A DNA stretch of 64,000 bases from the NCBI RefSeq assembly GCF_010091945.1, contig NZ_WVIE01000027.1, positions 1 through 64,000 of the forward strand. Direction: 5' to 3'. This document shows, piece by piece, positions 1-64,000 of the stretch (its first letter is position 1; the number at the start of each line of letters is the position of its first letter). The translations under genes and the position numbers were made by a program. The notes under the pieces were generated by a model. It did no database searches and had not been told where the DNA came from. It worked only from the letters and a program-made list of their open reading frames with translations. Source of the DNA: Myxacorys almedinensis A. GTDB lineage: Bacteria; Cyanobacteriota; Cyanobacteriia; Leptolyngbyales; Leptolyngbyaceae.

Positions 1-182
1 GGGTAATTTCAGATGGATGAGAAGTTAGCACTTTCACCCTATCTGTTTTGCCCCTTCCTTATCCCGAACTCAGGTTAGCGTAGCTAAACCTCGAAGCTTG
101 CAATTCTCTGACCAAAAATAGCGTACTTCAAAATTTTGCGCCACAACCGATTGAGTCTCCTCGAACTATTATTCTCAAACTA

Positions 183-890
183 TTATTGCTGGCGAATTGC
201 GATCGTGTAAGAAGGTCGTTGCTGATTGCGTTGACTCTTGACCAAACGAAAATCACGGTCGATATATAGATGCTCAAGCTGAGGGGTTGCTAAGAAACTG
301 GTGCCAACTTTTTTAGCTGTACTTTTGTCTAGACTGCTCAAATCAGGTGCCTTTGGCGCATCCCCTTTGCTGAGTTTGGATCTGACAACCTTGCTCAACC
401 AACTCTCTGCCCTTTCAGACGTGAGCAGACTCCCTCTCCACCTGAATGCTTGCTCAATGCCGACATTCTGGATGTACCACTGACCATTCTGCACTACAAA
501 TTTTTGCAATAACATAAAATCGTAAGCCAGCAGAAAGGCAGAAAATGCCTGGAGAAAGGAGTTGCGTTGCCCCGGAGCATAGCGGGCAATATTGGCGTAG
601 TAACCATTGTCTTGAAAGATTTGGTAGGACTGCTCTCGAACTCGTCCGGGCAAGATTTCGATGAACGGGATCGTAGACCAGACCGGTAACCACACGCCGA
701 GCACGATCGCCACCTGCTCTTCGGCACTGGAAAATGGATTGCGCTGACTTAATTCTGCAAATAGGGGTGCCAGGGTGCTTTGGTAAAACTTTACTTTTTG
801 ACTCAAGGGCGCTCGATCGTTGCCTTCACCCAGCTTCAAAATCTCCTGCTTGAGGTCGTCTGTGCTTCTATGACTTAAATTGGGGGGCAC
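183..890 (-). CDS. Conserved protein, function unknown (possible PAP/fibrillin relative)
   Basis: This 235-residue protein has no signal peptide or membrane segment. Its centre carries a well-defined block (residues about 60-105: VWLPVWSTIPF, then SYQIFQDNGYYANIARYAPG) that I associate with cyanobacterial proteins of unknown function. The block faintly resembles plastid-lipid-associated (fibrillin) proteins, but this is an impression and not a motif match. The C-terminal third is basic and rich in Ser/Lys. It has no same-strand neighbour nearby; the next 280 bp hold a MITE-like repeat. The start at 890 is the only ATG that keeps the whole conserved part. Confidence 0.6.
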   Translation of the reverse strand: MPPNLSHRSTDDLKQEILKLGEGNDRAPLSQKVKFYQSTLAPLFAELSQRNPFSSAEEQVAIVLGVWLPVWSTIPFIEILPGRVREQSYQIFQDNGYYANIARYAPGQRNSFLQAFSAFLLAYDFMLLQKFVVQNGQWYIQNVGIEQAFRWRGSLLTSERAESWLSKVVRSKLSKGDAPKAPDLSSLDKSTAKKVGTSFLATPQLEHLYIDRDFRLVKSQRNQQRPSYTIAIRQQ

Positions 891-921
891 TATTCATCCT
901 CCAAACGTCGCCTCTCGTCTT

Positions 922-1070
922 ATACCAAATTAATCTGTAAATGCGACAGATATGCGACCTCCCCCAACCCTTCTTTAGCCAGGAGGGGAGCCGGAACGTT
1001 CATCCTGACCCAGGGGGGATGCTGTAGGCAGGGGGGTCGAGGATTTGTCGCAGTGAAACATCAATTTGGT
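922..1070 (+). repeat. MITE-like dispersed repeat, copy 1
   Basis: About 149 bp beginning ATACCAAATTAATCTGT and ending CAATTTGGT, so the ends are inverted repeats (ACCAAATT/AATTTGGT). The interior is GC-rich with runs such as CCTCCCCCAACCC and CCCAGGGGGGATGC. Two further copies occur in this window, at 40151 in the same orientation and at 49314 inverted. The right end of this copy has decayed (GGTC instead of GGTAT). It has no coding capacity. Confidence 0.85.
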
Positions 1071-1167
1071 CTTAGCGTAACGTAAGCAGACAGTGGTTCG
1101 CTGGTATGAAAAAGACAGCGATCGCTACGTTGGAGAAACGCCGAGCATTGATACCGAGTTTGCCCCA

Positions 1168-1428
1168 TCACAAATCCGCCCGGATCGTAAACGAATAGTC
1201 TCCTCCCGGTTCTAATTGATAGTCTTTGGCTTCTAAAAATCGCCCCAACGGTTCTTTAATCAAGGCGCGACCCAGCGATGGATGGATAACCAACTGCCCG
1301 CAGCGAAACAGCCAGCGAAATTGCCACTCGTAATGGTTGGCGATCACCTCGCCCTCAATCTCGCCACGTTGCCAAGAGTGGCGAAAGATGCGGACATGAG
1401 CAGTCGTTTCGGGAAGGCGCTTAGACAC
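1168..1428 (-). CDS. Small conserved cyanobacterial protein (DUF3146-like)
   Basis: An 86-residue soluble protein with a pattern typical of a conserved small cyanobacterial family: SWQRGEIEGEVIA, then YEWQFRW, PSLGRALIKEPLGRFL and a closing GGDYSFTIRA. I recognise it as probable DUF3146 from memory; the function is unknown. It lies 35 bp downstream of pth on the same strand and could be cotranscribed with tatA and pth. The length fits the family. Confidence 0.7.
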   Translation of the reverse strand: MSKRLPETTAHVRIFRHSWQRGEIEGEVIANHYEWQFRWLFRCGQLVIHPSLGRALIKEPLGRFLEAKDYQLEPGGDYSFTIRADL

Positions 1429-1463
1429 AGTACTTAAATCTAAGAGTGCTTAAATTCAGGTTT

Positions 1464-2081
1464 TTATTCAACACTACGATTGTTGTAAAGGCTCATTGCT
1501 TTTTCAACCCCCTGCTTGAGGCTGACTTCGATCGCGCTGACAGTCAACTCTAAAACGTCGTCGATCATCGGTTTCTCAGAGGGGGCAAAGGTTCCCAGCA
1601 CATGAGAAACGGCATCTTTGTCTCCAAGACGTGACTTAGGGCTACCAATGCCGATGCGTAACCGGGGAAAGGTTTGAGTGCCAAGATGCGCGATCGCAGA
1701 TTTCATGCCGTTTTGCCCCCCGGCTGAGCCAGACAACCGCAGGCGCAGTTTGCCAACGGGCAGATCCATATCGTCATAAATCACCATCACCGATTCGGGC
1801 GGGAGTTTATACCAATCCACCACGGCGCGGATCGATTGTCCTGAATTGTTCATGTAAGTGGTGGGTCGAAGCAGGCGAATTTTTCCCACCGGACTTAAGC
1901 CCTCACCAAACCATCCCTGAAACTTCTTGTTCTCTGCCATGGGAATTTGCCAGACCTTTGCGAGTTTTGCGATCGCCATAAAACCGACGTTGTGGCGGGT
2001 CTGTTCGTATTTTGCACCGGGGTTTCCGAGTCCTACAATCAGGTGGGGAAGGACTAATTTAGGGGGCGTATCGTCGCTCAT
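1464..2081 (-). CDS. pth: Peptidyl-tRNA hydrolase
   Basis: Pth frees tRNA from prematurely released peptidyl-tRNA in the cytoplasm. The protein shows the family's VGLGNPGAKYEQTRHNVGF segment, which includes the catalytic His of the TRHNVG motif, then PTTYMNNSGQS and DDMDLPVGKLR with GSAGGQNGMKS. From 2081 it is 205 residues, the usual size. An upstream ATG at 2141 would add 20 residues and overlap tatA by 47 bp. The ATG at 2081 lies 13 bp past the tatA stop and fits an operon better, so I chose it. Confidence 0.95.
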   Translation of the reverse strand: MSDDTPPKLVLPHLIVGLGNPGAKYEQTRHNVGFMAIAKLAKVWQIPMAENKKFQGWFGEGLSPVGKIRLLRPTTYMNNSGQSIRAVVDWYKLPPESVMVIYDDMDLPVGKLRLRLSGSAGGQNGMKSAIAHLGTQTFPRLRIGIGSPKSRLGDKDAVSHVLGTFAPSEKPMIDDVLELTVSAIEVSLKQGVEKAMSLYNNRSVE

Positions 2082-2094
2082 GCGTTGGGGTAAG

Positions 2095-2397
2095 CTAGCC
2101 GTCTTTCTCGGTGGTGTTGGTTGCGATCGCGGGTTCTTCAAGCTGCTCTTCGGCAGGGGAAAGGCTAGGTTTCTCAGACGGCTCTAGCGTCGCTTCCATG
2201 GTCTGGGGGGCAGGTTTCTCTAATTGGTCTGCTTCTCGCTTAAATTCTGACTCAAACTCTTTTGATGCGTCCTGAAAACTCCGAATGGCTTTCCCCATGC
2301 TTTTGCCAATTTCTGGTAGTTTTTTGGGACCAAACACCAGTAAGGCGACGACCATAATGAGTACCATTTCTGGCAAGCCAATGCCGAAGACGTTCAT
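2095..2397 (-). CDS. tatA: Sec-independent translocase subunit TatA/E
   Basis: This is a 100-residue subunit of the twin-arginine translocase, which moves folded proteins across the thylakoid or plasma membrane. It has a short periplasmic N-terminus, one membrane helix (about residues 8-20) ending in VFGPKKLPEIGKS, the FGP hinge of the TatA family, then an amphipathic helix and a long acidic Glu/Pro-rich tail. TatA, TatB and TatE are hard to separate by sequence; TatA/E is the usual reading in cyanobacteria. Pth follows 13 bp downstream. Rieske (49862) and NrtA (52856) in this window carry TAT-like signals. Confidence 0.9.
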   Translation of the reverse strand: MNVFGIGLPEMVLIMVVALLVFGPKKLPEIGKSMGKAIRSFQDASKEFESEFKREADQLEKPAPQTMEATLEPSEKPSLSPAEEQLEEPAIATNTTEKDG

Positions 2398-2584
2398 GAG
2401 GGGAGGCTCCTGAAGTAGGGATGAGGGATGAAAAGTTAAGACAGATACATTGTAGTAGCTTCAGGATTTGAGGTCACGGCGCACGCTCAAATCGCCTCTT
2501 TTTTATCTGGGTTGAGTCCTATTTCAGCGTGAAGCGTCTTGCCGGTTAGATTGTTCCTTGTTTTTACAGCACGTTTTCAGTCTC

Positions 2585-2710
2585 AAGCTCGGAGTTTCGC
2601 GATCAACGCTCGACTATTGGAGTTCAAAGCTCGGAGTTTCGTGATCAAAGCTCGGAGTGTGGAGCTAAAAGCTCGGAGTTTCGTGATCAAAGCTCGGAGT
2701 GTGGAGTTCA
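2585..2710. repeat. 21-bp minisatellite, six units in an alternating A/B pattern
   Basis: There are six consecutive units of exactly 21 bp, each beginning AAGCTCGGAGT (the second unit is diverged). Units alternate between an A ending TTTCGTGATCA and a B ending GTGGAGTTCA, so the real period is 42 bp, three times. A decayed seventh unit may continue to about 2731. It sits just upstream of the restriction-modification gene. On the minus strand it is open and reads as Leu/Arg-rich heptads (LRALITK, LRAFSST). Confidence 0.9.
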
Positions 2711-2838
2711 GAACTTGAAGCTTGGTGCAAGAGGCGCGATCGCTCGATGTTGAGGAAGCGATCGCATCTCTTGCGTTTGGATCAGTCTTCCGCAAACCAT
2801 GGATAATGGTCGGAATTGTGGCATCGGAGACCGTTTTC

Positions 2839-5800
2839 ATGGCAACCCGCACGGATAAAGCCCTGTTTAACCGCAAAGTTTTGAATACGGCGATCGCGCA
2901 CTATGGGTTTCCGGCAGATTTAGAGGCGCGGTATCAGAAAATTTTGGCATGGGTGGAGTCGCTGGAGGCAGGAACGCTGTATCAAGTGAAAGAAACGGCG
3001 CTGCATGGACAGTTCTTGCGGGATGTATTTCAAGAGGTGTTGGGATATCGATCGATGATCGAGGGCGGCGGAAAAACGTGGGAGATTGCCGCAGAAGAAA
3101 CGATCGCGAATGGGGGAGGATCGGCAGATGGAGCGCTGGGATTTTTTAGCGGCAAGGAAACGACGAAGGGAAAGGTCAAACTTGAAGGGCAGGTGATTGC
3201 ACCAATCGAGCTAAAAGGTGCAAAAGCGGATCTAGATCGACAAAAGGCGGGAGAATCTCCTGTGGATCAGGGGTGGCGATATGCAAATCATACGGCGGGG
3301 TGTCGATGGGTATTGGTGTCGAACTATCGCGAGATTCGACTTTACCAAACGAGCAAGAGTACGGCGTATTATGAGGCGTTTTTTCTAGAAGAGTTGGCAG
3401 ATTTGGAGGCGTTTAAGCGGTTTTATTTTGTGCTGTGTCGGCAAAATTTCCTACCGTTCAAAGCGGGACTCGATCAGGTTTCACGCATTGATCAGGTATT
3501 GAAGGCGTCGGATCTTCGGCAAGAGGAAGTTACCGATGAGTTGTACGCGGAATACAAAAATATTCGTGAATTGTTGGTGAATGACTTTATTCGCACGCAA
3601 ACGACGGGTGCAAATCAAGAACTAATTCTGATTGAGAAGGCACAGAAGCTGCTCGATCGCATTCTGTTTATTGCCTTTTGCGAAGATCAGGGACTTTTAC
3701 CCAAAGAGACGCTAAAAAATGCCCATGATGCCAGGTCTGCATATACATCAGAGTCGATTTGGGAGATTTATAAGCGATTATTTCGCTGGGTGGACAAGGG
3801 CAATGAGGAACCTGCGATCGCAGGATATAACGGCGGTTTGTTTGCGTATGATTCGATTCTGGATGGACAGCTAACGGTTCCTGATTCGCGCTGTACGCGG
3901 CTGAAAAATCTAGCGCGGTTTGAGTTTGATACGGAAGTGTCGGCAGATATTTTAGGACGCATCTTTGAGCAATCGATTACTGACCTCGAAGAACTGAAGG
4001 CAGAGAAAACAGGTCAGACGTTTGATGAGAAAAAAGGCAAACGCAAGACTCAGGGAGTGTATTACACGCCTGCTTGGGTGACGCAATATATGGTAGCGAC
4101 AGCATTAGGCGGCTATTTGCAACGACGGGAGCAGGAGATTCGCGATCGCTTCACCCCAAAAGAGCTAAATACCAAGGTAGGAGAGATTCGGTTTTGGCAG
4201 ACGGTGCGAGACGAGGCGCTTAAACCTGTGCGGGTGATTGATCCGGCGTGTGGATCGGGGGCATTTTTGATTGCGGCGTTTGATTATTTGCTGCGATCGC
4301 ACGATCGGCTGAATCGACAGCTTGCCGCGTTGGGATCTGCGACGGAAAATTTAGCGGCGATCGACCGATGGATTCTAACGGAGAATCTGTTTGGTGTAGA
4401 TTTGTCGCCCGAATCGGTAGAGATTACGAAACTTTCGCTGTGGCTGAAGACGGCGGCTCCGGGAAAGACACTAACGGATTTAGATAACAACATTAAATTC
4501 GGAAATTCGATTGTGGATGATCGAAACTGGGATGTGAATGCGTTTCCTTGGGAGTCTCAGTTTCCACAAGTATTTGCGGCGGATGGGTTTGATGTAGCGA
4601 TCGGCAATCCGCCCTATGTGCGGCAGGAGTTTTTGTCGCATGTGAAGCCGTTCTTGCAGCAACATTATGCGTCTTACGATGGCGTGGCAGATCTGTACAC
4701 CTATTTTTATGAGAAGGGGCTAAAAATCCTCAAACCCAATGGATTGCTGTCGTATATTGTCACGAATAAATGGCTGCGATCGGGCTATGGGGAAGGGTTG
4801 CGCCGCTTTTTTACCCAAAATTCGGTGTTTGAGCAGATTATCGATTTTGGTCATGCGCCCATCTTTCAGGATGCGGATACATTTCCCTGTATTGTAGTGG
4901 CGCGGAAGTCTCTGAATTCAGGACAGAAGCTAGAAGAAAAAGCAGATGAATCTGAACAAAAACAAGTGATCATTTGTCCGGTTCCACGAGAGCAATTATC
5001 TAACATTAATCTCGCTGAATATGTAGAAGAACAAGCTTATCAAGTTCCTTGGTCTCGCTTTAATGCAGATGCGTGGAGCTTAGAACGTTCAGACGTTGAT
5101 GATTTAATGCGAAAGATTCAACAAGTAGGAATTCCATTGAGAGAACTTATTGAAGTTAAGCCACTTCGAGGAATAGTAACGGGTTTAAATGAAGCATTTT
5201 TAATCGATGAGACAACAAAAAACTATCTTGTTCAAGCTGATCCAAAATGCGCTGAAATTATTAAACCTTATCTACGTGGTCAGGACATCGGACGATGGAT
5301 TCCTGAGTGGAAGAATCTTTGGATGATTCTAGCTACTCAGAAAATCGATATTGAACAGTACGCTTCTGTAAAGGCTTATCTAGAACAATTCCGCAAAAAA
5401 CTAGAAGCAAGAGCAGGTAATCAGCTATGGTGGCAAATTCAAGGAAAACTAGCTGCTTATGAGATTTTTGAGCAGCCAAAAATTGTATATCAAGAAATAC
5501 AATTTCATCCGGCATATAGTTTCGATAGTAGTAACTACTTCACCAATAACAAAGGTTTTATTCTTGCAACTGCTGATTTATACGTTTTAGCAGCACTTAA
5601 TTCTCCACTCATGTGGTGGCACAATTGGCGCTACTTGCCTCACATGAAAGATGACGCATTAACTCCTGCTGGTTACGTGATGGAGAATCTTCCCATCGCG
5701 CCACCCACCGACGACATACGATCGCAAGTCGAACCCATCGTTTCCCGCCTAATCGAAATCACCAAAGCCAATCAAGACAGCTACCGAGACGTACTCAACT

Positions 5801-6147
5801 GGTTGCGCTCCAGATTCCGCATCGAAAAACCCGGACAAAAACTCGAAACCTTCGCCACCCTCACCCTGCAAGAAATGCACGACGAAGTGAGAAAACGCAT
5901 TCCCAAAGCCGGATCGAAAAGTAGCGATCGCTTAGGCATCGCCGGACAAAAAGAAGTCACCCAAGCCTACAACGACTACGCCCTCCCCATCCAAACCCGC
6001 ACCACCGAAGCCCAAACCCTCGAACATCGCCTCTCAGACCTGATCAATCAAGCCTACGGCTTAACCGACGAAGAAATTAATTTGATGTGGAAAACCGCGC
6101 CACCTCGAATGCCCATTGGGCGACAGCCAAACCCAACAGTAAAATAA
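2839..6147 (+). CDS. Single-chain restriction-modification enzyme (Eco57I/Type IIG-like methylase with nuclease domain)
   Basis: The 1102-residue protein combines a possible PD-(D/E)XK nuclease (PIELKGAKADLD, Glu124 and Lys126) with an N6-adenine methylase: motif I DPACGSGAFL (about 468), FGVDLSPESVEITKLSLWLK, and motif IV NPPY (about 590). A C-terminal target-recognition region with the TaqI-type ending NLPIAPP follows. Such enzymes cut and methylate one site from one chain. I chose ATG 2839 because GGAGA lies nine bases upstream; the frame is open back to a TTG at 2722 inside the repeat. Codons of about 4910-5690 are markedly AT-richer than either flank. A PIN gene follows 4 bp later. Confidence 0.88.
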   Translation: MATRTDKALFNRKVLNTAIAHYGFPADLEARYQKILAWVESLEAGTLYQVKETALHGQFLRDVFQEVLGYRSMIEGGGKTWEIAAEETIANGGGSADGALGFFSGKETTKGKVKLEGQVIAPIELKGAKADLDRQKAGESPVDQGWRYANHTAGCRWVLVSNYREIRLYQTSKSTAYYEAFFLEELADLEAFKRFYFVLCRQNFLPFKAGLDQVSRIDQVLKASDLRQEEVTDELYAEYKNIRELLVNDFIRTQTTGANQELILIEKAQKLLDRILFIAFCEDQGLLPKETLKNAHDARSAYTSESIWEIYKRLFRWVDKGNEEPAIAGYNGGLFAYDSILDGQLTVPDSRCTRLKNLARFEFDTEVSADILGRIFEQSITDLEELKAEKTGQTFDEKKGKRKTQGVYYTPAWVTQYMVATALGGYLQRREQEIRDRFTPKELNTKVGEIRFWQTVRDEALKPVRVIDPACGSGAFLIAAFDYLLRSHDRLNRQLAALGSATENLAAIDRWILTENLFGVDLSPESVEITKLSLWLKTAAPGKTLTDLDNNIKFGNSIVDDRNWDVNAFPWESQFPQVFAADGFDVAIGNPPYVRQEFLSHVKPFLQQHYASYDGVADLYTYFYEKGLKILKPNGLLSYIVTNKWLRSGYGEGLRRFFTQNSVFEQIIDFGHAPIFQDADTFPCIVVARKSLNSGQKLEEKADESEQKQVIICPVPREQLSNINLAEYVEEQAYQVPWSRFNADAWSLERSDVDDLMRKIQQVGIPLRELIEVKPLRGIVTGLNEAFLIDETTKNYLVQADPKCAEIIKPYLRGQDIGRWIPEWKNLWMILATQKIDIEQYASVKAYLEQFRKKLEARAGNQLWWQIQGKLAAYEIFEQPKIVYQEIQFHPAYSFDSSNYFTNNKGFILATADLYVLAALNSPLMWWHNWRYLPHMKDDALTPAGYVMENLPIAPPTDDIRSQVEPIVSRLIEITKANQDSYRDVLNWLRSRFRIEKPGQKLETFATLTLQEMHDEVRKRIPKAGSKSSDRLGIAGQKEVTQAYNDYALPIQTRTTEAQTLEHRLSDLINQAYGLTDEEINLMWKTAPPRMPIGRQPNPTVK

Positions 6148-6151
6148 GCTT

Positions 6152-6622
6152 ATGGAACAGCAATACACAATTTATATGGATGTCTGCTGTCTGAATCGCC
6201 CCTTCGATGATTGGCTACAACCTCGAATTCGTCTAGAAGCCGAAGCCGTTCTAGCAATCACTTATCGCTGTCAATCCGGCGAATGGCAACTAGTGAGCAG
6301 TACCGCCCTTGAGTCAGAAATCGCACAGACACCCAATTCTACTAAACGACAGCGTGTTCTTGATTCACTCGTTCTTGCTCACACTAAAGTTCTTGTTACA
6401 AAAATAATCCTAAGCAGAGCAAAAGAACTTACTGCTTTAGGACTTAAATCATTTGATGCCTTGCATGTTGCTTGTGCTGAATCAGCCAATGTTGACGTTT
6501 TTCTAACCACCGACGATCGCTTGCTCCGGCACACTCAAAGTCATCAGTCGGAAATCGCCGTTCAGGTTGCCAATCCTGTAGCTTGGTTAATGAAAGTATC
6601 TAAACTAGAAGGAGATGCTTAA
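6152..6622 (+). CDS. PIN-domain protein, likely toxin
   Basis: A 156-residue PIN-like ribonuclease candidate. It opens with MDVCCLNRPFDD, where the early Asp is the first acidic residue of a PIN site. It continues with LVSSTALESEI, then KSFDALHVACAE (second acidic site) and VFLTTDDRLL (third). PIN toxins cleave RNA. The gene starts 4 bp after the restriction-modification stop and almost abuts the small gene at 6624, giving a toxin-first pair. Its AT content is higher than that of the preceding 400 bp. Confidence 0.8.
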   Translation: MEQQYTIYMDVCCLNRPFDDWLQPRIRLEAEAVLAITYRCQSGEWQLVSSTALESEIAQTPNSTKRQRVLDSLVLAHTKVLVTKIILSRAKELTALGLKSFDALHVACAESANVDVFLTTDDRLLRHTQSHQSEIAVQVANPVAWLMKVSKLEGDA

Positions 6623-6623
6623 A

Positions 6624-6824
6624 ATGACGCCCGTTGAACTCAATCAAAAAGGTTTCAAAGCACTAGTTGATGCGTTGGGCTATGTAGATGCAGTCAGATT
6701 TCTAAAGCAATTTGACAACGGTAGTGGTGATTACACTCAAGAACGAAGGCAATGGCTAGATCATCTCAGCCTTGATGACATCTGGGCAGATCTTCAACAG
6801 CGACAAATTGAGACTCAAGAGTAA
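6624..6824 (+). CDS. Small putative antitoxin partner of the PIN protein
   Basis: A 66-residue soluble protein with the pattern NGSGDYTQERRQWLDHLSLDD in its second half. I recall similar short genes directly behind PIN genes of this type in cyanobacteria, so an antitoxin role is inferred from position. AAGGAG at 6609-6614 has better spacing to the ATG at 6624 than to the one at 6615, so 6624 is chosen. It has no recognised DNA-binding domain. Confidence 0.6.
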   Translation: MTPVELNQKGFKALVDALGYVDAVRFLKQFDNGSGDYTQERRQWLDHLSLDDIWADLQQRQIETQE

Positions 6825-6869
6825 ACAATCTAAGCCACAAAGAAATCAAAATCGAAAATACTGAGTAAG

Positions 6870-7446
6870 TTACTGCTCTGCATCGTCTTTCACATCAAAA
6901 CTCACGCCTTCGTATAGCTCCTCAATCCCTATCTCCAGACCCACAGAAGCAAGCCGAATTTGCTGATCGCTTGATCCATAATCACGCAACAGCAAGCCTT
7001 CAGAGGTTTTTGTGTAGTGTTCGATTTCTAACTGATATTGATTAATCATCACGTACTCCTGAAACTCAGGAATCGAGCGGTAATCCTTAAACTTGTCAGA
7101 GCGATCGTAACTTTGAGTCGATTTTGACAAGACCTCAACAATCAAACAAGGATTGGTCACCGTGTCTTTGCGTTGCCCCTGAAACGCAGGCTCACCCTCA
7201 ATCACCATCACATCTGGATATGTATACTGCCGATATTAAGGAATCCAAAGCCACAAATCATTCACAAAAGGTCTGCGTTCTTGCCTCGCAAGCAAATTTT
7301 AGATAAGCATACAGGCTGCCTACGATTCGGTTATGGTCGATCGATCCGCCCGTCATTGGCACAATCTCACCATCTCGATACTCATTCCGAAACTCAGCGT
7401 TTTCTTCAAGCGCCAGATATTCCTCTAGCGTGTAATGTTGCTGCAC
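6870..7446 (-). pseudogene. Uma2-family gene broken by a frameshift and a stop
   Basis: The two halves of one Uma2 (PD-(D/E)XK-like, function uncertain) gene lie in different frames. The 5' half begins with GTG at 7446 (QQHYTLEEYLALEE) and leaves frame at an A run on the plus strand (7266-7269), where removing one base restores FVNDLWLWIP. A second lesion is an in-frame TAA at 7236-7238, where homologues have IPxYRQYTYPD. The 3' half (VMVIEGEP, then CLIVEVLSKSTQSYDR) is intact and holds the EVLS active-site region. An intact Uma2 gene lies at 62121. Confidence 0.85.
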
Positions 7447-7452
7447 TGAAGT

Positions 7453-7632
7453 TTACATAGCTGCCTCTCTTAGAAACTGTGCAGTTACGACACGCAACTC
7501 CGCAGGAAACGCCCGTGCTAAATAGTACGTCTTTACCCACTTACCCAATGACTCTGACCCAACGATTCTGAAGCCGCTAGCTTTACATTCGTGCTTCACA
7601 AAAAAATCCCAGACAAGCTGGGATTTCATCAT
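7453..7632 (-). CDS. Possible small gene, 59 codons, unrecognised
   Basis: This frame on the minus strand runs from ATG ATG at 7632-7627 to TAA at 7455-7453 and ends 6 bp before the broken Uma2 gene. The product begins MMKSQLVWDFF and continues FRIVGSESLGKWVKTYYLAR and FPAELRVVTAQFL. The residue make-up is protein-like, with no low-complexity bias. I do not recognise the family. The first codons overlap the psbH terminator hairpin and there is no clear ribosome-binding site, so it may be a remnant or start elsewhere. Confidence 0.4.
   Translation of the reverse strand: MMKSQLVWDFFVKHECKASGFRIVGSESLGKWVKTYYLARAFPAELRVVTAQFLREAAM
7601..7626 (-). terminator. Rho-independent terminator of psbH
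   Basis: On the minus strand a 9-bp stem AAATCCCAG/CTGGGATTT with a 5-base loop is followed by a T run. It lies about 40 bp after the psbH stop. Confidence 0.85.
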
Positions 7633-7663
7633 GCACTAGCAAATATCAAGCCAAGACGACCCA

Positions 7664-7867
7664 TTAGCCGCCCAAGCTTCTCCAGTCAACACTGAAGTCA
7701 TTCAGAATTAGAGAGGAGTTGTAAATTTGCAGAATGATTAGCAGAAAGACGAGAAACAATGCCATGAAAACGCCCATTAGAGGCGTTGTTCCCCAGCCCG
7801 GAACGACTTTTCCGTATTCGGAATTAAGGGGTTTTAGAACATCTCCCAACCGAGTGCGTTGTGCCAT
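7664..7867 (-). CDS. psbH: Photosystem II protein PsbH (10-kDa phosphoprotein)
   Basis: A 67-residue single-helix subunit that stabilises the PSII core near CP47. It shows [23 protein letters not shown] before one membrane helix (about residues 30-48), then the lumenal [13 protein letters not shown]. Length and pattern match cyanobacterial PsbH, which lacks the phosphorylated N-terminal extension of plants. It lies divergent from psbN, with 88 bp between the starts, and has its own terminator. Confidence 0.97.
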
Positions 7868-7955
7868 TGGCTCACCTTAAAATGATAGTCTCGACAGAAT
7901 TTGTAAATTCTTTGTAATAGTATAGAGGAATCCTTCTCATAATTTGAATCGCGTT

Positions 7956-8087
7956 ATGGAACCCGCAATAGCTCTTAACATTTCTATCTGTGCGGCGCTC
8001 GTTGGCATCACGGGGTATGCGATCTATACCGCGTTTGGTCCGCCGTCTAGGGAGTTGGATGATCCGTTTGAGGATCATGAGGACTAG
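7956..8087 (+). CDS. psbN: PsbN, photosystem II assembly factor
   Basis: A 43-residue protein with an N-terminal membrane helix and the hallmark [20 protein letters not shown] tail. PsbN is a thylakoid protein needed for PSII assembly and repair and is not a core subunit. It is divergent from psbH, the usual cyanobacterial order. Its last 41 bases overlap, in antisense, the end of the mannosidase gene, and a terminator follows 5 bp after its stop. Confidence 0.95.
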
Positions 8088-11000
8088 AGGAGGGGGTGTG
8101 TTTCGGCGCACCCTCTTTTTTTGGTAGAGGTTTTAGGGTGAAGGTGCGAATTTGCCAGGGTTGAATGTTGGTGGCAGCGGATTGGGGAGCGGATGTAGCA
8201 GATACCTGATTGGGACGTTCGAGGAGGTCAACGGAGTAAGCGATCGCAAGTCCGAAATCGCTTTTGAGGGTGAGGTTGGCGGGTTTGCCGTGGCATTCGT
8301 AGCAGCGCAGAATCCATGCCTCAGGGTTGTCTTCGGATTGTTTGAGAGCGGTCAGAATCAGGTTCTCGGATTGCAGATCGAGGAGTGAGCCGCCGGGTGG
8401 AAGACTGCCTTGAGATGAAGGTTGCTCGATGCTGACGGGGTGGAGGGGGTGCCTGAGGTCTTGAGCATGTCGGACGGTTTGAGCCGATTGCCAACTGCCC
8501 GCATGAGGGTAAATCGCGTAGGTGAATTCGTGATGCCCAAGATCTGCTTCTGGGTCGGGAAACTCGGAGCCTCGAAGCAAGGTGAGACGGATTTGATCGC
8601 TCTTGCAGTCGTAGCCGTGTTTGCAGTCGCTGAGAATGCTAACGCCATAATCTGACTCGCTTAAATCTGCCCAACCCAAGGCAGAGACTTCCCATTGGGC
8701 TTTTTCTTGTTCGGTTTGGGGGGTGGTGGTTCGTGCGATTGGCGTTGCCAAGCTCCGAAGGATCGCACCTCCAGCAATTTCATAAGTGGCAAAATCGGCT
8801 GCCACCGTCAGCGGAAACGCCGCTTTGACAACAACATGGCGATCGCGCCAGTCTACATGAGTCGAAATTTTTAGAACGGGTGAGTGTTGCTGAAGCATGT
8901 AGGTCTGATCAAAGATGGACTGACCAAGTTGGCGCTTGACTCGGACTCTCGATTCAAACGCGCTTTGTGCCTGGTCAATGCCGCCTTGAAAGGCTTGCTG
9001 TCCGGTTTCAATTGCTAAAAGTTTGGTAGGGGGCAAGGGATGCTGGGCGTAATTTGGGTCGATGTTCCAAGCATCCCAATATTGTCCTTCGTCTCGAAAG
9101 GCTTGGAGTTGATTGCCGGGATGGCTGAGAATTTCGCGCTGGTGTTGCTTGTCAAACAGGGTGGCTAGCTCTCCGGTGGTTGGATCGACGGTGGCACGCA
9201 AAAATTCGTTTTCTAAGACGAGCGAATCGGTCTGAAGGGGCAATGGGTGCGGCTCAGTTTCGCAAGGACAAAGCCAGTAGCAACGGTAGCCAACGGCTGG
9301 AATGTCGGCTCGAAATCCAATGAAATCGGAGTTGAGGGTGGGGTTGCAGACGTAATTTTGGTTGCCAATGGCTTCACCGCTCAAGTCGCAGATGTGCCAA
9401 TGTCGAATCATTTTGTTGGCTTGTGGAATGGAAACTTGAACAATGTCGGATCGACTCCAGTTGAGTGAGTTGAAGACGACTACAAGTTGGGCGTCTGGGT
9501 GAGGCGGCGTTGGAAGATAAATCTCGGCTGCGATCGCGCTTCGGGCATCGAGGGAAAGTTTCATGCAGCGATAGAGCGCATTTTCCCAAGCCTCGTTCGC
9601 TTCGACAAAGACTTGAGTGATTGAAGAACCCGGCAAGATATCGTGAAATTGGTTAAATAAAACTTGTTTCCAAACTTGCTCTAGTTCTATTTTTGGATAG
9701 CTGAAGGTGTGCGGCGCAACGATCGTAGCTAAGGATGACCACAGTTCGGCATCAAAAAGACATGCTTCAGAACGGCGGTTAAAGCATTTCTGATCGCCAT
9801 GGGTGGTGTAACAGCCGCGATGGAATTCTAAATAAAGCTCGTCGTTCCAAACCGGAATCGGGCTAGATGTTTGATCCATGTCACTTGAATGTTTGAGAGT
9901 CGCGATCGCATCTTGATCAGTCGTCGATGCCTCTTTCGGATGAATCGATGAGTCTTTTGGATGAATCGATGCCTCTTTTGGATGAATCGATGAGTCTTTT
10001 GGATGAATCGGTGAGTCTTTTGGGTGAATCGATGCCTCTTTTGGGTGAATCGATGCCTCTTTGGAGTTCATCGCCTTAGCATCTCGGTTCTCCAACGCTT
10101 CCAAATACTTCAACACGGTTGTAAATTTCAACGTCGGGAAAAATGGCGACTTCTGCCATCGTTGTGCAAGGGTCAGCATGTCACGGGTTGGGCCTCCTCC
10201 ATGATCTCCAACTCCTGGCAGCCAAAGCGAATGAGGTGATCCCGTTCGAGCGAACCATTCCCAGGCATAGGCAGAAAGTGCGATCGCGTCTATCCCTTCC
10301 CCGATCGGAGCCGACATCAGACTAAACACCGTGCTGCCATCGGGAGCTTGCCAATTAAAGACCTCGTAAGGATATTTGTTCGTATCATTCCAGCGAAATT
10401 TTTGAGTAATGAAGTAATCCATCCCTCCCTGCTTGAGGAGTTGAGGTAACTGCCAGTTGAAACCAAATGTATCTGGGAGCCACGCGATGCGGTTAATCTC
10501 CCCAAATTTTTCTTGGTAGTAGCGCTGACCATAGAGAATGTGCCGTGCGATCGCTTCTGCACCAATCAAATTCATCTCTGGCTCAACCCACAGTCCGCCC
10601 ACAATTTCCCAGCGTCCTTCTTTCACCCGTTCCACAATCTGGGCAAATAGCTCTGGGCGGTTTTGCTCGATCCAGTCATACAGAGCGGGGGTGGAATGAC
10701 AAAACGTGAGATCTGGAAACTCGTTTTGCAAGTTCAGAACAGATTGAAACGTGCGTTCGGCGGCTCTCCAGGTTTCTTCTACATCCCACAGCCACGCCAT
10801 ATCAAGATGAGCATGACCGACCATATAAATTGTGTGCTGTTTGATGCGGGGACTGAAGCGATGGAAGCGATCGCGCAACCTGTGCAAGGAGTGATTAAAC
10901 TGAGTGCGATCACCGACGGCTGACCACTCAAGCTGGGCGATCTGCGCTTCGACAGTCTCTAACTCTTCTGGCGCAAACGTCTCTAAATAGCGTTGCAGCA

Positions 11001-11517
11001 CCGCAAGCTCATCTGCGACAAAGCCCGGATCGATCGCGTCATAGTCCGATTCATACACCAGCCGAGACTTCATCAACCCGCCGATGTCATGTCCGGGGCT
11101 AATGAGCCGAATTCCCACCCCAACCATCTCCCCCGGAACGACCTTCTGGCTCAACACAACCCGACAGGAATGATCAAACAAATCGCCTTCCTGCACCTTT
11201 TCACCGTTGACAAACACCTCGGCAAACTCTGCCCACCACGTTAGCGCCAGGCGAAGCGTTAGCCCCTCTACCGGATAGCCCTGCACCTGCTCCGGCACAT
11301 AAAATTCTTGATAGAACCATCGCACCTTGCGCCCTTTCTCCCAAACCAGATAGCCCTTCTCATTCAGTTCAGCCTTACTAAAGAACTGAGACGGCAACTC
11401 GGTGATGCTGCCATCGCGATCGCACAGGTGCCAACCGCTCTGCACGTCGCATTGAGTCAGGCGACGCAAGCTCTCAACGACACCCGAAAAAATCGATTGA
11501 TTTACAGAGTCAGTCAT
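8047..11517 (-). CDS. GH38 alpha-mannosidase, 1156 residues
   Basis: This protein hydrolyses alpha-mannosides; the natural substrate is unknown. The GH38 zinc site is clear in HAHLDMAW (235-242), and the nucleophile region is WLPDTFGF (Asp349). The [10 protein letters not shown] segment follows. A ladder of about seven heptapeptides ([14 protein letters not shown]) occupies residues about 482-531 between the catalytic and middle domains and is encoded by a 21-bp tandem repeat. The C-terminal tail after RTFTLKP is low-complexity, is translated across the psbN terminator and ends inside psbN antisense. No signal peptide is seen. Confidence 0.93.
8092..8122 (+). terminator. Terminator after psbN
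   Basis: A stem of about nine pairs (GGGGGTGTG with CGCACCCTC, including wobble pairs), loop TTTCGG, then seven or more T. The opposite strand is read through by the mannosidase reading frame. Confidence 0.8.
9926..10072. repeat. 21-bp tandem repeat inside the mannosidase gene
   Basis: Seven units of 21 bp (GATGCCTCTTTTGGATGAATC and variants with GATGAGTC in place of GATGCCTC), in frame, so copy-number change would alter the protein by whole heptapeptides. The last unit is degenerate. Confidence 0.95.
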
Positions 11518-11566
11518 ATATGATAAAAAGGCGCTACAGTGACGAGCAAATCGTCCCCCTAAGTCT

Positions 11567-13318
11567 ATGGCTTCTCATGGTCGCTATCAAAGTCATCTCC
11601 TCAGCTTCGTGTCACGCCAACGACAGAAGCTAGCCGGTAGAGCAAGCGTGGCGTTGAGACAGGCAAAACTGGCAACGCTCTGGAGCGCTCAGATTTTGCT
11701 CTATCCCGTGTATGCCGCCTATCAAACAACCCGCCTGATCGGACGCCAACTGAAACAGACGGTAGAACGAGTGCGGGTGAGTTTGAAACTGGGTCAAGCC
11801 TCCTCTAGGGCAACACCAGAGCGCTTCGAGATTGATACGCCGATTTACCAAGTGTTGGCGGCGGTTAAGCACATCGTCCATCCTGACCTGCACGAACCTA
11901 AAGTCCACGTCGAGAAGCCGCGCTGGAACGTGGGGTTTCTCCGGCTTCCGGTCACAGCGGTTCGCCGCTTGCTGTCGCCTGAGTCGGTGAACCTTTCCAA
12001 TGCGCTGGCAGAGGTTTCCCCAGCACCGCTAACGCTGGCGTCTCCTGCGATTTCACCCCAAACGGCTGAACCCAAAACTGCCCCATCGCGGCTGCCCATT
12101 CAAGCGATCGCATCTCTGCTACAAACTCGAAGCCTCGTTCTCATTCTCAACGGCAACGTAATTTTCGATATTCTCACGCCCGACCAACAGCACACGATCG
12201 AACAACGCATTATTTTTGAGCTTGCCCTATCTCGGCACTGGTATAAAAAACAACACTTAAGTGCTCGATCGACTTCTCCCTTGCCGCTTCCTAGCGATCG
12301 CTCTACACTGATCGCACCGGTTCGGGTCTTTCGGCAATTAATGGTCTGGGTGCAGACTGGCCCGGTTGCGATCGCAACCAACTTGTTCCAAGAATCGGCA
12401 CTCATTCCAACCCACACCTCCGACGGAACCCTCATCCAATCTGCTCGTGAATTAGATTGGTTTGCGCCCAATATCAGTGGATCAGATGTTAGATCGGACG
12501 TTCAGGTTTGGCACCTAATTCCGCGATCGCTGCCAAGCTCTAGAGACCTGAAAACCGCCTTCGGTCAGCTTCCCAAATGGTCAGATTTAGAAGCCTTAGT
12601 GTGGGCAGCCATTCATTACTTCTTTGGCACACCAGAACGGCACTTTGCAGCATCGTATCCCTCCCTTTCTGGCACAGCAGATTCATCTCCTCATCTAGCC
12701 ACGGCGCAACCGCGCTCCAATTGGCTATCGTGGTCAGACGTGTTTGATCGTCCGCCCCTGCCTCCGAGAAAACTCTCCCAAACCGTTGCCATTGCTCAAC
12801 CCGAACCGTTTCTTCAGATGAGGTCTGGGGAGGGTGCTACATTCCCGCTCGATCCTCCTTCTAGACTGGGCGTTGCTCTGCCACCCCAACCCAAAATCTC
12901 ACTGGGACAATCCTTTAAACGATGGCTACAGCGCCACTTTAGCTCTCAAACCTCGGTTGTGGTGCACCACCCTTCTGAGCCAGTTGAGGGAGAAATTGAA
13001 CGTTCTGATCTCAGCTTTGTCAATCCTTCAGAGATAGATAGAGTCAATAGACGCGATCGCCAACGTCAGTCTGCCCGCGTTAGCATCAATGCCACTCTAC
13101 CCCTCGATCTGCCCCCATCTGCCGACGCTAAGAGCGTAGAAGTCCACACCCCTGACTCCCCAACTCACAGCCCCGATTGGATCGATACCGTCGCGATCGC
13201 GACCGGATATGTCAAATCGCCATTTCAGAAAATTATGGGCTGGCTCGATAGGGTAGTCTCATGGGTCGAAGCAACCCTGATTGCAGGGTGGAACTGGCTT
13301 ACGGGCAAGAAATCGTAA
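11567..13318 (+). CDS. Hypothetical protein, 583 residues
   Basis: I do not recognise a family. The first 80 residues are basic with an amphipathic or weakly hydrophobic stretch (LWSAQILLYPVYAAY). Residues about 185-225 form a conserved-looking block (SLVLILNGNVIFDILTPDQQ), followed by long Pro/Ser/Arg-rich low-complexity regions. The C-terminus contains two Trp-rich amphipathic helices (KIMGWLDRVVSWVEATLIAGWNWL) that might associate with a membrane. It is divergent from the mannosidase, with about 50 bp between them. Confidence 0.75.
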   Translation: MASHGRYQSHLLSFVSRQRQKLAGRASVALRQAKLATLWSAQILLYPVYAAYQTTRLIGRQLKQTVERVRVSLKLGQASSRATPERFEIDTPIYQVLAAVKHIVHPDLHEPKVHVEKPRWNVGFLRLPVTAVRRLLSPESVNLSNALAEVSPAPLTLASPAISPQTAEPKTAPSRLPIQAIASLLQTRSLVLILNGNVIFDILTPDQQHTIEQRIIFELALSRHWYKKQHLSARSTSPLPLPSDRSTLIAPVRVFRQLMVWVQTGPVAIATNLFQESALIPTHTSDGTLIQSARELDWFAPNISGSDVRSDVQVWHLIPRSLPSSRDLKTAFGQLPKWSDLEALVWAAIHYFFGTPERHFAASYPSLSGTADSSPHLATAQPRSNWLSWSDVFDRPPLPPRKLSQTVAIAQPEPFLQMRSGEGATFPLDPPSRLGVALPPQPKISLGQSFKRWLQRHFSSQTSVVVHHPSEPVEGEIERSDLSFVNPSEIDRVNRRDRQRQSARVSINATLPLDLPPSADAKSVEVHTPDSPTHSPDWIDTVAIATGYVKSPFQKIMGWLDRVVSWVEATLIAGWNWLTGKKS

Positions 13319-13414
13319 GCGATAAAAACAGGACAGCACTCCTGTAAGATATATAAATGCTTACCGTTTAGACGGAATTTAAAAGCCTTTCATAACCCCT
13401 GGAGTTATTCAGTT

Positions 13415-13531
13415 ATGATCACGCTCAAGATCGTTGTTTACATTACCGTGGCGTTTTTTGTCGGTATATTTATTTTTGGCTTTTTGTCAAACGACCCCTC
13501 ACGAAACCCCAACCGCAGAGACCTAGAATGA
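13415..13531 (+). CDS. psbI: Photosystem II reaction-centre protein PsbI
   Basis: A 38-residue single-helix subunit next to D1. The sequence [20 protein letters not shown] leads into [12 protein letters not shown] and ends RRDLE, matching PsbI in length and pattern. GGAG lies ten bases upstream of the ATG. It is monocistronic, with a terminator 25 bp downstream. Confidence 0.96.
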
Positions 13532-13555
13532 TTTATCCTCGGCGTTCGAGGTGTT

Positions 13556-13581
13556 GGGGGCAGTTCATCTGCCCTCTTTTT
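13556..13581 (+). terminator. Terminator of psbI
   Basis: Stem GGGCAG/CTGCCC with loop TTCAT, followed by TC and five T. Confidence 0.85.
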
Positions 13582-13964
13582 GTGAATTGCTTCTTTTTGT
13601 GAATTTCGCGATCGGCGCTAAGTCTAAACTTTAATCTACACGGTTTTGCTAATCCTAAATTGCCGTTGGAACTTTGCCTAACTCTCACAGTCTGTCATTT
13701 CTAACGGTCTAACTTCTGTGGAGTTGGTTCGGCAAAATTTGCACCTGCGATCGCGCATTAACAATTACTAACACCGACGCACTATATCTCGGAAGACCTG
13801 ACCCCTAGCCTCTCTCTTGAACAGAAGCGGTTGGAGAAAAGCTTCGACCCACCGCTTCAGACAGAGGGCAGTCTTCAAAGGCGTCCGTCCTAATTCAACT
13901 TATTCAGTTTCTGGCTGCCATTTTGCAGCCCATAAATTACGACTTAGACCTTACAAATTGTTCT
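13582..13964 (+). other. Leader region of the DUF3769 gene
   Basis: No convincing gene is seen in these 380 bp. A frame on the plus strand (from 13817) overlaps the following gene and has no protein-like features. No clear promoter motif can be assigned. Confidence 0.5.
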
Positions 13965-16271
13965 ATGCCCTATCCGGTTCCGCCCCCAGAGCCTCCTGCA
14001 ATTCCTGCGGATGTGCGTCCAGCAATCAGCGCCCTGCCCGCCACCGAAGGAACTGTACGTCCCTCCGCTCCCTCGGTGAATCCGGTTACATCCTCTCCTA
14101 TTTCTGCTGCCGATGTCATGCGCTCCTTCGGGCAAAACCCAGCCTCTAGACAACCCCCAGTGCTGGCGCAACCCTCTCCCCCAGAACCATCTCCCATCCC
14201 CCTTTCCCAGTGGAAGAGAACAGCCGTGCTTCAGAGCGCAGCGGCTCTAAAAGATGCTTCAACCCTTGCCCAAACTACGCCTTCTACGCCCCTCCCTCCA
14301 GAACAGCCTCCCACACCGCCAAGCCCCGCTCAGCCGCCTGCACCAGCAACGCCCACTCCGGCACCGAGTCCCGCACCGACTACGCCCACCCCTGCCCCCA
14401 TCCCTACCGAGCAACTCAATAACCAAGGATTTTTAGAGCTAAGAGCCGATCGACAAGACTACGATACTCGTCGCCAAATTTTCACCGCAGAAGGCAACGT
14501 TTCTCTGCGCTTTCGAGGAGCGCTGATCACCGCCGATCGCTTGCAAGCCAATCTCCTCAACCGGCTTACCGTTGCCGAAGGAAACGTTGTGCTAACGCGA
14601 GGGGAACAGGTGCTGCGCGGGCAACGCTTTCGCTACAACCTGATTCAAGAAGAAGGAACCATCGAGCAGGCGAGCGGCGAAATCTACTTGCCCACGTCTC
14701 AAACTGACTTCAACCCCAACCTCCCTACAGACATCACCGCTGGCTCTATTCCACGAGGGTCACTTGGCGATCGCTTAACGGCTAATCAACCCCCGCAGCA
14801 AGTCACCCGCCAAGGCACCGTCGGCGTTACCCTCGGTTCACGGCGAACGGCAGGCGGCGTTGCCTCAATTCCTGAAACAGGGGGCACCATTAGCCGTCTG
14901 CGGTTTGAAGCCGATCAAATTGCGTTCTACCCCGAAGGCTGGCAAGCGCGGAGTGTCCGCATTACCAACGATCCGTTCTCCCCGCCAGAGCTTGAATTGC
15001 GGACTGACCTTGCTCAACTAACCCGCCTGTCTCCCCTACGCGACGAACTTCGAGCCACGCGCCCCCGTCTCGTTTTCGATCAAGGATTCTCGCTGCCTCT
15101 GCTGCGAAATCGAGTCATCTTAGATCGCAACGAGCGCCAAGCTACAGGCATTGGATTTGGAATCGATGGCGACGATCGCGGCGGGGTGTTTCTCGAACGA
15201 AGTATTGATGTTTTGCCTCCCGGCCCCATTCAATTTACCGTAACACCTCAGTTTTATGTGCAGCGAGCCGTGCAGGGGGGCAATGGGCTAGCGGATTTGT
15301 TTGGGGTAAGAACGCAGGTATCGGCTCCTCTATCGCCCCGAACTGCTGTTCGAGGCGATGCCATACTGACTAGTTTTGATCTCGGCAAAATTGAAGATAA
15401 CCTGCGCGGCAGCCTGAGAGCGCAGCAGTTGATCGGTACCCACACGCTGAGTTTAGAAGCGAGCTACCGCGATCGCTTATTCAACAATTCTCTCGGTTTC
15501 CAAGATGTCCAAAGTAGCGTCGGCGCATTGTTCTATTCCCCCACGATTGCCCTTGGCAACACGGGCATCAATGCGAGCTACCAAGTCGGCTATCAGTTTG
15601 TCAATGCAGACACCGACCGACCAGAACTCCTCCCTGCCGATCGCCGCAACAACCGAGTTAGCCTCAGCCGCTTTCAAGCCAGCGCTGCTCTGAGCCGAGG
15701 TTTTTTGCTCTGGCGCGGACAAGGCTTACCCCCAACCGCCACCGAAGGACTGCGCTATTCCCCGGTTCCCGTTGTGCCCTACATCGCAGTGGGGACGGGC
15801 GTAACAGGCGTCACCTCGGCTTATAGCAATGGGGATGTGCAAAATAGCTTGAATGCAACGGTGAGCTTGCTCGGACAGTTTGGCAACTTTTCCCGTCCCT
15901 TTTTGGATTACACTGCCTTTAATATCTCGTACACCCAAGCCTTCCGCGATGGGTCATCGCCGTTTTTGTTTGATCGCATTGCCGACGATCGCATCCTCTC
16001 TGCCGGAATTAGTCAACAAATTTACGGACCGTTTCGGTTTGGGTTTCAAACGAGTTACAACGTGCAAACGGGGCGAGAAATCAGCACTGACTATATTCTG
16101 GAATATAGCCGCCGCACCTATAGTGTGGCGTTGCGCTACAACCCTGTTTTACAGCTTGGCTCGATCAATTTACAGATTAGCGATTTTAACTGGACAGGCG
16201 GCGGCAATCAACCGTTTGAAGGAAGTGGTGTCAGACCGGTGCAGGGGGGGGTACGACAATTGCCAGAATAA
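13965..16271 (+). CDS. LptD/OstA-like outer-membrane protein (DUF3769)
   Basis: This 768-residue protein is a cyanobacterial counterpart of LPS-assembly proteins. A Pro-rich N-terminal region (about 1-150, with PTPAPSPAPTTPTPAP) precedes an OstA/LptA-like domain (LELRADRQDYDTRRQIFTAEGNV, then LITADRLQANL and AEGNVVLTRG). A long C-terminal region of alternating strands follows (VTPQFYVQRA, YQVGYQFVNAD, FGFQTSYNVQTG), as expected of a beta-barrel. The frame extends to a TTG at 13923; ATG 13965 (MPYPVPPPEPP) is preferred. No classical signal peptide is visible, which is odd for an exported protein. Confidence 0.8.
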   Translation: MPYPVPPPEPPAIPADVRPAISALPATEGTVRPSAPSVNPVTSSPISAADVMRSFGQNPASRQPPVLAQPSPPEPSPIPLSQWKRTAVLQSAAALKDASTLAQTTPSTPLPPEQPPTPPSPAQPPAPATPTPAPSPAPTTPTPAPIPTEQLNNQGFLELRADRQDYDTRRQIFTAEGNVSLRFRGALITADRLQANLLNRLTVAEGNVVLTRGEQVLRGQRFRYNLIQEEGTIEQASGEIYLPTSQTDFNPNLPTDITAGSIPRGSLGDRLTANQPPQQVTRQGTVGVTLGSRRTAGGVASIPETGGTISRLRFEADQIAFYPEGWQARSVRITNDPFSPPELELRTDLAQLTRLSPLRDELRATRPRLVFDQGFSLPLLRNRVILDRNERQATGIGFGIDGDDRGGVFLERSIDVLPPGPIQFTVTPQFYVQRAVQGGNGLADLFGVRTQVSAPLSPRTAVRGDAILTSFDLGKIEDNLRGSLRAQQLIGTHTLSLEASYRDRLFNNSLGFQDVQSSVGALFYSPTIALGNTGINASYQVGYQFVNADTDRPELLPADRRNNRVSLSRFQASAALSRGFLLWRGQGLPPTATEGLRYSPVPVVPYIAVGTGVTGVTSAYSNGDVQNSLNATVSLLGQFGNFSRPFLDYTAFNISYTQAFRDGSSPFLFDRIADDRILSAGISQQIYGPFRFGFQTSYNVQTGREISTDYILEYSRRTYSVALRYNPVLQLGSINLQISDFNWTGGGNQPFEGSGVRPVQGGVRQLPE

Positions 16272-16469
16272 GATCCCTCGATTCAAACCATTCATTAAAA
16301 CCATCCTGGGTGGCGCTGAGGAGGAAACTCTTCAGACCAGGCTTGGCAGGATCACTCTCCCGATAATTGCCAATTTTACAAGGGCTGACATAATTAAAAT
16401 CATACGAAAAAAGAAAGAAACAGTGTTTCTGCTGTCTCCTTCGACCTTTTGCTTTTTGAAAAATGGCTT

Positions 16470-17390
16470 ATGACAAACTTGGTAAAAGGAACGGTTGAAG
16501 ATCGAACCGCGATCGCCCATGCCATCGATCTTCTCACCCACTACAGCTTTGACCTAGACGGTCACAGCGCGGCGCAACTGCTCGATCGCTGGTTGCGCGA
16601 CTATGCGCCAGGGTGGATTCGGTGGGCAGTCATCGAAGCCCTATACCAAGGACGCTACAAAGCTGTGTCGGTCGAGCAGATTTTGAAACTGTGGCAGCGC
16701 CGCCAGCAGCCGCTTTACCACTTTAGCTACGAGTTTGAGCGGCTGGTGTGTCACAAGTTTCCCCGCAATCTCGCTCAATCGATCCGCCGCCCCGCCCCGC
16801 CTGCCTCTGGGCCGATAGCGCTTCCAGAAGCCGCCATCTTGCCAGCGCTGCCTGCCGCCAACCCACCCCTAGAAGTTGAGCCATTCAAGCCGCCTACGTG
16901 GTCTGCGTTGGCAGAGCAAATGCAGCACGAGGAGTTGCTCCATTCACCGGCGATCGAGCAGAAACCGATCACTGCGGAGCCGCCCGATCTGCCCATTGCC
17001 CCTCGCAACAGTCTGTCAGAGGTGGCTGAAGCCCTGCCCTTGCGATCGGTTGCCCAGAGGCAAGCTGGCATGGATGCCCTCATTGATCAGGCGGCAACTA
17101 GTGTGAATGCCTCTACAGAAGCTGGAAAAACTAAGGTGTTGATGGAAGAAGCGCGGCATAGAATTCAGGCAGAACGCTCTGAAAAATCGGAGCCGGATCT
17201 GCCCGGTGCCCCCAACCCGGCAGACGATGCGATGAGCGCTCTTGGCGAGACTAAACCCGTGCTGCCTTCTGATGAAGCCGCGATCGCAGACGATGCCCAT
17301 CTCCCGATTCACCAATTTACCCCGGCTGCCGATGGCTCAGATTTTCACAGCAAACTAAGAGCCGTCGCCGATCAAGACCTGCGATCGTAA
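16470..17390 (+). CDS. Conserved hypothetical protein, 306 residues
   Basis: Residues 1-110 form a folded-looking conserved region (RTAIAHAIDLLTHYSFDLDG, RWLRDYAPGWIRWAVIEALY, YEFERLVCHKF). The rest is Pro/Ala-rich and probably disordered. I do not recognise a function. ATG 16470 (MTNLVKG) is preferred over 16449 because the extra seven residues lie in the intergenic spacer. It precedes fabI by 80 bp on the same strand. Confidence 0.75.
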   Translation: MTNLVKGTVEDRTAIAHAIDLLTHYSFDLDGHSAAQLLDRWLRDYAPGWIRWAVIEALYQGRYKAVSVEQILKLWQRRQQPLYHFSYEFERLVCHKFPRNLAQSIRRPAPPASGPIALPEAAILPALPAANPPLEVEPFKPPTWSALAEQMQHEELLHSPAIEQKPITAEPPDLPIAPRNSLSEVAEALPLRSVAQRQAGMDALIDQAATSVNASTEAGKTKVLMEEARHRIQAERSEKSEPDLPGAPNPADDAMSALGETKPVLPSDEAAIADDAHLPIHQFTPAADGSDFHSKLRAVADQDLRS

Positions 17391-17470
17391 GCCCAAGTAG
17401 CCCCTAGCGGTTATTTTCACCTCTCATCCCTTTCCTGCTATTCTCGTAAATGCCCTCAATGTAGACTGTC

Positions 17471-18268
17471 ATGCTAGACCTGACTGGAAAAAATGCCCTC
17501 GTAACGGGGATCGCAAACAATCGCTCGATCGCGTGGGGCATTGCACAACAGTTACACAAAGCAGGCGCTAATCTTGGCATCACCTACTTGCCCGATGACA
17601 AAGGCAAGATGGAGAAAAAAGTAGCAGAACTGGTAGAGCCGCTACAGCCGAGTTTGTTTCTGCCGCTCAATGTGCAAGACGAAGCGCAGGTACACTCCAC
17701 GTTTGAGGCTGTGGGTAACACCTGGGGCACGTTGGATAGCTTGATCCATTGCCTCGCGTTTGCCAATCGCGATGATCTCACAGGCGAGTTTAGCAGCACC
17801 AGTCGCGCCGGGTTTACCACTGCTCTCGATATCAGTGCCTATTCCCTGATTCAGATGGCAAGTGCCGCAAAACCCTTGATGACCCAAGGTGGCAGCATCG
17901 TCACCCTGACTTATTTGGGTGGCGTCAAGGTGATTCCCAACTACAACGTGATGGGCATTGCCAAGGCGGCCCTGGAAATGAACGTCCGCTATCTCGCGTC
18001 GGAACTCGGTCAGAGCAATATTCGCGTTAATGCAATTTCAGCAGGTCCTATCCGCACGTTGGCTTCGTCTGCGGTGGGTGGCATTCTCGACATGATTCAC
18101 CATGTTGAAGAAGTCGCGCCGTTGCGTCGCACTGTGAGCCAAACCGAGGTTGGCAATACGGCTGCATTCCTCTGTAGTGACCTGTCGAGCGGTATCACAG
18201 GGCAAGTGATCTACGTCGATGCGGGGTACGAAATTATGGGCATGAGCGGCGCGCAGGCATCGTCGTGA
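17471..18268 (+). CDS. fabI: Enoyl-[acyl-carrier-protein] reductase (NADH)
   Basis: FabI catalyses the last reduction of each fatty-acid elongation cycle. The 265-residue SDR protein has the atypical nucleotide motif GIANNRSIAWGIA, and the catalytic Tyr and Lys in YNVMGIAKAALE. It also shows RVNAISAGPIRTLASSAVGG and the C-terminal GQVIYVDAGYEIMG. Length is normal. hisB follows in the same direction after 138 bp. Confidence 0.97.
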   Translation: MLDLTGKNALVTGIANNRSIAWGIAQQLHKAGANLGITYLPDDKGKMEKKVAELVEPLQPSLFLPLNVQDEAQVHSTFEAVGNTWGTLDSLIHCLAFANRDDLTGEFSSTSRAGFTTALDISAYSLIQMASAAKPLMTQGGSIVTLTYLGGVKVIPNYNVMGIAKAALEMNVRYLASELGQSNIRVNAISAGPIRTLASSAVGGILDMIHHVEEVAPLRRTVSQTEVGNTAAFLCSDLSSGITGQVIYVDAGYEIMGMSGAQASS

Positions 18269-18406
18269 TCCAATTTTCTCAGCGATCGCACGCTCAACCC
18301 TTTGAGAACAGAGCGAGAATCAGGTCATGTGAAAAATAGGTTGATAGAAGCGATCGCAACGCCCTAGCATAGGCACTATAACGTTCTTTTTTATAGTGCG
18401 ATCGCG

Positions 18407-19039
18407 ATGCAAACTAGTGACCGTCCTCAAGTCATTCCCAGCGCAACCCTGGCTCGAACCGCGTCTGTCAGTCGCAAAACGGGCGAGACGGATGTGCATG
18501 TCAGCCTCAACTTAGATGGAACCGGGCGATGCGTTGCCAACACGGGCATTCCCTTTCTCAATCACATGCTGCATCAGATTGCATCCCACGGCTTGATCGA
18601 TTTAGACGTGCAGGCAACGGGCGATATTGAGATCGACGATCACCACACCAATGAAGATGTGGGCATCACGCTGGGCATGGCATTTGCCAAAGCCCTAAGC
18701 GATCGCAAGGGCATTGTTCGCTTTGGTCATTTTGTGGCACCCCTCGACGAATCGTTGGTTCAAGTGGCGCTCGATTTTTCTGGGCGTCCGCATCTGAGCT
18801 ATGGATTAGAGATTCCGACGCAGCGAGTCGGAACCTACGATACACAATTAATTCGTGAATTTTTTGTGGCGATTGTGAATCATTCGCAAATGACGCTGCA
18901 CCTTCGGCAACTTGACGGCATCAATTCCCATCATATTATTGAGGCGACGTTCAAGGCATTCGCGCGATCGCTGCGAATGGCGGTGGAAATTGATCCACGG
19001 CGCGCCCATGAAATTCCAAGTTCAAAAGGTGTTTTATAG
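18407..19039 (+). CDS. hisB: Imidazoleglycerol-phosphate dehydratase
   Basis: This enzyme carries out the sixth step of histidine synthesis. It is 210 residues with the metal-binding motifs [14 protein letters not shown] and [18 protein letters not shown], plus [18 protein letters not shown] near the start. It is the monofunctional form, without a phosphatase domain. Its TAG overlaps the GTG start of the next gene by one base (translational coupling possible). Confidence 0.98.
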
Positions 19040-19770
19040 TGCGTCGATTTATTTTAATAGCAGCTTTGGTAGTGGGGGTTCCGACGGGCGCATGGATCGC
19101 CAATCCGTCTCCTGCCGCCGCCCAGTCGATTTGGAAGCGGGTCGTTTTTCCCAAAGAAGGCTTTTCGGTGGTGGTGCCGGAAATGCCCAAAGCACGCCAG
19201 GAAAAAGGGCTTTCCCTTTATGAGGTTGTCCGCGATCGCGAGCAGGTGAGGTATGCGGTTGGCTATCTGGATTTGGCGATTGCACCGGGCAGCGATCCAG
19301 CCTTGATCAACGAGGTGTATGAAGGAGTCCGCAAAGGGGCAGCAGCCGATCAAGGAAAATTAGTGTCTCATCGCACGATCGCGCTGAGCGGGTTTCCGGG
19401 TCGAGAAATGACCTTTTTTCTGCCAGAGGGGTTTGCGGCGCGGTGGCGGGTTTACGTCGTCAACAAGCGAGCCTACTTTCTGAGTGCCACAACAACGCGA
19501 AGAAATCTACAAACCGACTTAGCAAAAAGTGTCGCGGTCTTTCTCGATTCATTTCGGGTAGCTGCAAAGCCCCCAGTTGCACCGCCGCAGTTGCCCCGGC
19601 AAAGTGTGCCTGTTCTGCCAACACCCAGCCCGACACCCAGCCCAACGCCTTCGCCTGAGGCGACACCTAGCGTAACGCCCTCGCCGCCCAGCCCAACCCC
19701 ATCTCCGACGATGCCTTCACCTGTGCCATCCCCGACCCTAACACCTTCACCTCAAGGTGGACAGGGCTAG
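19039..19770 (+). CDS. Secreted protein with Pro/Ser/Thr-rich tail, unknown function
   Basis: A GTG start at 19039 overlaps the hisB stop. A signal peptide (RRFILIAALVVGVPTGAWIA, then AAAQS cleavage region) leads into a 150-residue domain starting WKRVVFPKEGFSVVVPEMPK. That domain is typical of exported cyanobacterial proteins of unknown function. The last 60 residues are a repetitive TPSPTPSP tail that could span the cell wall or be a flexible linker. It is 243 residues in all. Confidence 0.75.
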   Translation: MRRFILIAALVVGVPTGAWIANPSPAAAQSIWKRVVFPKEGFSVVVPEMPKARQEKGLSLYEVVRDREQVRYAVGYLDLAIAPGSDPALINEVYEGVRKGAAADQGKLVSHRTIALSGFPGREMTFFLPEGFAARWRVYVVNKRAYFLSATTTRRNLQTDLAKSVAVFLDSFRVAAKPPVAPPQLPRQSVPVLPTPSPTPSPTPSPEATPSVTPSPPSPTPSPTMPSPVPSPTLTPSPQGGQG

Positions 19771-19841
19771 CGGGCAATAGAGACTCAAGGTTCTAAACCC
19801 TAACCAGGGTAAAGCGCCTTCTACAACTCAAACTCCAAGGC

Positions 19842-20321
19842 TTATTTGAGCGCGGTTAAGATCTGCTGGGCAGATTGCCCGATCGCGCTCAACTCGGCTT
19901 GTCGCCCGGTCGTTTGGTAGGTAAGCCGAAGTTTTAGATAGGCTTCAGGCTTGTAGAGCAAGCGTTCTGCCCATTCGATCGCAACGATGCCTGGCTCAAC
20001 TTCGATGCCTTCCCAATAGAGATCGGGGTGAAGGGTCGCCGTCTGCGATCGCTCCAACCGATACAAATCAAAGTGGTAGAGCGGAACCCGCCCATCTAAA
20101 TATTCGTTGATCAGCGTAAAGGTTGGGCTTTCGATCGAGTCTTTGATGCCCAATCCTGCGCCAATGCCTTGGGTCAAGGTGGTTTTGCCGCTCCCCAAGT
20201 CCCCTTCTAGCAGCAGCACCGTTCCTGCGGGCAGCGATCGCCCAAGGCGAATTCCCAGATCTCGCGTTGCGTCTGCATCCGCTAGGGTCAAAACATCTAT
20301 CGGCTCACTGCTGCTGGTCAC
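19842..20321 (-). CDS. tsaE: tRNA N6-threonylcarbamoyladenosine ATPase TsaE
   Basis: TsaE is the ATPase of the t6A tRNA-modification complex (TsaB/TsaD/TsaE). The 159-residue protein has the P-loop EGDLGSGKTTLTQGIG, then SPTFTLINEY and YHFDLYRLE, and the acidic WAERL region near the end. It is normal in length. yvcK-like lies 84 bp upstream on the same strand. Confidence 0.95.
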   Translation of the reverse strand: MTSSSEPIDVLTLADADATRDLGIRLGRSLPAGTVLLLEGDLGSGKTTLTQGIGAGLGIKDSIESPTFTLINEYLDGRVPLYHFDLYRLERSQTATLHPDLYWEGIEVEPGIVAIEWAERLLYKPEAYLKLRLTYQTTGRQAELSAIGQSAQQILTALK

Positions 20322-20329
20322 GCTAAATC

Positions 20330-20363
20330 ACTCAGCCTCTAAATCTACTCAGCCTCTAAATCC
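20330..20363. repeat. 17-bp tandem duplication
   Basis: ACTCAGCCTCTAAATCT is followed immediately by ACTCAGCCTCTAAATCC, in the short gap between the yvcK-like gene and tsaE. Confidence 0.85.
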
Positions 20364-20405
20364 GCTCAATCCCCCGACCCGGAGGAACGCTGACGGTTCT
20401 TGGCT

Positions 20406-21776
20406 CTATAAATGACCTGCCCGGCTAAACCACTTCAGCAACACCTTGGCTAAACGGTGCGAATCATGGCGAACGTATCCCGTTTCTGGATCTTCAATCA
20501 TGATGTTGGCACGAATCACCCGCCGCCCTAGCTGCATCACCGCCTCTGCATCAAACTCAACCGGGTAGGATTTTTCTTGAGCATAGCGCAGCAACGCTTT
20601 GGCAGAGGGGGAATATTTTTGAATGATCACCGCATCAAACAGGCGACGACCACAAACCCGATCGATGGCTCGAACATGGTCAGCAACGGTGTAGCCATCG
20701 GTTTCCCCCGGTTGGGTCATGATGTTACAAACATAGACACAGGGAACTCGTCGCGCGGCGATCGCATCGGCAATATCGGGCACGAGCAAATTCGGAATCA
20801 CGCTGGTGTAAAGGCTGCCAGGTCCAACAATAATGTAATCTGCATCGGCGATCGCATTCACCGCTTTGGGCACCGCCGGAGGGTTGTCTGGAATGCAGCC
20901 AATATGGACAATTTGTCCGCCTGCTTCGGTGATGTTCGATTCGCCTTCGATGCGGCGTCCATCTGCCAGTTCTGCCCACAGTTTGACATCACTGAGCGTC
21001 GCCGGAAGCACCTGACCACGCACCGCCAGCACCTTAGAACTCGCCGCGATCGCTTGCTCAAAGTCTCCCGTGATCTCGCTGAGCACCGTTAAAAATAAAT
21101 TGCCAAAACTATGCCCAACCAACCCATCTCCCGCTTTGAAGCGATATTGAAATAGCTCGGTCAACAGTTTTTCTTCATCTGCTAGCGCCGCGATGCAGTT
21201 GCGAATATCGCCAGGCGGCAAAACCCCAATTTCTCGCCGCAGCCGCCCCGAAGAACCACCATCATCTGCCACGGTGACGATCGCGGTAATATTCGCACTC
21301 GCTTTTTTCATGCCCCGCAGCAGAGTAGATAGCCCAGTTCCGCCCCCGATCGCGACGATCTTTGCGCCACGGTTAAGGCGGCGGTGAGTGAGCAGCATAT
21401 CAATCAATTCCTCGTTGCGCTCAGGCATCAGCACTTCGGTAATCGAGCCGAAGGTGCGAGTTTGCCCCCAGAAAATCAGCAAGATGCCCGCCAACAGCAC
21501 TAACGGACCACTGATATAACTCGGCACCACGCGGGTAACCGTTTCTAAAACGTCGCTGGCAAACTGCGTGATATAAAACACAGGCGTCAGCTTGACCCAG
21601 ATTGCCGCGCCGAGCGAAACGAGCAGCACTCCCCCCGCGCTCATCAGCATCCAGCGCTTGACCGACAGCCCCGGTGCCAGCCACTTAAACCACTGCCCCA
21701 CCCAGCTAGAGGTAAAGGAGTGAGACTCGTGGCGGAGTGCCCGCACAGCTTGCTTAATAAAACGATTTGTCGTCAT
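20406..21776 (-). CDS. YvcK/CofD-like protein (gluconeogenesis-factor family), membrane-anchored form
   Basis: The 456-residue protein has two N-terminal membrane helices (about 41-62 and 90-108) ahead of a YvcK domain with [33 protein letters not shown] and [14 protein letters not shown]. YvcK proteins bind UDP-sugars and influence central carbon use and cell shape in other bacteria. The membrane-anchored version is usual in cyanobacteria. The ATG at 21776 is the only sensible start. Confidence 0.9.
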
Positions 21777-22243
21777 AGCGATCGACCGGGGGACAAGGGG
21801 ACAAGGGGACGGAGATAATAGGGAAGAGGACGCGGTGGGTAAAGGGCTGAATACGTGCAGGATAACCCAAGTTGTGCATCTTAATAGGACAATGCGATCG
21901 CACCACCGCAGGTTGCTTTCCCGAATCTTACGACTCCCTAAGGCTTTTCAAAGGTTCTCTGGCTCGACCGGGAATTTTGCTAGAAAGTAAAATTTGGTGA
22001 AGGGCTAAGCCCAATTACGGATTATGCAGCAGTTTGCGATCGTCTGAGTCTGTTTACGATTGTCCAAATTGTAAGAGAAGCCCCTCATGCGCCAACCTGA
22101 GCGATGCTTGACCCGTCTTCATGGCAGGCAAACCAAGCCAATCCCTCGGCAGGCAGCTACCCTGGTAAATAGAGGGTGTATGGTTGATCTCTGCAAAAAG
22201 ACATTACATTAAATGATCTAAATGATCTGCGTTCTGCATAGGC
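21777..22243. other. Intergenic region between the yvcK-like and MlaF-like genes
   Basis: A 467-bp divergent region. It has a GGGGACAA octamer three times at 21788-21812 directly before the yvcK-like start. The rest shows HIP1 sites but no gene or RNA I can recognise. Confidence 0.5.
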
Positions 22244-23026
22244 ATGGCTGAGCCGTTGATTGAATTAAAAGGAATCTGTAAGCAGTTTGGAGGACATCGT
22301 GTCCTCGACCAGACTGACTTAACTGTTTATCGGGGTGAAGCCCTGGCAATTATTGGGCCGTCAGGAACCGGAAAATCTACCGTGCTAAGGCTCATAGCTG
22401 GATTGCTGGCTCCCGATGAGGGCGAGATTTTTGTTGGTGGAAACCGGCGCGTCGGGCTGATTGAGGACGAACCTGATTCGCTCCATGTCGGTATGGTATT
22501 TCAGCAAGCGGCACTTTTTGATTCGCTGACGGTCAGTGAAAATGTTGGCTTTTCGCTCTATCAGCATTCTCGCCTGTCTAGGCAGCGCATTCGGGACTTG
22601 GTAGAGCGTAGTTTGGACATGGTGGGCTTGCCGGGCATTGGCGATCGCATGCCAGCAGAACTCTCTGGCGGCATGCGAAAGCGCGTCAGCTTTGCGCGAG
22701 CGATTATGGCAAATCCGGCAAATCCGGACGATACGCCCGACGTGTTACTCTACGATGAGCCAACGGCCGGACTCGACCCGATCGCCTCGACGGTGATTGA
22801 AGATCTGGTGCGGCATCTCCAGATTGGCGAACGGGGCTGTCAGAGCTATGTCATGGTGACGCACCAGGAAAGTACGATCCGGCGGACGGCGGATCGCGTT
22901 TTGTTTCTCCACAGTGGCAAGGTGCAGTGGGAAGGCAAAACCCACGAAATTGACACGACCGATAACCCGCTGATCCGACAATTTTTTAGCGGCAGTGTAG
23001 AAGGACCTATTCATGTGCTTGGGTAA
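22244..23026 (+). CDS. ABC transporter ATPase, MlaF/TGD3-like
   Basis: The 260-residue ATPase has Walker A GPSGTGKSTVLR, Q-loop VFQQAALFDSLT, signature ELSGGMRKRVSFARA and Walker B VLLYDEPTAGLDP, followed by the switch His in VMVTHQ. The FDSLTVSENV and GGMRKR features match the MlaF/TGD3 group, which powers phospholipid transport between membranes. The MCE-domain gene 5 bp downstream supports this. Confidence 0.93.
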   Translation: MAEPLIELKGICKQFGGHRVLDQTDLTVYRGEALAIIGPSGTGKSTVLRLIAGLLAPDEGEIFVGGNRRVGLIEDEPDSLHVGMVFQQAALFDSLTVSENVGFSLYQHSRLSRQRIRDLVERSLDMVGLPGIGDRMPAELSGGMRKRVSFARAIMANPANPDDTPDVLLYDEPTAGLDPIASTVIEDLVRHLQIGERGCQSYVMVTHQESTIRRTADRVLFLHSGKVQWEGKTHEIDTTDNPLIRQFFSGSVEGPIHVLG

Positions 23027-23031
23027 AAGCT

Positions 23032-24306
23032 ATGGCGTTGCGATCGCGAACCGTGCGAGAAGGATCAGTGGGCTTGCTGCTTATTGCAGGGGCGGCGCTG
23101 TTTGGCGGCTTGGTGCTGTGGATCAAAGGACTCAACCCCGCCAACCGCAGCTTTAGAATCATGGCTGATTTTGCCGTGATCAATGGGGTTCAGGTTGGGT
23201 CTGCGGTGCGCTACCGAGGGGTCAATGTCGGCAGAGTGAGCAGTACAAACCCTGGCGCAAATGGGGTAGAAGTCGCCATTGACGTTTCGCCTGCCGATTT
23301 GCTGATTCCTCAAAATGCCGAAGTCACGGTCAACCAGACGGGCTTTTTGGGCGAAACCGTGGTGGATATTGTGCCCCGTCAACTGCTGCCCGAAGGCGCG
23401 ATCGCCAACACCCCCCTCGACCCCAACTGCAACCGGAATCTGATTTTGTGTGACGGGTCGCGGATCAAAGGGCGATTGGGCATCAGCACCGATGAACTGA
23501 TCCGAGCGACGATTCAATTTGCGGATGCTTACAGCAGCCCTCAACTCACAGAAAATATTACGACCTTAACGAAAAACAGCAGCAACGCCGCCGCCCAGAT
23601 CGCCACGCTCAGCAAAGAAGTGACGGGTCTAGTGCAAAGCGCTAAAGGAGAAATTAGGACATTTTCAGATACCGCCCGATCGTTCTCTGACACCGCCGAA
23701 TCGATCAGCACTGCCGCCAATCAAGTATCGCTGACGGCAGGGCAGGTAAACGAGCTAGTCTCGGCGAACCGAGCCACGATCGTATCGACGCTAGACAATC
23801 TCAACACCACGAGTACCGCGTTACGCAGCAGCATCGCGGGGTTAACGCCGATCGTCAACCAGGTTCAACAGGGCAAACTCCTGCAAAATCTAGAGGTGCT
23901 TTCTGCCAATGCGGCTCAGGCGTCTGCCAATTTTCGAGACATTTCAACAACGCTAAACAATCCTGAGAGCGTGCTTCTCTTGCAGCAAACGCTAGACTCG
24001 GCTAGAGAAACATTTCAAAATACTCGGAAGATTACTGCTGACTTGGATGAATTGACGGGCGATCCTACCCTCCGCAATAATTTGAGAAATCTGATTAACG
24101 GACTGAGTGGATTGGTTTCTTCAACCAACCAGCTAGAGCAGCAGTCGCAGATGGCTCAAATTCTCACGGCTCCTTCACCTCGGCTGCGCCCGTTGACCAG
24201 AGACACATTGACCAAAAACCCATTAACCAACGACAAACCTCAGCTTTCGGCAGAGTTTATCCCGTCTAAATTTCAGTTTGATGCGCCAATTCCGACTCCG
24301 CCCTAA
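23032..24306 (+). CDS. MCE-domain protein, MlaD/TGD2-like
   Basis: The 424-residue protein has one N-terminal membrane helix (GLLLIAGAALFGGLVLWI) and an MCE domain (FAVINGVQVGSAVRYRGVNVG, then AEVTVNQTGFLGETVVDI). A long Ser/Thr/Asn-rich helical region follows (about 170-370), as in TGD2-type lipid-transfer proteins that form a hexameric channel. It is cotranscribed with the ATPase at 22244. No permease (MlaE) gene is present next to it. Confidence 0.92.
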   Translation: MALRSRTVREGSVGLLLIAGAALFGGLVLWIKGLNPANRSFRIMADFAVINGVQVGSAVRYRGVNVGRVSSTNPGANGVEVAIDVSPADLLIPQNAEVTVNQTGFLGETVVDIVPRQLLPEGAIANTPLDPNCNRNLILCDGSRIKGRLGISTDELIRATIQFADAYSSPQLTENITTLTKNSSNAAAQIATLSKEVTGLVQSAKGEIRTFSDTARSFSDTAESISTAANQVSLTAGQVNELVSANRATIVSTLDNLNTTSTALRSSIAGLTPIVNQVQQGKLLQNLEVLSANAAQASANFRDISTTLNNPESVLLLQQTLDSARETFQNTRKITADLDELTGDPTLRNNLRNLINGLSGLVSSTNQLEQQSQMAQILTAPSPRLRPLTRDTLTKNPLTNDKPQLSAEFIPSKFQFDAPIPTPP

Positions 24307-24309
24307 CTC

Positions 24310-24561
24310 ATGCCTTGGTTTACCTCAACAATTTTGATCCGTGCGCTACCGGCGATCGCTGACGCTGCGATCGCATTCATCGCCACAAATATTGATGATC
24401 TAATCGTCACAATGCTATTTTTTGCTCAGGTCAATCAGCAATTTAAGAAACATCATATTTACATGGGTCAATATTATGGAAACTCATTTTTCACAATTGA
24501 ACGACGCCCAAAGTTAACTCCAGTCGTCTCGTTTTGCGCCCCGCCCTTTATAAACTTGTAG
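24310..24561 (+). pseudogene. Truncated CadD-family transporter fragment
   Basis: The first ~58 codons read like the N-terminus of a cadmium-resistance (CadD) transporter: AIAFIATNIDDLIVTMLFFAQVN and HHIYMGQYYG. The similarity stops at about 24480. The remaining codons (FFTIERRPKLTPVV) are unrelated and run in antisense into the end of the gene at 24514. Full-length CadD proteins have five or more membrane helices; only one to two remain, so this is a decayed 5' fragment. Confidence 0.75.
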
Positions 24562-24801
24562 GGTTTCATGAATCTGCCGAGTCCGCTCGTAAAGCGCATC
24601 TTCGGTCAACTTCCACTGTTTGAGAAGCGTGTCTAGATCGGTTTGAATATCGCGCGCGCCCGGAAAGCCGTTGTAGCGAATCTTGAGCCGGGCTAACTCG
24701 GCAAGGTTATAGTCTGTCGGTTCGCCGCTCAGCAGGGTATCTACAATTTGCCGATCGTTGCTCCACAAGGGGTGCTGCTGGTCTTTTTGCTCTTGCGCCA
24801 T
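24514..24801 (-). CDS. Small conserved cyanobacterial protein (DUF3288-like)
   Basis: A 95-residue soluble, mostly helical protein with the conserved run KDQQHPLWSNDRQIVD, then GEPTDYNLAELARLKIRY and GFPGARDIQTDLD. I recall this as DUF3288; the function is unknown. It lies downstream of secA on the same strand, with about 190 bp between. Confidence 0.75.
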   Translation of the reverse strand: MAQEQKDQQHPLWSNDRQIVDTLLSGEPTDYNLAELARLKIRYNGFPGARDIQTDLDTLLKQWKLTEDALYERTRQIHETLQVYKGRGAKRDDWS

Positions 24802-24944
24802 GGGGCTAACCTCAAAACACGGTGATAGTATCGTATGCCAAGCGCGGAACTCTTCATGCAGATCGATTAACTTGCTGCAATGGTGATCTGAGAACGTGGT
24901 TCAGGCGCGTCGCTTACGCCTGACTCACCGCGATCGCCGGTGCT

Positions 24945-24975
24945 AAACCCTCCTCTCTGGGTGAAAAGAGGGTTT
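24945..24975 (-). terminator. Possible hairpin terminator after secA
   Basis: Perfect 8-bp arms AAACCCTC/GAGGGTTT with a 15-base loop lie 19 bp beyond the secA stop. No T run follows, so it may stabilise the 3' end and not terminate. Confidence 0.45.
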
Positions 24976-24993
24976 GCCTGCACCATAAATGCC

Positions 24994-27798
24994 CTAAAGC
25001 ACTTCTACCTCTAACTGCGGCTGTTGCGGCTGCGGCTGGAACTGGAACAGCGAGTAGACCACATCCCGCCGAATATTGATCATCATTTCCAGGAATAGCT
25101 CATAGCCTTCGCTCTTATACTCGATCAACGGATCTTTTTGCCCATAACCGCGTAAACCAACAGACTCACGCAGCCCATCCATCGACTGGAGATGCTCGCG
25201 CCAGAGGGTGTCGATGCGGTTGAGGATAAAGAACCGCTCTGCTTGACGCATCAGACCAGGCTGCACCGAATCGACTTCAGCTTCTTTGAGGTCGTAAGCA
25301 ATGCGGGCTTGCTCATGGAGAAAGGTTTTGATTTCGCCCACGGTCATGTCTGCCATCTGATCTGGTTCTAAATCGCTCAGCAGGTAGACAAACTCTTGAA
25401 CCTTGGTCACGAGCTTATCGAGTTCCCATTCTTCTGGCGGCAGTTCAGGATTGATATAAGCGTTCACAATATCATCCATCGTCTGTTCGCCATATTTCAC
25501 CACTTGTTCTTTGAGGTCTAGCCCTTCCAACACGCGGCGGCGCTCGGCATAGATGGCACGCCGCTGATTGTTCATCACTTCGTCATACTCAAATACCTGC
25601 TTGCGAATGTCGTAGTAGTAGGTTTCGACTTTCTTTTGCGCCCCTTCGAGCGATCGCGTCAACATGCCCGACTCGATCGGCATATCTTCTTCAACGCGGA
25701 AAGCATTCATCAGCCCTGCCACGCGATCGCCGCCAAAGATGCGCAGCAAGTTATCTTGCAAACTCAAGAAAAATTTGGTTGAGCCAGGGTCGCCTTGGCG
25801 TCCTGCCCGTCCGCGCAGTTGGTTGTCGATCCGGCGCGATTCGTGACGCTCGGTGCCGATCACGTGCAGTCCGCCCAGATCGACCACTTCCGCATGTTCC
25901 GTATCGGTGAAGGCGTCATACTCGCGGCGAATCATCCGATAAACTTCGCGCAATTTTTGAATGGCGGGGTCGGTGGTCGGTGCTTTTTCTGCTGCCGTGG
26001 CAATTTTATCTTCAGCCTCAAGTTCGGGGAGGCTGCGCTCTCCATAGTGCTGAACCGCCACTAAAACGGCATCTTTCAGCGCTTGTTCGGTCTCGCTAGA
26101 AAGCGGCGTCGGATAAATATCTGACGTAACTTTCCAAGTTTTTGGTTTCTTGTCGCTAGCAAAGCCTTGCCCGCCCGGACGCGCATCGGCAAAGCCGCGA
26201 CCCGCCGAAAACTCATCTTCATCGTCGGGCTGTACGATGCGGGGCATAAAATATTCACGGATCTTCAGACGCGCCATGTAATCCGAGTTCCCGCCCAAAA
26301 TGATGTCGGTTCCTCGTCCTGCCATGTTGGTGGCGATCGTCACTTTGCCTTTGCGTCCGGCTTGGGCAACGATCTCAGATTCTCGCTCCACGTTTTCGGG
26401 TTTGGCATTGAGCAGGTTGTGCGGCACGCTTTGGGCAGCCAGCAGCCCAGACAACAGTTCCGATTTTTCCACACTCGTGGTGCCCACCAACACCGGGCGA
26501 CCCATCTGGTGCATTTCAGCGCACTCTAGCGCGATCGCGTTCCACTTGGCTTCCTCGGTTTTATACACCACATCAGACACATCGCGACGCTGAGTTTTGC
26601 GATTGGTCGGAACGATGGTCACTTCGAGCTTGTAAATTTTTTCAAATTCTGCTTCTTCGGTTTTCGCCGTTCCGGTCATGCCAGCGAGTTTGGGGTAAAG
26701 CAGGAAGAAGTTTTGGTAGGTGATCGTCGCCAGGGTTTGGGTTTCGTTTTGGATATCGACATTTTCTTTAGCTTCGATCGCTTGGTGCAGACCATCGCTC
26801 CAGCGGCGACCCGGCATGACGCGCCCTGTGAACTCATCTACGATCACCACCTCATCACCCCGAACGATGTAGTTCACATCATTGATAAACAGTTCTTTTG
26901 CTTTGAGCGCGTTGAAAATGTAGTGCGCCCACGGATCTTGAGGATCGAAGAGATCCGTCACGCCCAAAAGCTCTTCGGCGCGAATAAACCCTTCATCTGT
27001 CACCAGAATGTTGCGCTGTTTCTCATCGACTTCATAATGGTCTTCTTTATTGAGTGCCCGTGCGATCGCGGCAGCTTGCAGATATTTTTCAGTCGGGCGC
27101 TCCACCTGTCCTGAAATGATCAGCGGCGTCCGGGCTTCGTCAACCAGCACCGAGTCAACTTCGTCAATCACGCAATATTGGAACGATCGCTGCACCACTT
27201 CCTCCATGGACGTTGCCATGTTATCGCGCAGGTAGTCAAATCCGAGTTCGCTGTTGGTGGCATACGTAATGTCACAGGCATAGTTGCGCTTGCGCTCAAC
27301 CGGACTCATGTTTTGCTGAATCAGCCCCACGCTCAAGCCCAAAAAACGGTGAATTTGCCCCATCCACTCGGCATCGCGGCGGGCGAGATAATCGTTGACC
27401 GTCACCACATGAACGCCCCGACCCAACAGCGCATTTAGGTAAGCAGGCAGCGTCGAAACGAGGGTTTTTCCTTCCCCCGTCTTCATTTCAGCAATTTGCC
27501 CATCGTGCAGCACCATGCCGCCGATCAGTTGCACATCAAAGTGCCGCATTCCCAGCACCCGAATTCCGGCTTCTCGCACTACTGCAAAAGCTTCTGGCAA
27601 AATGTCGTCCAGAATCTGCTTTTCTTCGTTCTCGTTTTTTGCCGTTGCCAACCGTTGCTTAAATTCTGCGGTTTTTGCCGCCAATTCGTCATCGGAAAGG
27701 GCTTGAATCTCTTCTTCTAAAAGATTCACCTCAGCCACTAAGGGCTGATATTTTTTGACTTTACGAGCATTGGGATCGCCCAGCAGAGATTTAAGCAT
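24994..27798 (-). CDS. secA: Protein translocase ATPase SecA
   Basis: SecA drives preproteins through the SecYEG channel of the plasma or thylakoid membrane. The 934-residue protein has [20 protein letters not shown] (Walker A), [20 protein letters not shown] (Walker B), [18 protein letters not shown] and [15 protein letters not shown]. An insertion of about 90 residues follows the GGNSDYM block, usual for cyanobacterial and plastid SecA. The C-terminus is Gln/Pro-rich and lacks the zinc-binding Cys cluster of proteobacterial SecA. It is monocistronic. Confidence 0.98.
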
Positions 27799-27994
27799 GA
27801 GAGGAAGTTAGCGCGTTTGGATCAGGGTAGGACGTTGGGGTCGGGTGGGATCTCAAGAATCCGCGATGGGGCAGAAGTCTGTCACCCACAACTCATTTAA
27901 GGTATATCAATCCTATCATTCTGGCTTAAGCCAAGCGGATCGAAGCAGTAGCGAAAAAGTACGTATTACCGAATGGGGGCGTCTGCTTTGCCAA

Positions 27995-28573
27995 TTATGG
28001 GGCTTTCTTCCAAGGGGGCGACAGGCTCCTAAAGTTAAACTGGTTGGTTCCCGGATGACAAGCGATGCAGCTTGAAAGGGTGGCTTTTTGGGGCAACTCT
28101 ATGTTGGGGTGCAAAATTTTGAAATACTTTGACTGTGCGATCCGATAGGGCACGTTTTCCTCTGGCGCAACTTGCCGAGACGCAAACTTTAAGTAGTTCC
28201 ACACCAGGTAGCGCGGCGGATCGACCAAGGGCTGAAGTTCGGCTCCGTAGTGCTGCGGATCGCGTAGCAATTCTCTCCAGGTTTGGGTGGGCAGCACCGC
28301 AGGCGGAATGCCGATGTGACAGGTGGCGCAGGTTTCTAGGTAAAGCTGCTGCCCGGCTTGGTGGCGCGGCGGAATGGCATCTACGGTGGTGATCTGGGGG
28401 GCAGGTTCGGCTGCGATCGCACGGGCAAGCCCTAAACCCACTGCCAAACTCCACGCCAACACTATTCCAATCAGCCAGAGCGGAGCGCGCTTGCGCCGCA
28501 TCAGAGGGCGATGGGCGCGCGAATTTTTAGAAACGGGGGACATAGGAGTGACTATCGGAAAGAGCGTCTTCAT
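27995..28573 (-). CDS. Dihaem c-type cytochrome, exported
   Basis: The 192-residue protein has an N-terminal membrane/signal segment (LWLIGIVLAWSLAVGLGLARAIA) and two haem-binding motifs, CATCH (about residue 82) and CIACH (about 167). It is expected in the thylakoid lumen or periplasm as an electron carrier. The region between the motifs (TWRELLRDPQHYG, VPYRIAQSKYFKILHP) matches cyanobacterial dihaem cytochromes that I recall but cannot name. A start further in, near MRRKRAPLW, is also possible. Confidence 0.85.
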   Translation of the reverse strand: MKTLFPIVTPMSPVSKNSRAHRPLMRRKRAPLWLIGIVLAWSLAVGLGLARAIAAEPAPQITTVDAIPPRHQAGQQLYLETCATCHIGIPPAVLPTQTWRELLRDPQHYGAELQPLVDPPRYLVWNYLKFASRQVAPEENVPYRIAQSKYFKILHPNIELPQKATLSSCIACHPGTNQFNFRSLSPPWKKAP

Positions 28574-28831
28574 TGGATGGATCGGGCAAAGAGTAGGGAT
28601 AAGTCGATAAACTTGCCGATCTGGTTTGCCTGAGTTGCGATCGCGGCTGGTTTTTAGGCGAAATTTGGCGATTTCAGACCGTTGCCGCCAGCGTCGGTTA
28701 GATTAGCAAGACCGATCTTGAGGGTAAAAGTGCGGATTTTGATACTGATTCTTTGCGTAAAGTTGGATAAAACCAGAGATGGGTAATTGCCTAATTCCCT
28801 TGCACCATCGTTAGAACAGGATGCGTTGAGC

Positions 28832-29344
28832 ATGGATTGTAGTCATATTCAGTTTCGCGATTCTACACAAAAATTACAGACGGGTTCCCATCGCACCTCA
28901 GCATTAAATTCAGAACTAGAGATAGAGCAACTGCAAGCATTATTTCAGGTTGCTGCGTTTTGGGCACGCGATCGCGCCGCAGACGATCTAGAAATCGCGA
29001 TCGCCAACAGCAGCCCTGTCATTTCTGCCTGGAATCACGATCACCTGATTGGGTTTGCCAGAGCCACCTCAGACGGAATCTATCGCGCCACAATTTGGGA
29101 TGTGGTGGTTCACCCAGACTACCAGGGCGCAGGGATTGGGCGAAAACTCGTACAAACTGTTTTAAGTCATCCCCAGGTGTGCCGGGTAGAGCGGGTGTAT
29201 CTGATGACAACCAATCAGCAAGAGTTTTACCAACGGATTGGCTTTGAGCAAAACGCCACGACGACGATGGTTTATTTCAATCAACCGATCGCCCTCCCCA
29301 ACCCTGCCTTGTCGGTCGAGATGGAATGCGATATTGGCAGCTAG
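28832..29344 (+). CDS. GNAT acetyltransferase, Ycf52/NSI-like
   Basis: The protein has a GNAT fold with the acetyl-CoA loop VVHPDYQGAGIGRKLVQTVL and the downstream FYQRIGFEQN. The strings AAFWARDRAADDLEIAIANS and DHLIGFARATSDGIYRATIWDV are characteristic of the family that includes plastid Ycf52 and plant NSI/GNAT acetyltransferases, some of which acetylate photosynthetic proteins. From ATG 28832 it has 170 residues; a TTG at 28787 would add 15. Confidence 0.88.
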   Translation: MDCSHIQFRDSTQKLQTGSHRTSALNSELEIEQLQALFQVAAFWARDRAADDLEIAIANSSPVISAWNHDHLIGFARATSDGIYRATIWDVVVHPDYQGAGIGRKLVQTVLSHPQVCRVERVYLMTTNQQEFYQRIGFEQNATTTMVYFNQPIALPNPALSVEMECDIGS

Positions 29345-29550
29345 GGGGCTACTCTAAGATTTGTGCCCGTTGGCTCGAAGGTTCAACCCTGCCAGATTCA
29401 ACGATTGCCAAATTTAACGACCCAGAAACCAGATACTATCAACAAGCGGGTGACAGCGAGTTATCCGCTTCGTTGAGTGCCTTAAATATTTATCAGAGCC
29501 AGCGCGATCGCGGCAGACCTGAGGGATTCATCCAACTCCACCCGAACTAA
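29326..29550 (+). CDS. Hypothetical 74-residue protein
   Basis: The frame starts with ATG 29326, overlapping the end of the acetyltransferase gene by 19 bp, and ends before the prenyl synthase. The product has no recognised motif and no membrane segment. It could be a coupled small gene or chance. Confidence 0.3.
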   Translation: MRYWQLGGYSKICARWLEGSTLPDSTIAKFNDPETRYYQQAGDSELSASLSALNIYQSQRDRGRPEGFIQLHPN

Positions 29551-29639
29551 TTTCAATCATTTTCTTTCATCTATCAGTCCAGTACCTTAGAATAAAGACA
29601 CAAGCCTTAAAAAATCTTAACTATAGCCCCTGAGTCGGC

Positions 29640-30617
29640 ATGTCCATGACTTCAGCAACCTCCTTATTTTCTCCCGTCGAAGCAGACCTCTGTGAATTGA
29701 CGGAGAACCTTAAAAATTTAATCGGTGCGCGCCATGCGATGCTGTATGCGGCAGCAGAGCATCTTTTTGGAGCCAAGGGAAAACGAGTCCGACCTGCGAT
29801 CGTGTTGCTTGTTGCCCGCGCCACCACACCCAACCAGGAGATCAGCCAACGGCATCGGCGGCTGGCAGAAATCACGGAAATGATTCACACCGCAAGTTTA
29901 GTGCATGACGATGTAGTAGACGAATCAGAAATGCGGCGCGGCATTCCCACGGTTCACACGAGCTTTGGCAACCGAGTCGCGGTTTTGGCAGGCGATTTTC
30001 TGTTTGCCCAATCTTCGTGGTATCTGGCCAATCTAGACAATCTAGAAGTCGTCAAACTGCTGTCAGAAGTGATCATGAATTTGGCAGAAGGAGAGATTCA
30101 GCAGGGGCTAAATCGATTTACAACCGAACTGACGATCGAGGCTTATCTTGAGAAAAGCTACTACAAAACAGCATCCCTGATCGCCAACAGTTCCAAAGCC
30201 GCAGGCATTCTCAGCGATGTTTCAGACGCTCAGGCGCAAAAGCTATTTAATTACGGTCGCCATTTAGGATTAGCGTTTCAGATCGTAGATGACATTTTAG
30301 ACTTTACGGCGTCTTCAGAAGGGTTGGGCAAGCCTGCCGGATCGGATCTTAAAAGTGGCAACTTGACGGCTCCGGTGCTGTATGCCCTCGAAGAAAAGCC
30401 ATATTTGGCGGCGTTAATCGATCGGGAATTTGCTCAAGAGGGTGATTTGGAGCAGGCGTTGATATTGGTGCACGATAGCCAAGGGATAGCGCGATCGCGA
30501 GCACTGGCAGCGCACCATGCAGCCGTGGCAGCCGACTACCTTTCCGACTTGCCCACAACCGAATCTCGTCAAGCGCTGATCAAATTATCCGATTATGTGC
30601 TGAGGCGCTTATATTAG
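29640..30617 (+). CDS. sds: Solanesyl diphosphate synthase-type polyprenyl synthetase
   Basis: This long-chain trans-prenyl diphosphate synthase makes the side chain of plastoquinone. The 325-residue protein has GAKGKRVRPAIVLLVA, the first Asp-rich motif DDVVDESEMRRG and the second motif VDDILDF with GKPAGSDLKSGNLTAP. Length and the cyanobacterial context fit Sds; the exact chain length cannot be read from sequence. It is followed by a terminator. Confidence 0.93.
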   Translation: MSMTSATSLFSPVEADLCELTENLKNLIGARHAMLYAAAEHLFGAKGKRVRPAIVLLVARATTPNQEISQRHRRLAEITEMIHTASLVHDDVVDESEMRRGIPTVHTSFGNRVAVLAGDFLFAQSSWYLANLDNLEVVKLLSEVIMNLAEGEIQQGLNRFTTELTIEAYLEKSYYKTASLIANSSKAAGILSDVSDAQAQKLFNYGRHLGLAFQIVDDILDFTASSEGLGKPAGSDLKSGNLTAPVLYALEEKPYLAALIDREFAQEGDLEQALILVHDSQGIARSRALAAHHAAVAADYLSDLPTTESRQALIKLSDYVLRRLY

Positions 30618-30662
30618 CTAGATCACTTATTCAATACAGTAGTGGATCATCGTTTTTTTATG

Positions 30663-30703
30663 AGAAGGCGGACACAAAAAAATTGATGCCCGCCTTCCGT
30701 TTT
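30663..30703 (+). terminator. Terminator of sds
   Basis: Arms AGAAGGCGG/CCGCCTTCC (8 to 9 pairs) enclose an 18-base A-rich loop, followed by GTTTTTC. Confidence 0.75.
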
Positions 30704-31200
30704 TCTAAACATCTTTTGCCCTGCCTTTATCTGCCTTTTGTTCGCGTTAGTTAGCATTCTAAACTACTACGAATAAGGAGCTTTTTCAAAATATAGATTG
30801 AGAATATCCTGGGTTAATAGTTTGGACAGTTTAGATAGAAGATATAAACATTACTTCTGACACAAACGGTTATCCATAGTGCCCTTAAATAAGCAAGCCG
30901 TCAAGGTTACAGAGGTAAAACAGCCCTTTGCTCCTTGCAAATAAACGGCTAAAGTGCTCGCTTTCGTTTAATTTTTTGCCTGGTTTTTCTGGAAAAAATC
31001 TGTCTTATGGAAGATAGATAGAGCTTTTATCCGAAAGAGATAACGCCCTTTTACATAGATTTATTTCCCATGACCGATGGATGGAATAGCCTTTATCTAT
31101 ATTGTTTAGATCAAAAGAATATATCCATTTCAAGACCGCTTCTGCGGTGCATTTGTCCCCATTTTTCGCTCCTATTTATTGTGTTTTGGTGAATTGATTT
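30704..31200 (+). other. Long AT-rich leader before the glycosyltransferase
   Basis: About 500 bp without a gene, markedly more AT-rich than the surroundings. It holds a perfect small hairpin ACCGC-TTCT-GCGGT at 31135-31148, 52 bp before the start codon. The length suggests a regulated promoter or long 5' UTR, but no motif can be assigned. Confidence 0.5.
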
Positions 31201-32487
31201 ATGTTTTTCCCTGGTCATAAAAAGCGGCTCGCACTTATCTCGGTTCACGGTGATCCAGCGATCGAAATCGGTAAAGAAGAGGCAGGCGGACAGAATGTGT
31301 ATGTGCGCCAGGTTGGTGAGGCACTGTCTCGTCAGGGCTGGCAGGTGGACATGTTCACCCGACGTTCAGCACCGGATCAAGCAAGAATCGTACAACACAC
31401 TCCCGATTGCCGCACCATTCGTCTCACTGCCGGATCTGAAAAATTTATCCCCAGAGACGAGTTGTTTGAGCATCTCCCCAAATTTGTGGAGGCTTTTCAG
31501 CAGTTTCAAGCCGATGAGGGTGCAAAATATGACGTTATTCACACCAACTATTGGCTTTCATCGTGGGTGGGTATGCGGCTCAAAGCACTTCAGGGAACGA
31601 AACATATTCACACCTACCATTCGCTAGGCGCAGTTAAATACCAAGCCATCTCGACGATCCCTCTCATTGCCAAAACTCGCTTAGCCACAGAAAAAACCTG
31701 TTTAGAAACGGCAGAGCGGATTATTGCGACCAGCCCACAAGAGCAAGACCACATGCGATCGCTGGTCTCTACAGACGGCAATATTGATATTATTCCGTGC
31801 GGTACAGATATTCGGCGGTTTGGCTGTGTGTCTCGCGCAGAGGCGCGCCAGCAGTTGGGACTGGCTCAGGATGCAAAGATCGTGTTCTATGTAGGACGCT
31901 TTGATCCGCGTAAAGGCATCGAAACCCTGGTGCGAGCAGTGGGACGCTTGACGCAACGAGACAACCTTCAATTAATCATTGGCGGGGGCAGTCGTCCTGG
32001 GCAGAGTGATGGTCGGGAGCGCGATCGCATCGAGAAAATAGTTGCCAACCTCGGATTGCACACCATCACCTCGTTTCCGGGGCGCTTGGGGCTAGATAAC
32101 CTGCATCTCTACTATGCGGCGGCAGATGTTTGCGTTGTGCCCAGTCACTACGAACCCTTCGGACTGGTGGCGATCGAGGCGATGGCAAGCCGAACGCCCG
32201 TCGTAGCCAGCGCGGTGGGTGGCTTGCAGTTTACCGTCATTCCAGAAGTGACAGGTTTGTTAGCCCCCCCAAAAGATAGTGCCGCCTTCTCTGATGCGAT
32301 CGCGCGCATTCTGGCAAATTCTCAATGGCGCGACCAGTTGGGGGACGCTGGCAGAGAACGAGTCGAGGCGATTTTCAGTTGGGATGGTGTGGCGGCTCAG
32401 TTGAGCAAGCTCTACAAGCGCGTGTCAAAGGAATCGAGCCAACCGCACGTTTCAGCCCAATCGAGCAGTTCTCCCGTGAGTGCCTAA
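31201..32487 (+). CDS. GT4 glycosyltransferase (sucrose-phosphate-synthase/MshA-like)
   Basis: The 428-residue cytoplasmic GT-B enzyme has EEAGGQNVYVRQVGEALSRQG near the start, as in sucrose-phosphate-synthase and MshA-type enzymes. It also has YDVIHTNYWLSSWVG, HTYHSLG, FYVGRFDPRKGIETLVRA and the sugar-nucleotide motif VPSHYEPFGLVAIEAMA. Donor and acceptor cannot be told from sequence. There is no C-terminal phosphatase domain. The AT-rich leader points to regulated expression. Confidence 0.88.
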   Translation: MFFPGHKKRLALISVHGDPAIEIGKEEAGGQNVYVRQVGEALSRQGWQVDMFTRRSAPDQARIVQHTPDCRTIRLTAGSEKFIPRDELFEHLPKFVEAFQQFQADEGAKYDVIHTNYWLSSWVGMRLKALQGTKHIHTYHSLGAVKYQAISTIPLIAKTRLATEKTCLETAERIIATSPQEQDHMRSLVSTDGNIDIIPCGTDIRRFGCVSRAEARQQLGLAQDAKIVFYVGRFDPRKGIETLVRAVGRLTQRDNLQLIIGGGSRPGQSDGRERDRIEKIVANLGLHTITSFPGRLGLDNLHLYYAAADVCVVPSHYEPFGLVAIEAMASRTPVVASAVGGLQFTVIPEVTGLLAPPKDSAAFSDAIARILANSQWRDQLGDAGRERVEAIFSWDGVAAQLSKLYKRVSKESSQPHVSAQSSSSPVSA

Positions 32488-32508
32488 CCTAAATTTGAAT
32501 ACACCTAT

Positions 32509-32542
32509 GAACAAATAAAACCCCTGGCACAAGTGTCAGGGG
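32509..32542 (-). terminator. Terminator, probably for chlN
   Basis: Arms CCCCTGGCAC/GTGTCAGGGG pair with one wobble around a two-base spacer. On the minus strand the stem is followed by TTTTATTTG. It lies about 150 bp after the chlN stop. Confidence 0.7.
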
Positions 32543-32692
32543 CGATCATCAGGGTGCATCTACCAATTTATTCTTCTTCCACCTGGGGCGCGATCAGGAA
32601 AAACCGGTGCAGGATTTTTGCCCAAACCGAAAGATGCGATCGCAGACTTTACTTTGCCGCGATCGCATCTCCAACCAAATCTGCCCCAATCC

Positions 32693-34102
<1,410 letters not shown>

Positions 34103-34180
34103 TCAAGAGTCCTTTGAATTAATTGGGGTTTGTTATGCAGCTAGAGATGCGATAGATCGTGTCTGTACGGTGGGTAAGAA

Positions 34181-34594
34181 TTATTGCGTTCTAGAAGAGC
34201 GTCCCGTTCCTTCACAAGATTCATCTTGGTGAGCAGGACGACGGCGCGGCAATTGCTCGGAAATCGAAGGTTTGGCAGGCGGCAGAAAGACGCGGCGATC
34301 GTCTAACTCGGCTCGTACCCCTGAAGCACGCTCTAACATCTCATCCGGATTGAAATTTAGCCCTAACGCAATCACAATGCGGTCTGGATTATTGCTAAGG
34401 TCAACGACCAACGGCAGCAACTCGGTAAGACGCGGCTCTAAGACAGAAAGCGTACCGAGAATAAAACTCGAAGACGGTCTACGCTGCCCGTCGCAGTTGA
34501 CCCAAATCGCAATGCGGATCAGCCACCGACGATTTTCTTGGTAGTAAGTCAGCCACTTATCCTTGAGAGATTGGCGAAGCTGGTCAATATTCAT
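34181..34594 (-). CDS. DUF5331-like protein between chlL and chlN
   Basis: A 137-residue soluble protein with [20 protein letters not shown], then [19 protein letters not shown] and [19 protein letters not shown] recall it as a cyanobacterial family often placed between chlL and chlN (DUF5331); function unknown. The start at MNIDQ (34594) is favoured over 34624 because the conserved part begins there. The C-terminus is basic and probably disordered. Confidence 0.75.
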
Positions 34595-34671
34595 GGGGGA
34601 GGAACCGGAGGAAAGGCAAAACAAAACTAGTATCTTCTGTTTTGGCGCTTTCCCAAACCTTTTACCTCTCC

Positions 34672-35535
34672 TTAAACCATCATTAAATCAAGCTCACTTT
34701 CTTCCGTTTTGGGTAGCTCTTTGGGGTTGAGATAGAAATCAGACAGCAGAGCAAACAAGTCGCGATCGGGCGTATCGTTCGGGACGACTCCTTCCGGATT
34801 TGCCAAAATCTGGTCGGCAATGTTGAGGTAGTAGTCACAGACATAATTCAGCGACGGATCGTTTTCTGCCATCTCAAACAAAGTCTTACCTTTGACGCGA
34901 GAAACCCGGATATCTTCGATCAGCGGCAAGACTTCTAGCACCGGCATTGGTACAGTATCGATGTATTTGTCGATCAGATCCCGCTTTGCGGTGCGGTTGC
35001 CGATCAACCCTGCCAGCCGCAGGGGGTGAGTCCGTGCTTTCTCGCGCACCGAAGCCGCAATCCGATTGGCAGCAAACAGGGCATCAAAGCCGTTGTCGGT
35101 GACGATCAGGCAATAGTCGGCATAGTTTAACGGAGCCGCAAAGCCACCGCACACCACGTCGCCCAAGACGTCAAACAAAATCACATCATATTCGTCGAAG
35201 GCATTGAGTTCTTTCAATAGCTTGACGGTTTCGCCCACCACATAGCCGCCACACCCTGCGCCCGCCGGAGGCCCGCCTGCTTCGACGCAATCTACGCCGC
35301 CATAGCCTTTGTAAATCACATCTTCAGACCAGACATCTTCATAGTGATAGTCCTTTTCTTGAAGGGTGTCGATAATGGTGGGAATCAAAAATCCGGTCAG
35401 GGTGAAGGTGCTGTCGTGCTTCGGGTCGCAGCCAATTTGCAAAACTTTCTTACCCCGCCTTGCCAACGCCACTGAGATGTTACAGCTTGTTGTGGACTTG
35501 CCAATTCCACCTTTTCCATATACTGCGAGTTTCAT
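34672..35535 (-). CDS. chlL: Light-independent protochlorophyllide reductase iron protein ChlL
   Basis: ChlL is a NifH-like homodimer that passes electrons to ChlN/ChlB with ATP hydrolysis. The 287-residue protein has the P-loop [13 protein letters not shown] at its start. Its 4Fe-4S ligands lie in [11 protein letters not shown] and [14 protein letters not shown] 35535 has AGGAG five bases upstream; the frame stays open to 35673, but the extra 46 residues are not part of the family. Confidence 0.98.
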
Positions 35536-36141
35536 CGTACTCTCCTGTAGTCTCTTTGCGAACGGGGTGAAGGCAGAACGAGCAGACATCGCTTTTGCTG
35601 AGAACCGTTTGCTTCTGACGGCGAACTTGAGAACCAGCGAAATGCAGAACTGTGTCTTGCCTCTGGAAAGCATTATTAACGATGGTGAGCAGGATTAAAA
35701 GCACTCGAAACAACACTTAAGGGTGTGAGAAAGAACTGTAAGAGCCAAATAAATGCCTGGTGATACAGAATACTTCTGAATCTTCTTCAAAGCTTATTTT
35801 TCTATAATTCCAAAGTTTATGGCCCGTTTTATATAAAAAGCGGAACAAAAAACAAATAGTAAAACAGTTGATAGAGCAGTCTTTTGGTGAGGAAAAAGGG
35901 ATAGGGCAACTATGCCCATCTAAGGTTAAGGAGGCGGGTGCTTCTGAGTTTCTGGAGGCGGATCGCACCTTGCCCTGTGAATGAGAATAGGCACTCAGAC
36001 AGTGGGGGCAACCCTGATCGGTGCATCGTGCGATCGCAGACTTTCTTCCCTTTGTTAATAATCGTGAAACTTTTGACAAATCCCTGATTCAAACTATTGA
36101 TTCGCTCAATTTCTGCAAATCTTCTGCAAATCTTGGTTCAC
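35536..36141. other. Long intergenic region upstream of chlL
   Basis: About 600 bp without a convincing gene. The part next to chlL (35560-35720) is the probable promoter and leader. A direct repeat of 11 bp (TTCTGCAAATC, twice) lies at 36111-36132. A minus-strand frame at 35717-36079 has no protein-like composition and is not called. Confidence 0.5.
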
Positions 36142-36170
36142 AAAAAAAGACACCCCGCGTGAGGTGTCTT
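36142..36170 (-). terminator. Terminator of the Spy-like gene
   Basis: Perfect arms AAGACACC/GGTGTCTT with loop CCGCGTGA. On the minus strand seven T extend from the stem. Confidence 0.85.
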
Positions 36171-36221
36171 GCATGATCCCAAATCGATTACAAATGACTA
36201 AAGCCCATCTGCTCTAGCCCA

Positions 36222-36674
36222 TTAAACGCGGCGCTGGCTACCCCAATAGCTTTGACGCTGACCGCCGCGACGGTTATTTTTCATTTGGTCACGGAGGGCA
36301 CGCTGTTCTGCCGTTAGCAAGGCATCCATCTGCTGGCGAGAGGTCTGCATGATTGACCGAATTCTGGCTTTTTGGTCGTCGCTCAAATTCAACGACTGCA
36401 TCACTTCACCACGCTTGCCTTTTTGCTGACCAGCCGCATCAAGCCTTGCCTGCTGATCTGCCGTGAGGACGGCACGCATCTGGCTTTTTGCAGACTCACG
36501 AATTTGCTTCATTTGAGCTTTTTGAGTGTCACTCAGATTTAGCTTGTTGCCCATGCGTCGCTCTGTTCGCGGTGTGCCGCCTGACGGAGCTTGAGCCTGA
36601 ACTGACAGCATAGGCGCACCCGCTAAAACAAAGGCAGCAACGCCGGGTAGAAGAAACGCAAATTTCTTGATCAT
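36222..36674 (-). CDS. Spy/CpxP-like exported protein
   Basis: A 150-residue protein with a signal peptide (FAFLLPGVAAFVLAGAPMLS, cleavage after VQAQA). Two LTxxQ-type repeats follow (AVLTADQQARLDAAGQQ and ALLTAEQRALRDQM), separated by LNLSDDQKARIRSIMQ. Family members act as periplasmic chaperones or stress/metal sensors. The protein is basic at the C-terminus. It is monocistronic with its own terminator. Confidence 0.8.
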   Translation of the reverse strand: MIKKFAFLLPGVAAFVLAGAPMLSVQAQAPSGGTPRTERRMGNKLNLSDTQKAQMKQIRESAKSQMRAVLTADQQARLDAAGQQKGKRGEVMQSLNLSDDQKARIRSIMQTSRQQMDALLTAEQRALRDQMKNNRRGGQRQSYWGSQRRV

Positions 36675-36805
36675 GGGTGTGAGGTTTCCTTTGAGAAGTA
36701 ATGAACTCTAATGCCTTAGCATCGCAACGTTAGACACTGGCTTTTCTAGATTGGTTCAATCGATTTCCATCAATTCTGAAAGAGCCGTTCTGCCTGGGTT
36801 ACAGC

Positions 36806-38428
36806 TTACGCATTGAGCCTGCGATCGTACTCAATCTGTCCATAGTCAAGCTTGATGATCCGATCGGCGCTCTGAAAATAATGATCATCGTGGCTAATCA
36901 CCAAAATGGTCTTTCCTTGATGCTTGAGCTTCGGCAAAAATTCTTGATAAAACAATTCACGAAACACCGGATCTTGATCCGATGCCCATTCATCAAACAG
37001 ATAAATCGGACGATCTTCGAGGTATGCCGTGAGCAGTGTCAACCGTTTGCGCTGACCCTGAGAAAGCTTGGTTGTCGAGAGATGCCCCTCCACAATTTGG
37101 ACTTTATGATCGAGGTGCAACTGTTTCAAATAGCTATGAGCTTGAGCATCTAAATTAGGCGCGTCAATGCCCAGCAGCCGATCGAACAAGTAAAAATCGG
37201 CAAACACCGCCGAAAAATGTTGTCGATACCATTCGCGATCGCGCTCTGAGATCGGGTGCCCATCAAATACGATCGCCCCCGATTCAGGCACATAAAGCCC
37301 AGTCAGTAACTTTGCTAAGGTCGATTTGCCACTGCCATTGCCGCCCACAACAAACACAATCTCGCCAGGGCGAAGGGTGAGATCAATCGGTCCTAAAACA
37401 AAATTGCTATCCTCTGTTTGGTAGTAAGTGTGCGTCACATGGCGCAGTTCTAAACTGCTCCAGTCTGGATGGGTGGGTGCTGGAACCGCGATCGCTTCAG
37501 AGCGGCTTTTAAGCGATAACCCCAACGCATTAATTTTGTCTAGCGAAACACTCGCCTGACCCAAAACCGGTAGTTTCAGCACAATTTTATCGAGGGGCAA
37601 AATCAGGTAGGTGAAGGTTAGAACATAGCCGGACAAGGTTTGCAGTGGCACAGAGAGAATGTTGGGCAAAGCAAACAGCACAAACCCGATCGCAAAAAAG
37701 AAAATTAGTTTTCCAAAACTGGCGGCGGCGGCAAACAGCACCAAAGCATCGACATTATGGCGGCGAAAAGAAGCAGAGGTCACTTCCAGATCATCTGATA
37801 GAAACATCTGACGGCGCGGGTAGTGCAGTTTTAGCTCTTTGATGCCATCGGTGATCGCTCGAAAATGCTTGAACAATATATCTTGGTCATCACGGGCATA
37901 GGCTAACCGTTTTCTACCCTGGTTGAGAATCCATTGACAGGCGACAAACGACGCAATAAACAAGCCCATCACCATCAAAAACACAATCCACGATAGCCAG
38001 CCAATATACGCAAAACAGCCGACGATCGTAGCGAGATCGATGCACAAAAAAGGAAACGAAGAAACCGCCGTTGCCACTGCCTGTACATCTTCGGTCAAGG
38101 TTGCCATCACCGGAGCGCTGCCCAATCGTTCTAAATGATTTAGCTCTGAGGCAAGAATTTGCCGACCGAGCCGCATTCTCAAATGAAACACGGCATCTTG
38201 CGCCAGGCGAATCAGAATCACCTGAGAAATAACGCTTGTGACTAGAGAAATTGCAGCCAACCCGATGAATGCGCCTGCAACTGTTCCCATTTCTGCCTCT
38301 TTTGCGCCGATCGCTCGACTGATCAACGCAATCAGCCCCGCGCTACTGATGCCACTGAGAAACCCAGTAAAAATTGCGATCGCAACTTGCTTTCGCGACG
38401 ATCGCAGCAAAAATGATAACAATTGCAT
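36806..38428 (-). CDS. Cyclic-peptide-exporter-type ABC transporter (SyrD/PvdE-like)
   Basis: The 540-residue half transporter has six membrane helices in the first ~300 residues, fused to an ATPase with Walker A VVGGNGSGKSTLAKLL. The signature is the variant LSQGQRKRLTLLTAY, and Walker B is RPIYLFDEWASDQDP. This D-E-W form and LSQGQ signature are typical of exporters next to non-ribosomal peptide clusters. No such cluster, precursor or peptidase is in the window, so the cargo is unknown. ATG 38428 (MQLLSFLL) is preferred over 38485. Confidence 0.85.
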   Translation of the reverse strand: MQLLSFLLRSSRKQVAIAIFTGFLSGISSAGLIALISRAIGAKEAEMGTVAGAFIGLAAISLVTSVISQVILIRLAQDAVFHLRMRLGRQILASELNHLERLGSAPVMATLTEDVQAVATAVSSFPFLCIDLATIVGCFAYIGWLSWIVFLMVMGLFIASFVACQWILNQGRKRLAYARDDQDILFKHFRAITDGIKELKLHYPRRQMFLSDDLEVTSASFRRHNVDALVLFAAAASFGKLIFFFAIGFVLFALPNILSVPLQTLSGYVLTFTYLILPLDKIVLKLPVLGQASVSLDKINALGLSLKSRSEAIAVPAPTHPDWSSLELRHVTHTYYQTEDSNFVLGPIDLTLRPGEIVFVVGGNGSGKSTLAKLLTGLYVPESGAIVFDGHPISERDREWYRQHFSAVFADFYLFDRLLGIDAPNLDAQAHSYLKQLHLDHKVQIVEGHLSTTKLSQGQRKRLTLLTAYLEDRPIYLFDEWASDQDPVFRELFYQEFLPKLKHQGKTILVISHDDHYFQSADRIIKLDYGQIEYDRRLNA

Positions 38429-38670
38429 AGCGTTAACAATGAAGAATGAGTAGATGTAACAGAAAATAAACAACGAAGAGTTCAACCATTATCACTGACG
38501 ATGGATCGCCTAGGCGTGTCTCTAGCCGCCAGAGCCTACTTCAACCGTCTGCCCCATCTTTCCGCAAGCCTATCTTTCCCTTGATGCCTCCATCCAACAA
38601 ACCTACCTGTAGAGCAAACCACCTCAAATTTGGGCAATGTATAAGCTAGACGTTTGCCGACTATGCCATT

Positions 38671-40059
38671 GTGTTTACCACCAATGCCGATCACCAAATT
38701 CGCTCTCCCCTAACCTCTCTCACGTTCACAGAAGGCAGCACACAAGCCCTGCATCTGCGCTCAACGCTCCAAGATTTGTCTTTGTACGAATTTCAGGCAG
38801 ATTGGGAAATTTTGGGTAGCGAACTTGCTCAGAGCTTCGAGCGATACCCACTTTTACCAGGCGTGATTTTATTTGATCAGGAAACATTGGTCGGCATGAT
38901 TTCTCGGCAATGCTTCTTAGAACATTTGTTGCGTCCTCATGGCGCGGAGCTATTTCTGCAAAAATCGCTGCAAGTGCTGCATAGCTATGCCCGCCTTAGC
39001 CCACTGGTTTTGATGGCAGACACATCGATTTTAGGAGCAGCCCAACAAGTGATGCGCCGCCCCATCGAGCGTTTTAACGAGCCGATCGTCGTTCAATTTT
39101 CTCCCAATACCTATCGGCTCCTAGACGCTCACGAACTCAGCGTCGCCGCTTGGCAACTGCGCGGTATTGAAACTCAAGTCAGAATCGAGCGCTTGCAAGT
39201 TCAAATGCTGCAAAGCGAAAAAATGGCAAGTCTAGGACGCTTGGTGGATGGAATCTCTCACGAGGTTCTCGACCCGGTTAGCTTTATTTGGGGCAATCTG
39301 TCTCACGTTGCTGCCTACAATCACGACCTTTTAGACCTGCTCGACGCCTACGAACGGCAGGGCAACCCATCGCCTGAAATTGCAGAATTGCGAGATGCGA
39401 TCGAGGTAGATTATATCCGCGAAGATTTGCCAAAAACGTTAGACAGCATCAAAAGTGGGGCTGATCGCTTATCTAAATTGGCAAACAGTTTGCAAAATTT
39501 TTGTCACATTGATGAAGTCTTTCCTCGACCGACCGATTTGCATGAGTGCCTAGATTCTGTTTTGCTTTTGCTCAAAAGCCGCTTGACTAGCGAAATACAA
39601 GTGACCAAAAATTACGGTCATTTGCCCCCGATCTCGTGCTTTGGCGGGCAGCTAAATCAAGTCTTCATGAATATTTTGAACCGGGCGATCGATGGTCTGC
39701 TTAACGAGGCAGCCAACAGCCAACTTAACGCTACTCTCCCTCAACATCGTGCCAAAGTAATTTACCTGCCTAAAATCGTCATCTCAACCGATGTTCGTTC
39801 CTTGGATCACACTGGCGATCGCTGGGTTTCAATTCAAATAGCTGATAATGGCACAGCCATGTCGGCAGAAGTTCAGCGACAACTGATGCAAGCCTTTTCA
39901 ACGGAGCGATCGCTTGTCAAAGAAACGAGTTTGGCAATGAGCTACCGAATTATTACAGCACGCCATGGCGGCAGGTTTAAAGTTTACTCTTGCATTGATC
40001 CGAGCGATCCACTGTCTAGAATGGGCACTGCTTTTGAGATTCTGCTGCCCATGGTCTAA
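38671..40059 (+). CDS. Histidine-kinase-like protein with degenerate ATP-binding domain
   Basis: The 462-residue protein, starting with GTG, has an N-terminal sensory region (GVILFDQETLVGMISRQCFL) and a DHp helix with His197 in GISHEVLDPVSF. The ATPase half keeps the overall pattern of a cyanobacterial kinase but loses key residues. The N box reads NILNRAIDG, with Arg338 where Asn is expected. G1 reads DNGTAM in place of DNGxG. G2 reads VKETSLAMSYRII in place of a Gly-rich GTGLGLS run. Autophosphorylation is doubtful; it may act as a scaffold or phosphoacceptor. Confidence 0.85.
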   Translation: MFTTNADHQIRSPLTSLTFTEGSTQALHLRSTLQDLSLYEFQADWEILGSELAQSFERYPLLPGVILFDQETLVGMISRQCFLEHLLRPHGAELFLQKSLQVLHSYARLSPLVLMADTSILGAAQQVMRRPIERFNEPIVVQFSPNTYRLLDAHELSVAAWQLRGIETQVRIERLQVQMLQSEKMASLGRLVDGISHEVLDPVSFIWGNLSHVAAYNHDLLDLLDAYERQGNPSPEIAELRDAIEVDYIREDLPKTLDSIKSGADRLSKLANSLQNFCHIDEVFPRPTDLHECLDSVLLLLKSRLTSEIQVTKNYGHLPPISCFGGQLNQVFMNILNRAIDGLLNEAANSQLNATLPQHRAKVIYLPKIVISTDVRSLDHTGDRWVSIQIADNGTAMSAEVQRQLMQAFSTERSLVKETSLAMSYRIITARHGGRFKVYSCIDPSDPLSRMGTAFEILLPMV

Positions 40060-40408
40060 TGCGGCTGCTCTGAACGAATAGCACCTCTTAATCTGCTTTG
40101 GCGAGTTTTGTTGGGTGTGGGACAGGGGAGCGCTAACGAATGCAGAAATAATACCAAATTAATCTGTAAATGCTACAGATGTGACCTCCCCCAACCCCTC
40201 CTGAGTCAGGAGAGGAGCCGGAAAGTCCCTCCTGACCCAGGGGGGATGCCGTAGGCAGGGGGGTCGAGGCTCTGTCGCCGTGAAAAATCAATTGGGTATG
40301 AAAGCAGATCGAGAGACGGTTATCACCACCGACGAACTCTTTGCTTTTTTGGCTAAGAATCTGTTACATTAATTTACATAAAGAAACATTAATTTACAGG
40401 AGGCTCCC
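40060..40408 (+). other. Intergenic region carrying MITE-like copy 2
   Basis: Besides the repeat at 40151-40299 it contains only the leader of the next gene, with AGGAGG (40398-40403) a few bases before its ATG. Confidence 0.7.
40151..40299 (+). repeat. MITE-like dispersed repeat, copy 2
   Basis: 149 bp, from ATACCAAATTAATCTGT to CAATTGGGTAT, clearly similar to copy 1 over its whole length and in the same orientation. It lies between the kinase-like gene and the small membrane protein. Confidence 0.88.
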
Positions 40409-40645
40409 ATGCTCGTTATTCTTACTGCTTTATTTGTCACTGGTTGGGTTGCTGTTGCCCTCATTGGTTCCCTTACCTACTTCCTGGGCGAGCAATCCAA
40501 GCCCATTCACGAACGCAACTGGCGCTCTCAGTCTTTTGAAACCTTGTCTACGTCCATCACCGGCAAGCAAATTGATTTTAGCGATCGCGTTCCTGCTTTC
40601 GCCGTATCCGACGCTTATTCCAGCCATAAGCTGCCCAATGCGTAA
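40409..40645 (+). CDS. Small one-helix thylakoid-type protein, possibly Psb35-like
   Basis: A 78-residue protein with one N-terminal membrane helix (LVILTALFVTGWVAVALIG), then YFLGEQSKPIHERNW and a soluble tail. The pattern is that of a conserved cyanobacterial protein which I tentatively associate with Psb35, a stabiliser of the CP47 assembly module; this name is from memory and not certain. AGGAGG precedes the ATG. It has its own terminator. Confidence 0.7.
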   Translation: MLVILTALFVTGWVAVALIGSLTYFLGEQSKPIHERNWRSQSFETLSTSITGKQIDFSDRVPAFAVSDAYSSHKLPNA

Positions 40646-40683
40646 GTCCTAACTCTATCTAGACTACTCTCTCCTAAAATCTC

Positions 40684-40717
40684 CCCTTGTTTCTTTAGTC
40701 AGAAGCAAGGGTTTTTT
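40684..40717 (+). terminator. Terminator of the small membrane-protein gene
   Basis: An 11-bp stem CCCTTGTTTCT/AGAAGCAAGGG (one G-T pair) with loop TTAGTC is followed by six T. Confidence 0.9.
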
Positions 40718-40818
40718 GATGATGCGATATGCCAGCAGCAGCCTAGGAGTAGGTCACAGCGACCCTCTTCCCCTACAATGCTTTACCAGAACAAAAAATT
40801 TTCGCTTGGAGAACCGCA

Positions 40819-41328
40819 GTGGATTTATCTCGCATTCCCGCTCAGCCCAAACCCAACTTGATCAATGTCTTGATTGAGATTCCCGCCGGGAGTAAGAATA
40901 AGTACGAATTTGACAAAGACCTGAATGCCTTTGCCCTCGATCGCGTTTTGTTTTCATCGGTGCAATATCCCTACGACTATGGCTTTGTGCCGAATACTCT
41001 AGCCGACGATGGCGACCCGCTAGACGGCATGGTGATGATGGATCAGCCAACGTTTCCGGGGTGTGTAATTGCGGCGCGTCCGATCGGCATGCTGGAAATG
41101 ATCGATGGGGGCGATCGCGATGAAAAAATTCTGTGTGTACCTGACAAAGATCCTCGCTACATCAACATCAAATCGCTCAATGATGTTGCAACCCATCGCT
41201 TAGATGAAATCGCTGAATTCTTTAGAAGTTATAAGAACCTTGAGAAAAAAGTGACTGAAATTCTAGGGTGGCAAGATGTTGATAAGGTTATGCCTTTAGT
41301 AGAGCAGTGCATTAAAGCCGTCCACTAA
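40819..41328 (+). CDS. ppa: Inorganic pyrophosphatase
   Basis: Ppa hydrolyses pyrophosphate to drive biosynthetic reactions. The 169-residue family I enzyme starts with GTG. It has [35 protein letters not shown] (metal-binding Asp cluster) and VPDKDPRY. Length is normal. A terminator lies about 175 bp downstream. Confidence 0.98.
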
Positions 41329-41747
41329 AGAATGCAAAGTCGATAGTCAATCAAAGTAGTCCATATTCCATATAAAGTCTAGGGTTGCCCCAACTCTCTC
41401 TTTTAGAAAGGAGCAAGAGTCCGTCTTCCCTTTTTCAGTGAAAACCTTTCAGACGCGGTTTAAGGGGCTTTATCGAACTCGCGATCAAACCCCTCACATG
41501 AGAAGGCTTGGGATTATTCCTGAGCCTTTTTCGGTTTTATATTACATAAAGATAAATGCGGTTACGCTGGTATCCATGAAAACGAAATGGGTAGCCTAAA
41601 AGATGATGACGCCGCGTCTTATCAGCAAACGCTTGCCGCGTAAGACGTTTGGCACACTGTCACTCTATCTAGGGATTAGACATCCCCAGTTGATGCCATC
41701 TTCTTAAATCCATTCAGCTAGCGTCTGAAATCAGCGCAGAGTTAGAT
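41329..41747 (+). other. Structured intergenic region between ppa and the MBL gene
   Basis: It contains a possible stem-loop (GGGG...ATCG/CGAT...CCCC, 41464-41493), a terminator (41503-41532) and, further on, overlapping inverted repeats (CGTCTTA/TAAGACG at 41614-41647 and AAACG/CGTTT). No protein gene is seen. It could hold a small RNA or a leader with alternative folds. Confidence 0.45.
41503..41532 (+). terminator. Terminator downstream of ppa
   Basis: AGGCT/AGCCT arms with a 14-base loop, then TTTTTC. Confidence 0.65.
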
Positions 41748-42593
41748 ATGACCCAAACTTCAGACTTTTTGATTCAATTTTGGGGCGTCCGAGGGAGTAT
41801 CGCTGTCCCCGGTAGCGACACGGTACGCTATGGCGGTAATACCTCCTGTGTTGAGATGCGCTTGGGTGGGAAGCGCTTGATTTTTGACGCAGGAACCGGA
41901 TTGCGAGTTTTGGGTAAGCATCTCCTCAAACAGATGCCCGTTGAGGCATACATGTTTTTTTCCCATTCTCATTGGGATCACATTCAAGGCTTTCCGTTTT
42001 TCGTGCCTGCGTTTATTCCTGGCAATCGCTTTCATATCTATGGTGGCATTGCGCCAACGGGGGCAGGCATGAAGCAGCGGCTCAGCGATCAGATGCATCA
42101 TCCTAATTTTCCTGTGCCAATGCAGGTGATGCAGTCGGACATGAAGTTTACAGATTTGATGCCTGGGGATACCGTGCAGTTGGGCGATATTTCGATCGAA
42201 ACTGGACCGCTCAATCATCCCAACACTGCTTTGGGCTACCGAGTGACGTGGCAAGGAAAGACCGTGGTGTATGCAACAGATACCGAGCACTACCCCGATC
42301 GCATTGATGAAGATGTGGTGCATCTATCTCGCAATGCAGACGTGTTGATTTACGACGCTTGCTATACCGACGATGAGTATTACGATCCGAAAGCGTCTAA
42401 AGAAGGGTGGGGACACTCGACTTGGCAGCACGCGCTAAAAGTGGTGGAAGCGGCAGGCGTGAAAAAGGTCATCATGTTTCACCATGACCCAAACCATGAC
42501 GATGATTTCTTGGATGCAGTCGAGGCAGAGGTTCAGACGGCATATTCCAACAGCATTTTGGCGCGAGAAGGCATGATTGTGCCTGTGGTCTAG
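41748..42593 (+). CDS. MBL-fold metallo-hydrolase
   Basis: The 281-residue protein begins with FWGVRGSIAVPGSDTVRYGGNTSC and has the metal motif HSHWDHIQGFPFF, then VYATDTEH and MFHHDPNHDD. This is the branch of metallo-beta-lactamase-fold enzymes that resembles phosphodiesterases and is common in cyanobacteria; the substrate is unknown. All expected His/Asp ligands are present. Confidence 0.92.
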   Translation: MTQTSDFLIQFWGVRGSIAVPGSDTVRYGGNTSCVEMRLGGKRLIFDAGTGLRVLGKHLLKQMPVEAYMFFSHSHWDHIQGFPFFVPAFIPGNRFHIYGGIAPTGAGMKQRLSDQMHHPNFPVPMQVMQSDMKFTDLMPGDTVQLGDISIETGPLNHPNTALGYRVTWQGKTVVYATDTEHYPDRIDEDVVHLSRNADVLIYDACYTDDEYYDPKASKEGWGHSTWQHALKVVEAAGVKKVIMFHHDPNHDDDFLDAVEAEVQTAYSNSILAREGMIVPVV

Positions 42594-42718
42594 AAGATCT
42601 GAGTGTGGGGCAATTAGCGCAGAGCGCAACTCTGTAGGAAACGCTAGGAGATTGGTAAAGCGATCGCAAAAGATCGCAACCCAACGATAAAGATGAGCGG
42701 TGACAGATATGCTCGAAA

Positions 42719-42788
42719 AGAGGCGCAAGACTTCTATTCTGACCGCTCTACTGCTTGCAGCTTTTCGCGAATCGCTGCCTGAATCTTG
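42719..42788 (-). pseudogene. Decayed 3' end of a DUF6887-like gene
   Basis: This ~70-bp stretch matches the 3' end and downstream flank of the gene at 43677 at most positions. On the minus strand it still encodes KIQAAIREKL, but the stop is lost and no 5' part remains. It shows that the small gene was once duplicated around the toxin-antitoxin pair. Confidence 0.75.
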
Positions 42789-42981
42789 AATAGCAGGTTG
42801 CTGATGAGAAAACCCTGAAACCATGTGTGTTACTTCGTGGAGAAAGTTTTCATTCTACTAATAGAGCGTAACTTTGTAGGAGATGCTAGAAGTTTTGTTA
42901 GGTGCGATCGCTACTAAATTTGCCCTCCTCCTGCCATTCCACTATATTGAGCTTAGTTCATAACTTTGGCTCTAAAGATTA

Positions 42982-43227
42982 ATGGAAACTGTCAATATTC
43001 ATGAGGCTGAAACGAATCTTTCACATCTGTTGTCGCGTGTGGAACTGGGAGAAGAAATCATTATTTCAAATCAAGGTGTTCCTGTGGCAAAACTGGTTCC
43101 ATTTCAGACCTCATTCAATCGAAAGGCTAGTTTAGGGCTAGATCGAGGGCGTTTCACCGTGCCAGAAGACTTTAACGCTCCTTTGCCAGAAGAGATTTTG
43201 GCAGCATTCGAGGGCAACGAAGAGTGA
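42982..43227 (+). CDS. Phd/YefM-family antitoxin
   Basis: An 81-residue protein with the Phd pattern VNIHEAETNLSHLLSRVELGEEIII, then SNQGVPVAKLVP. It should bind the operon promoter and neutralise the PIN toxin encoded immediately downstream, with which it overlaps by 4 bp. The C-terminus (FNAPLPEEILAAFEGNEE) is the likely toxin-binding tail. Confidence 0.93.
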   Translation: METVNIHEAETNLSHLLSRVELGEEIIISNQGVPVAKLVPFQTSFNRKASLGLDRGRFTVPEDFNAPLPEEILAAFEGNEE

Positions 43228-43625
43228 AGCTCTTGATGGATACACATTGTTGGTTGTGGTGGTTTACTCAACCAGAGCGCTTGAGTGAAGAAGCGATCGC
43301 ACACCTATCTGATGAAACTAACGAAGTTTGGTTTTCAGTTGCTAGCGTTTGGGAAATGGGCATCAAAGTTGCGATCGGAAAATTGCCCTTACCAGAACCT
43401 ATAGACAGCTATATTTCTAGCCGCATGGTGCGACTGGGAGCGCGATCGCTAGAAATTACAGCAACCCATGCTCTACGAGCGGCTGCATTGCCGTTGCATC
43501 ACCGAGATCCGTTTGACAGAATGTTGATCGCACAGGCTCAGTTGGAAGGCATAACGCTTGTGAGCGCGGATGCAATGTTCAGGCAATACGATAATTTTTC
43601 ACTGCTTTGGGCAGCCAATTCGTAA
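43224..43625 (+). CDS. VapC-type PIN-domain toxin
   Basis: The 133-residue ribonuclease starts with GTG inside the antitoxin stop. The PIN acidic residues are visible in LMDTHCWLWW, VWEMGIKVAIGKL and HRDPFDRMLIAQAQ, with SADAMFRQYD at the end. The WWF/VWEMGIK pattern belongs to the VapC group that pairs with Phd antitoxins. Its likely target is tRNA or mRNA; this is family knowledge. Confidence 0.93.
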   Translation: MKLLMDTHCWLWWFTQPERLSEEAIAHLSDETNEVWFSVASVWEMGIKVAIGKLPLPEPIDSYISSRMVRLGARSLEITATHALRAAALPLHHRDPFDRMLIAQAQLEGITLVSADAMFRQYDNFSLLWAANS

Positions 43626-43676
43626 GCGTTTGTTTCAACAAGAGGCGTAAGACTTCTATTCTGACCGCTCCGATGT

Positions 43677-43868
43677 TTACAGCTTTTCGCGAATTGCGGC
43701 TTGAATCTTTTCATTGAAATCTAGATCGCCTGGACTTACAATAATCGTCCGTGGTCTTTGGTTAAGCCTATCCAGGTAAGCTTGAAGAGCAGCTTGATCC
43801 TGGCGATTTTGCAGAAAGTACTGCTTCAACTCGCCATCAGACATCGCATCGTAATTAACTTGGCTCAT
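43677..43868 (-). CDS. Small conserved protein, DUF6887-like
   Basis: A 63-residue soluble protein beginning MSQVNYDAMSDGELKQYFLQ, then a helix with LQAYLDRLNQRP and ending KIQAAIREKL. I associate it with DUF6887, a cyanobacterial family often in accessory regions next to toxin-antitoxin genes; function unknown. A decayed copy of its end lies at 42719. Confidence 0.7.
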   Translation of the reverse strand: MSQVNYDAMSDGELKQYFLQNRQDQAALQAYLDRLNQRPRTIIVSPGDLDFNEKIQAAIREKL

Positions 43869-44022
43869 TAAAATACCTCGCCGTTAGCAATATCTGAAAC
43901 TTAAGTCTCAACCGAAAATACGAAAGCAAAATAGTTTACCTCATCAATGCGATCGCAGGCTTTGGTAAGGCGCGATCGCAAGCAAACGTTCGTGTTGAGC
44001 GGCGGCAGGCAACGTTGTAGTT

Positions 44023-45102
44023 TCAGCAGACAACTCGAAAACCAATCTTGTCATCTCCATCATCCGGAGGCGCAAAATCACGATAGGCAGAGCGGCAAAA
44101 GCGAGAGGAACTGTACCATGAACCACCTCGTATTGGACGAATGCTGTAAACTTCCTCATCAAAATCAACAATCTCTACTGGAAAATCTTTGTTGAGTTTT
44201 GCGTCAAAATAGTCAGCACACCATTCCCAGACATTACCGTGCATATCGTGTAATCCAAATGCGTTAGCAGGTTTACGACCCACACAAGATGGTTCGGTAT
44301 GGTATATTCCCAATTCTGAGTGCCTATATCTGGAGCGACCGTCATAAGTTGCCAGATTAGTTGTAATGGCTTCACCAAAATGAAAAGGAGTTCTGGTTCC
44401 AGCCCGACAAGCATACTCCCACTCTGCTTCAGTAGGCAAACGGTATGGACGATTGGTTTTCTGTGATAGTTGCTTATAGAAACTAACCGCTTGAAACCAT
44501 GAAACCCATCTCATGGGATAGTCACCGCAATGGTCTCCATAACAGTTCCACTTGATGTTGAGACTGCCTTTTGGATATCCAAAAAATGCTTCCCACTGAG
44601 TTACGGTAATTGGATACTTGCTCATCCAGAATGAATTTACTGTAACCCAGTGCTGTCTCTCAATATCTATCCTCTTGTCTTCCGATTCAGGCGATCCCAT
44701 TAAAAATTTTCCACCTGGAATCAACACCATTTCCAGGACAACTTCATCGTTAAGTTTCTCCTCGAAAAACTGCGCTTGGGATTGACAACGTTTAATTACT
44801 CTTCCTCGCTCATTGACATTGACGGTCTCAAACGTGAACAAACTCAATGAAGGAAACTGCAACTTATCCTGCACAGGCTTGTCAGGACAGGCAATTGTCA
44901 AATCGCCAAACAAATCATTACCAAATTCATTGATGAGTTTATGGTAATTACTTGCAGTCTTCGGATAAACCCAGCACTGCCGATTTATATCCCACCAATA
45001 CCCAGGAATCGTCTTTGCACGATTTTTCTGAGATGCATGGATCGAGAGAAGAAATTCGGTGTTTGTCTCTGCAAGTTGAGCACTGTGTTTTGAGAGAGAC
45101 AT
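44023..45102 (-). CDS. FGE/SUMF1-like domain protein with an N-terminal HARP-like segment
   Basis: The 359-residue protein has a formylglycine-generating-enzyme-like (C-type-lectin fold) domain from about residue 122: MVLIPGGKFLMGSPE, WMSKYPITVTQWEAFFG, YRLPTEAEWEYACRAGT, MHGNVWEWCADYF. It closes with RGGSWYSSSRFCRSA and KIGFRVV. Before it, residues 32-47 (IPGYWWDINRQCWVYP) resemble the short HARP-type element of SNF2-like helicases. The two Cys used by true FGE to activate copper are not evident, so a binding or effector role is more likely. The end resembles the variable region of diversity-generating retroelement targets, but ordinary FGE-like proteins share the signature. The gene is AT-richer than its neighbours. 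Confidence 0.82.
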   Translation of the reverse strand: MSLSKHSAQLAETNTEFLLSIHASQKNRAKTIPGYWWDINRQCWVYPKTASNYHKLINEFGNDLFGDLTIACPDKPVQDKLQFPSLSLFTFETVNVNERGRVIKRCQSQAQFFEEKLNDEVVLEMVLIPGGKFLMGSPESEDKRIDIERQHWVTVNSFWMSKYPITVTQWEAFFGYPKGSLNIKWNCYGDHCGDYPMRWVSWFQAVSFYKQLSQKTNRPYRLPTEAEWEYACRAGTRTPFHFGEAITTNLATYDGRSRYRHSELGIYHTEPSCVGRKPANAFGLHDMHGNVWEWCADYFDAKLNKDFPVEIVDFDEEVYSIRPIRGGSWYSSSRFCRSAYRDFAPPDDGDDKIGFRVVC

Positions 45103-45270
45103 GAGTTAGCTTCATTGTTCAACTACTTAGTAGCTTGCCCTCAGAGCAGAATGGTTTAACACTCAGGTAGTCCTAGACAGATAGGAATAGCGATGATGTA
45201 TCTCTTTCTTTAGAAAAACAAGTAGCGAAGTCACTCATACACTGAAAGAGCTAAGGGAGGACAAAGAGTT

Positions 45271-45492
45271 ATGAGCCGATACAGCATGATGATTCAATGG
45301 TCTGACGACGATCGGCTTTTCCTGGTTACGATGCTAGAGTTTGTCGATTGCGTGCTCATGCCTTGCACTCATGGCATAACTCGCGAGGAAGCAATTTGTA
45401 ACGGCGAGGAAGTCATTGCAATGTACTTGGAAGCTTGGCAAACGGAAAGTGAATCTATCCCTGAACCTAGTACGCTTCAAAATGCCTCATGA
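45271..45492 (+). CDS. HicB-family protein without a HicA partner
   Basis: A 73-residue partial RNase-H-fold protein with YSMMIQWSDDDRLFLVTMLEF, THGITREEAICNGEEVIAMYLE and a SIPEP tail, the core of HicB antitoxins. There is no HicA-like gene on either side and no C-terminal DNA-binding domain. AAGGGAGGA precedes the ATG. It is convergent with cnaT, 7 bp apart. Confidence 0.85.
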   Translation: MSRYSMMIQWSDDDRLFLVTMLEFVDCVLMPCTHGITREEAICNGEEVIAMYLEAWQTESESIPEPSTLQNAS

Positions 45493-45499
45493 TCAGGTT

Positions 45500-46564
45500 T
45501 TAACGACTCGCGATCGCACTCATCGTTTCTACCATTTCAATGACTTGTTTGAGCTTTTGAGCGACGCTACCTCGGCTCAGAAGCTCTTTTGCGGTGGAAA
45601 ATCCGGTTTCTAAATCAGAGCAGACACCACATCGCCAGAGATAAAATCCACTGTTCCAAAGGGTGGCTTGCATGAGTTCTGAGGATTTGCCTTGGAGCGC
45701 GGCAGTCATGTCTTGGATCAAGTCTGGAGTAGGAATAAGCGGCAGTTCTTTGGCGGCGAAACCATAATCGCGGGGGACTAAGTGCAGTCGCTCAAACTCG
45801 GAGTGAGGATTTTTGCAGCCGATGATGGCGGTGCGATCGCACGGTAAATCGCAACTGCCTTCCAAGCCTTTCACCGTGGTGAAGCGATCGGTTCCTCGCA
45901 TCGCAAAGGCATCTTGAAACATCTTTTCGGTGGGGGGATGCACAAACCCGCAAATCAACTGAGCCTCGCCAGCGTAGGGCGACCACATCAGTTCCAAGGT
46001 AGAAAACGGGGGGCGCTTGCCGATTTCTTCTCGGTAGGAGACTAAACCTTGAGCCAACGGAAAATGATGAGGCAGATAGACAAACCCTAACTGAGCCGTT
46101 TCTAGCACGAGGTGAACTTGCTCTAACGTCAGCCGTTCCCAATGAACGCCCAACCCTTGCCAGAGATCGATCAGCGGTACGCCTTCTTTGGTTGGCATGC
46201 GATCGCCACCATGCTGCACGACCGAAACGCCTGCTGCTGCTAAAACGAGAGCAGTTAGGGGGCTGGTCGGTGCGGTGCGCGATCGTCCGTCGTAGGGAAG
46301 GCACATCACCGTTACCGGATAGGCTGACTCAATGGACTGAAGCCTGGGTCCTAATTCTTCGTAAGCATCGAGCATTCCTGCTAATTCTGCTCCGGTGGGG
46401 CGCTTGATTCGGTGAGCAATCATGAACGCGCCGATCTGAGCGGGAGTCGCTTCTTGCAGGAGCATCATGCGGGTCGCGGCGGCAGATTCGGCGCGGGTCA
46501 AGTCTTCGCTGGTGTGAGAGCCGCTCCCCACCTTTTTGAGTAATTCTCTAAATGCCTGACTCAT
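45500..46564 (-). CDS. cnaT: CnaT-like anthranilate phosphoribosyltransferase-family protein
   Basis: The 354-residue protein has a glycosyltransferase family 3 (TrpD-like) fold: AFMIAHRIKRPTGAELAGMLDAY, then VVQHGGDRMPTKEG in place of the usual KHGNR. The altered phosphoribosyl motifs argue against TrpD activity. A protein of this type, CnaT, encoded beside ntcB, is needed for nir operon expression in Anabaena; the same neighbourhood here supports the name. It follows ntcB by 81 bp on the same strand. Confidence 0.8.
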   Translation of the reverse strand: MSQAFRELLKKVGSGSHTSEDLTRAESAAATRMMLLQEATPAQIGAFMIAHRIKRPTGAELAGMLDAYEELGPRLQSIESAYPVTVMCLPYDGRSRTAPTSPLTALVLAAAGVSVVQHGGDRMPTKEGVPLIDLWQGLGVHWERLTLEQVHLVLETAQLGFVYLPHHFPLAQGLVSYREEIGKRPPFSTLELMWSPYAGEAQLICGFVHPPTEKMFQDAFAMRGTDRFTTVKGLEGSCDLPCDRTAIIGCKNPHSEFERLHLVPRDYGFAAKELPLIPTPDLIQDMTAALQGKSSELMQATLWNSGFYLWRCGVCSDLETGFSTAKELLSRGSVAQKLKQVIEMVETMSAIASR

Positions 46565-46645
46565 AATTCGTCCCCAGTTTGCCCCGCGATCGCGCTGCGA
46601 AATATAGCGATAGGAATTCGTCAGTATACCGGATCAGACCCTGCT

Positions 46646-47596
46646 CTAAAGTTCTGCAAGGGCTGTTGATGACAAGGTTTGATAGTTTTCTGATAAAAAT
46701 CCTTGGGCTGCCATCACGTCTTGCACGAGCGCTCTAAAGCGGCGAATGGGAGGAATGAGGAGGCGATCGTGAGTGGTAACGAGAACAACCTGCCGGATCA
46801 GCGACGGATTGGCGGTCGGGCGCATTGCCAAGGTGGGATCATGCTGAACATCTTGAATGGCCCCTTGAGGGAGCAGCGCAATCAGTTCTCCCTGCCTAAC
46901 CACACCACGAAAGGCATCGAGAGTATTCAGTTCAAGCACAGCTTTGAGGTCTGCGCCCTGCCGCTGAAATTGTTCTTGGACTAGGCGTTGCATTCCGTAG
47001 CCATCTTTGAACACGACTTGCGGATACTTGATCAGTTCTGACCATGGCACCTGAGCAAACTGAGTCAGCGGATGATCGGCAGACAGCAACACGCGAACGG
47101 GTTCGTCGTAAAGCTGATCGACCACCAGATCTGGACTTGTGGTGAGAAAGCGATTGTTCATGACGATCGCCACATCGACCAAGCCATCTTTGAGGACTTT
47201 GAGGGCGCGATCGCTGCCCAAAGACGTGACGCGCAGTTGCACTTCAGGATGTTCTTGACAAAATCGTTGGAGAATGGGCGGTAAATGAAATGCACACACT
47301 GAATGGATCGCAGCGATACACAATTCGGGCTGCTTACCCAAGCGGAGTTCTTCGAGGTCGCGGCTAGCTTGTTGCCATTCTTGCCAGATGCGGCGGGCGC
47401 GGGGCAGAAATTGTTCCCCTGCAACGGTCAACTTTGCCTGAGCGGTGCGGTGCAAGAGCGGTAAACCCAATTCGGTTTCTAATCCTTGAACTTGCCGACT
47501 GATGGTGGATTGAGTGACGTTGCACGTCCGAGCCGCTTGCTGAAAGCTGCCGGTGTCTGCAACGGCTAGAAAGGCTTGCACCTGCTCTAATCGCAT
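46646..47596 (-). CDS. ntcB: LysR-type regulator of nitrate assimilation NtcB
   Basis: The 316-residue LysR regulator has an N-terminal helix-turn-helix (RLEQVQAFLAVADTGSFQQA, TQSTISRQVQGLE) and an effector domain with IAAIHSVCAFHLPPILQRF, TSLGSDRALKVLKDGLVDVAIV and VFKDGYGMQRLVQEQF. These strings match NtcB as I remember it. NtcB senses nitrite and enhances NtcA-dependent nirA transcription. The location beside cnaT and the nir operon, and its own NtcA promoter (47642-47683), strengthen the call. Confidence 0.9.
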   Translation of the reverse strand: MRLEQVQAFLAVADTGSFQQAARTCNVTQSTISRQVQGLETELGLPLLHRTAQAKLTVAGEQFLPRARRIWQEWQQASRDLEELRLGKQPELCIAAIHSVCAFHLPPILQRFCQEHPEVQLRVTSLGSDRALKVLKDGLVDVAIVMNNRFLTTSPDLVVDQLYDEPVRVLLSADHPLTQFAQVPWSELIKYPQVVFKDGYGMQRLVQEQFQRQGADLKAVLELNTLDAFRGVVRQGELIALLPQGAIQDVQHDPTLAMRPTANPSLIRQVVLVTTHDRLLIPPIRRFRALVQDVMAAQGFLSENYQTLSSTALAEL

Positions 47597-47641
47597 GGGT
47601 TGGGTTTAACTTTAGTTGTATTTGAAAGCACGTTTTCAGTG

Positions 47642-47683
47642 ACTTTAACGGATCTAAGCCCGCCGTTTGGTAGGAACCGATAC
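47642..47683 (-). promoter_or_regulatory. NtcA-activated promoter of ntcB
   Basis: On the minus strand GTATCGGTTCCTAC is a perfect GTA-N8-TAC NtcA site (47683-47670). It is followed after exactly 22 bp by TAAAGT (47647-47642), a TAN3T -10 element. The start codon lies 45 bp further. This is the canonical class-II NtcA promoter layout. Confidence 0.88.
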
Positions 47684-47740
47684 AGGATGGTGGGTGATGG
47701 GCCGTTGTCAGGCACGAGACCTGCCCGCGAGAAGCCATCT

Positions 47741-49078
47741 TTATCGCCATTCTTGAAGCGCGATCGCAATCCCTTCGCTCAATTCCAAATCTTCTGTCGT
47801 AGAAAGGTCTTTCAATGTTTGATAAGCCGTTGTTGCATTCAGGGTTTTTAGGGCAGAAATAACATGCAACCGGACGCCAACATCCTGCTCGGCGAGAAGA
47901 TAAATCAAAGGTTCGATCGATCGCTGATCGCCGAGTTGACCCAAGGACAGCGCGATCGCTTGTCGCCCCATCGCAGATTTAGCAAACTTAGAGTCTTGAT
48001 TTAATATCTCAAGCAAAATGTGTGTGGCTTGACGTTTGAGATCCCTATCGTCAATGCGTCCCAACGCGGTCACCATTTCGAGCCGAACCCCATCCGGCAG
48101 CGCCAACTCCGTCAATGCCTGGTGAATTTGCCTCAAGGCGTCGGGTTGATCACTCCAAACCAGCGCACGAGTGATCTCAATCGATAAGCGCTCTGGAGTG
48201 TGAGGCGATCGCAAGACATCGGATAGTGCTTCGATTGCTGCGAGTGTGCCGATTCGACCCAGCGCGATCGCACTCTGACAACACACCTCTATATTAAAAT
48301 CGCGCAAGCGTGGATGCAGATGAGCTACGACATCTAAGCCTTGAACATCATCAGGTGTGCAAAATCCTAACGCAGAGACCGCCGCTCGTCGAACCGGAGT
48401 CGCCTGATCGTTGAGCGCGTAAACTAGCGCTTCTACAATCTGCGGCGAATGGAAACTACCCAGGGATTCGATTGCGATCGCTCTCACTTCTGCATCTCCA
48501 TCATTGACCACACCTAGCAACAACGGAACCGTTTCAGAGTGGCGGATGCGCCCCAAGGTTTGAACTGCGAGTAAACGAGTCGAGTCGTCGTCTAGCAACC
48601 TTGCCAACATCGGAATCGTTGGTTTTCCCATCTGGGCAAGCGCGGTCACCGTTATCTCACTTAGCTCCTCGTTGTCGGAGGTTTTTAGCACCTCGATCAG
48701 CGCAGCTATCCCCTCCGGCTGGTCAAACCCGCCTAAGATGCGAATGGCAAACCATTGGGCTTCTGGATCAGAGTCTTCGTCTTCAAGCAGGTCGATCAGA
48801 GATGCGATCGCCCTCGGAAACTGCGAACCACCCGCAGCCATCCCAAACATGGGGAAAATTTTGGCAATATCCCAACGCTCTTGAAAGTTGCCAAACTCTA
48901 GCACCTGAAACGCCAGGTTGAGCAGTTCCGTTGCAGTTTGGGAGTCGGCAAAGAGGGAACTAGGGGCGGATGGCGCTTCCTCGCTTAGTAATAATTGACA
49001 CAAATATTGGCTCAGGAGTGCCCAATCTCCCGTCTGAGATGCATGGTGTGCTTGGTCTAAAATTTCTTGGTAAATCAC
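47741..49078 (-). CDS. HEAT-repeat protein upstream of ntcB
   Basis: The 445-residue protein is almost entirely helical HEAT-like repeats: IRILGGFDQPEGIAALIEVL, VQTLGRIRHSETVPLLLGVV, IESLGSFHSPQIVEALVYAL, LSLGQLGDQRSIEPLIYLLA. Such repeats form protein-binding solenoids, and in cyanobacteria also bilin lyases and phycobilisome-degradation factors. It lies in line with ntcB and cnaT inside the nitrate island, which suggests but does not prove a role there. No catalytic motif is visible. Confidence 0.82.
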   Translation of the reverse strand: MIYQEILDQAHHASQTGDWALLSQYLCQLLLSEEAPSAPSSLFADSQTATELLNLAFQVLEFGNFQERWDIAKIFPMFGMAAGGSQFPRAIASLIDLLEDEDSDPEAQWFAIRILGGFDQPEGIAALIEVLKTSDNEELSEITVTALAQMGKPTIPMLARLLDDDSTRLLAVQTLGRIRHSETVPLLLGVVNDGDAEVRAIAIESLGSFHSPQIVEALVYALNDQATPVRRAAVSALGFCTPDDVQGLDVVAHLHPRLRDFNIEVCCQSAIALGRIGTLAAIEALSDVLRSPHTPERLSIEITRALVWSDQPDALRQIHQALTELALPDGVRLEMVTALGRIDDRDLKRQATHILLEILNQDSKFAKSAMGRQAIALSLGQLGDQRSIEPLIYLLAEQDVGVRLHVISALKTLNATTAYQTLKDLSTTEDLELSEGIAIALQEWR

Positions 49079-49313
49079 TTTTTGTATAGGGATTTATCTC
49101 GCGACAGCACAGCGTTCTGGCGATGAAAAGCAACGAGATGGGTCAAACAATCGAAGCATCTGTTCAGATAACTCTGCCATATTCAGACTCAATTTGCCAT
49201 GGGCTAATGGGTGCGATTAGCGTTGGCTCCGCAAAGATTCAGATGGCTTCTTCAAAGGTGCGCTCTGCGCTAATCGCGTCGCCATACATGAAATGTTTGA
49301 TCCTCGAAGAGTG
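49079..49313. other. Intergenic region with a 10-bp inverted repeat
   Basis: GCGATTAGCG (49213-49222) and CGCTAATCGC (49268-49277) are perfect inverted arms 45 bp apart. A 63-codon plus-strand frame covers it but has no protein-like features. Confidence 0.5.
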
Positions 49314-49462
49314 ATACCAAATTGATTGTTCACTGCGACAGATCCTCGACCCCCTGCCTACAGCATCCCCCTTGGTCAGAAAGGACTTTCCGGCTCCTCT
49401 CCTGACTAAGAAGGGGTTGGGGGAGATCGCACATCTGTCGCATTGACAGATTAATTTGGTAT
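49314..49462 (-). repeat. MITE-like dispersed repeat, copy 3 (inverted)
   Basis: 149 bp bounded by ATACCAAATT and AATTTGGTAT, the best-preserved ends of the three copies (terminal inverted repeat about 28 bp, imperfect). Orientation is opposite to copies 1 and 2. The outer TA at each end would fit a TA target-site duplication. Confidence 0.9.
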
Positions 49463-49503
49463 GAGGTGAAGGGTTTGAAGACCATAACAAAACATTGTAC
49501 AAA

Positions 49504-49526
49504 AAAGCACTCGAAATGAGTGCTTT
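49504..49526 (-). terminator. Terminator of the small gene at 49557
   Basis: Perfect 9-bp arms AAAGCACTC/GAGTGCTTT with a 5-base loop. On the minus strand further T residues follow. Confidence 0.85.
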
Positions 49527-49556
49527 CTAAAGAAAATTCAATCGCCAAAATTTGAC

Positions 49557-49793
49557 CTACATCTTGCCTTTTTGCATGACTTCTTGCAAGTGAGTGCGTA
49601 CTTCTTGAGCCGCTTTGATCTCGTCTTGTTTCAGCTTGCGAAATAGCTCAACGCAGGGTTGGGAGTCCATATCTTGAGCGTCTTTGATGTAGGTATCGTA
49701 AGCTTTGACGGCTTCCGATTTGTTCTTCAGAACGGTGATCAAATCGTATTCAAGATCGCTTAAAGCACGAGAAGTTTCGGTAGTAGTAGACAT
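49557..49793 (-). CDS. Small conserved helical protein, function unknown
   Basis: A 78-residue soluble protein with the pattern LSDLEYDLITVLKNKSEAVKAYDTYIKDA, then CVELFRKLKQDEIKAAQEV and a final QKGKM. The charged helical pairs recall a two-helix hairpin of the rubrerythrin/ferritin-like type, but metal ligands are not obvious. It has its own terminator. The ATG at 49793 (MSTTTE) is favoured over 49799. Confidence 0.7.
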   Translation of the reverse strand: MSTTTETSRALSDLEYDLITVLKNKSEAVKAYDTYIKDAQDMDSQPCVELFRKLKQDEIKAAQEVRTHLQEVMQKGKM

Positions 49794-49861
49794 AAACATG
49801 GTTTAAAAACTACGCCTATAACAGTGGTTTAGAGAGATCGAGAGAAAATCTGTCTATAGGA

Positions 49862-50311
49862 TCAACTCCCTTTCACCAGCACAGATGTGCCATCGAGCTT
49901 GGTGGTGTAGGTTGCCAATGGCTCTGTTGCCGGTCCTTCTAGCACCTTTCCATCTGCCGCAAACGCAGAATTGTGACACGGACAGACGAATGCCTTCCGT
50001 TCACTTTTCCACTGCACAAGGCAGCCTTGATGGGTACAGGTAGGATTCACTGCTGCCAAGGCTTGAGGATCAGTCGGGTTTTGAACGACCGCGATCGAGC
50101 CGATCGCAGATTGCTCGACGAGCAGTTGACCCGATTTGTTTAATTCCTCGATCGTGCCCACGCTAAGAAAGCCATCGGGGCGAGTCGATATTTTTGCTGG
50201 GCTACCACCGCTTGAGCACGCCACAAGATTTGTTAGCGCAGCGGCAACGATCGGAGGGCGGCTACCGAGCCAGCCAACCCCAGCCCAAGATAAAAATTTG
50301 CGACGTTTCAT
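49862..50311 (-). CDS. Rieske [2Fe-2S] protein with TAT signal
   Basis: The 149-residue protein begins with a twin-arginine signal (KRRKFLSWAGVGWLG) and a Cys at 32 (VACSSGG), suggesting a lipid anchor. The Rieske domain has box I CTHQGC (Cys92, His94, Cys97) and box II CPCHNS (Cys110, Cys112, His113), so ligands and the disulphide pair are complete. It should carry electrons on the non-cytoplasmic side of a membrane. It is divergent from nirA; it is too short to be PetC. Confidence 0.9.
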   Translation of the reverse strand: MKRRKFLSWAGVGWLGSRPPIVAAALTNLVACSSGGSPAKISTRPDGFLSVGTIEELNKSGQLLVEQSAIGSIAVVQNPTDPQALAAVNPTCTHQGCLVQWKSERKAFVCPCHNSAFAADGKVLEGPATEPLATYTTKLDGTSVLVKGS

Positions 50312-50490
50312 TGAGTGTTCTCCCCAAACTTACTGAAATCTCTTTAAAGCCTACGCCATTCCTAAAGCTATCCCCCCTGAGGAAATTGCGGCAGGTTTAT
50401 TCTGCTTTAGGATGCCCGATTGGCGGCAAGCCTCAACGCTGGGAAACCTGCACCTCATGGGACATAGGGGCTGTAAGTCTGAAAATCTGA

Positions 50491-50503
50491 TGCATTGATC
50501 GCA
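50491..50503 (+). promoter_or_regulatory. Possible NtcB-binding site
   Basis: TGCATTGATCGCA fits, with one mismatch, the TGCA-N5-TGCA element that I recall for NtcB upstream of nirA. It lies 38 bp before the NtcA site. The assignment rests on memory of the motif and on the position. Confidence 0.45.
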
Positions 50504-50541
50504 TTCAATCTATGCGGAAACGAAATAAACCGTAACACTTT

Positions 50542-50583
50542 GTAGTTAGTGATACGGATCAGACCTTGAATCTTGCATAACCT
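50542..50583 (+). promoter_or_regulatory. NtcA-activated promoter of the nirA operon
   Basis: GTAGTTAGTGATAC is a perfect GTA-N8-TAC NtcA site (50542-50555), followed after 22 bp by TAACCT (50578-50583), a TAN3T -10 box. This is the classical NtcA-dependent promoter and should start transcription near 50590. Confidence 0.92.
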
Positions 50584-50714
50584 GAGTGTCATCAAGATTA
50601 TCAACTCATCAAAATTGTCAACTCACCGCATGGCAGATTTTTTAGGTTTGCCCTCGGTCTTGCATTTCAGTTCGTGTTCAGATTGAGAACACTTTTTATC
50701 ACAAGGCTTGACCC

Positions 50715-52661
50715 ATGACAGACACGATTTCAGCCGCCGTATCGCTCAATAAGTTTGAGAAGTTGAAAGCCGAGAAAGACGGTCTTGCGGTAAAGACTGA
50801 ACTGGAAGATTTTGCGCGCATTGGCTGGGAAGCCGTAGATGGCAACGATCGCGACCATCGCCTCAAGTGGTTGGGGGTGTTCTTCCGCCCGGTGACTCCT
50901 GGCAAATTTATGATGCGGATGCGGATGCCCAACGGCATTCTCACGAGCGGGCAAATGCGCGTCTTGGCGGAAGTGTTGCAGCGCTATGGAGAAGACGGCT
51001 ACGGCGACATCACGACCCGTCAAAACGTCCAACTGCGAGGCGTTCGGATCGAAGATTTGCCAGACATCTTCCGCCGGTTTGAGGAAGCAGGGCTGTCGAG
51101 TATGCAAACCGGAATGGATAATGTTCGCAATATTACTGGCTCTCCGGTGGCAGGCATTGATGCCGACGAACTGATTGACACTCGTGGGTTAGTTCGCAAA
51201 GTCCAAGACATGATTACGAACAATGGGCGGGGCAATCCAAGTTTTACGAATCTGCCCCGCAAATTTAACATTGCGATCGCAGGGTGTCGAGATAATTCCG
51301 TTCATGCCGAAATCAACGATATCGCCTTCATTCCGGCTTACAAAAACAGAACGCTGGGCTTTAACGTTGTCGTCGGTGGCTTCTTCTCTGCCAAACGCTG
51401 CGAGGCGGCTGTCCCCCTAAATGCCTGGGTTGACGCCCGCGATGTCGTGGCGCTGTGCGAAGCGATTTTGATCGTCTACCGCAATCACGGCTTACGCGCC
51501 AATCGTCAGAAATCTCGCTTGATGTGGCTGATCGACGAGTGGGGCATCGAGAAATTTCGCCAAGAGGTCGAACAGGAGTTTGGCGGGGTGCTTCAGACAG
51601 CGGCACCGAAAGACGAGTTTCTGTGGGATAAGCGCGATCACATCGGTATTCATGCTCAAAAACAACCGGGCTTAAACTACGTTGGGCTGCACGTTCCGGT
51701 CGGTCGGTTGTTTGCTCAAGACATGTTTGATCTCGCTCGCATTGCCGATGTCTACGGTAGTGGCGAAATTCGCTTGACGGTTGAGCAAAATGTGATCATT
51801 CCCAATGTCCCCGATTCTCGTGTTGCTGCCTTGACCCGCGAACCCCTGGTGCAAACACGGTTTTCCATTCAGCCCGAAAATTTGGCTCGGGCTTTGGTGT
51901 CGTGCACAGGCGCTCAGTTCTGCAACTTTGCGCTGATTGAAACCAAAAATCGCGCCGTGGCGTTGATCAACGAAATTGAGACAGAACTCCAGTGTTCTCG
52001 CCCCGTGCGGATTCACTGGACGGGTTGCCCCAACTCGTGCGGACAACCTCAGGTGGCAGACATTGGCTTAATGGGCACCAAGGTTCGCAAAGATGGCAAG
52101 ACGGTAGAAGGCGTTGATCTCTACCGAGGCGGCACGGTTGGTAAAAATGCTCATCTGGGGACTTGTGTTCAGAAAGGCATTCCCTGCGAGGATCTTAAGC
52201 CGATTCTGCAAGAAATTTTGGTGCAGGAATTTGGGGCAAAACCCCGATCTAGACTGCCAACAGCGATGAACCTGCCAACCAAAGCAGCGCGAGCCAAACC
52301 GATGAACGGAGTGACCAATGGATCGGTGGGGGCGACAGCCGTGCTATCTCGCCCCGAACTCCCGACTCAAGTTGCCCCGCCTCCAGCCGTTGCGGCTTCT
52401 GCAACCGTGAGTTTTGCCCAATCTAATCAGGAGATCGCCTGCACGCAGGATGACTTGATTTTAGAGATTGCAGAACAGGCTAGAGTCGCGATCGCTAGCA
52501 GTTGTCGATCGGGGACGTGCGGCACCTGCAAGGCGACCCTGCTATCGGGCGAAGTTAGCTATGACAGTGAGCCTGATGGGTTGGATGAGTGCGATCGCGC
52601 GGCAGGTCGCATTCTCACCTGCATTGCCCGACCTGTTGGGAAAGTTCGATTAGATGTGTAA
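50715..52661 (+). CDS. nirA: Ferredoxin-nitrite reductase with fused C-terminal [2Fe-2S] ferredoxin domain
   Basis: NirA reduces nitrite to ammonium with six electrons from ferredoxin. The 648-residue protein has the sirohaem/4Fe-4S ligands in CTGAQFCN (about 397) and TGCPNSCGQ (about 437), and an N-terminal MRMRMPNGILTSGQMR. After about residue 520 a linker (Ala/Pro-rich) leads to a plant-type ferredoxin domain with SCRSGTCGTCKA (about 596) and ILTC supplying four Cys. Typical NirA is about 510 residues, so the fusion adds about 130; I recall this in Plectonema boryanum. Confidence 0.96.
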   Translation: MTDTISAAVSLNKFEKLKAEKDGLAVKTELEDFARIGWEAVDGNDRDHRLKWLGVFFRPVTPGKFMMRMRMPNGILTSGQMRVLAEVLQRYGEDGYGDITTRQNVQLRGVRIEDLPDIFRRFEEAGLSSMQTGMDNVRNITGSPVAGIDADELIDTRGLVRKVQDMITNNGRGNPSFTNLPRKFNIAIAGCRDNSVHAEINDIAFIPAYKNRTLGFNVVVGGFFSAKRCEAAVPLNAWVDARDVVALCEAILIVYRNHGLRANRQKSRLMWLIDEWGIEKFRQEVEQEFGGVLQTAAPKDEFLWDKRDHIGIHAQKQPGLNYVGLHVPVGRLFAQDMFDLARIADVYGSGEIRLTVEQNVIIPNVPDSRVAALTREPLVQTRFSIQPENLARALVSCTGAQFCNFALIETKNRAVALINEIETELQCSRPVRIHWTGCPNSCGQPQVADIGLMGTKVRKDGKTVEGVDLYRGGTVGKNAHLGTCVQKGIPCEDLKPILQEILVQEFGAKPRSRLPTAMNLPTKAARAKPMNGVTNGSVGATAVLSRPELPTQVAPPPAVAASATVSFAQSNQEIACTQDDLILEIAEQARVAIASSCRSGTCGTCKATLLSGEVSYDSEPDGLDECDRAAGRILTCIARPVGKVRLDV

Positions 52662-52855
52662 TGTCAGCGTTGCTCCAAACCTTGCTTGAGCTATTTACAA
52701 TTTCATCTAATTTTATAGTTAGTCAGGTTGTTTTTTAGCTTGGCTAATTTCTCTGAGCTAACTCTGAGCTAACTCTGAAGATAGTTTTGGTATTCAGCAT
52801 AGGCTGTTGCCACTCGTGTTCTAAATCCACTCTTACTAAATTGGTTGGGGACGAA

Positions 52856-54190
52856 ATGACTCACTTCTCAAGACGGAAATTTATCATTACCGCAGGCGCA
52901 AGTGCAACGGGAGCACTGTTGGTCAATGGATGCAGCACCGGGTTAAACAAGAGCGCAACCAGTAGCGGGGCAAATTCAAGTGCGATTCCGGCTGTCAATT
53001 CTGGCACCGGCGACACGCCAGAAACCGCAAAAGCCACCCTAGGATTCATTGCCCTCACCGATTGTTCTCCGCTTGCGATCGCCAAAGAAAAGGGCATGTT
53101 CGCCAAATACGGCATGACCGATGTGAATGTTGCTAAGCAAACGTCTTGGGCAGTGACCCGCGATAACCTCGAACTGGGCAGCGATCGCGGGGGCATTGAT
53201 GGCGCACACATTTTAACGCCGATGCCCTTTTTGCTGACAACCGGCAAAATCACCAAAGGCGGTACCCCTGTGCCCATGTATATCTTGGCGCGGCTCAATA
53301 CTGACGGTCAGGGCATTTCTCTGTCAAATGATTATAAAGAGCTTGACATTGCCGCCAAAGCTGAACGGCTGAAAGCGAAAGTAGACGAGCGCAAAGCCGC
53401 CAACCAAAAGTTTAAGTGTGCCGTCACGTTTCCGGGCGGTACTCACGATCTGTGGATGCGCTATTGGCTGGCCGCCAATGGCATTGATCCCATGAACGAT
53501 GTTGATATTGTGGTGGTTCCACCGCCCCAAATGGTTGCCAATATGGAAACCAAAACGATGGATGCCTTCTGTGTAGGCGAACCTTGGAATCAGCGATTAG
53601 TCTCTAAAAATCTTGGGTTCAACGCCGTTACCACGGGTGAAATGTGGAAGAATCATCCTGAGAAAGCGCTTTCCATGCGAGCCGATTGGGTTGATAAAAA
53701 TCCGAAAGCGGCAAAGGCGGTTTTGATGGCAGTGCAAGAAGCGCAGCAATGGTGTGATAAAGATGAAAACAAAGAAGAGATGGCTAAAATTGTCTCTGCG
53801 GACAAATACATCAAAGCGCCTGCCTCTGACATTATTGAGCGCATGAAGGGCAATTTTGATTTTGGCAACGGTCGCACCCTCCAAAACAGCGATCTGATGA
53901 TGAAGTTTTGGCGTGAGAATGCATCGTTCCCCTACAAAAACCATGACCTCTGGTTTGTGACGGAGAACATTCGCTGGGGCTATCTGCCGGGGGATACGGA
54001 TGCCAAAGCGCTAGTTGATAAAGTCAATCGTTCTGATTTGTGGAAGGAAGCCGCCACAGCCATCGGCGCGCCAGAGGCAGAGATTCCCAAAGAAGACTCG
54101 CGCGGCGTCGAGACGTTTTTTGACGGGATCGCGTTTGATGGGGCAAATCCTAGAGCCTACCTCGATAGCCTCAAGTTTAAGACCGCCTAG
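52856..54190 (+). CDS. nrtA: Nitrate/nitrite-binding lipoprotein NrtA
   Basis: NrtA is the solute-binding protein of the NrtABCD nitrate/nitrite transporter. The 444-residue protein starts with a TAT-like signal (SRRKFIITAGASATG) ending in a lipobox VNGC. The binding domain follows: ATLGFIALTDCSPLAIAKEKGMFAKYG, GGTHDLWMRYWLAANGIDP, VVPPPQMVANMETKTMDAFCVGEPWN. ATG 52856 is preferred; the frame extends to 52787. It is second in the nir operon, 194 bp after nirA. Confidence 0.96.
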   Translation: MTHFSRRKFIITAGASATGALLVNGCSTGLNKSATSSGANSSAIPAVNSGTGDTPETAKATLGFIALTDCSPLAIAKEKGMFAKYGMTDVNVAKQTSWAVTRDNLELGSDRGGIDGAHILTPMPFLLTTGKITKGGTPVPMYILARLNTDGQGISLSNDYKELDIAAKAERLKAKVDERKAANQKFKCAVTFPGGTHDLWMRYWLAANGIDPMNDVDIVVVPPPQMVANMETKTMDAFCVGEPWNQRLVSKNLGFNAVTTGEMWKNHPEKALSMRADWVDKNPKAAKAVLMAVQEAQQWCDKDENKEEMAKIVSADKYIKAPASDIIERMKGNFDFGNGRTLQNSDLMMKFWRENASFPYKNHDLWFVTENIRWGYLPGDTDAKALVDKVNRSDLWKEAATAIGAPEAEIPKEDSRGVETFFDGIAFDGANPRAYLDSLKFKTA

Positions 54191-54292
54191 AGTTGGGTGA
54201 GAGACGAGGGAAGAGTGCAGGCAATTAACTGCCGTAGAACCCGTCTTGCGTCTCCGAATTGCCTCTTTTAAGAAATCGCTTCTTCTATGACA

Positions 54293-54432
54293 TTGAGCAA
54301 TTGAGGGAACTCTCACCCTAGCTTTCTTTTTCAAAGAGGGAACCAGAGGGGGAGCGGCTCCTCTCTGAGAAAGGGTTGGCAAAGTTTTTGAGCCGCTCTG
54401 CGAGAGGGCGAAAGCGTGATGATATTGCTCAA
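54293..54432. repeat. 140-bp inverted-repeat element inside the nrt operon
   Basis: Perfect 9-bp ends TTGAGCAAT and ATTGCTCAA enclose a GC-rich interior with further small hairpins (GAGCGGCTC near 54349, GAGCCGCTC near 54391). It has no coding capacity and lies in the nrtA-nrtB gap. It is unrelated to the MITE-like copies at 922, 40151 and 49314. Confidence 0.65.
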
Positions 54433-54488
54433 CCCGCCCCATTTACCCTCAGCGTTGAACTCACTTCACCCCGTTAGGAATTTCTGCC

Positions 54489-55325
54489 ATGACCAGTATC
54501 AACCCATCGGCTCGGCTCAAAAAGCCATCGCAGCTATCGAAGAAAGCGGCTAACCTTGCAAAGTCCTCGGTGCCGATCATCATTTGTTTAGCGATCGCAC
54601 TGGGAGTTTGGCAACTGCTTTGTCTCGCTCCAGATTCTAAAATGCCAAGTCCGATTCGAGTTATTGCCCAAACCTGGACGCTGATTCTCGACCCGTTTTA
54701 TGACAACGGCGGCACTGATAAAGGACTTGGATTGCAGATTTTGATTAGCTTGCAGCGCGTTGCCTTTGGCTATAGCCTAGCCGCGATCGCAGGCATTTCG
54801 ATCGGGGCATTCATCGGCTTAAACTCATTTATGCGCCGAGGTCTCGACCCCATTATTCAAGTCCTGCGAACCGTACCACCGTTGGCATGGCTGCCGATCG
54901 CCTTGGGCATTTTTCAAAGCAGCGATCCAGCCACTATTTTTGTAATTTTTATTACTGCTATTTGGCCTATTTTGATCAACACTGCGGTAGGCGTGCAGCA
55001 AATTCCCCAAGACTATAACAACGTTGCGAAGGTATTGCGGCTCTCTGGCAAAGAGTATTTCTTTAGCATTTTGCTACCGTCTACGGTTCCCTACGTGTTT
55101 GGGGGCTTGAGAATTGGCATTGGGTTGGCATGGTTGGCGATCGTAGCGGCTGAAATGTTGAAGGCAGAAGGCGGCATCGGGTTCAAGATTTGGGACGCCT
55201 ATAACGCAGGCAACGAAAATAGCATGAGCGAAATCGTGATTTGCGTGCTATATGTCGGGTTGGTGGGTCTGGCGCTCGATCGGCTGGTGGGTTGGATTGG
55301 CTCTCGCATTGGCTCCGATAGTTAA
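54489..55325 (+). CDS. nrtB: Nitrate/nitrite transporter permease NrtB
   Basis: The 278-residue membrane subunit forms the channel of NrtABCD. It has about six helices (first: VPIIICLAIALGVWQLLCLA) and the ABC coupling loop VAKVLRLSGKEYFFSILLPSTVPYV. The LAWLAIVAAEMLKAEGGIGF segment is typical of the nitrate/sulfonate/taurine permease family. It is followed by nrtC after 49 bp. Confidence 0.95.
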   Translation: MTSINPSARLKKPSQLSKKAANLAKSSVPIIICLAIALGVWQLLCLAPDSKMPSPIRVIAQTWTLILDPFYDNGGTDKGLGLQILISLQRVAFGYSLAAIAGISIGAFIGLNSFMRRGLDPIIQVLRTVPPLAWLPIALGIFQSSDPATIFVIFITAIWPILINTAVGVQQIPQDYNNVAKVLRLSGKEYFFSILLPSTVPYVFGGLRIGIGLAWLAIVAAEMLKAEGGIGFKIWDAYNAGNENSMSEIVICVLYVGLVGLALDRLVGWIGSRIGSDS

Positions 55326-55374
55326 TTTCGCTTGTTCTGCGCTTTCGTTTCGCTGTCCTTCATCCTTGATCCCC

Positions 55375-57384
55375 ATGTCTTTCTTTGTTGAAATTGATCA
55401 CATCGATCGCACCTTTCCCCTTAAAGATGGCGGCAGCTACATTGCCCTCAAAAATATTGACCTCAACGTTAAAAAGGGAGAATTTGTTTCTCTGATTGGT
55501 CACTCTGGCTGCGGTAAGTCTACGCTACTCAACATTCTGGCAGGTCTCGATAAACCCACCCAAGGCGGAATTGTTCTAGATGGTCGGCAAGTGACAGAAC
55601 CTGGTCCCGACCGGATGATGGTGTTTCAAAACTATTCGCTGTTGCCGTGGAAAACGGTTCGCGAAAATGTTTCGCTTGCGGTGGAGAAAGTTCTAAAAAC
55701 CTTGCCCAAAGATGAGCGCGATCGCATTGTTGAACATCACATCGATCTGGTGGGCTTACGCAACGCTGCCGATAAAAAACCTCGCGAACTTTCTGGCGGC
55801 ATGAAACAACGGGTGGCGATCGCCCGTGCCCTTGCCATTCGTCCAAAACTTTTGCTGCTAGACGAACCCTTTGGCGCACTAGATGCCCTCACCCGGGGTA
55901 ACTTGCAGCAGCAACTGATGCAAATCTGCGAAGAAAACCATCTCACCTGTGTCATGGTGACGCACGACGTAGACGAAGCCTTGCTGCTCTCCGATCGCAT
56001 TGTGATGCTCACCAATGGGCCTGAATCCCATGTGGGGCAAATTCTCGACGTGGCGATTCCCCGCCCGCGTCAGCGCTTGGAAGTGGTAAACCATCCGAGC
56101 TATTACAGTTTGAGAAACGAAATCATTTATTTTCTCAATCAGCAAAAGCGCGACAAGAAACGCAAGCAAAAACAGATCGGTGCGATCGCGCGCAACGGCT
56201 TGGAAAAGGTCAACCTCGATATTGGGTTTGTGCCGCTCACCGACTGCGCCCCCCTCGTGGTTGCCAAGGAGAAAGGATTTTTCGCCAAGCATGGGCTAGA
56301 ACAGGTCAACCTCAGCCGCGAACCGAGTTGGAAAGCCGTAGCAGACGGCATCCGCACCCAGCGCCTAGATGCCGCGCAAATGCTGGCAGGAATGCCCCTT
56401 GCCATGACCTTAGGCTACGCCGACAACCCCCGACTGCCGGTGATCACGGCGCTGGTGACGGCTCGCAACGGCAACGCAATCACGCTGAAAAAAGAATTTC
56501 TCGATCGCGGCGTGCGATCGCTGAGCGACTTGAAATCGGTGCTCAAAGACGACCCGGTTACGCTGGCAACCGTGCACCCCACCTCAATGCACAACCTGAT
56601 GTTGCGCTACTGGTTGGCATCGGCAGGCATCGACCCAGACCACGATTTGAAACTGACGATCGTGCCGCCTCCCCAAATGGTTGCCAACCTCAGCGCCGGG
56701 AATATTGACGGCTACTGTGTGGGAGAACCGTGGAACTCCCGCGCGATTCGGGAAGGCTTGGGCTACGCGATCGCAACGGATCTAGACATCTGGGCGGCTC
56801 ATCCTGAAAAAGTGCTCGGCGTGCGAGAAGACTGGACAAACCAGCACCCCGAAACCCACAATGCCCTCGTGAAAGCCCTGCTCGAAGCCTGCGAATATTG
56901 CGACGATCGCCGCAACCGAGAAGAAATTCTCAGCTTGATGGCGCGTCCTCAGTACATGGGTGCGTCGGCAGACTATGCGCGTCCGGGCTTTATCGATGCC
57001 TACGATCGCGGCACAGGAGAAGCACCCGAATCGCTGCTGCGCTTCAATCAGTTTCATGTCGATAACGCCAACTGCCCCGGACGAGCAGAAGGACTCTGGA
57101 TCTTGACTCAACTGGCTCGGTGGGAGATTACCGCCTTCCCTCGCAACTGGATCGAGGTTTTAGAACGGGTGCGCCGGGTGGATGTCTACGGTCGAGCGGC
57201 AAGAGAATTGGGGCTGCCCGACAACGAGGGCAACCGCCACCCCTTCCAACTGTTCGATGGCAAAGTGTTTAACCCTGACGACCCGATCGGCTATCTCAAC
57301 AGTCTGGAGATCGGTCGAGACCTCCGCATCGAAGAGATCATCATCGACCCTGTTAGCGAGAGTCATCTTGCGATCGCGGTGTAG
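55375..57384 (+). CDS. nrtC: Nitrate transporter ATPase NrtC with fused solute-binding domain
   Basis: NrtC joins an ATPase (GHSGCGKSTLLNILAGLDKP, Q-loop VFQNYSLLPW, signature ELSGGMKQRVAIARA, Walker B LLLLDEPFGALDA) to a C-terminal NrtA-like domain from about residue 280 (NLDIGFVPLTDCAPLVVAKE, VPPPQMVANLSAGNIDGYC). In the family this second domain senses nitrate or ammonium and regulates transport. From ATG 55375 it has 669 residues, the normal size; the frame stays open into nrtB to 55252, which is not used. Confidence 0.97.
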   Translation: MSFFVEIDHIDRTFPLKDGGSYIALKNIDLNVKKGEFVSLIGHSGCGKSTLLNILAGLDKPTQGGIVLDGRQVTEPGPDRMMVFQNYSLLPWKTVRENVSLAVEKVLKTLPKDERDRIVEHHIDLVGLRNAADKKPRELSGGMKQRVAIARALAIRPKLLLLDEPFGALDALTRGNLQQQLMQICEENHLTCVMVTHDVDEALLLSDRIVMLTNGPESHVGQILDVAIPRPRQRLEVVNHPSYYSLRNEIIYFLNQQKRDKKRKQKQIGAIARNGLEKVNLDIGFVPLTDCAPLVVAKEKGFFAKHGLEQVNLSREPSWKAVADGIRTQRLDAAQMLAGMPLAMTLGYADNPRLPVITALVTARNGNAITLKKEFLDRGVRSLSDLKSVLKDDPVTLATVHPTSMHNLMLRYWLASAGIDPDHDLKLTIVPPPQMVANLSAGNIDGYCVGEPWNSRAIREGLGYAIATDLDIWAAHPEKVLGVREDWTNQHPETHNALVKALLEACEYCDDRRNREEILSLMARPQYMGASADYARPGFIDAYDRGTGEAPESLLRFNQFHVDNANCPGRAEGLWILTQLARWEITAFPRNWIEVLERVRRVDVYGRAARELGLPDNEGNRHPFQLFDGKVFNPDDPIGYLNSLEIGRDLRIEEIIIDPVSESHLAIAV

Positions 57385-57446
57385 GTCGATCCCGCCCTTC
57401 CTCTATCTCAATCTTGGCAACATCATCCCTTCTCCCACTCTGTGCT

Positions 57447-58283
57447 ATGCAAATCCTCTCTACTCCCGATGCTCAATCTCTTGCAGCAGACCTGCCTCCC
57501 TTTCTCGAAATCGATCGCGTCTCGAAAATCTACCCCACCCCCAAAGGGGACGCCGTTGTGCTCGACGACATTAGCTTGACAGTCAACGAAGGCGAATTTA
57601 TCTGCGTGATCGGTCACTCTGGGTGCGGTAAATCAACCCTGCTCGATATGGTGTCTGGTTTTCGCGAGCCAACCCGCGGAGAAGTGCGTCTCCAAGGCAA
57701 ACGCGTCACCCGCCCCGGCCCCGATCGCATGGTCGTGTTTCAAAACTATTCCCTGTTGCCCTGGAAAACAGCTTACGAGAATGTCTATCTCGCGGTGAAC
57801 GCGGTGTATCCCGACAAGTCGAAAGCCGAAAAAACTGAAATTGTCCGCAAGCACCTGACCATGGTAGGACTTGATGAAGCAGCCAACAAAAAGCCCGGAC
57901 AGCTTTCAGGGGGCATGAAGCAGCGCGTGTCGATCGCTCGCGCATTGGCCATCTACCCGCAAGTCTTGGTGCTAGACGAACCCTTCGGTGCCCTCGACGC
58001 CATTACCAAAGAAGAGCTTCAAGAAGAACTTCTTAAAATCTGGGGACAGCACACCGTCACCGTGCTGATGATCACCCATGACATTGACGAAGCGCTATTT
58101 CTGGCCGATCGCATCGTCATGATGACCAATGGGCCTGCCGCTAACATTGGCGAAATCATGGAGGTTCCGTTTAGCCGACCCCGCGATCGCGCTCAGATGA
58201 TGGAAGATCCGCACTACTACACATTACGAAATCAGGCATTAGATTTCTTATATGGTCGGTTTGCGTTGGCTGATGTTGAGTAA
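57447..58283 (+). CDS. nrtD: Nitrate transporter ATPase NrtD
   Basis: The 278-residue second ATPase of NrtABCD has Walker A GHSGCGKSTLLDMVSG, VFQNYSLLPWKTAYENV, QLSGGMKQRVSIARA, Walker B VLVLDEPFGALDA and switch MITHDIDEA. It lacks the solute-binding extension of NrtC. The frame extends to a TTG at 57414; the ATG at 57447 (MQILST) is the likely start. It closes the transporter genes; a DUF1830 gene follows. Confidence 0.96.
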   Translation: MQILSTPDAQSLAADLPPFLEIDRVSKIYPTPKGDAVVLDDISLTVNEGEFICVIGHSGCGKSTLLDMVSGFREPTRGEVRLQGKRVTRPGPDRMVVFQNYSLLPWKTAYENVYLAVNAVYPDKSKAEKTEIVRKHLTMVGLDEAANKKPGQLSGGMKQRVSIARALAIYPQVLVLDEPFGALDAITKEELQEELLKIWGQHTVTVLMITHDIDEALFLADRIVMMTNGPAANIGEIMEVPFSRPRDRAQMMEDPHYYTLRNQALDFLYGRFALADVE

Positions 58284-58388
58284 GGGCAAGCCCCTGGCAC
58301 TCTTCCATTGGCTCAACCAACGTTCCGCAGGCTCGCTCATCTGGTGGCTCCCTTGTTTGATTCCCCTTATTAATTGCCAATCGTCGCG

Positions 58389-58676
58389 ATGGAACCCGCG
58401 CACATGATTTCTTCCCAACCTGCCCCCCCCTCTGGGGTCAAGCCTATTTTCTGCTATTACACCAACTCCACAAACCAACTTCAGATCGCCAAGCTAGCGA
58501 ATGCTTCAGGGTTCACCCTAGAGCGAGTCGTATTTCCCCAACAGCGCATTTTGTTTGAAGCGTTACCCAGCGCGTTGATCAAGATCTACATCTATTCCAA
58601 AACCGACGGTGTAACGTTACTAGATGCCATTCTCTGTGAGAAATTACAAGTTTTATCCAAAGGTGGGTGTGATTAA
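58389..58676 (+). CDS. DUF1830-family protein between nrtD and narB
   Basis: A 95-residue soluble protein with the DUF1830 hallmark IFCYYTNSTNQLQIAKLAN and VVFPQQRILFEALPSA. The function is unknown. The start could also be the ATG at 58404. It lies 105 bp after nrtD and 24 bp before narB, all in one direction, so it should be transcribed with the nitrate operon. Confidence 0.82.
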   Translation: MEPAHMISSQPAPPSGVKPIFCYYTNSTNQLQIAKLANASGFTLERVVFPQQRILFEALPSALIKIYIYSKTDGVTLLDAILCEKLQVLSKGGCD

Positions 58677-58700
58677 GTCTACAGTGAAGGGGTTTTAACG

Positions 58701-60938
58701 ATGGCTGAACCAACCAAAACGCTGTGTCCATATTGTGGAGTGGGCTGCGGCTTAGAAGTCATGGCTCCGGCTCAGCCTGGTAAAGCAGTGAATCGGGATA
58801 AAGACGGGACTCCGATTTGGTTTGTCAGGGGCGATCGCACTCATCCATCGAGCCAGGGCATGGTGTGTGTCAAGGGTGCCACGATCGCCGAATCGCTGCA
58901 CAAAGACAGGCTACGCTATCCGATGATGCGCGAGTCGCTCGATCAGCCCTTTCGTCAGGTGTCGTGGGATGATGCGATCGTCGCGATCGTCAACCGAATT
59001 CAGGTCGTCCGCTTTACCCAAGGACCCGATGCCATCTGCATGTACGGCTCTGGGCAGTTTCAAACCGAAGACTACTACATTGCCCAAAAGCTGATCAAAG
59101 GCTGTTTGGGCACGAATAATTTTGATGCAAATTCGCGCCTGTGCATGTCTTCTGCGGTGTCAGGTTATATTCAAAGCTTTGGGGCAGATGGTCCGCCCTG
59201 CTGTTACGACGATTTAGACGAAACCGATTGTGCCTTTTTAATCGGCACCAATACCGCCGAATGCCATCCGATTCTCTACAACCGATTGCGGAAGCACCAC
59301 AAAAAGCATCGCAATGTCAAATTGGTGGTCGTCGATCCACGGCGGACGGCAACCGCCGACGGTGCCGATCTGCATCTCGCCATCAAACCCGGAACCGACA
59401 TCGACCTGATGAACGGGATCGCCTACTTGCTCTGGCGTTGGCATGATCTTGATCACGCCTTTATTGAGACTCACACCAACGGGTTTGATCAGTTTGTGGA
59501 GGTGATTCGCCATTATCCGCCGCCTGTTGTGGCTGAGCGGTGCGGCATTTCCGAAGCCGATCTGTCGATGGCGGCTCATTTTTGGGCGCGATCGCAGCGG
59601 ATTTTGTCGATGTGGTCGATGGGGGTCAACCAGTCGTCTGAAGGAACGGCAAAGGTTCGATCGATCATCAACCTCCACCTGATGACCGGGCAGATCGGCA
59701 AACCGGGGGCAGGCCCGTTTTCCCTGACGGGTCAACCCAATGCCATGGGCGGGCGCGAGGCAGGTGGCTTGTCTCACCTGCTACCAGGCTATCGCACCGT
59801 GCAGAATGCCCAGCACCGGGAAGACGTTGAGCGTTTTTGGGGCTTGCCGCCGGGCAAAATTTCTCCTAGCCCAGGGCGCACCGCGTGGGAGATGATTTTG
59901 GGGCTGGAAATGGGGGAAGTGGGGTTGTTCTGGGTGGCGGCAACAAATCCGGCGGTGAGTATGCCTGATTTAGAGCGCACCAAAGCTGCATTAAAGCGAT
60001 CGCCCTTTACGATCTATCAAGACTGCTACACTCCTACCGAAATGGTGGACTATGCCCACATTTTGCTGCCTGCGGCTCAGTGGAGCGAAAAAACCGGCGT
60101 GATGACCAATTCTGAGCGGCGCATCACACTTTGTTCTCAGTTTCGCACCCCGCCCGGTGAGGCTAAGCCCGATTGGCTAATTTTTGCCGAAGTTGGTCGG
60201 CGGTTGGGCTTTGCCAAGCAGTTTGCTTACAACTATTCTGCGGAAGTGTACAAAGAATTTGCACGACTCACCCAGGGTCAACCGTGCGATCAATCTGAAC
60301 TAAGCCATACCTACTTGTTTGAGCATGGCGCTACCCAGTGGGCAAACCCCGCCGCTCAAGCTTCTGATCTGCCAGAAAAGCCAGGTTTATTGGGTCTGGT
60401 ACGTCCGGCTCCGGCGGCGGTCTCTTCGCGGTTATACGTCGATCACCAGTTCCACACGCCCGACAAACGCGCCCGCTTTGGGGCATATCATTCTCGTGGG
60501 CTGGCTGAGCCGCCCGACGATCGCTATCCGTTTGTCCTGACGACGGGCAGGCTCTATGGGCACTGGCACACCCAGTCTCGCACCGGACGGATCGAAAAAC
60601 TCCGCGTCATGCACCCCAATCCGTTTATTGAGATTCATCCGAAAGATGCTGAAAAATTGGGAGTGAAGTCTGATGAATGGGTTGAGGTGCGATCGCGCCG
60701 GGGCATGGCGCGGTTTCCGGTCTTGGTCACGAAAGCGATCGCACCCGGAACCGTTTTTGTGCCGATGCACTGGGGCGCACTCTGGGCAGACCAAGCCGAA
60801 GCGAATGCTTTGACCCATGCCGAAGCGTGCCCCGATTCGAGACAGCCAGAATTAAAAGCCTGCGCGGTGGAAATTCTCCCGATTTCTGCCGAAGTGGTGG
60901 CTCAAGCGCAGGAGTTTGAGCCGTCTTTGGTGCGATGA
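58701..60938 (+). CDS. narB: Ferredoxin-dependent assimilatory nitrate reductase NarB
   Basis: NarB reduces nitrate to nitrite with a bis-MGD molybdenum cofactor and one 4Fe-4S cluster. The 745-residue protein starts with [12 protein letters not shown] (three cluster Cys) and [11 protein letters not shown] (fourth). It continues with [62 protein letters not shown] and the C-terminal MGB-binding [17 protein letters not shown]. Length is normal. The nearby narM supports assembly. Confidence 0.97.
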
Positions 60939-61063
60939 TGGCTAAATTCTGGTGTTGGGCGCAGGGTTGCGATCGCCAACGCATAACTTCAAATATGACG
61001 CTTTTCTTTATGATGAGTCTTTCTACCTAGTATGCTTACAACAGCAGTTTAGAATAGTTCGCG

Positions 61064-61534
61064 ATGGGTAGGCTAAAGCGTTTATCTCAAGCTATGGGAC
61101 GGGCACTGGAAAACGGCAATTTTTTAAGGCTCACAAGCGATGTTGAACGATGGGTGTCTAAGGTATTAGCCCTTGCGATGCTGATCGTAATTTTCGCATC
61201 GGTGTTTGAGCTTATTACCTTTATGGTGACAGAACTATTCTATGCACAACCAATTGGTCGGTTTGGCGGAACACTGTTTGCGACTTTCGGTTTGTTTCTG
61301 AATGTTCTAATTGCCTTTGAAATTCTAGAAAATATTACGGCGTATTTAAAGCATCACGTAGTGCAAGCAGAGTTGGTGATTGTGACCTCCCTGATCGCGG
61401 TTGCCCGTAAAATCATTATTCTAGATCTAGAAAAAACAACCGGAGTTGATCTGATTGCCCTCGCCGCCGCCATTTTGGCTCTGGCAATTAGTTACTGGAT
61501 TGTCCGTAAAGTTGCTCCCAAAAATAATCATTGA
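61064..61534 (+). CDS. PsiE-family membrane protein in the nitrate island
   Basis: A 156-residue protein with four predicted membrane helices (LALAMLIVIFASVFELITFM, FATFGLFLNVLIAFEIL, AELVIVTSLIAVARKIIIL, LIALAAAILALAISYWIV). The conserved EILENITAYL and ARKIIILDLEK segments are typical of the phosphate-starvation-inducible PsiE family. The biochemical role is unknown. It sits between narB and narM in the same direction, which is unexpected for a phosphate-linked name; the family may have another role. Confidence 0.85.
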   Translation: MGRLKRLSQAMGRALENGNFLRLTSDVERWVSKVLALAMLIVIFASVFELITFMVTELFYAQPIGRFGGTLFATFGLFLNVLIAFEILENITAYLKHHVVQAELVIVTSLIAVARKIIILDLEKTTGVDLIALAAAILALAISYWIVRKVAPKNNH

Positions 61535-61547
61535 ATTCAAACGTGTA

Positions 61548-62000
61548 ATGGCTGAATTTTTTCAATTTGAATCTGATTTTGTTGAGTCGTTACGCTGCAT
61601 TCCGATGCAAGTGCGATTTAAATTAGATACGTGCGGTGTAAAGCTAAAATTGCACCAATGGAACAAGTTTAATGAGCGCGATCGCACTCAGCTAATCGAG
61701 ATGCCGTGCAGCACAGCATCAGAGATTGAAACCTATCGATCGCAATTACATCAACTCATCCAAACCCGAACAGGAGAAACAGCTAGTGATCTACCGCTCG
61801 ACCTGCATCCTGATTGGTTAGAAGGTGCGATCGTACCTGAGAGTGTGCAAACTCAAGCGCAAGAATTGGGGTTTACAATTCAACCGTCTCACTGGGCAAA
61901 CCTAACGCCTTTACAGCGTTTTGCCCTGATTAAGTTAAGCCGTTCCAATCACGAAAACAAAAACTTTCTACCCGCATTAAAGGAATTTAGTTTGGTATGA
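61548..62000 (+). CDS. narM: Nitrate reductase-associated protein NarM
   Basis: The 150-residue soluble protein starts FFQFESDFVESLRCIPMQVRFKLDTCGVKLKL and includes WANLTPLQRFALIKLSRS, the signature I recall for the nitrate-reductase-associated protein NarM. NarM is needed for active NarB in Synechococcus. ATG 61548 begins the conserved region; an open frame from 61455 overlaps the PsiE-family gene and is not used. It ends the nitrate group, 13 bp after the PsiE-family stop. Confidence 0.9.
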   Translation: MAEFFQFESDFVESLRCIPMQVRFKLDTCGVKLKLHQWNKFNERDRTQLIEMPCSTASEIETYRSQLHQLIQTRTGETASDLPLDLHPDWLEGAIVPESVQTQAQELGFTIQPSHWANLTPLQRFALIKLSRSNHENKNFLPALKEFSLV

Positions 62001-62120
62001 GCTAATTGCCTTCTAGTTTGCATTGCCCCATATCCAATCCCACAATTATTCAATCTACTCAATTTGCAACTTGAATGCCGATCAGCTTAGCAACACGTCG
62101 GAGTCCCTTGTCTAAACTCT

Positions 62121-62684
62121 CTAAAAATTCAGTTCTGTAAACAACTCTGACACTGCTAATGTAAATTCTGGAATAACTTCTTCTCCATCTAATTGATCCG
62201 TTATTTTTAGCAACCGATCAGGCTGTGGCTGTCGATAGACTAAGACACTTTCTTCATCGGGATTAATCACCCACACAAGGCGGGAGCCACTCTCAAAATA
62301 TTCAACCAGCTTAGTGTGAATTTCCTCGAATGTATTACTGGGTGAAATCACTTCGACAGCCAAATCAGGCGCACCTTGAAAAAATCCTTTTGGCAGTTTT
62401 TTAAGTCCATGCAGACGCTCTTTTGCAACAAATGAAACGTCAGGCGATCGCTTGTTTCCGGTGTTCATCGTAAACGCGGTACTCGAATCACACAGAACCC
62501 CTAACTTGTGGGCATGAACGAATCCTCCTAGAAAGATGGTCAAAATACAGGCAACGTATCCATGCTCCATGCCAGAATTGCCCATAATTTTCAGTTCCCC
62601 ATCTATTAGCTCATAGCGCTGTCCATCGTCAGGCAGTGCCATAAACGCTTCATCTGTCCAGTTCTTCTCAGAGGTTGTGATCAC
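62121..62684 (-). CDS. Uma2-family protein (intact)
   Basis: A 187-residue protein with the Uma2 pattern: FMALPDDGQRYELIDGELKIMG, RSPDVSFVAKERL and the PD-(D/E)XK-like core PDLAVEVISPSNTFEEI, then LVWVINPDEESVLVYRQ. Uma2 proteins are abundant in cyanobacteria and resemble restriction endonucleases, but activity is mostly untested. In contrast with the copy at 6870, this frame is unbroken. It is convergent with narM. Confidence 0.9.
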   Translation of the reverse strand: MITTSEKNWTDEAFMALPDDGQRYELIDGELKIMGNSGMEHGYVACILTIFLGGFVHAHKLGVLCDSSTAFTMNTGNKRSPDVSFVAKERLHGLKKLPKGFFQGAPDLAVEVISPSNTFEEIHTKLVEYFESGSRLVWVINPDEESVLVYRQPQPDRLLKITDQLDGEEVIPEFTLAVSELFTELNF

Positions 62685-62753
62685 AGAACTCTCCTTCAGT
62701 AAGAGTATGAATGATTCACTTTTCAGTGTAGCGCCCTAATTTATACTGCCAGC

Positions 62754-63158
62754 CTAAAAATTGGTCGAGATCGCTTGGACAGGGCAAGTCGGGATACATT
62801 GTTCACAGACAATGCAGCGCGATCGCGTGAACGTTAGCTTAAACGATTGCGGATCGAGGGTGAGTGCCTCCGTCGGACAAACCCCCGTGCACAACCCGCA
62901 ATCGACACAGGTTTCTTCATCGATCACGAGTTCGCGGCTGGCAAACGAGACAGTGATATCTTGCGATCGCATCCACTCGATCGCCGCATCAAGCTGATCA
63001 ATATCGCCCAGCAGTTCAACGACTAATTTTCCAATTTGATTGGGCGCAACTTGGGCACGAATAATATTTGCAGCGACATTAAAATCTTTTGCCAGCCGAT
63101 AGGTGACAGGCATCTGCACAGAGCGCTTGGGAAACGTTAGAGTGACTCGCTTTTTCAC
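62754..63158 (-). CDS. NIL-domain ferredoxin with two [4Fe-4S] clusters
   Basis: A 134-residue protein joining an N-terminal NIL domain (VTLTFPKRSVQMPVTYRLAKDF, IGKLVVELLGD) to two 4Fe-4S motifs, CVDCGLCTGVCP and CIVCEQCIPTCP. NIL domains bind small ligands such as methionine in other contexts. Such proteins are widespread in cyanobacteria, and a role in sulfur metabolism or electron supply is suspected. It has a single ATG at 63158 and no partner gene in the window. Confidence 0.9.
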   Translation of the reverse strand: MKKRVTLTFPKRSVQMPVTYRLAKDFNVAANIIRAQVAPNQIGKLVVELLGDIDQLDAAIEWMRSQDITVSFASRELVIDEETCVDCGLCTGVCPTEALTLDPQSFKLTFTRSRCIVCEQCIPTCPVQAISTNF

Positions 63159-63233
63159 TCTCTAATTTTAGGTGTTAATTGTAGTTATAATGCCTAGTCG
63201 CTAAACTAAAAGAGTTTGCTTAACCATGCAGCT

Positions 63234-63821
63234 ATGACCCCTAATGTAACTCCAGACCCTGTTAACTCAACGAGTGGGGCACGGGTGAGAAATTTTCTGA
63301 TTGCCCTAGCCGCGATCGCGCTGACGGTGGTGTTTTCTCTCAGCTTAAAAACGCAAACCACGAGTGTTTCGCTGAGTGCGATGGCGACGGCATCTGTTCC
63401 TCTAGAAGTGGCGCTGGGCAATGGCAAACCCTCGCTGATGGAGTTTTATGCCGACTGGTGTACAAGCTGTCAGGCGATGGCTCCAGAATTGAAATCGCTG
63501 AAAGACCAATACAGCGATCGCGTAAATTTTGTCATGCTCAATGTGGATAACGAGAAATGGTTGCCGGAAATTCTTTCTTACCGGGTTGATGGTATTCCTC
63601 ACTTCGTCTACGTCAGCGATGACGGCAGATCGATCGGGCAAGCGATCGGGGAACAGCCTCGCAACATTATCGAGGACAATCTGATCGCCCTCACGACTGG
63701 AACTGCCTTGCCTCACGCCCAAGGTACAGGTCAAACCTCAGAATTTTCGGCTCCCGTCTCGCAACAAGGAAACGCTTCTGACCCACGTAGTCACGGTAGC
63801 CAAGTCGTTGATAGAAGCTAA
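63234..63821 (+). CDS. txlA: TxlA/HCF164-like membrane-anchored thioredoxin
   Basis: The 195-residue protein has one N-terminal membrane helix (FLIALAAIALTVVFSLSL) and a thioredoxin domain with MEFYADWCTSCQAMAPELK (redox CTSC), then VMLNVDNEKWLPEILSYRVDGIPHFVYV (cis-Pro). HCF164/TxlA proteins act on the lumenal side in cytochrome maturation. The start is ATG 63234; the frame also runs from a TTG at 63216. The Ser/Gly/Gln-rich tail is probably disordered. Confidence 0.88.
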   Translation: MTPNVTPDPVNSTSGARVRNFLIALAAIALTVVFSLSLKTQTTSVSLSAMATASVPLEVALGNGKPSLMEFYADWCTSCQAMAPELKSLKDQYSDRVNFVMLNVDNEKWLPEILSYRVDGIPHFVYVSDDGRSIGQAIGEQPRNIIEDNLIALTTGTALPHAQGTGQTSEFSAPVSQQGNASDPRSHGSQVVDRS

Positions 63822-63893
63822 TTCTAGCAATGCTAAGGTGTGCTTCCTGCGGAGTTGCGCTGAGTAGTAAAAAAGCCACGATCCATTTATACT

Positions 63894-63912
63894 ATTCTCA
63901 ATTAGTGAGAAT
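63894..63912 (+). promoter_or_regulatory. Fur-box-like palindrome before the last gene
   Basis: ATTCTCA-ATTAG-TGAGAAT is a perfect inverted repeat with 7-base arms, 14 bp before the ATG at 63927. The arms resemble Fur-type iron boxes (TGAGAAT/ATTCTCA). The 5-base spacing is unusual for Fur, so this is a suggestion only. Confidence 0.4.
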
Positions 63913-63926
63913 GAGTAGCAGTAAGG

Positions 63927-64000
63927 ATGGCAACAATCTACACAGAGAATGAGTGGAATGAGGTGTACCAGGAAATCTCTGAGCGAGGTTGGTCTACTTG
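63927..64000 (+). CDS. Start of an unidentified gene (cut by the window end)
   Basis: Twenty-four codons are visible from ATG 63927, which is preceded by TAAGG: MATIYTENEWNEVYQEISER. The short fragment could begin an AraC-type regulator of the kind controlled by iron, but there is too little sequence to decide. Confidence 0.5.
   Translation, partial: MATIYTENEWNEVYQEISERGWST

Follow-up and report, generated by a model that had tools for sequence, protein, structure and literature searches.

Gene and domain organization at the locus

The window analyzed here is a stretch of 64,000 nucleotides from Myxacorys almedinensis A (contig NZ_WVIE01000027.1), and the gene under study occupies positions 38671-40059 on its plus strand. 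The gene starts with GTG and runs through 462 codons, the frame length given by an earlier sequence-only reading, to a stop codon, and its 462-aa product consists of a predicted CBS pair, a signaling helix, a DHp domain and a degenerate CA domain. The putative phosphoacceptor, His197 (39259-39261, +), belongs to an H-box with His197-Glu198-Val199 in the context SHEVLDP, and Asp201 at His+4 (39271-39273, +) stands where intact relatives have Asn. Residue conservation marks a linker helix (39148-39216, +) with the clade signature W161, G165, E167 and R171, and also the second DHp helix with the LQNFCHIDEV signature (residues 263-290; 39457-39540, +), which includes Cys278.

The translation agrees with that reading both in what it regarded as kept (His197 and HEV, NQVFMN at residues 329-334 and ARHGG at 430-434) and in its three changes, Arg in the N-box, Ala in G1 and KETSLAM at G2. 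Arg338 (39682-39684, +), the fifth position of NILNRA, takes the place of the N-box Asn, as seen in the translation, phmmer and alignment; the assignment follows because phmmer pairs NILNRAID with the intact NLVNNAVD of LvrB. Ala396 (39856-39858, +) replaces the second glycine of G1 in the stretch DNGTA (392-396) according to the translation and alignment. The glycine run of G2 has given way to VKETSLAMS, of which KETSLAM (417-423; 39919-39939, +) forms the former ATP lid or G2 box, two residues shorter than in intact relatives. Among the features of an active HisKA kinase, the window protein has the H-box and lacks the N-box, G1 and G2; the combination seen in phosphotransferases of the ChpT/Spo0B/PhyT type, a conserved DHp His with a degenerate CA domain, is present. 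In Pfam, HATPase_c matched residues 328-461 (32.1 bits vs a cut-off of 26.4), and HisKA stayed below its cut-off (25.9 vs 26.9 bits) without a single significant stretch.

On its upstream side the gene is preceded by one for a divergent ABC transporter; small ORFs and a gene for an inorganic pyrophosphatase follow it. Promoter-like sites near the gene (5 vs a shuffled mean of 3.1, sd 1.8) and terminator-like sites (5 vs 2.7, sd 1.5) are barely more numerous than in shuffled sequence. One small ORF (40409-40645, +; 78 aa), with a hydrophobic start as judged by eye and no Pfam match above the cut-off, is followed by a terminator-like stem at 40684-40711. A 133-aa PIN-domain protein, possibly a VapC-type toxin, is encoded at 43224-43625 (+; PF01850, 62.4 bits).

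Distribution and state of the boxes in orthologues

A marker profile built from the linker and DHp was searched against 388 sampled genomes of the class. Its matches separate into two score groups. One match of at least 174 bits was found in each of 109 genomes, a number counted by hand in which matches are classified by score rather than sequence by sequence; two of them are partial and one of these two, in G382, has an internal stop. The next best score was 165 bits, and in G012 it belongs to an intact relative (L135). In the family group of the window organism, 37 of the 42 listed genomes have a marker match.

The orthologue alignment contains 105 rows (A), namely the window protein, 80 loci from named cyanobacteria and 24 further loci. 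It was compared with 38 rows termed intact, which are adjacent sister kinases plus more distant relatives that share the N-terminal domain, a set that we selected from the listings and not one orthologous family. Another 29 orthologues of relatives (L002-L030), from partly repeated organisms, were left outside the 105 rows; inspection of their H-box and GxGxG states yielded no exception to the pattern of the alignment.

The phosphoacceptor His and Pro202 are found in 105/105 orthologues and Glu198 in 103/105, so that the HExxxP H-box is present. GxGxG is absent from every orthologue (0/105) and present in 38/38 intact relatives. The first lid glycine, likewise invariant in the intact set, is Glu in 97/105, the exact sequence KETSL occupies the former G2 in 74/105, and 100 orthologues lack two residues of the lid stretch, the other 5 lacking more. 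Asn in the N-box (49/105) and the second glycine of G1 (89/105) are both retained in 38/38 intact relatives; 48 orthologues keep the N-box Asn together with an intact G1, and 21, among them the window protein, have lost both. The alignment of close homologues proposed by the sequence-only reading thus reveals losses common to relatives and no one-off, and close relatives with all boxes intact, which that reading had named as counter-evidence, do not occur among the 105 orthologues. The proteins examined that have all boxes intact fall outside the A clade, at about 45% full-length identity or less, and in the kinase part identity to the window protein reaches 48% among the matches listed.

In the most extreme members (L121, L127, L131 and L132), G1 is changed and the lid reduced or rewritten, with the His and QNFCH[IM]DEVY kept. 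HATPase_c did not match L121 and L131 in Pfam up to an E-value of 0.1, yet both retain these two features.

His+4 separates the two sets as well, being Asp in 105/105 orthologues and Asn in 38/38 intact relatives. HisKA phosphatase activity resides in the DHp, and HisKA phosphatases use Asn or Thr at His+4. A response-regulator phosphatase without kinase activity would find the seat of its activity intact here, and PhyP, later PhyT, was first proposed as a PhyR phosphatase according to PMC5898713. Because His+4 is uniformly Asp in the orthologues, a phosphatase role is less likely, and we consider it improbable.

Regional conservation and selection

Conservation, expressed as mean majority frequency, is concentrated in the middle of the protein. 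Orthologues exceed intact relatives in the linker (0.852 vs 0.695), the H helix (0.888 vs 0.750) and DHp helix 2 (0.874 vs 0.603), are about equal to them in the N-terminal domain (0.653 vs 0.643), and are slightly lower at the start of CA with the N-box (0.727 vs 0.746) and in the lid region (0.719 vs 0.786). The G1 stretch (383-397) is again more conserved in the orthologues (0.775 vs 0.695), which speaks against plain decay. Residues specific to the clade are, among others, W161, G165, E167, D201 and C278; W161 and G165 occur in 105/105 orthologues, and neither is the most frequent residue at its position among the 38 intact relatives. Cys278 occurs in 104/105, where 37/38 intact relatives have Ser. 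Cys323 (39637-39639) is present in 105/105 orthologues and also in 27/38 intact relatives, and a redox or metal role of Cys278 (39502-39504) and Cys323 is conceivable.

The former lid itself is conserved, with Lys417 in 95/105, Glu418 in 97/105, Thr419 in 99/105 and Leu421 in 103/105, and because each of these residues is kept in at least 95 orthologues, its pattern suggests a new use and not simple decay. Such a use could belong to an ATP-using kinase with an unusual lid, in which KETSL, retaining the Lys and Thr of the old GKGTGLGL, would contact the phosphates anew. This would account for the conserved lid residues, and it fits the 48 orthologues with N-box and G1 and the well-conserved G1 stretch. 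However, the window protein has no G1 glycine and carries Arg in place of the N-box Asn, a residue that contributes to Mg-ATP binding in known kinases; the 21 orthologues lacking both boxes speak against ATP use too, as do L131 and L132, which lack the KET part of the lid and still have the His and the DHp signature. ATP use is therefore unlikely for the window protein itself, though more conceivable for members whose N-box and G1 are intact, and we give the kinase reading as a whole little credence.

The nearest named match, from Myxacorys californica, is 81% identical to the window protein and, in a separate assembly, has the same N-box Arg, the same KETSLAM and the same Ala at the second G1 glycine; because the box changes are identical there, a sequencing error is an unlikely cause. 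Between the two genes dN/dS is 0.055 over 461 codons, with 0.026 in DHp and 0.065 in CA, values that are only rough because dS, at about 1.8, is saturated. As judged from these comparisons, selection is acting on DHp. The Myxacorys lineage is poorer in boxes than most and belongs to the 21/105 that have lost both N-box and G1, as a gene on its way to becoming a pseudogene in this lineage might; against decay stand the open frame, the low dN/dS, the congener with the same boxes lost and the presence of the family in most listed genomes of its group, and we regard it as highly improbable.

The gene is instead very probably that of a maintained pseudokinase, because the His is kept in 105/105 orthologues, DHp is conserved above the level of intact relatives and dN/dS is low. 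Together with the lack of any intact orthologue, these observations support the selection for a non-catalytic role that had been suggested from the single sequence.

Order of the losses

A tree was inferred by a quick search without bootstrap, with the box columns left out. Matches in the window genome outside the gene, kinase-only neighbors, one GGDEF row and the truncated L129 were excluded beforehand, and rows at least 72% identical to a kept row were removed (L031 was kept on purpose), leaving 77 rows. All proteins lacking the G2 run fall on the same side of a branch that has an SH-aLRT of 100 (53 rows vs 24), a grouping that fits one ancient loss of the ATP lid. Nine changes each are needed for the N-box and for G1 and none for the His, a pattern that fits later, repeated losses of these two boxes, the Myxacorys lineage of the window having undergone both. 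The three separate losses described earlier are thus all present, but they did not come as one package: G2 alone is lost in 105/105, one old and ancestral loss, and the N-box and G1 losses are later ones that 48/105 orthologues have escaped. One lid loss followed by stepwise erosion would make the family a natural series from kinase to phosphotransfer or regulatory protein.

Predicted structure of the N-terminal and kinase parts

The N-terminal region is a predicted CBS pair, or Bateman module (residues 26-170; 38746-39180, +), according to AlphaFold2 and structural matches. Modeled alone, its 145 residues reach a pLDDT of 94.0; the best structural match has a Z of 13.7 and an rmsd of 2.4 over 125 residues, the 50 entries shown (Z 11.8-13.7) are mostly titled CBS domains, and Foldseek also gives mostly CBS entries. 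The tandem CBS fold of AcuB, CBS-CP12 and CBSX2 resembles the predicted domain (Z 12.3-13.5), at only 6-18% sequence identity. The Pfam CBS model did not match the window protein up to an E-value of 1. CBS pairs commonly bind adenosine nucleotides, and several of the matching CBS structures carry AMP, ADP or ATP. A related N-terminal domain recurs, in some loci, in the GGDEF proteins and intact kinases that precede the orthologue; in two GGDEF neighbors the CBS model scored 16.4 and 18.2 bits, below its 24-bit cut-off.

AlphaFold2, supplied with 24 aligned sequences, scored the whole chain at 76.8 (mean pLDDT) and 0.41 (pTM), values at which the relative placement of the domains is unreliable. 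Structural matches to the predicted DHp-CA part include the histidine kinases LvrB, HK853, RetS and DivL, and a Bergerat-type CA fold is present (Z 17.7-18.4, rmsd 2.4-2.7 Å over 140-152 residues of kinase CA domains). Neither ChpT nor Spo0B is named in the 50 rows shown of either structural listing, which excludes nothing.

Genomic context and the sister kinase

Neighboring genes are lineage-specific, and a search among them for a conserved partner found none. Near relatives have a divergent ABC transporter as a neighbor, Nostocales an ArsP permease, and other lineages genes for carbonic anhydrase, DapB or an RNA methyltransferase. None of the 10 neighbor proteins scanned matched a response-regulator family.

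In 19 of the 80 loci from named cyanobacteria, the gene immediately upstream encodes an intact kinase with its domains in the same order. These sister kinases (B, e.g. L040:6300-7634) share the order of N-terminal domain, helix, DHp and CA with the orthologues and are nearest to them in the tree; they differ in their complete set of boxes, in Asn at His+4, in lacking the KETSL lid and in having Ser at the position of Cys278. In 6 of the 19 loci a further relative precedes the kinase, and all four of those scanned with Pfam are GGDEF proteins (L040:4828-6093, L043:5046-6218, L048:5093-6142 and L061:3482-4642); L049 and L057 also have a row of three genes (upstream relative, intact kinase, pseudokinase). 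The three-gene row that begins with a GGDEF protein suggests that the same input also has a c-di-GMP branch. At L129:2957-3916 (G072:C59) the sister kinase has an in-frame stop, and the adjoining pseudokinase is open. Flanking sequence in the 24 further loci mostly extends about 1.5 kb, too little to guarantee that an adjacent kinase would be seen.

Because the sister kinase adjoins in about a quarter of the named loci, a second role has to be weighed, that of a pseudokinase regulator that pairs with an active kinase via their related DHp domains and alters its activity; His197 may then be phosphorylated in trans by the CA domain of the partner. Besides the 19 loci, six of them with a GGDEF-type protein in front, the hyper-conservation of DHp fits an interface, and PMC9491836 and PMC12189002 provide precedents. 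The N-box Asn also follows the kinase, being kept in 20/22 rows with an adjacent sister kinase vs 27/80 without (3 rows whose upstream stretch was too short are not counted). This association is not independent of descent: on supported branches there are three independent pairs, with a sign test p of 1, which leaves it without support of its own.

Partner supply also weighs against a regulator. In the window genome, where 29/29 candidates were scored, no sister kinase of full length turned up, and the matches listed for G001, the Myxacorys relative, include none either. A further 14 matches occur in the window genome, none of them full-length; nine ORFs (L152-L160) and a tenth spanning L164 and L165 have the N-box, G1 and G2 glycines intact, and the fragments L161-L163 are too incomplete for the boxes to be read. 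An obligate partnership with the sister kinase was rejected on this ground, and because none is full-length there, the function in the window genome should be independent of it. Retention of the His in all 105 orthologues moreover exceeds the needs of a pure scaffold. A regulator is a serious contender, at somewhat better than one chance in three.

Proposed function

We tentatively favor a phosphotransfer node acting through His197, to which the sequence comparisons lend a little less than an even chance. It is preferred because of the invariant His with its acidic neighbor, the conservation centered on DHp and its occurrence in the window genome with no dedicated kinase found there. The protein would form a dimer through DHp and would have lost self-phosphorylation from ATP. 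His197 would receive its phosphate from the receiver of a response regulator or from another kinase and pass it on in the manner of ChpT, Spo0B or PhyT. The CBS pair, on binding an adenine nucleotide or similar ligand, might gate this transfer via the linker helix, and the former CA domain may have been retained as a docking surface.

Several observations count against phosphotransfer. The neighbors offer no response-regulator link, Asp at His+4 is unlike the intact relatives (we know of no phosphotransferase with Asp at this position), 48 of the 105 orthologues with N-box Asn and G1 are more than expected from a wholesale loss of ATP binding at the origin, the G1 stretch exceeds that of the intact set in conservation, and the adjacent sister kinase in 19/80 loci fits a role beside a kinase at least as well. 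A more elaborate version of the phosphotransfer node, which we think unlikely, is a widespread cyanobacterial hub whose CBS pair senses the adenylate state (or c-di-AMP) and drives a histidine-only relay with repurposed KETSL, Asp201 and Cys278; if this were true, the energy state would be read by the CBS pair instead of the kinase site. The family points to a signaling component with a CBS-type input, and an altered protein kept in many cyanobacteria looks like a working signaling part and not a decayed gene.

Comparison with known systems

To our knowledge, few pseudo-histidine-kinases are known. ChpT, Spo0B, PhyT, DivL and RetS come from Proteobacteria and Firmicutes, and RetS reportedly acts with GacS and DivL with CckA. 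RetS and DivL, which regulate other kinases, resemble the window family in combining the histidine-kinase fold with impaired catalysis, and their chains are among its structural matches, beside many active kinases. Their sensor domains are different, and the His that is invariant here has been lost from DivL. No title or opening of an abstract listed from the open-access literature searched describes the family itself, a scope outside which most subscription journals fall, and in PMC8846402 the terms CBS and Bateman occur only among the references.

In PMC5898713, PhyT, Spo0B and ChpT are called degenerated histidine kinases, and PMC9981736 describes a degenerated CA domain in ChpT. Pseudo-histidine-kinases, among them DivL, RetS and a pseudokinase form of ChrS, appear in PMC5898713, PMC9981736, PMC9491836 and PMC12189002. 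Going by PMC5898713 and PMC9981736, ChpT, Spo0B and PhyT likewise have a DHp with a conserved His and a CA-derived domain without ATP binding, and are of histidine-kinase origin. Unlike these three, to which it is likened by features only, the window family has Asp at His+4 and a CBS pair in front, and it is cyanobacterial. Pseudo-histidine-kinases as such are thus already known, and what is new here is the CBS-linked form in cyanobacteria, whose KETSL lid is shortened and whose His+4 is Asp.
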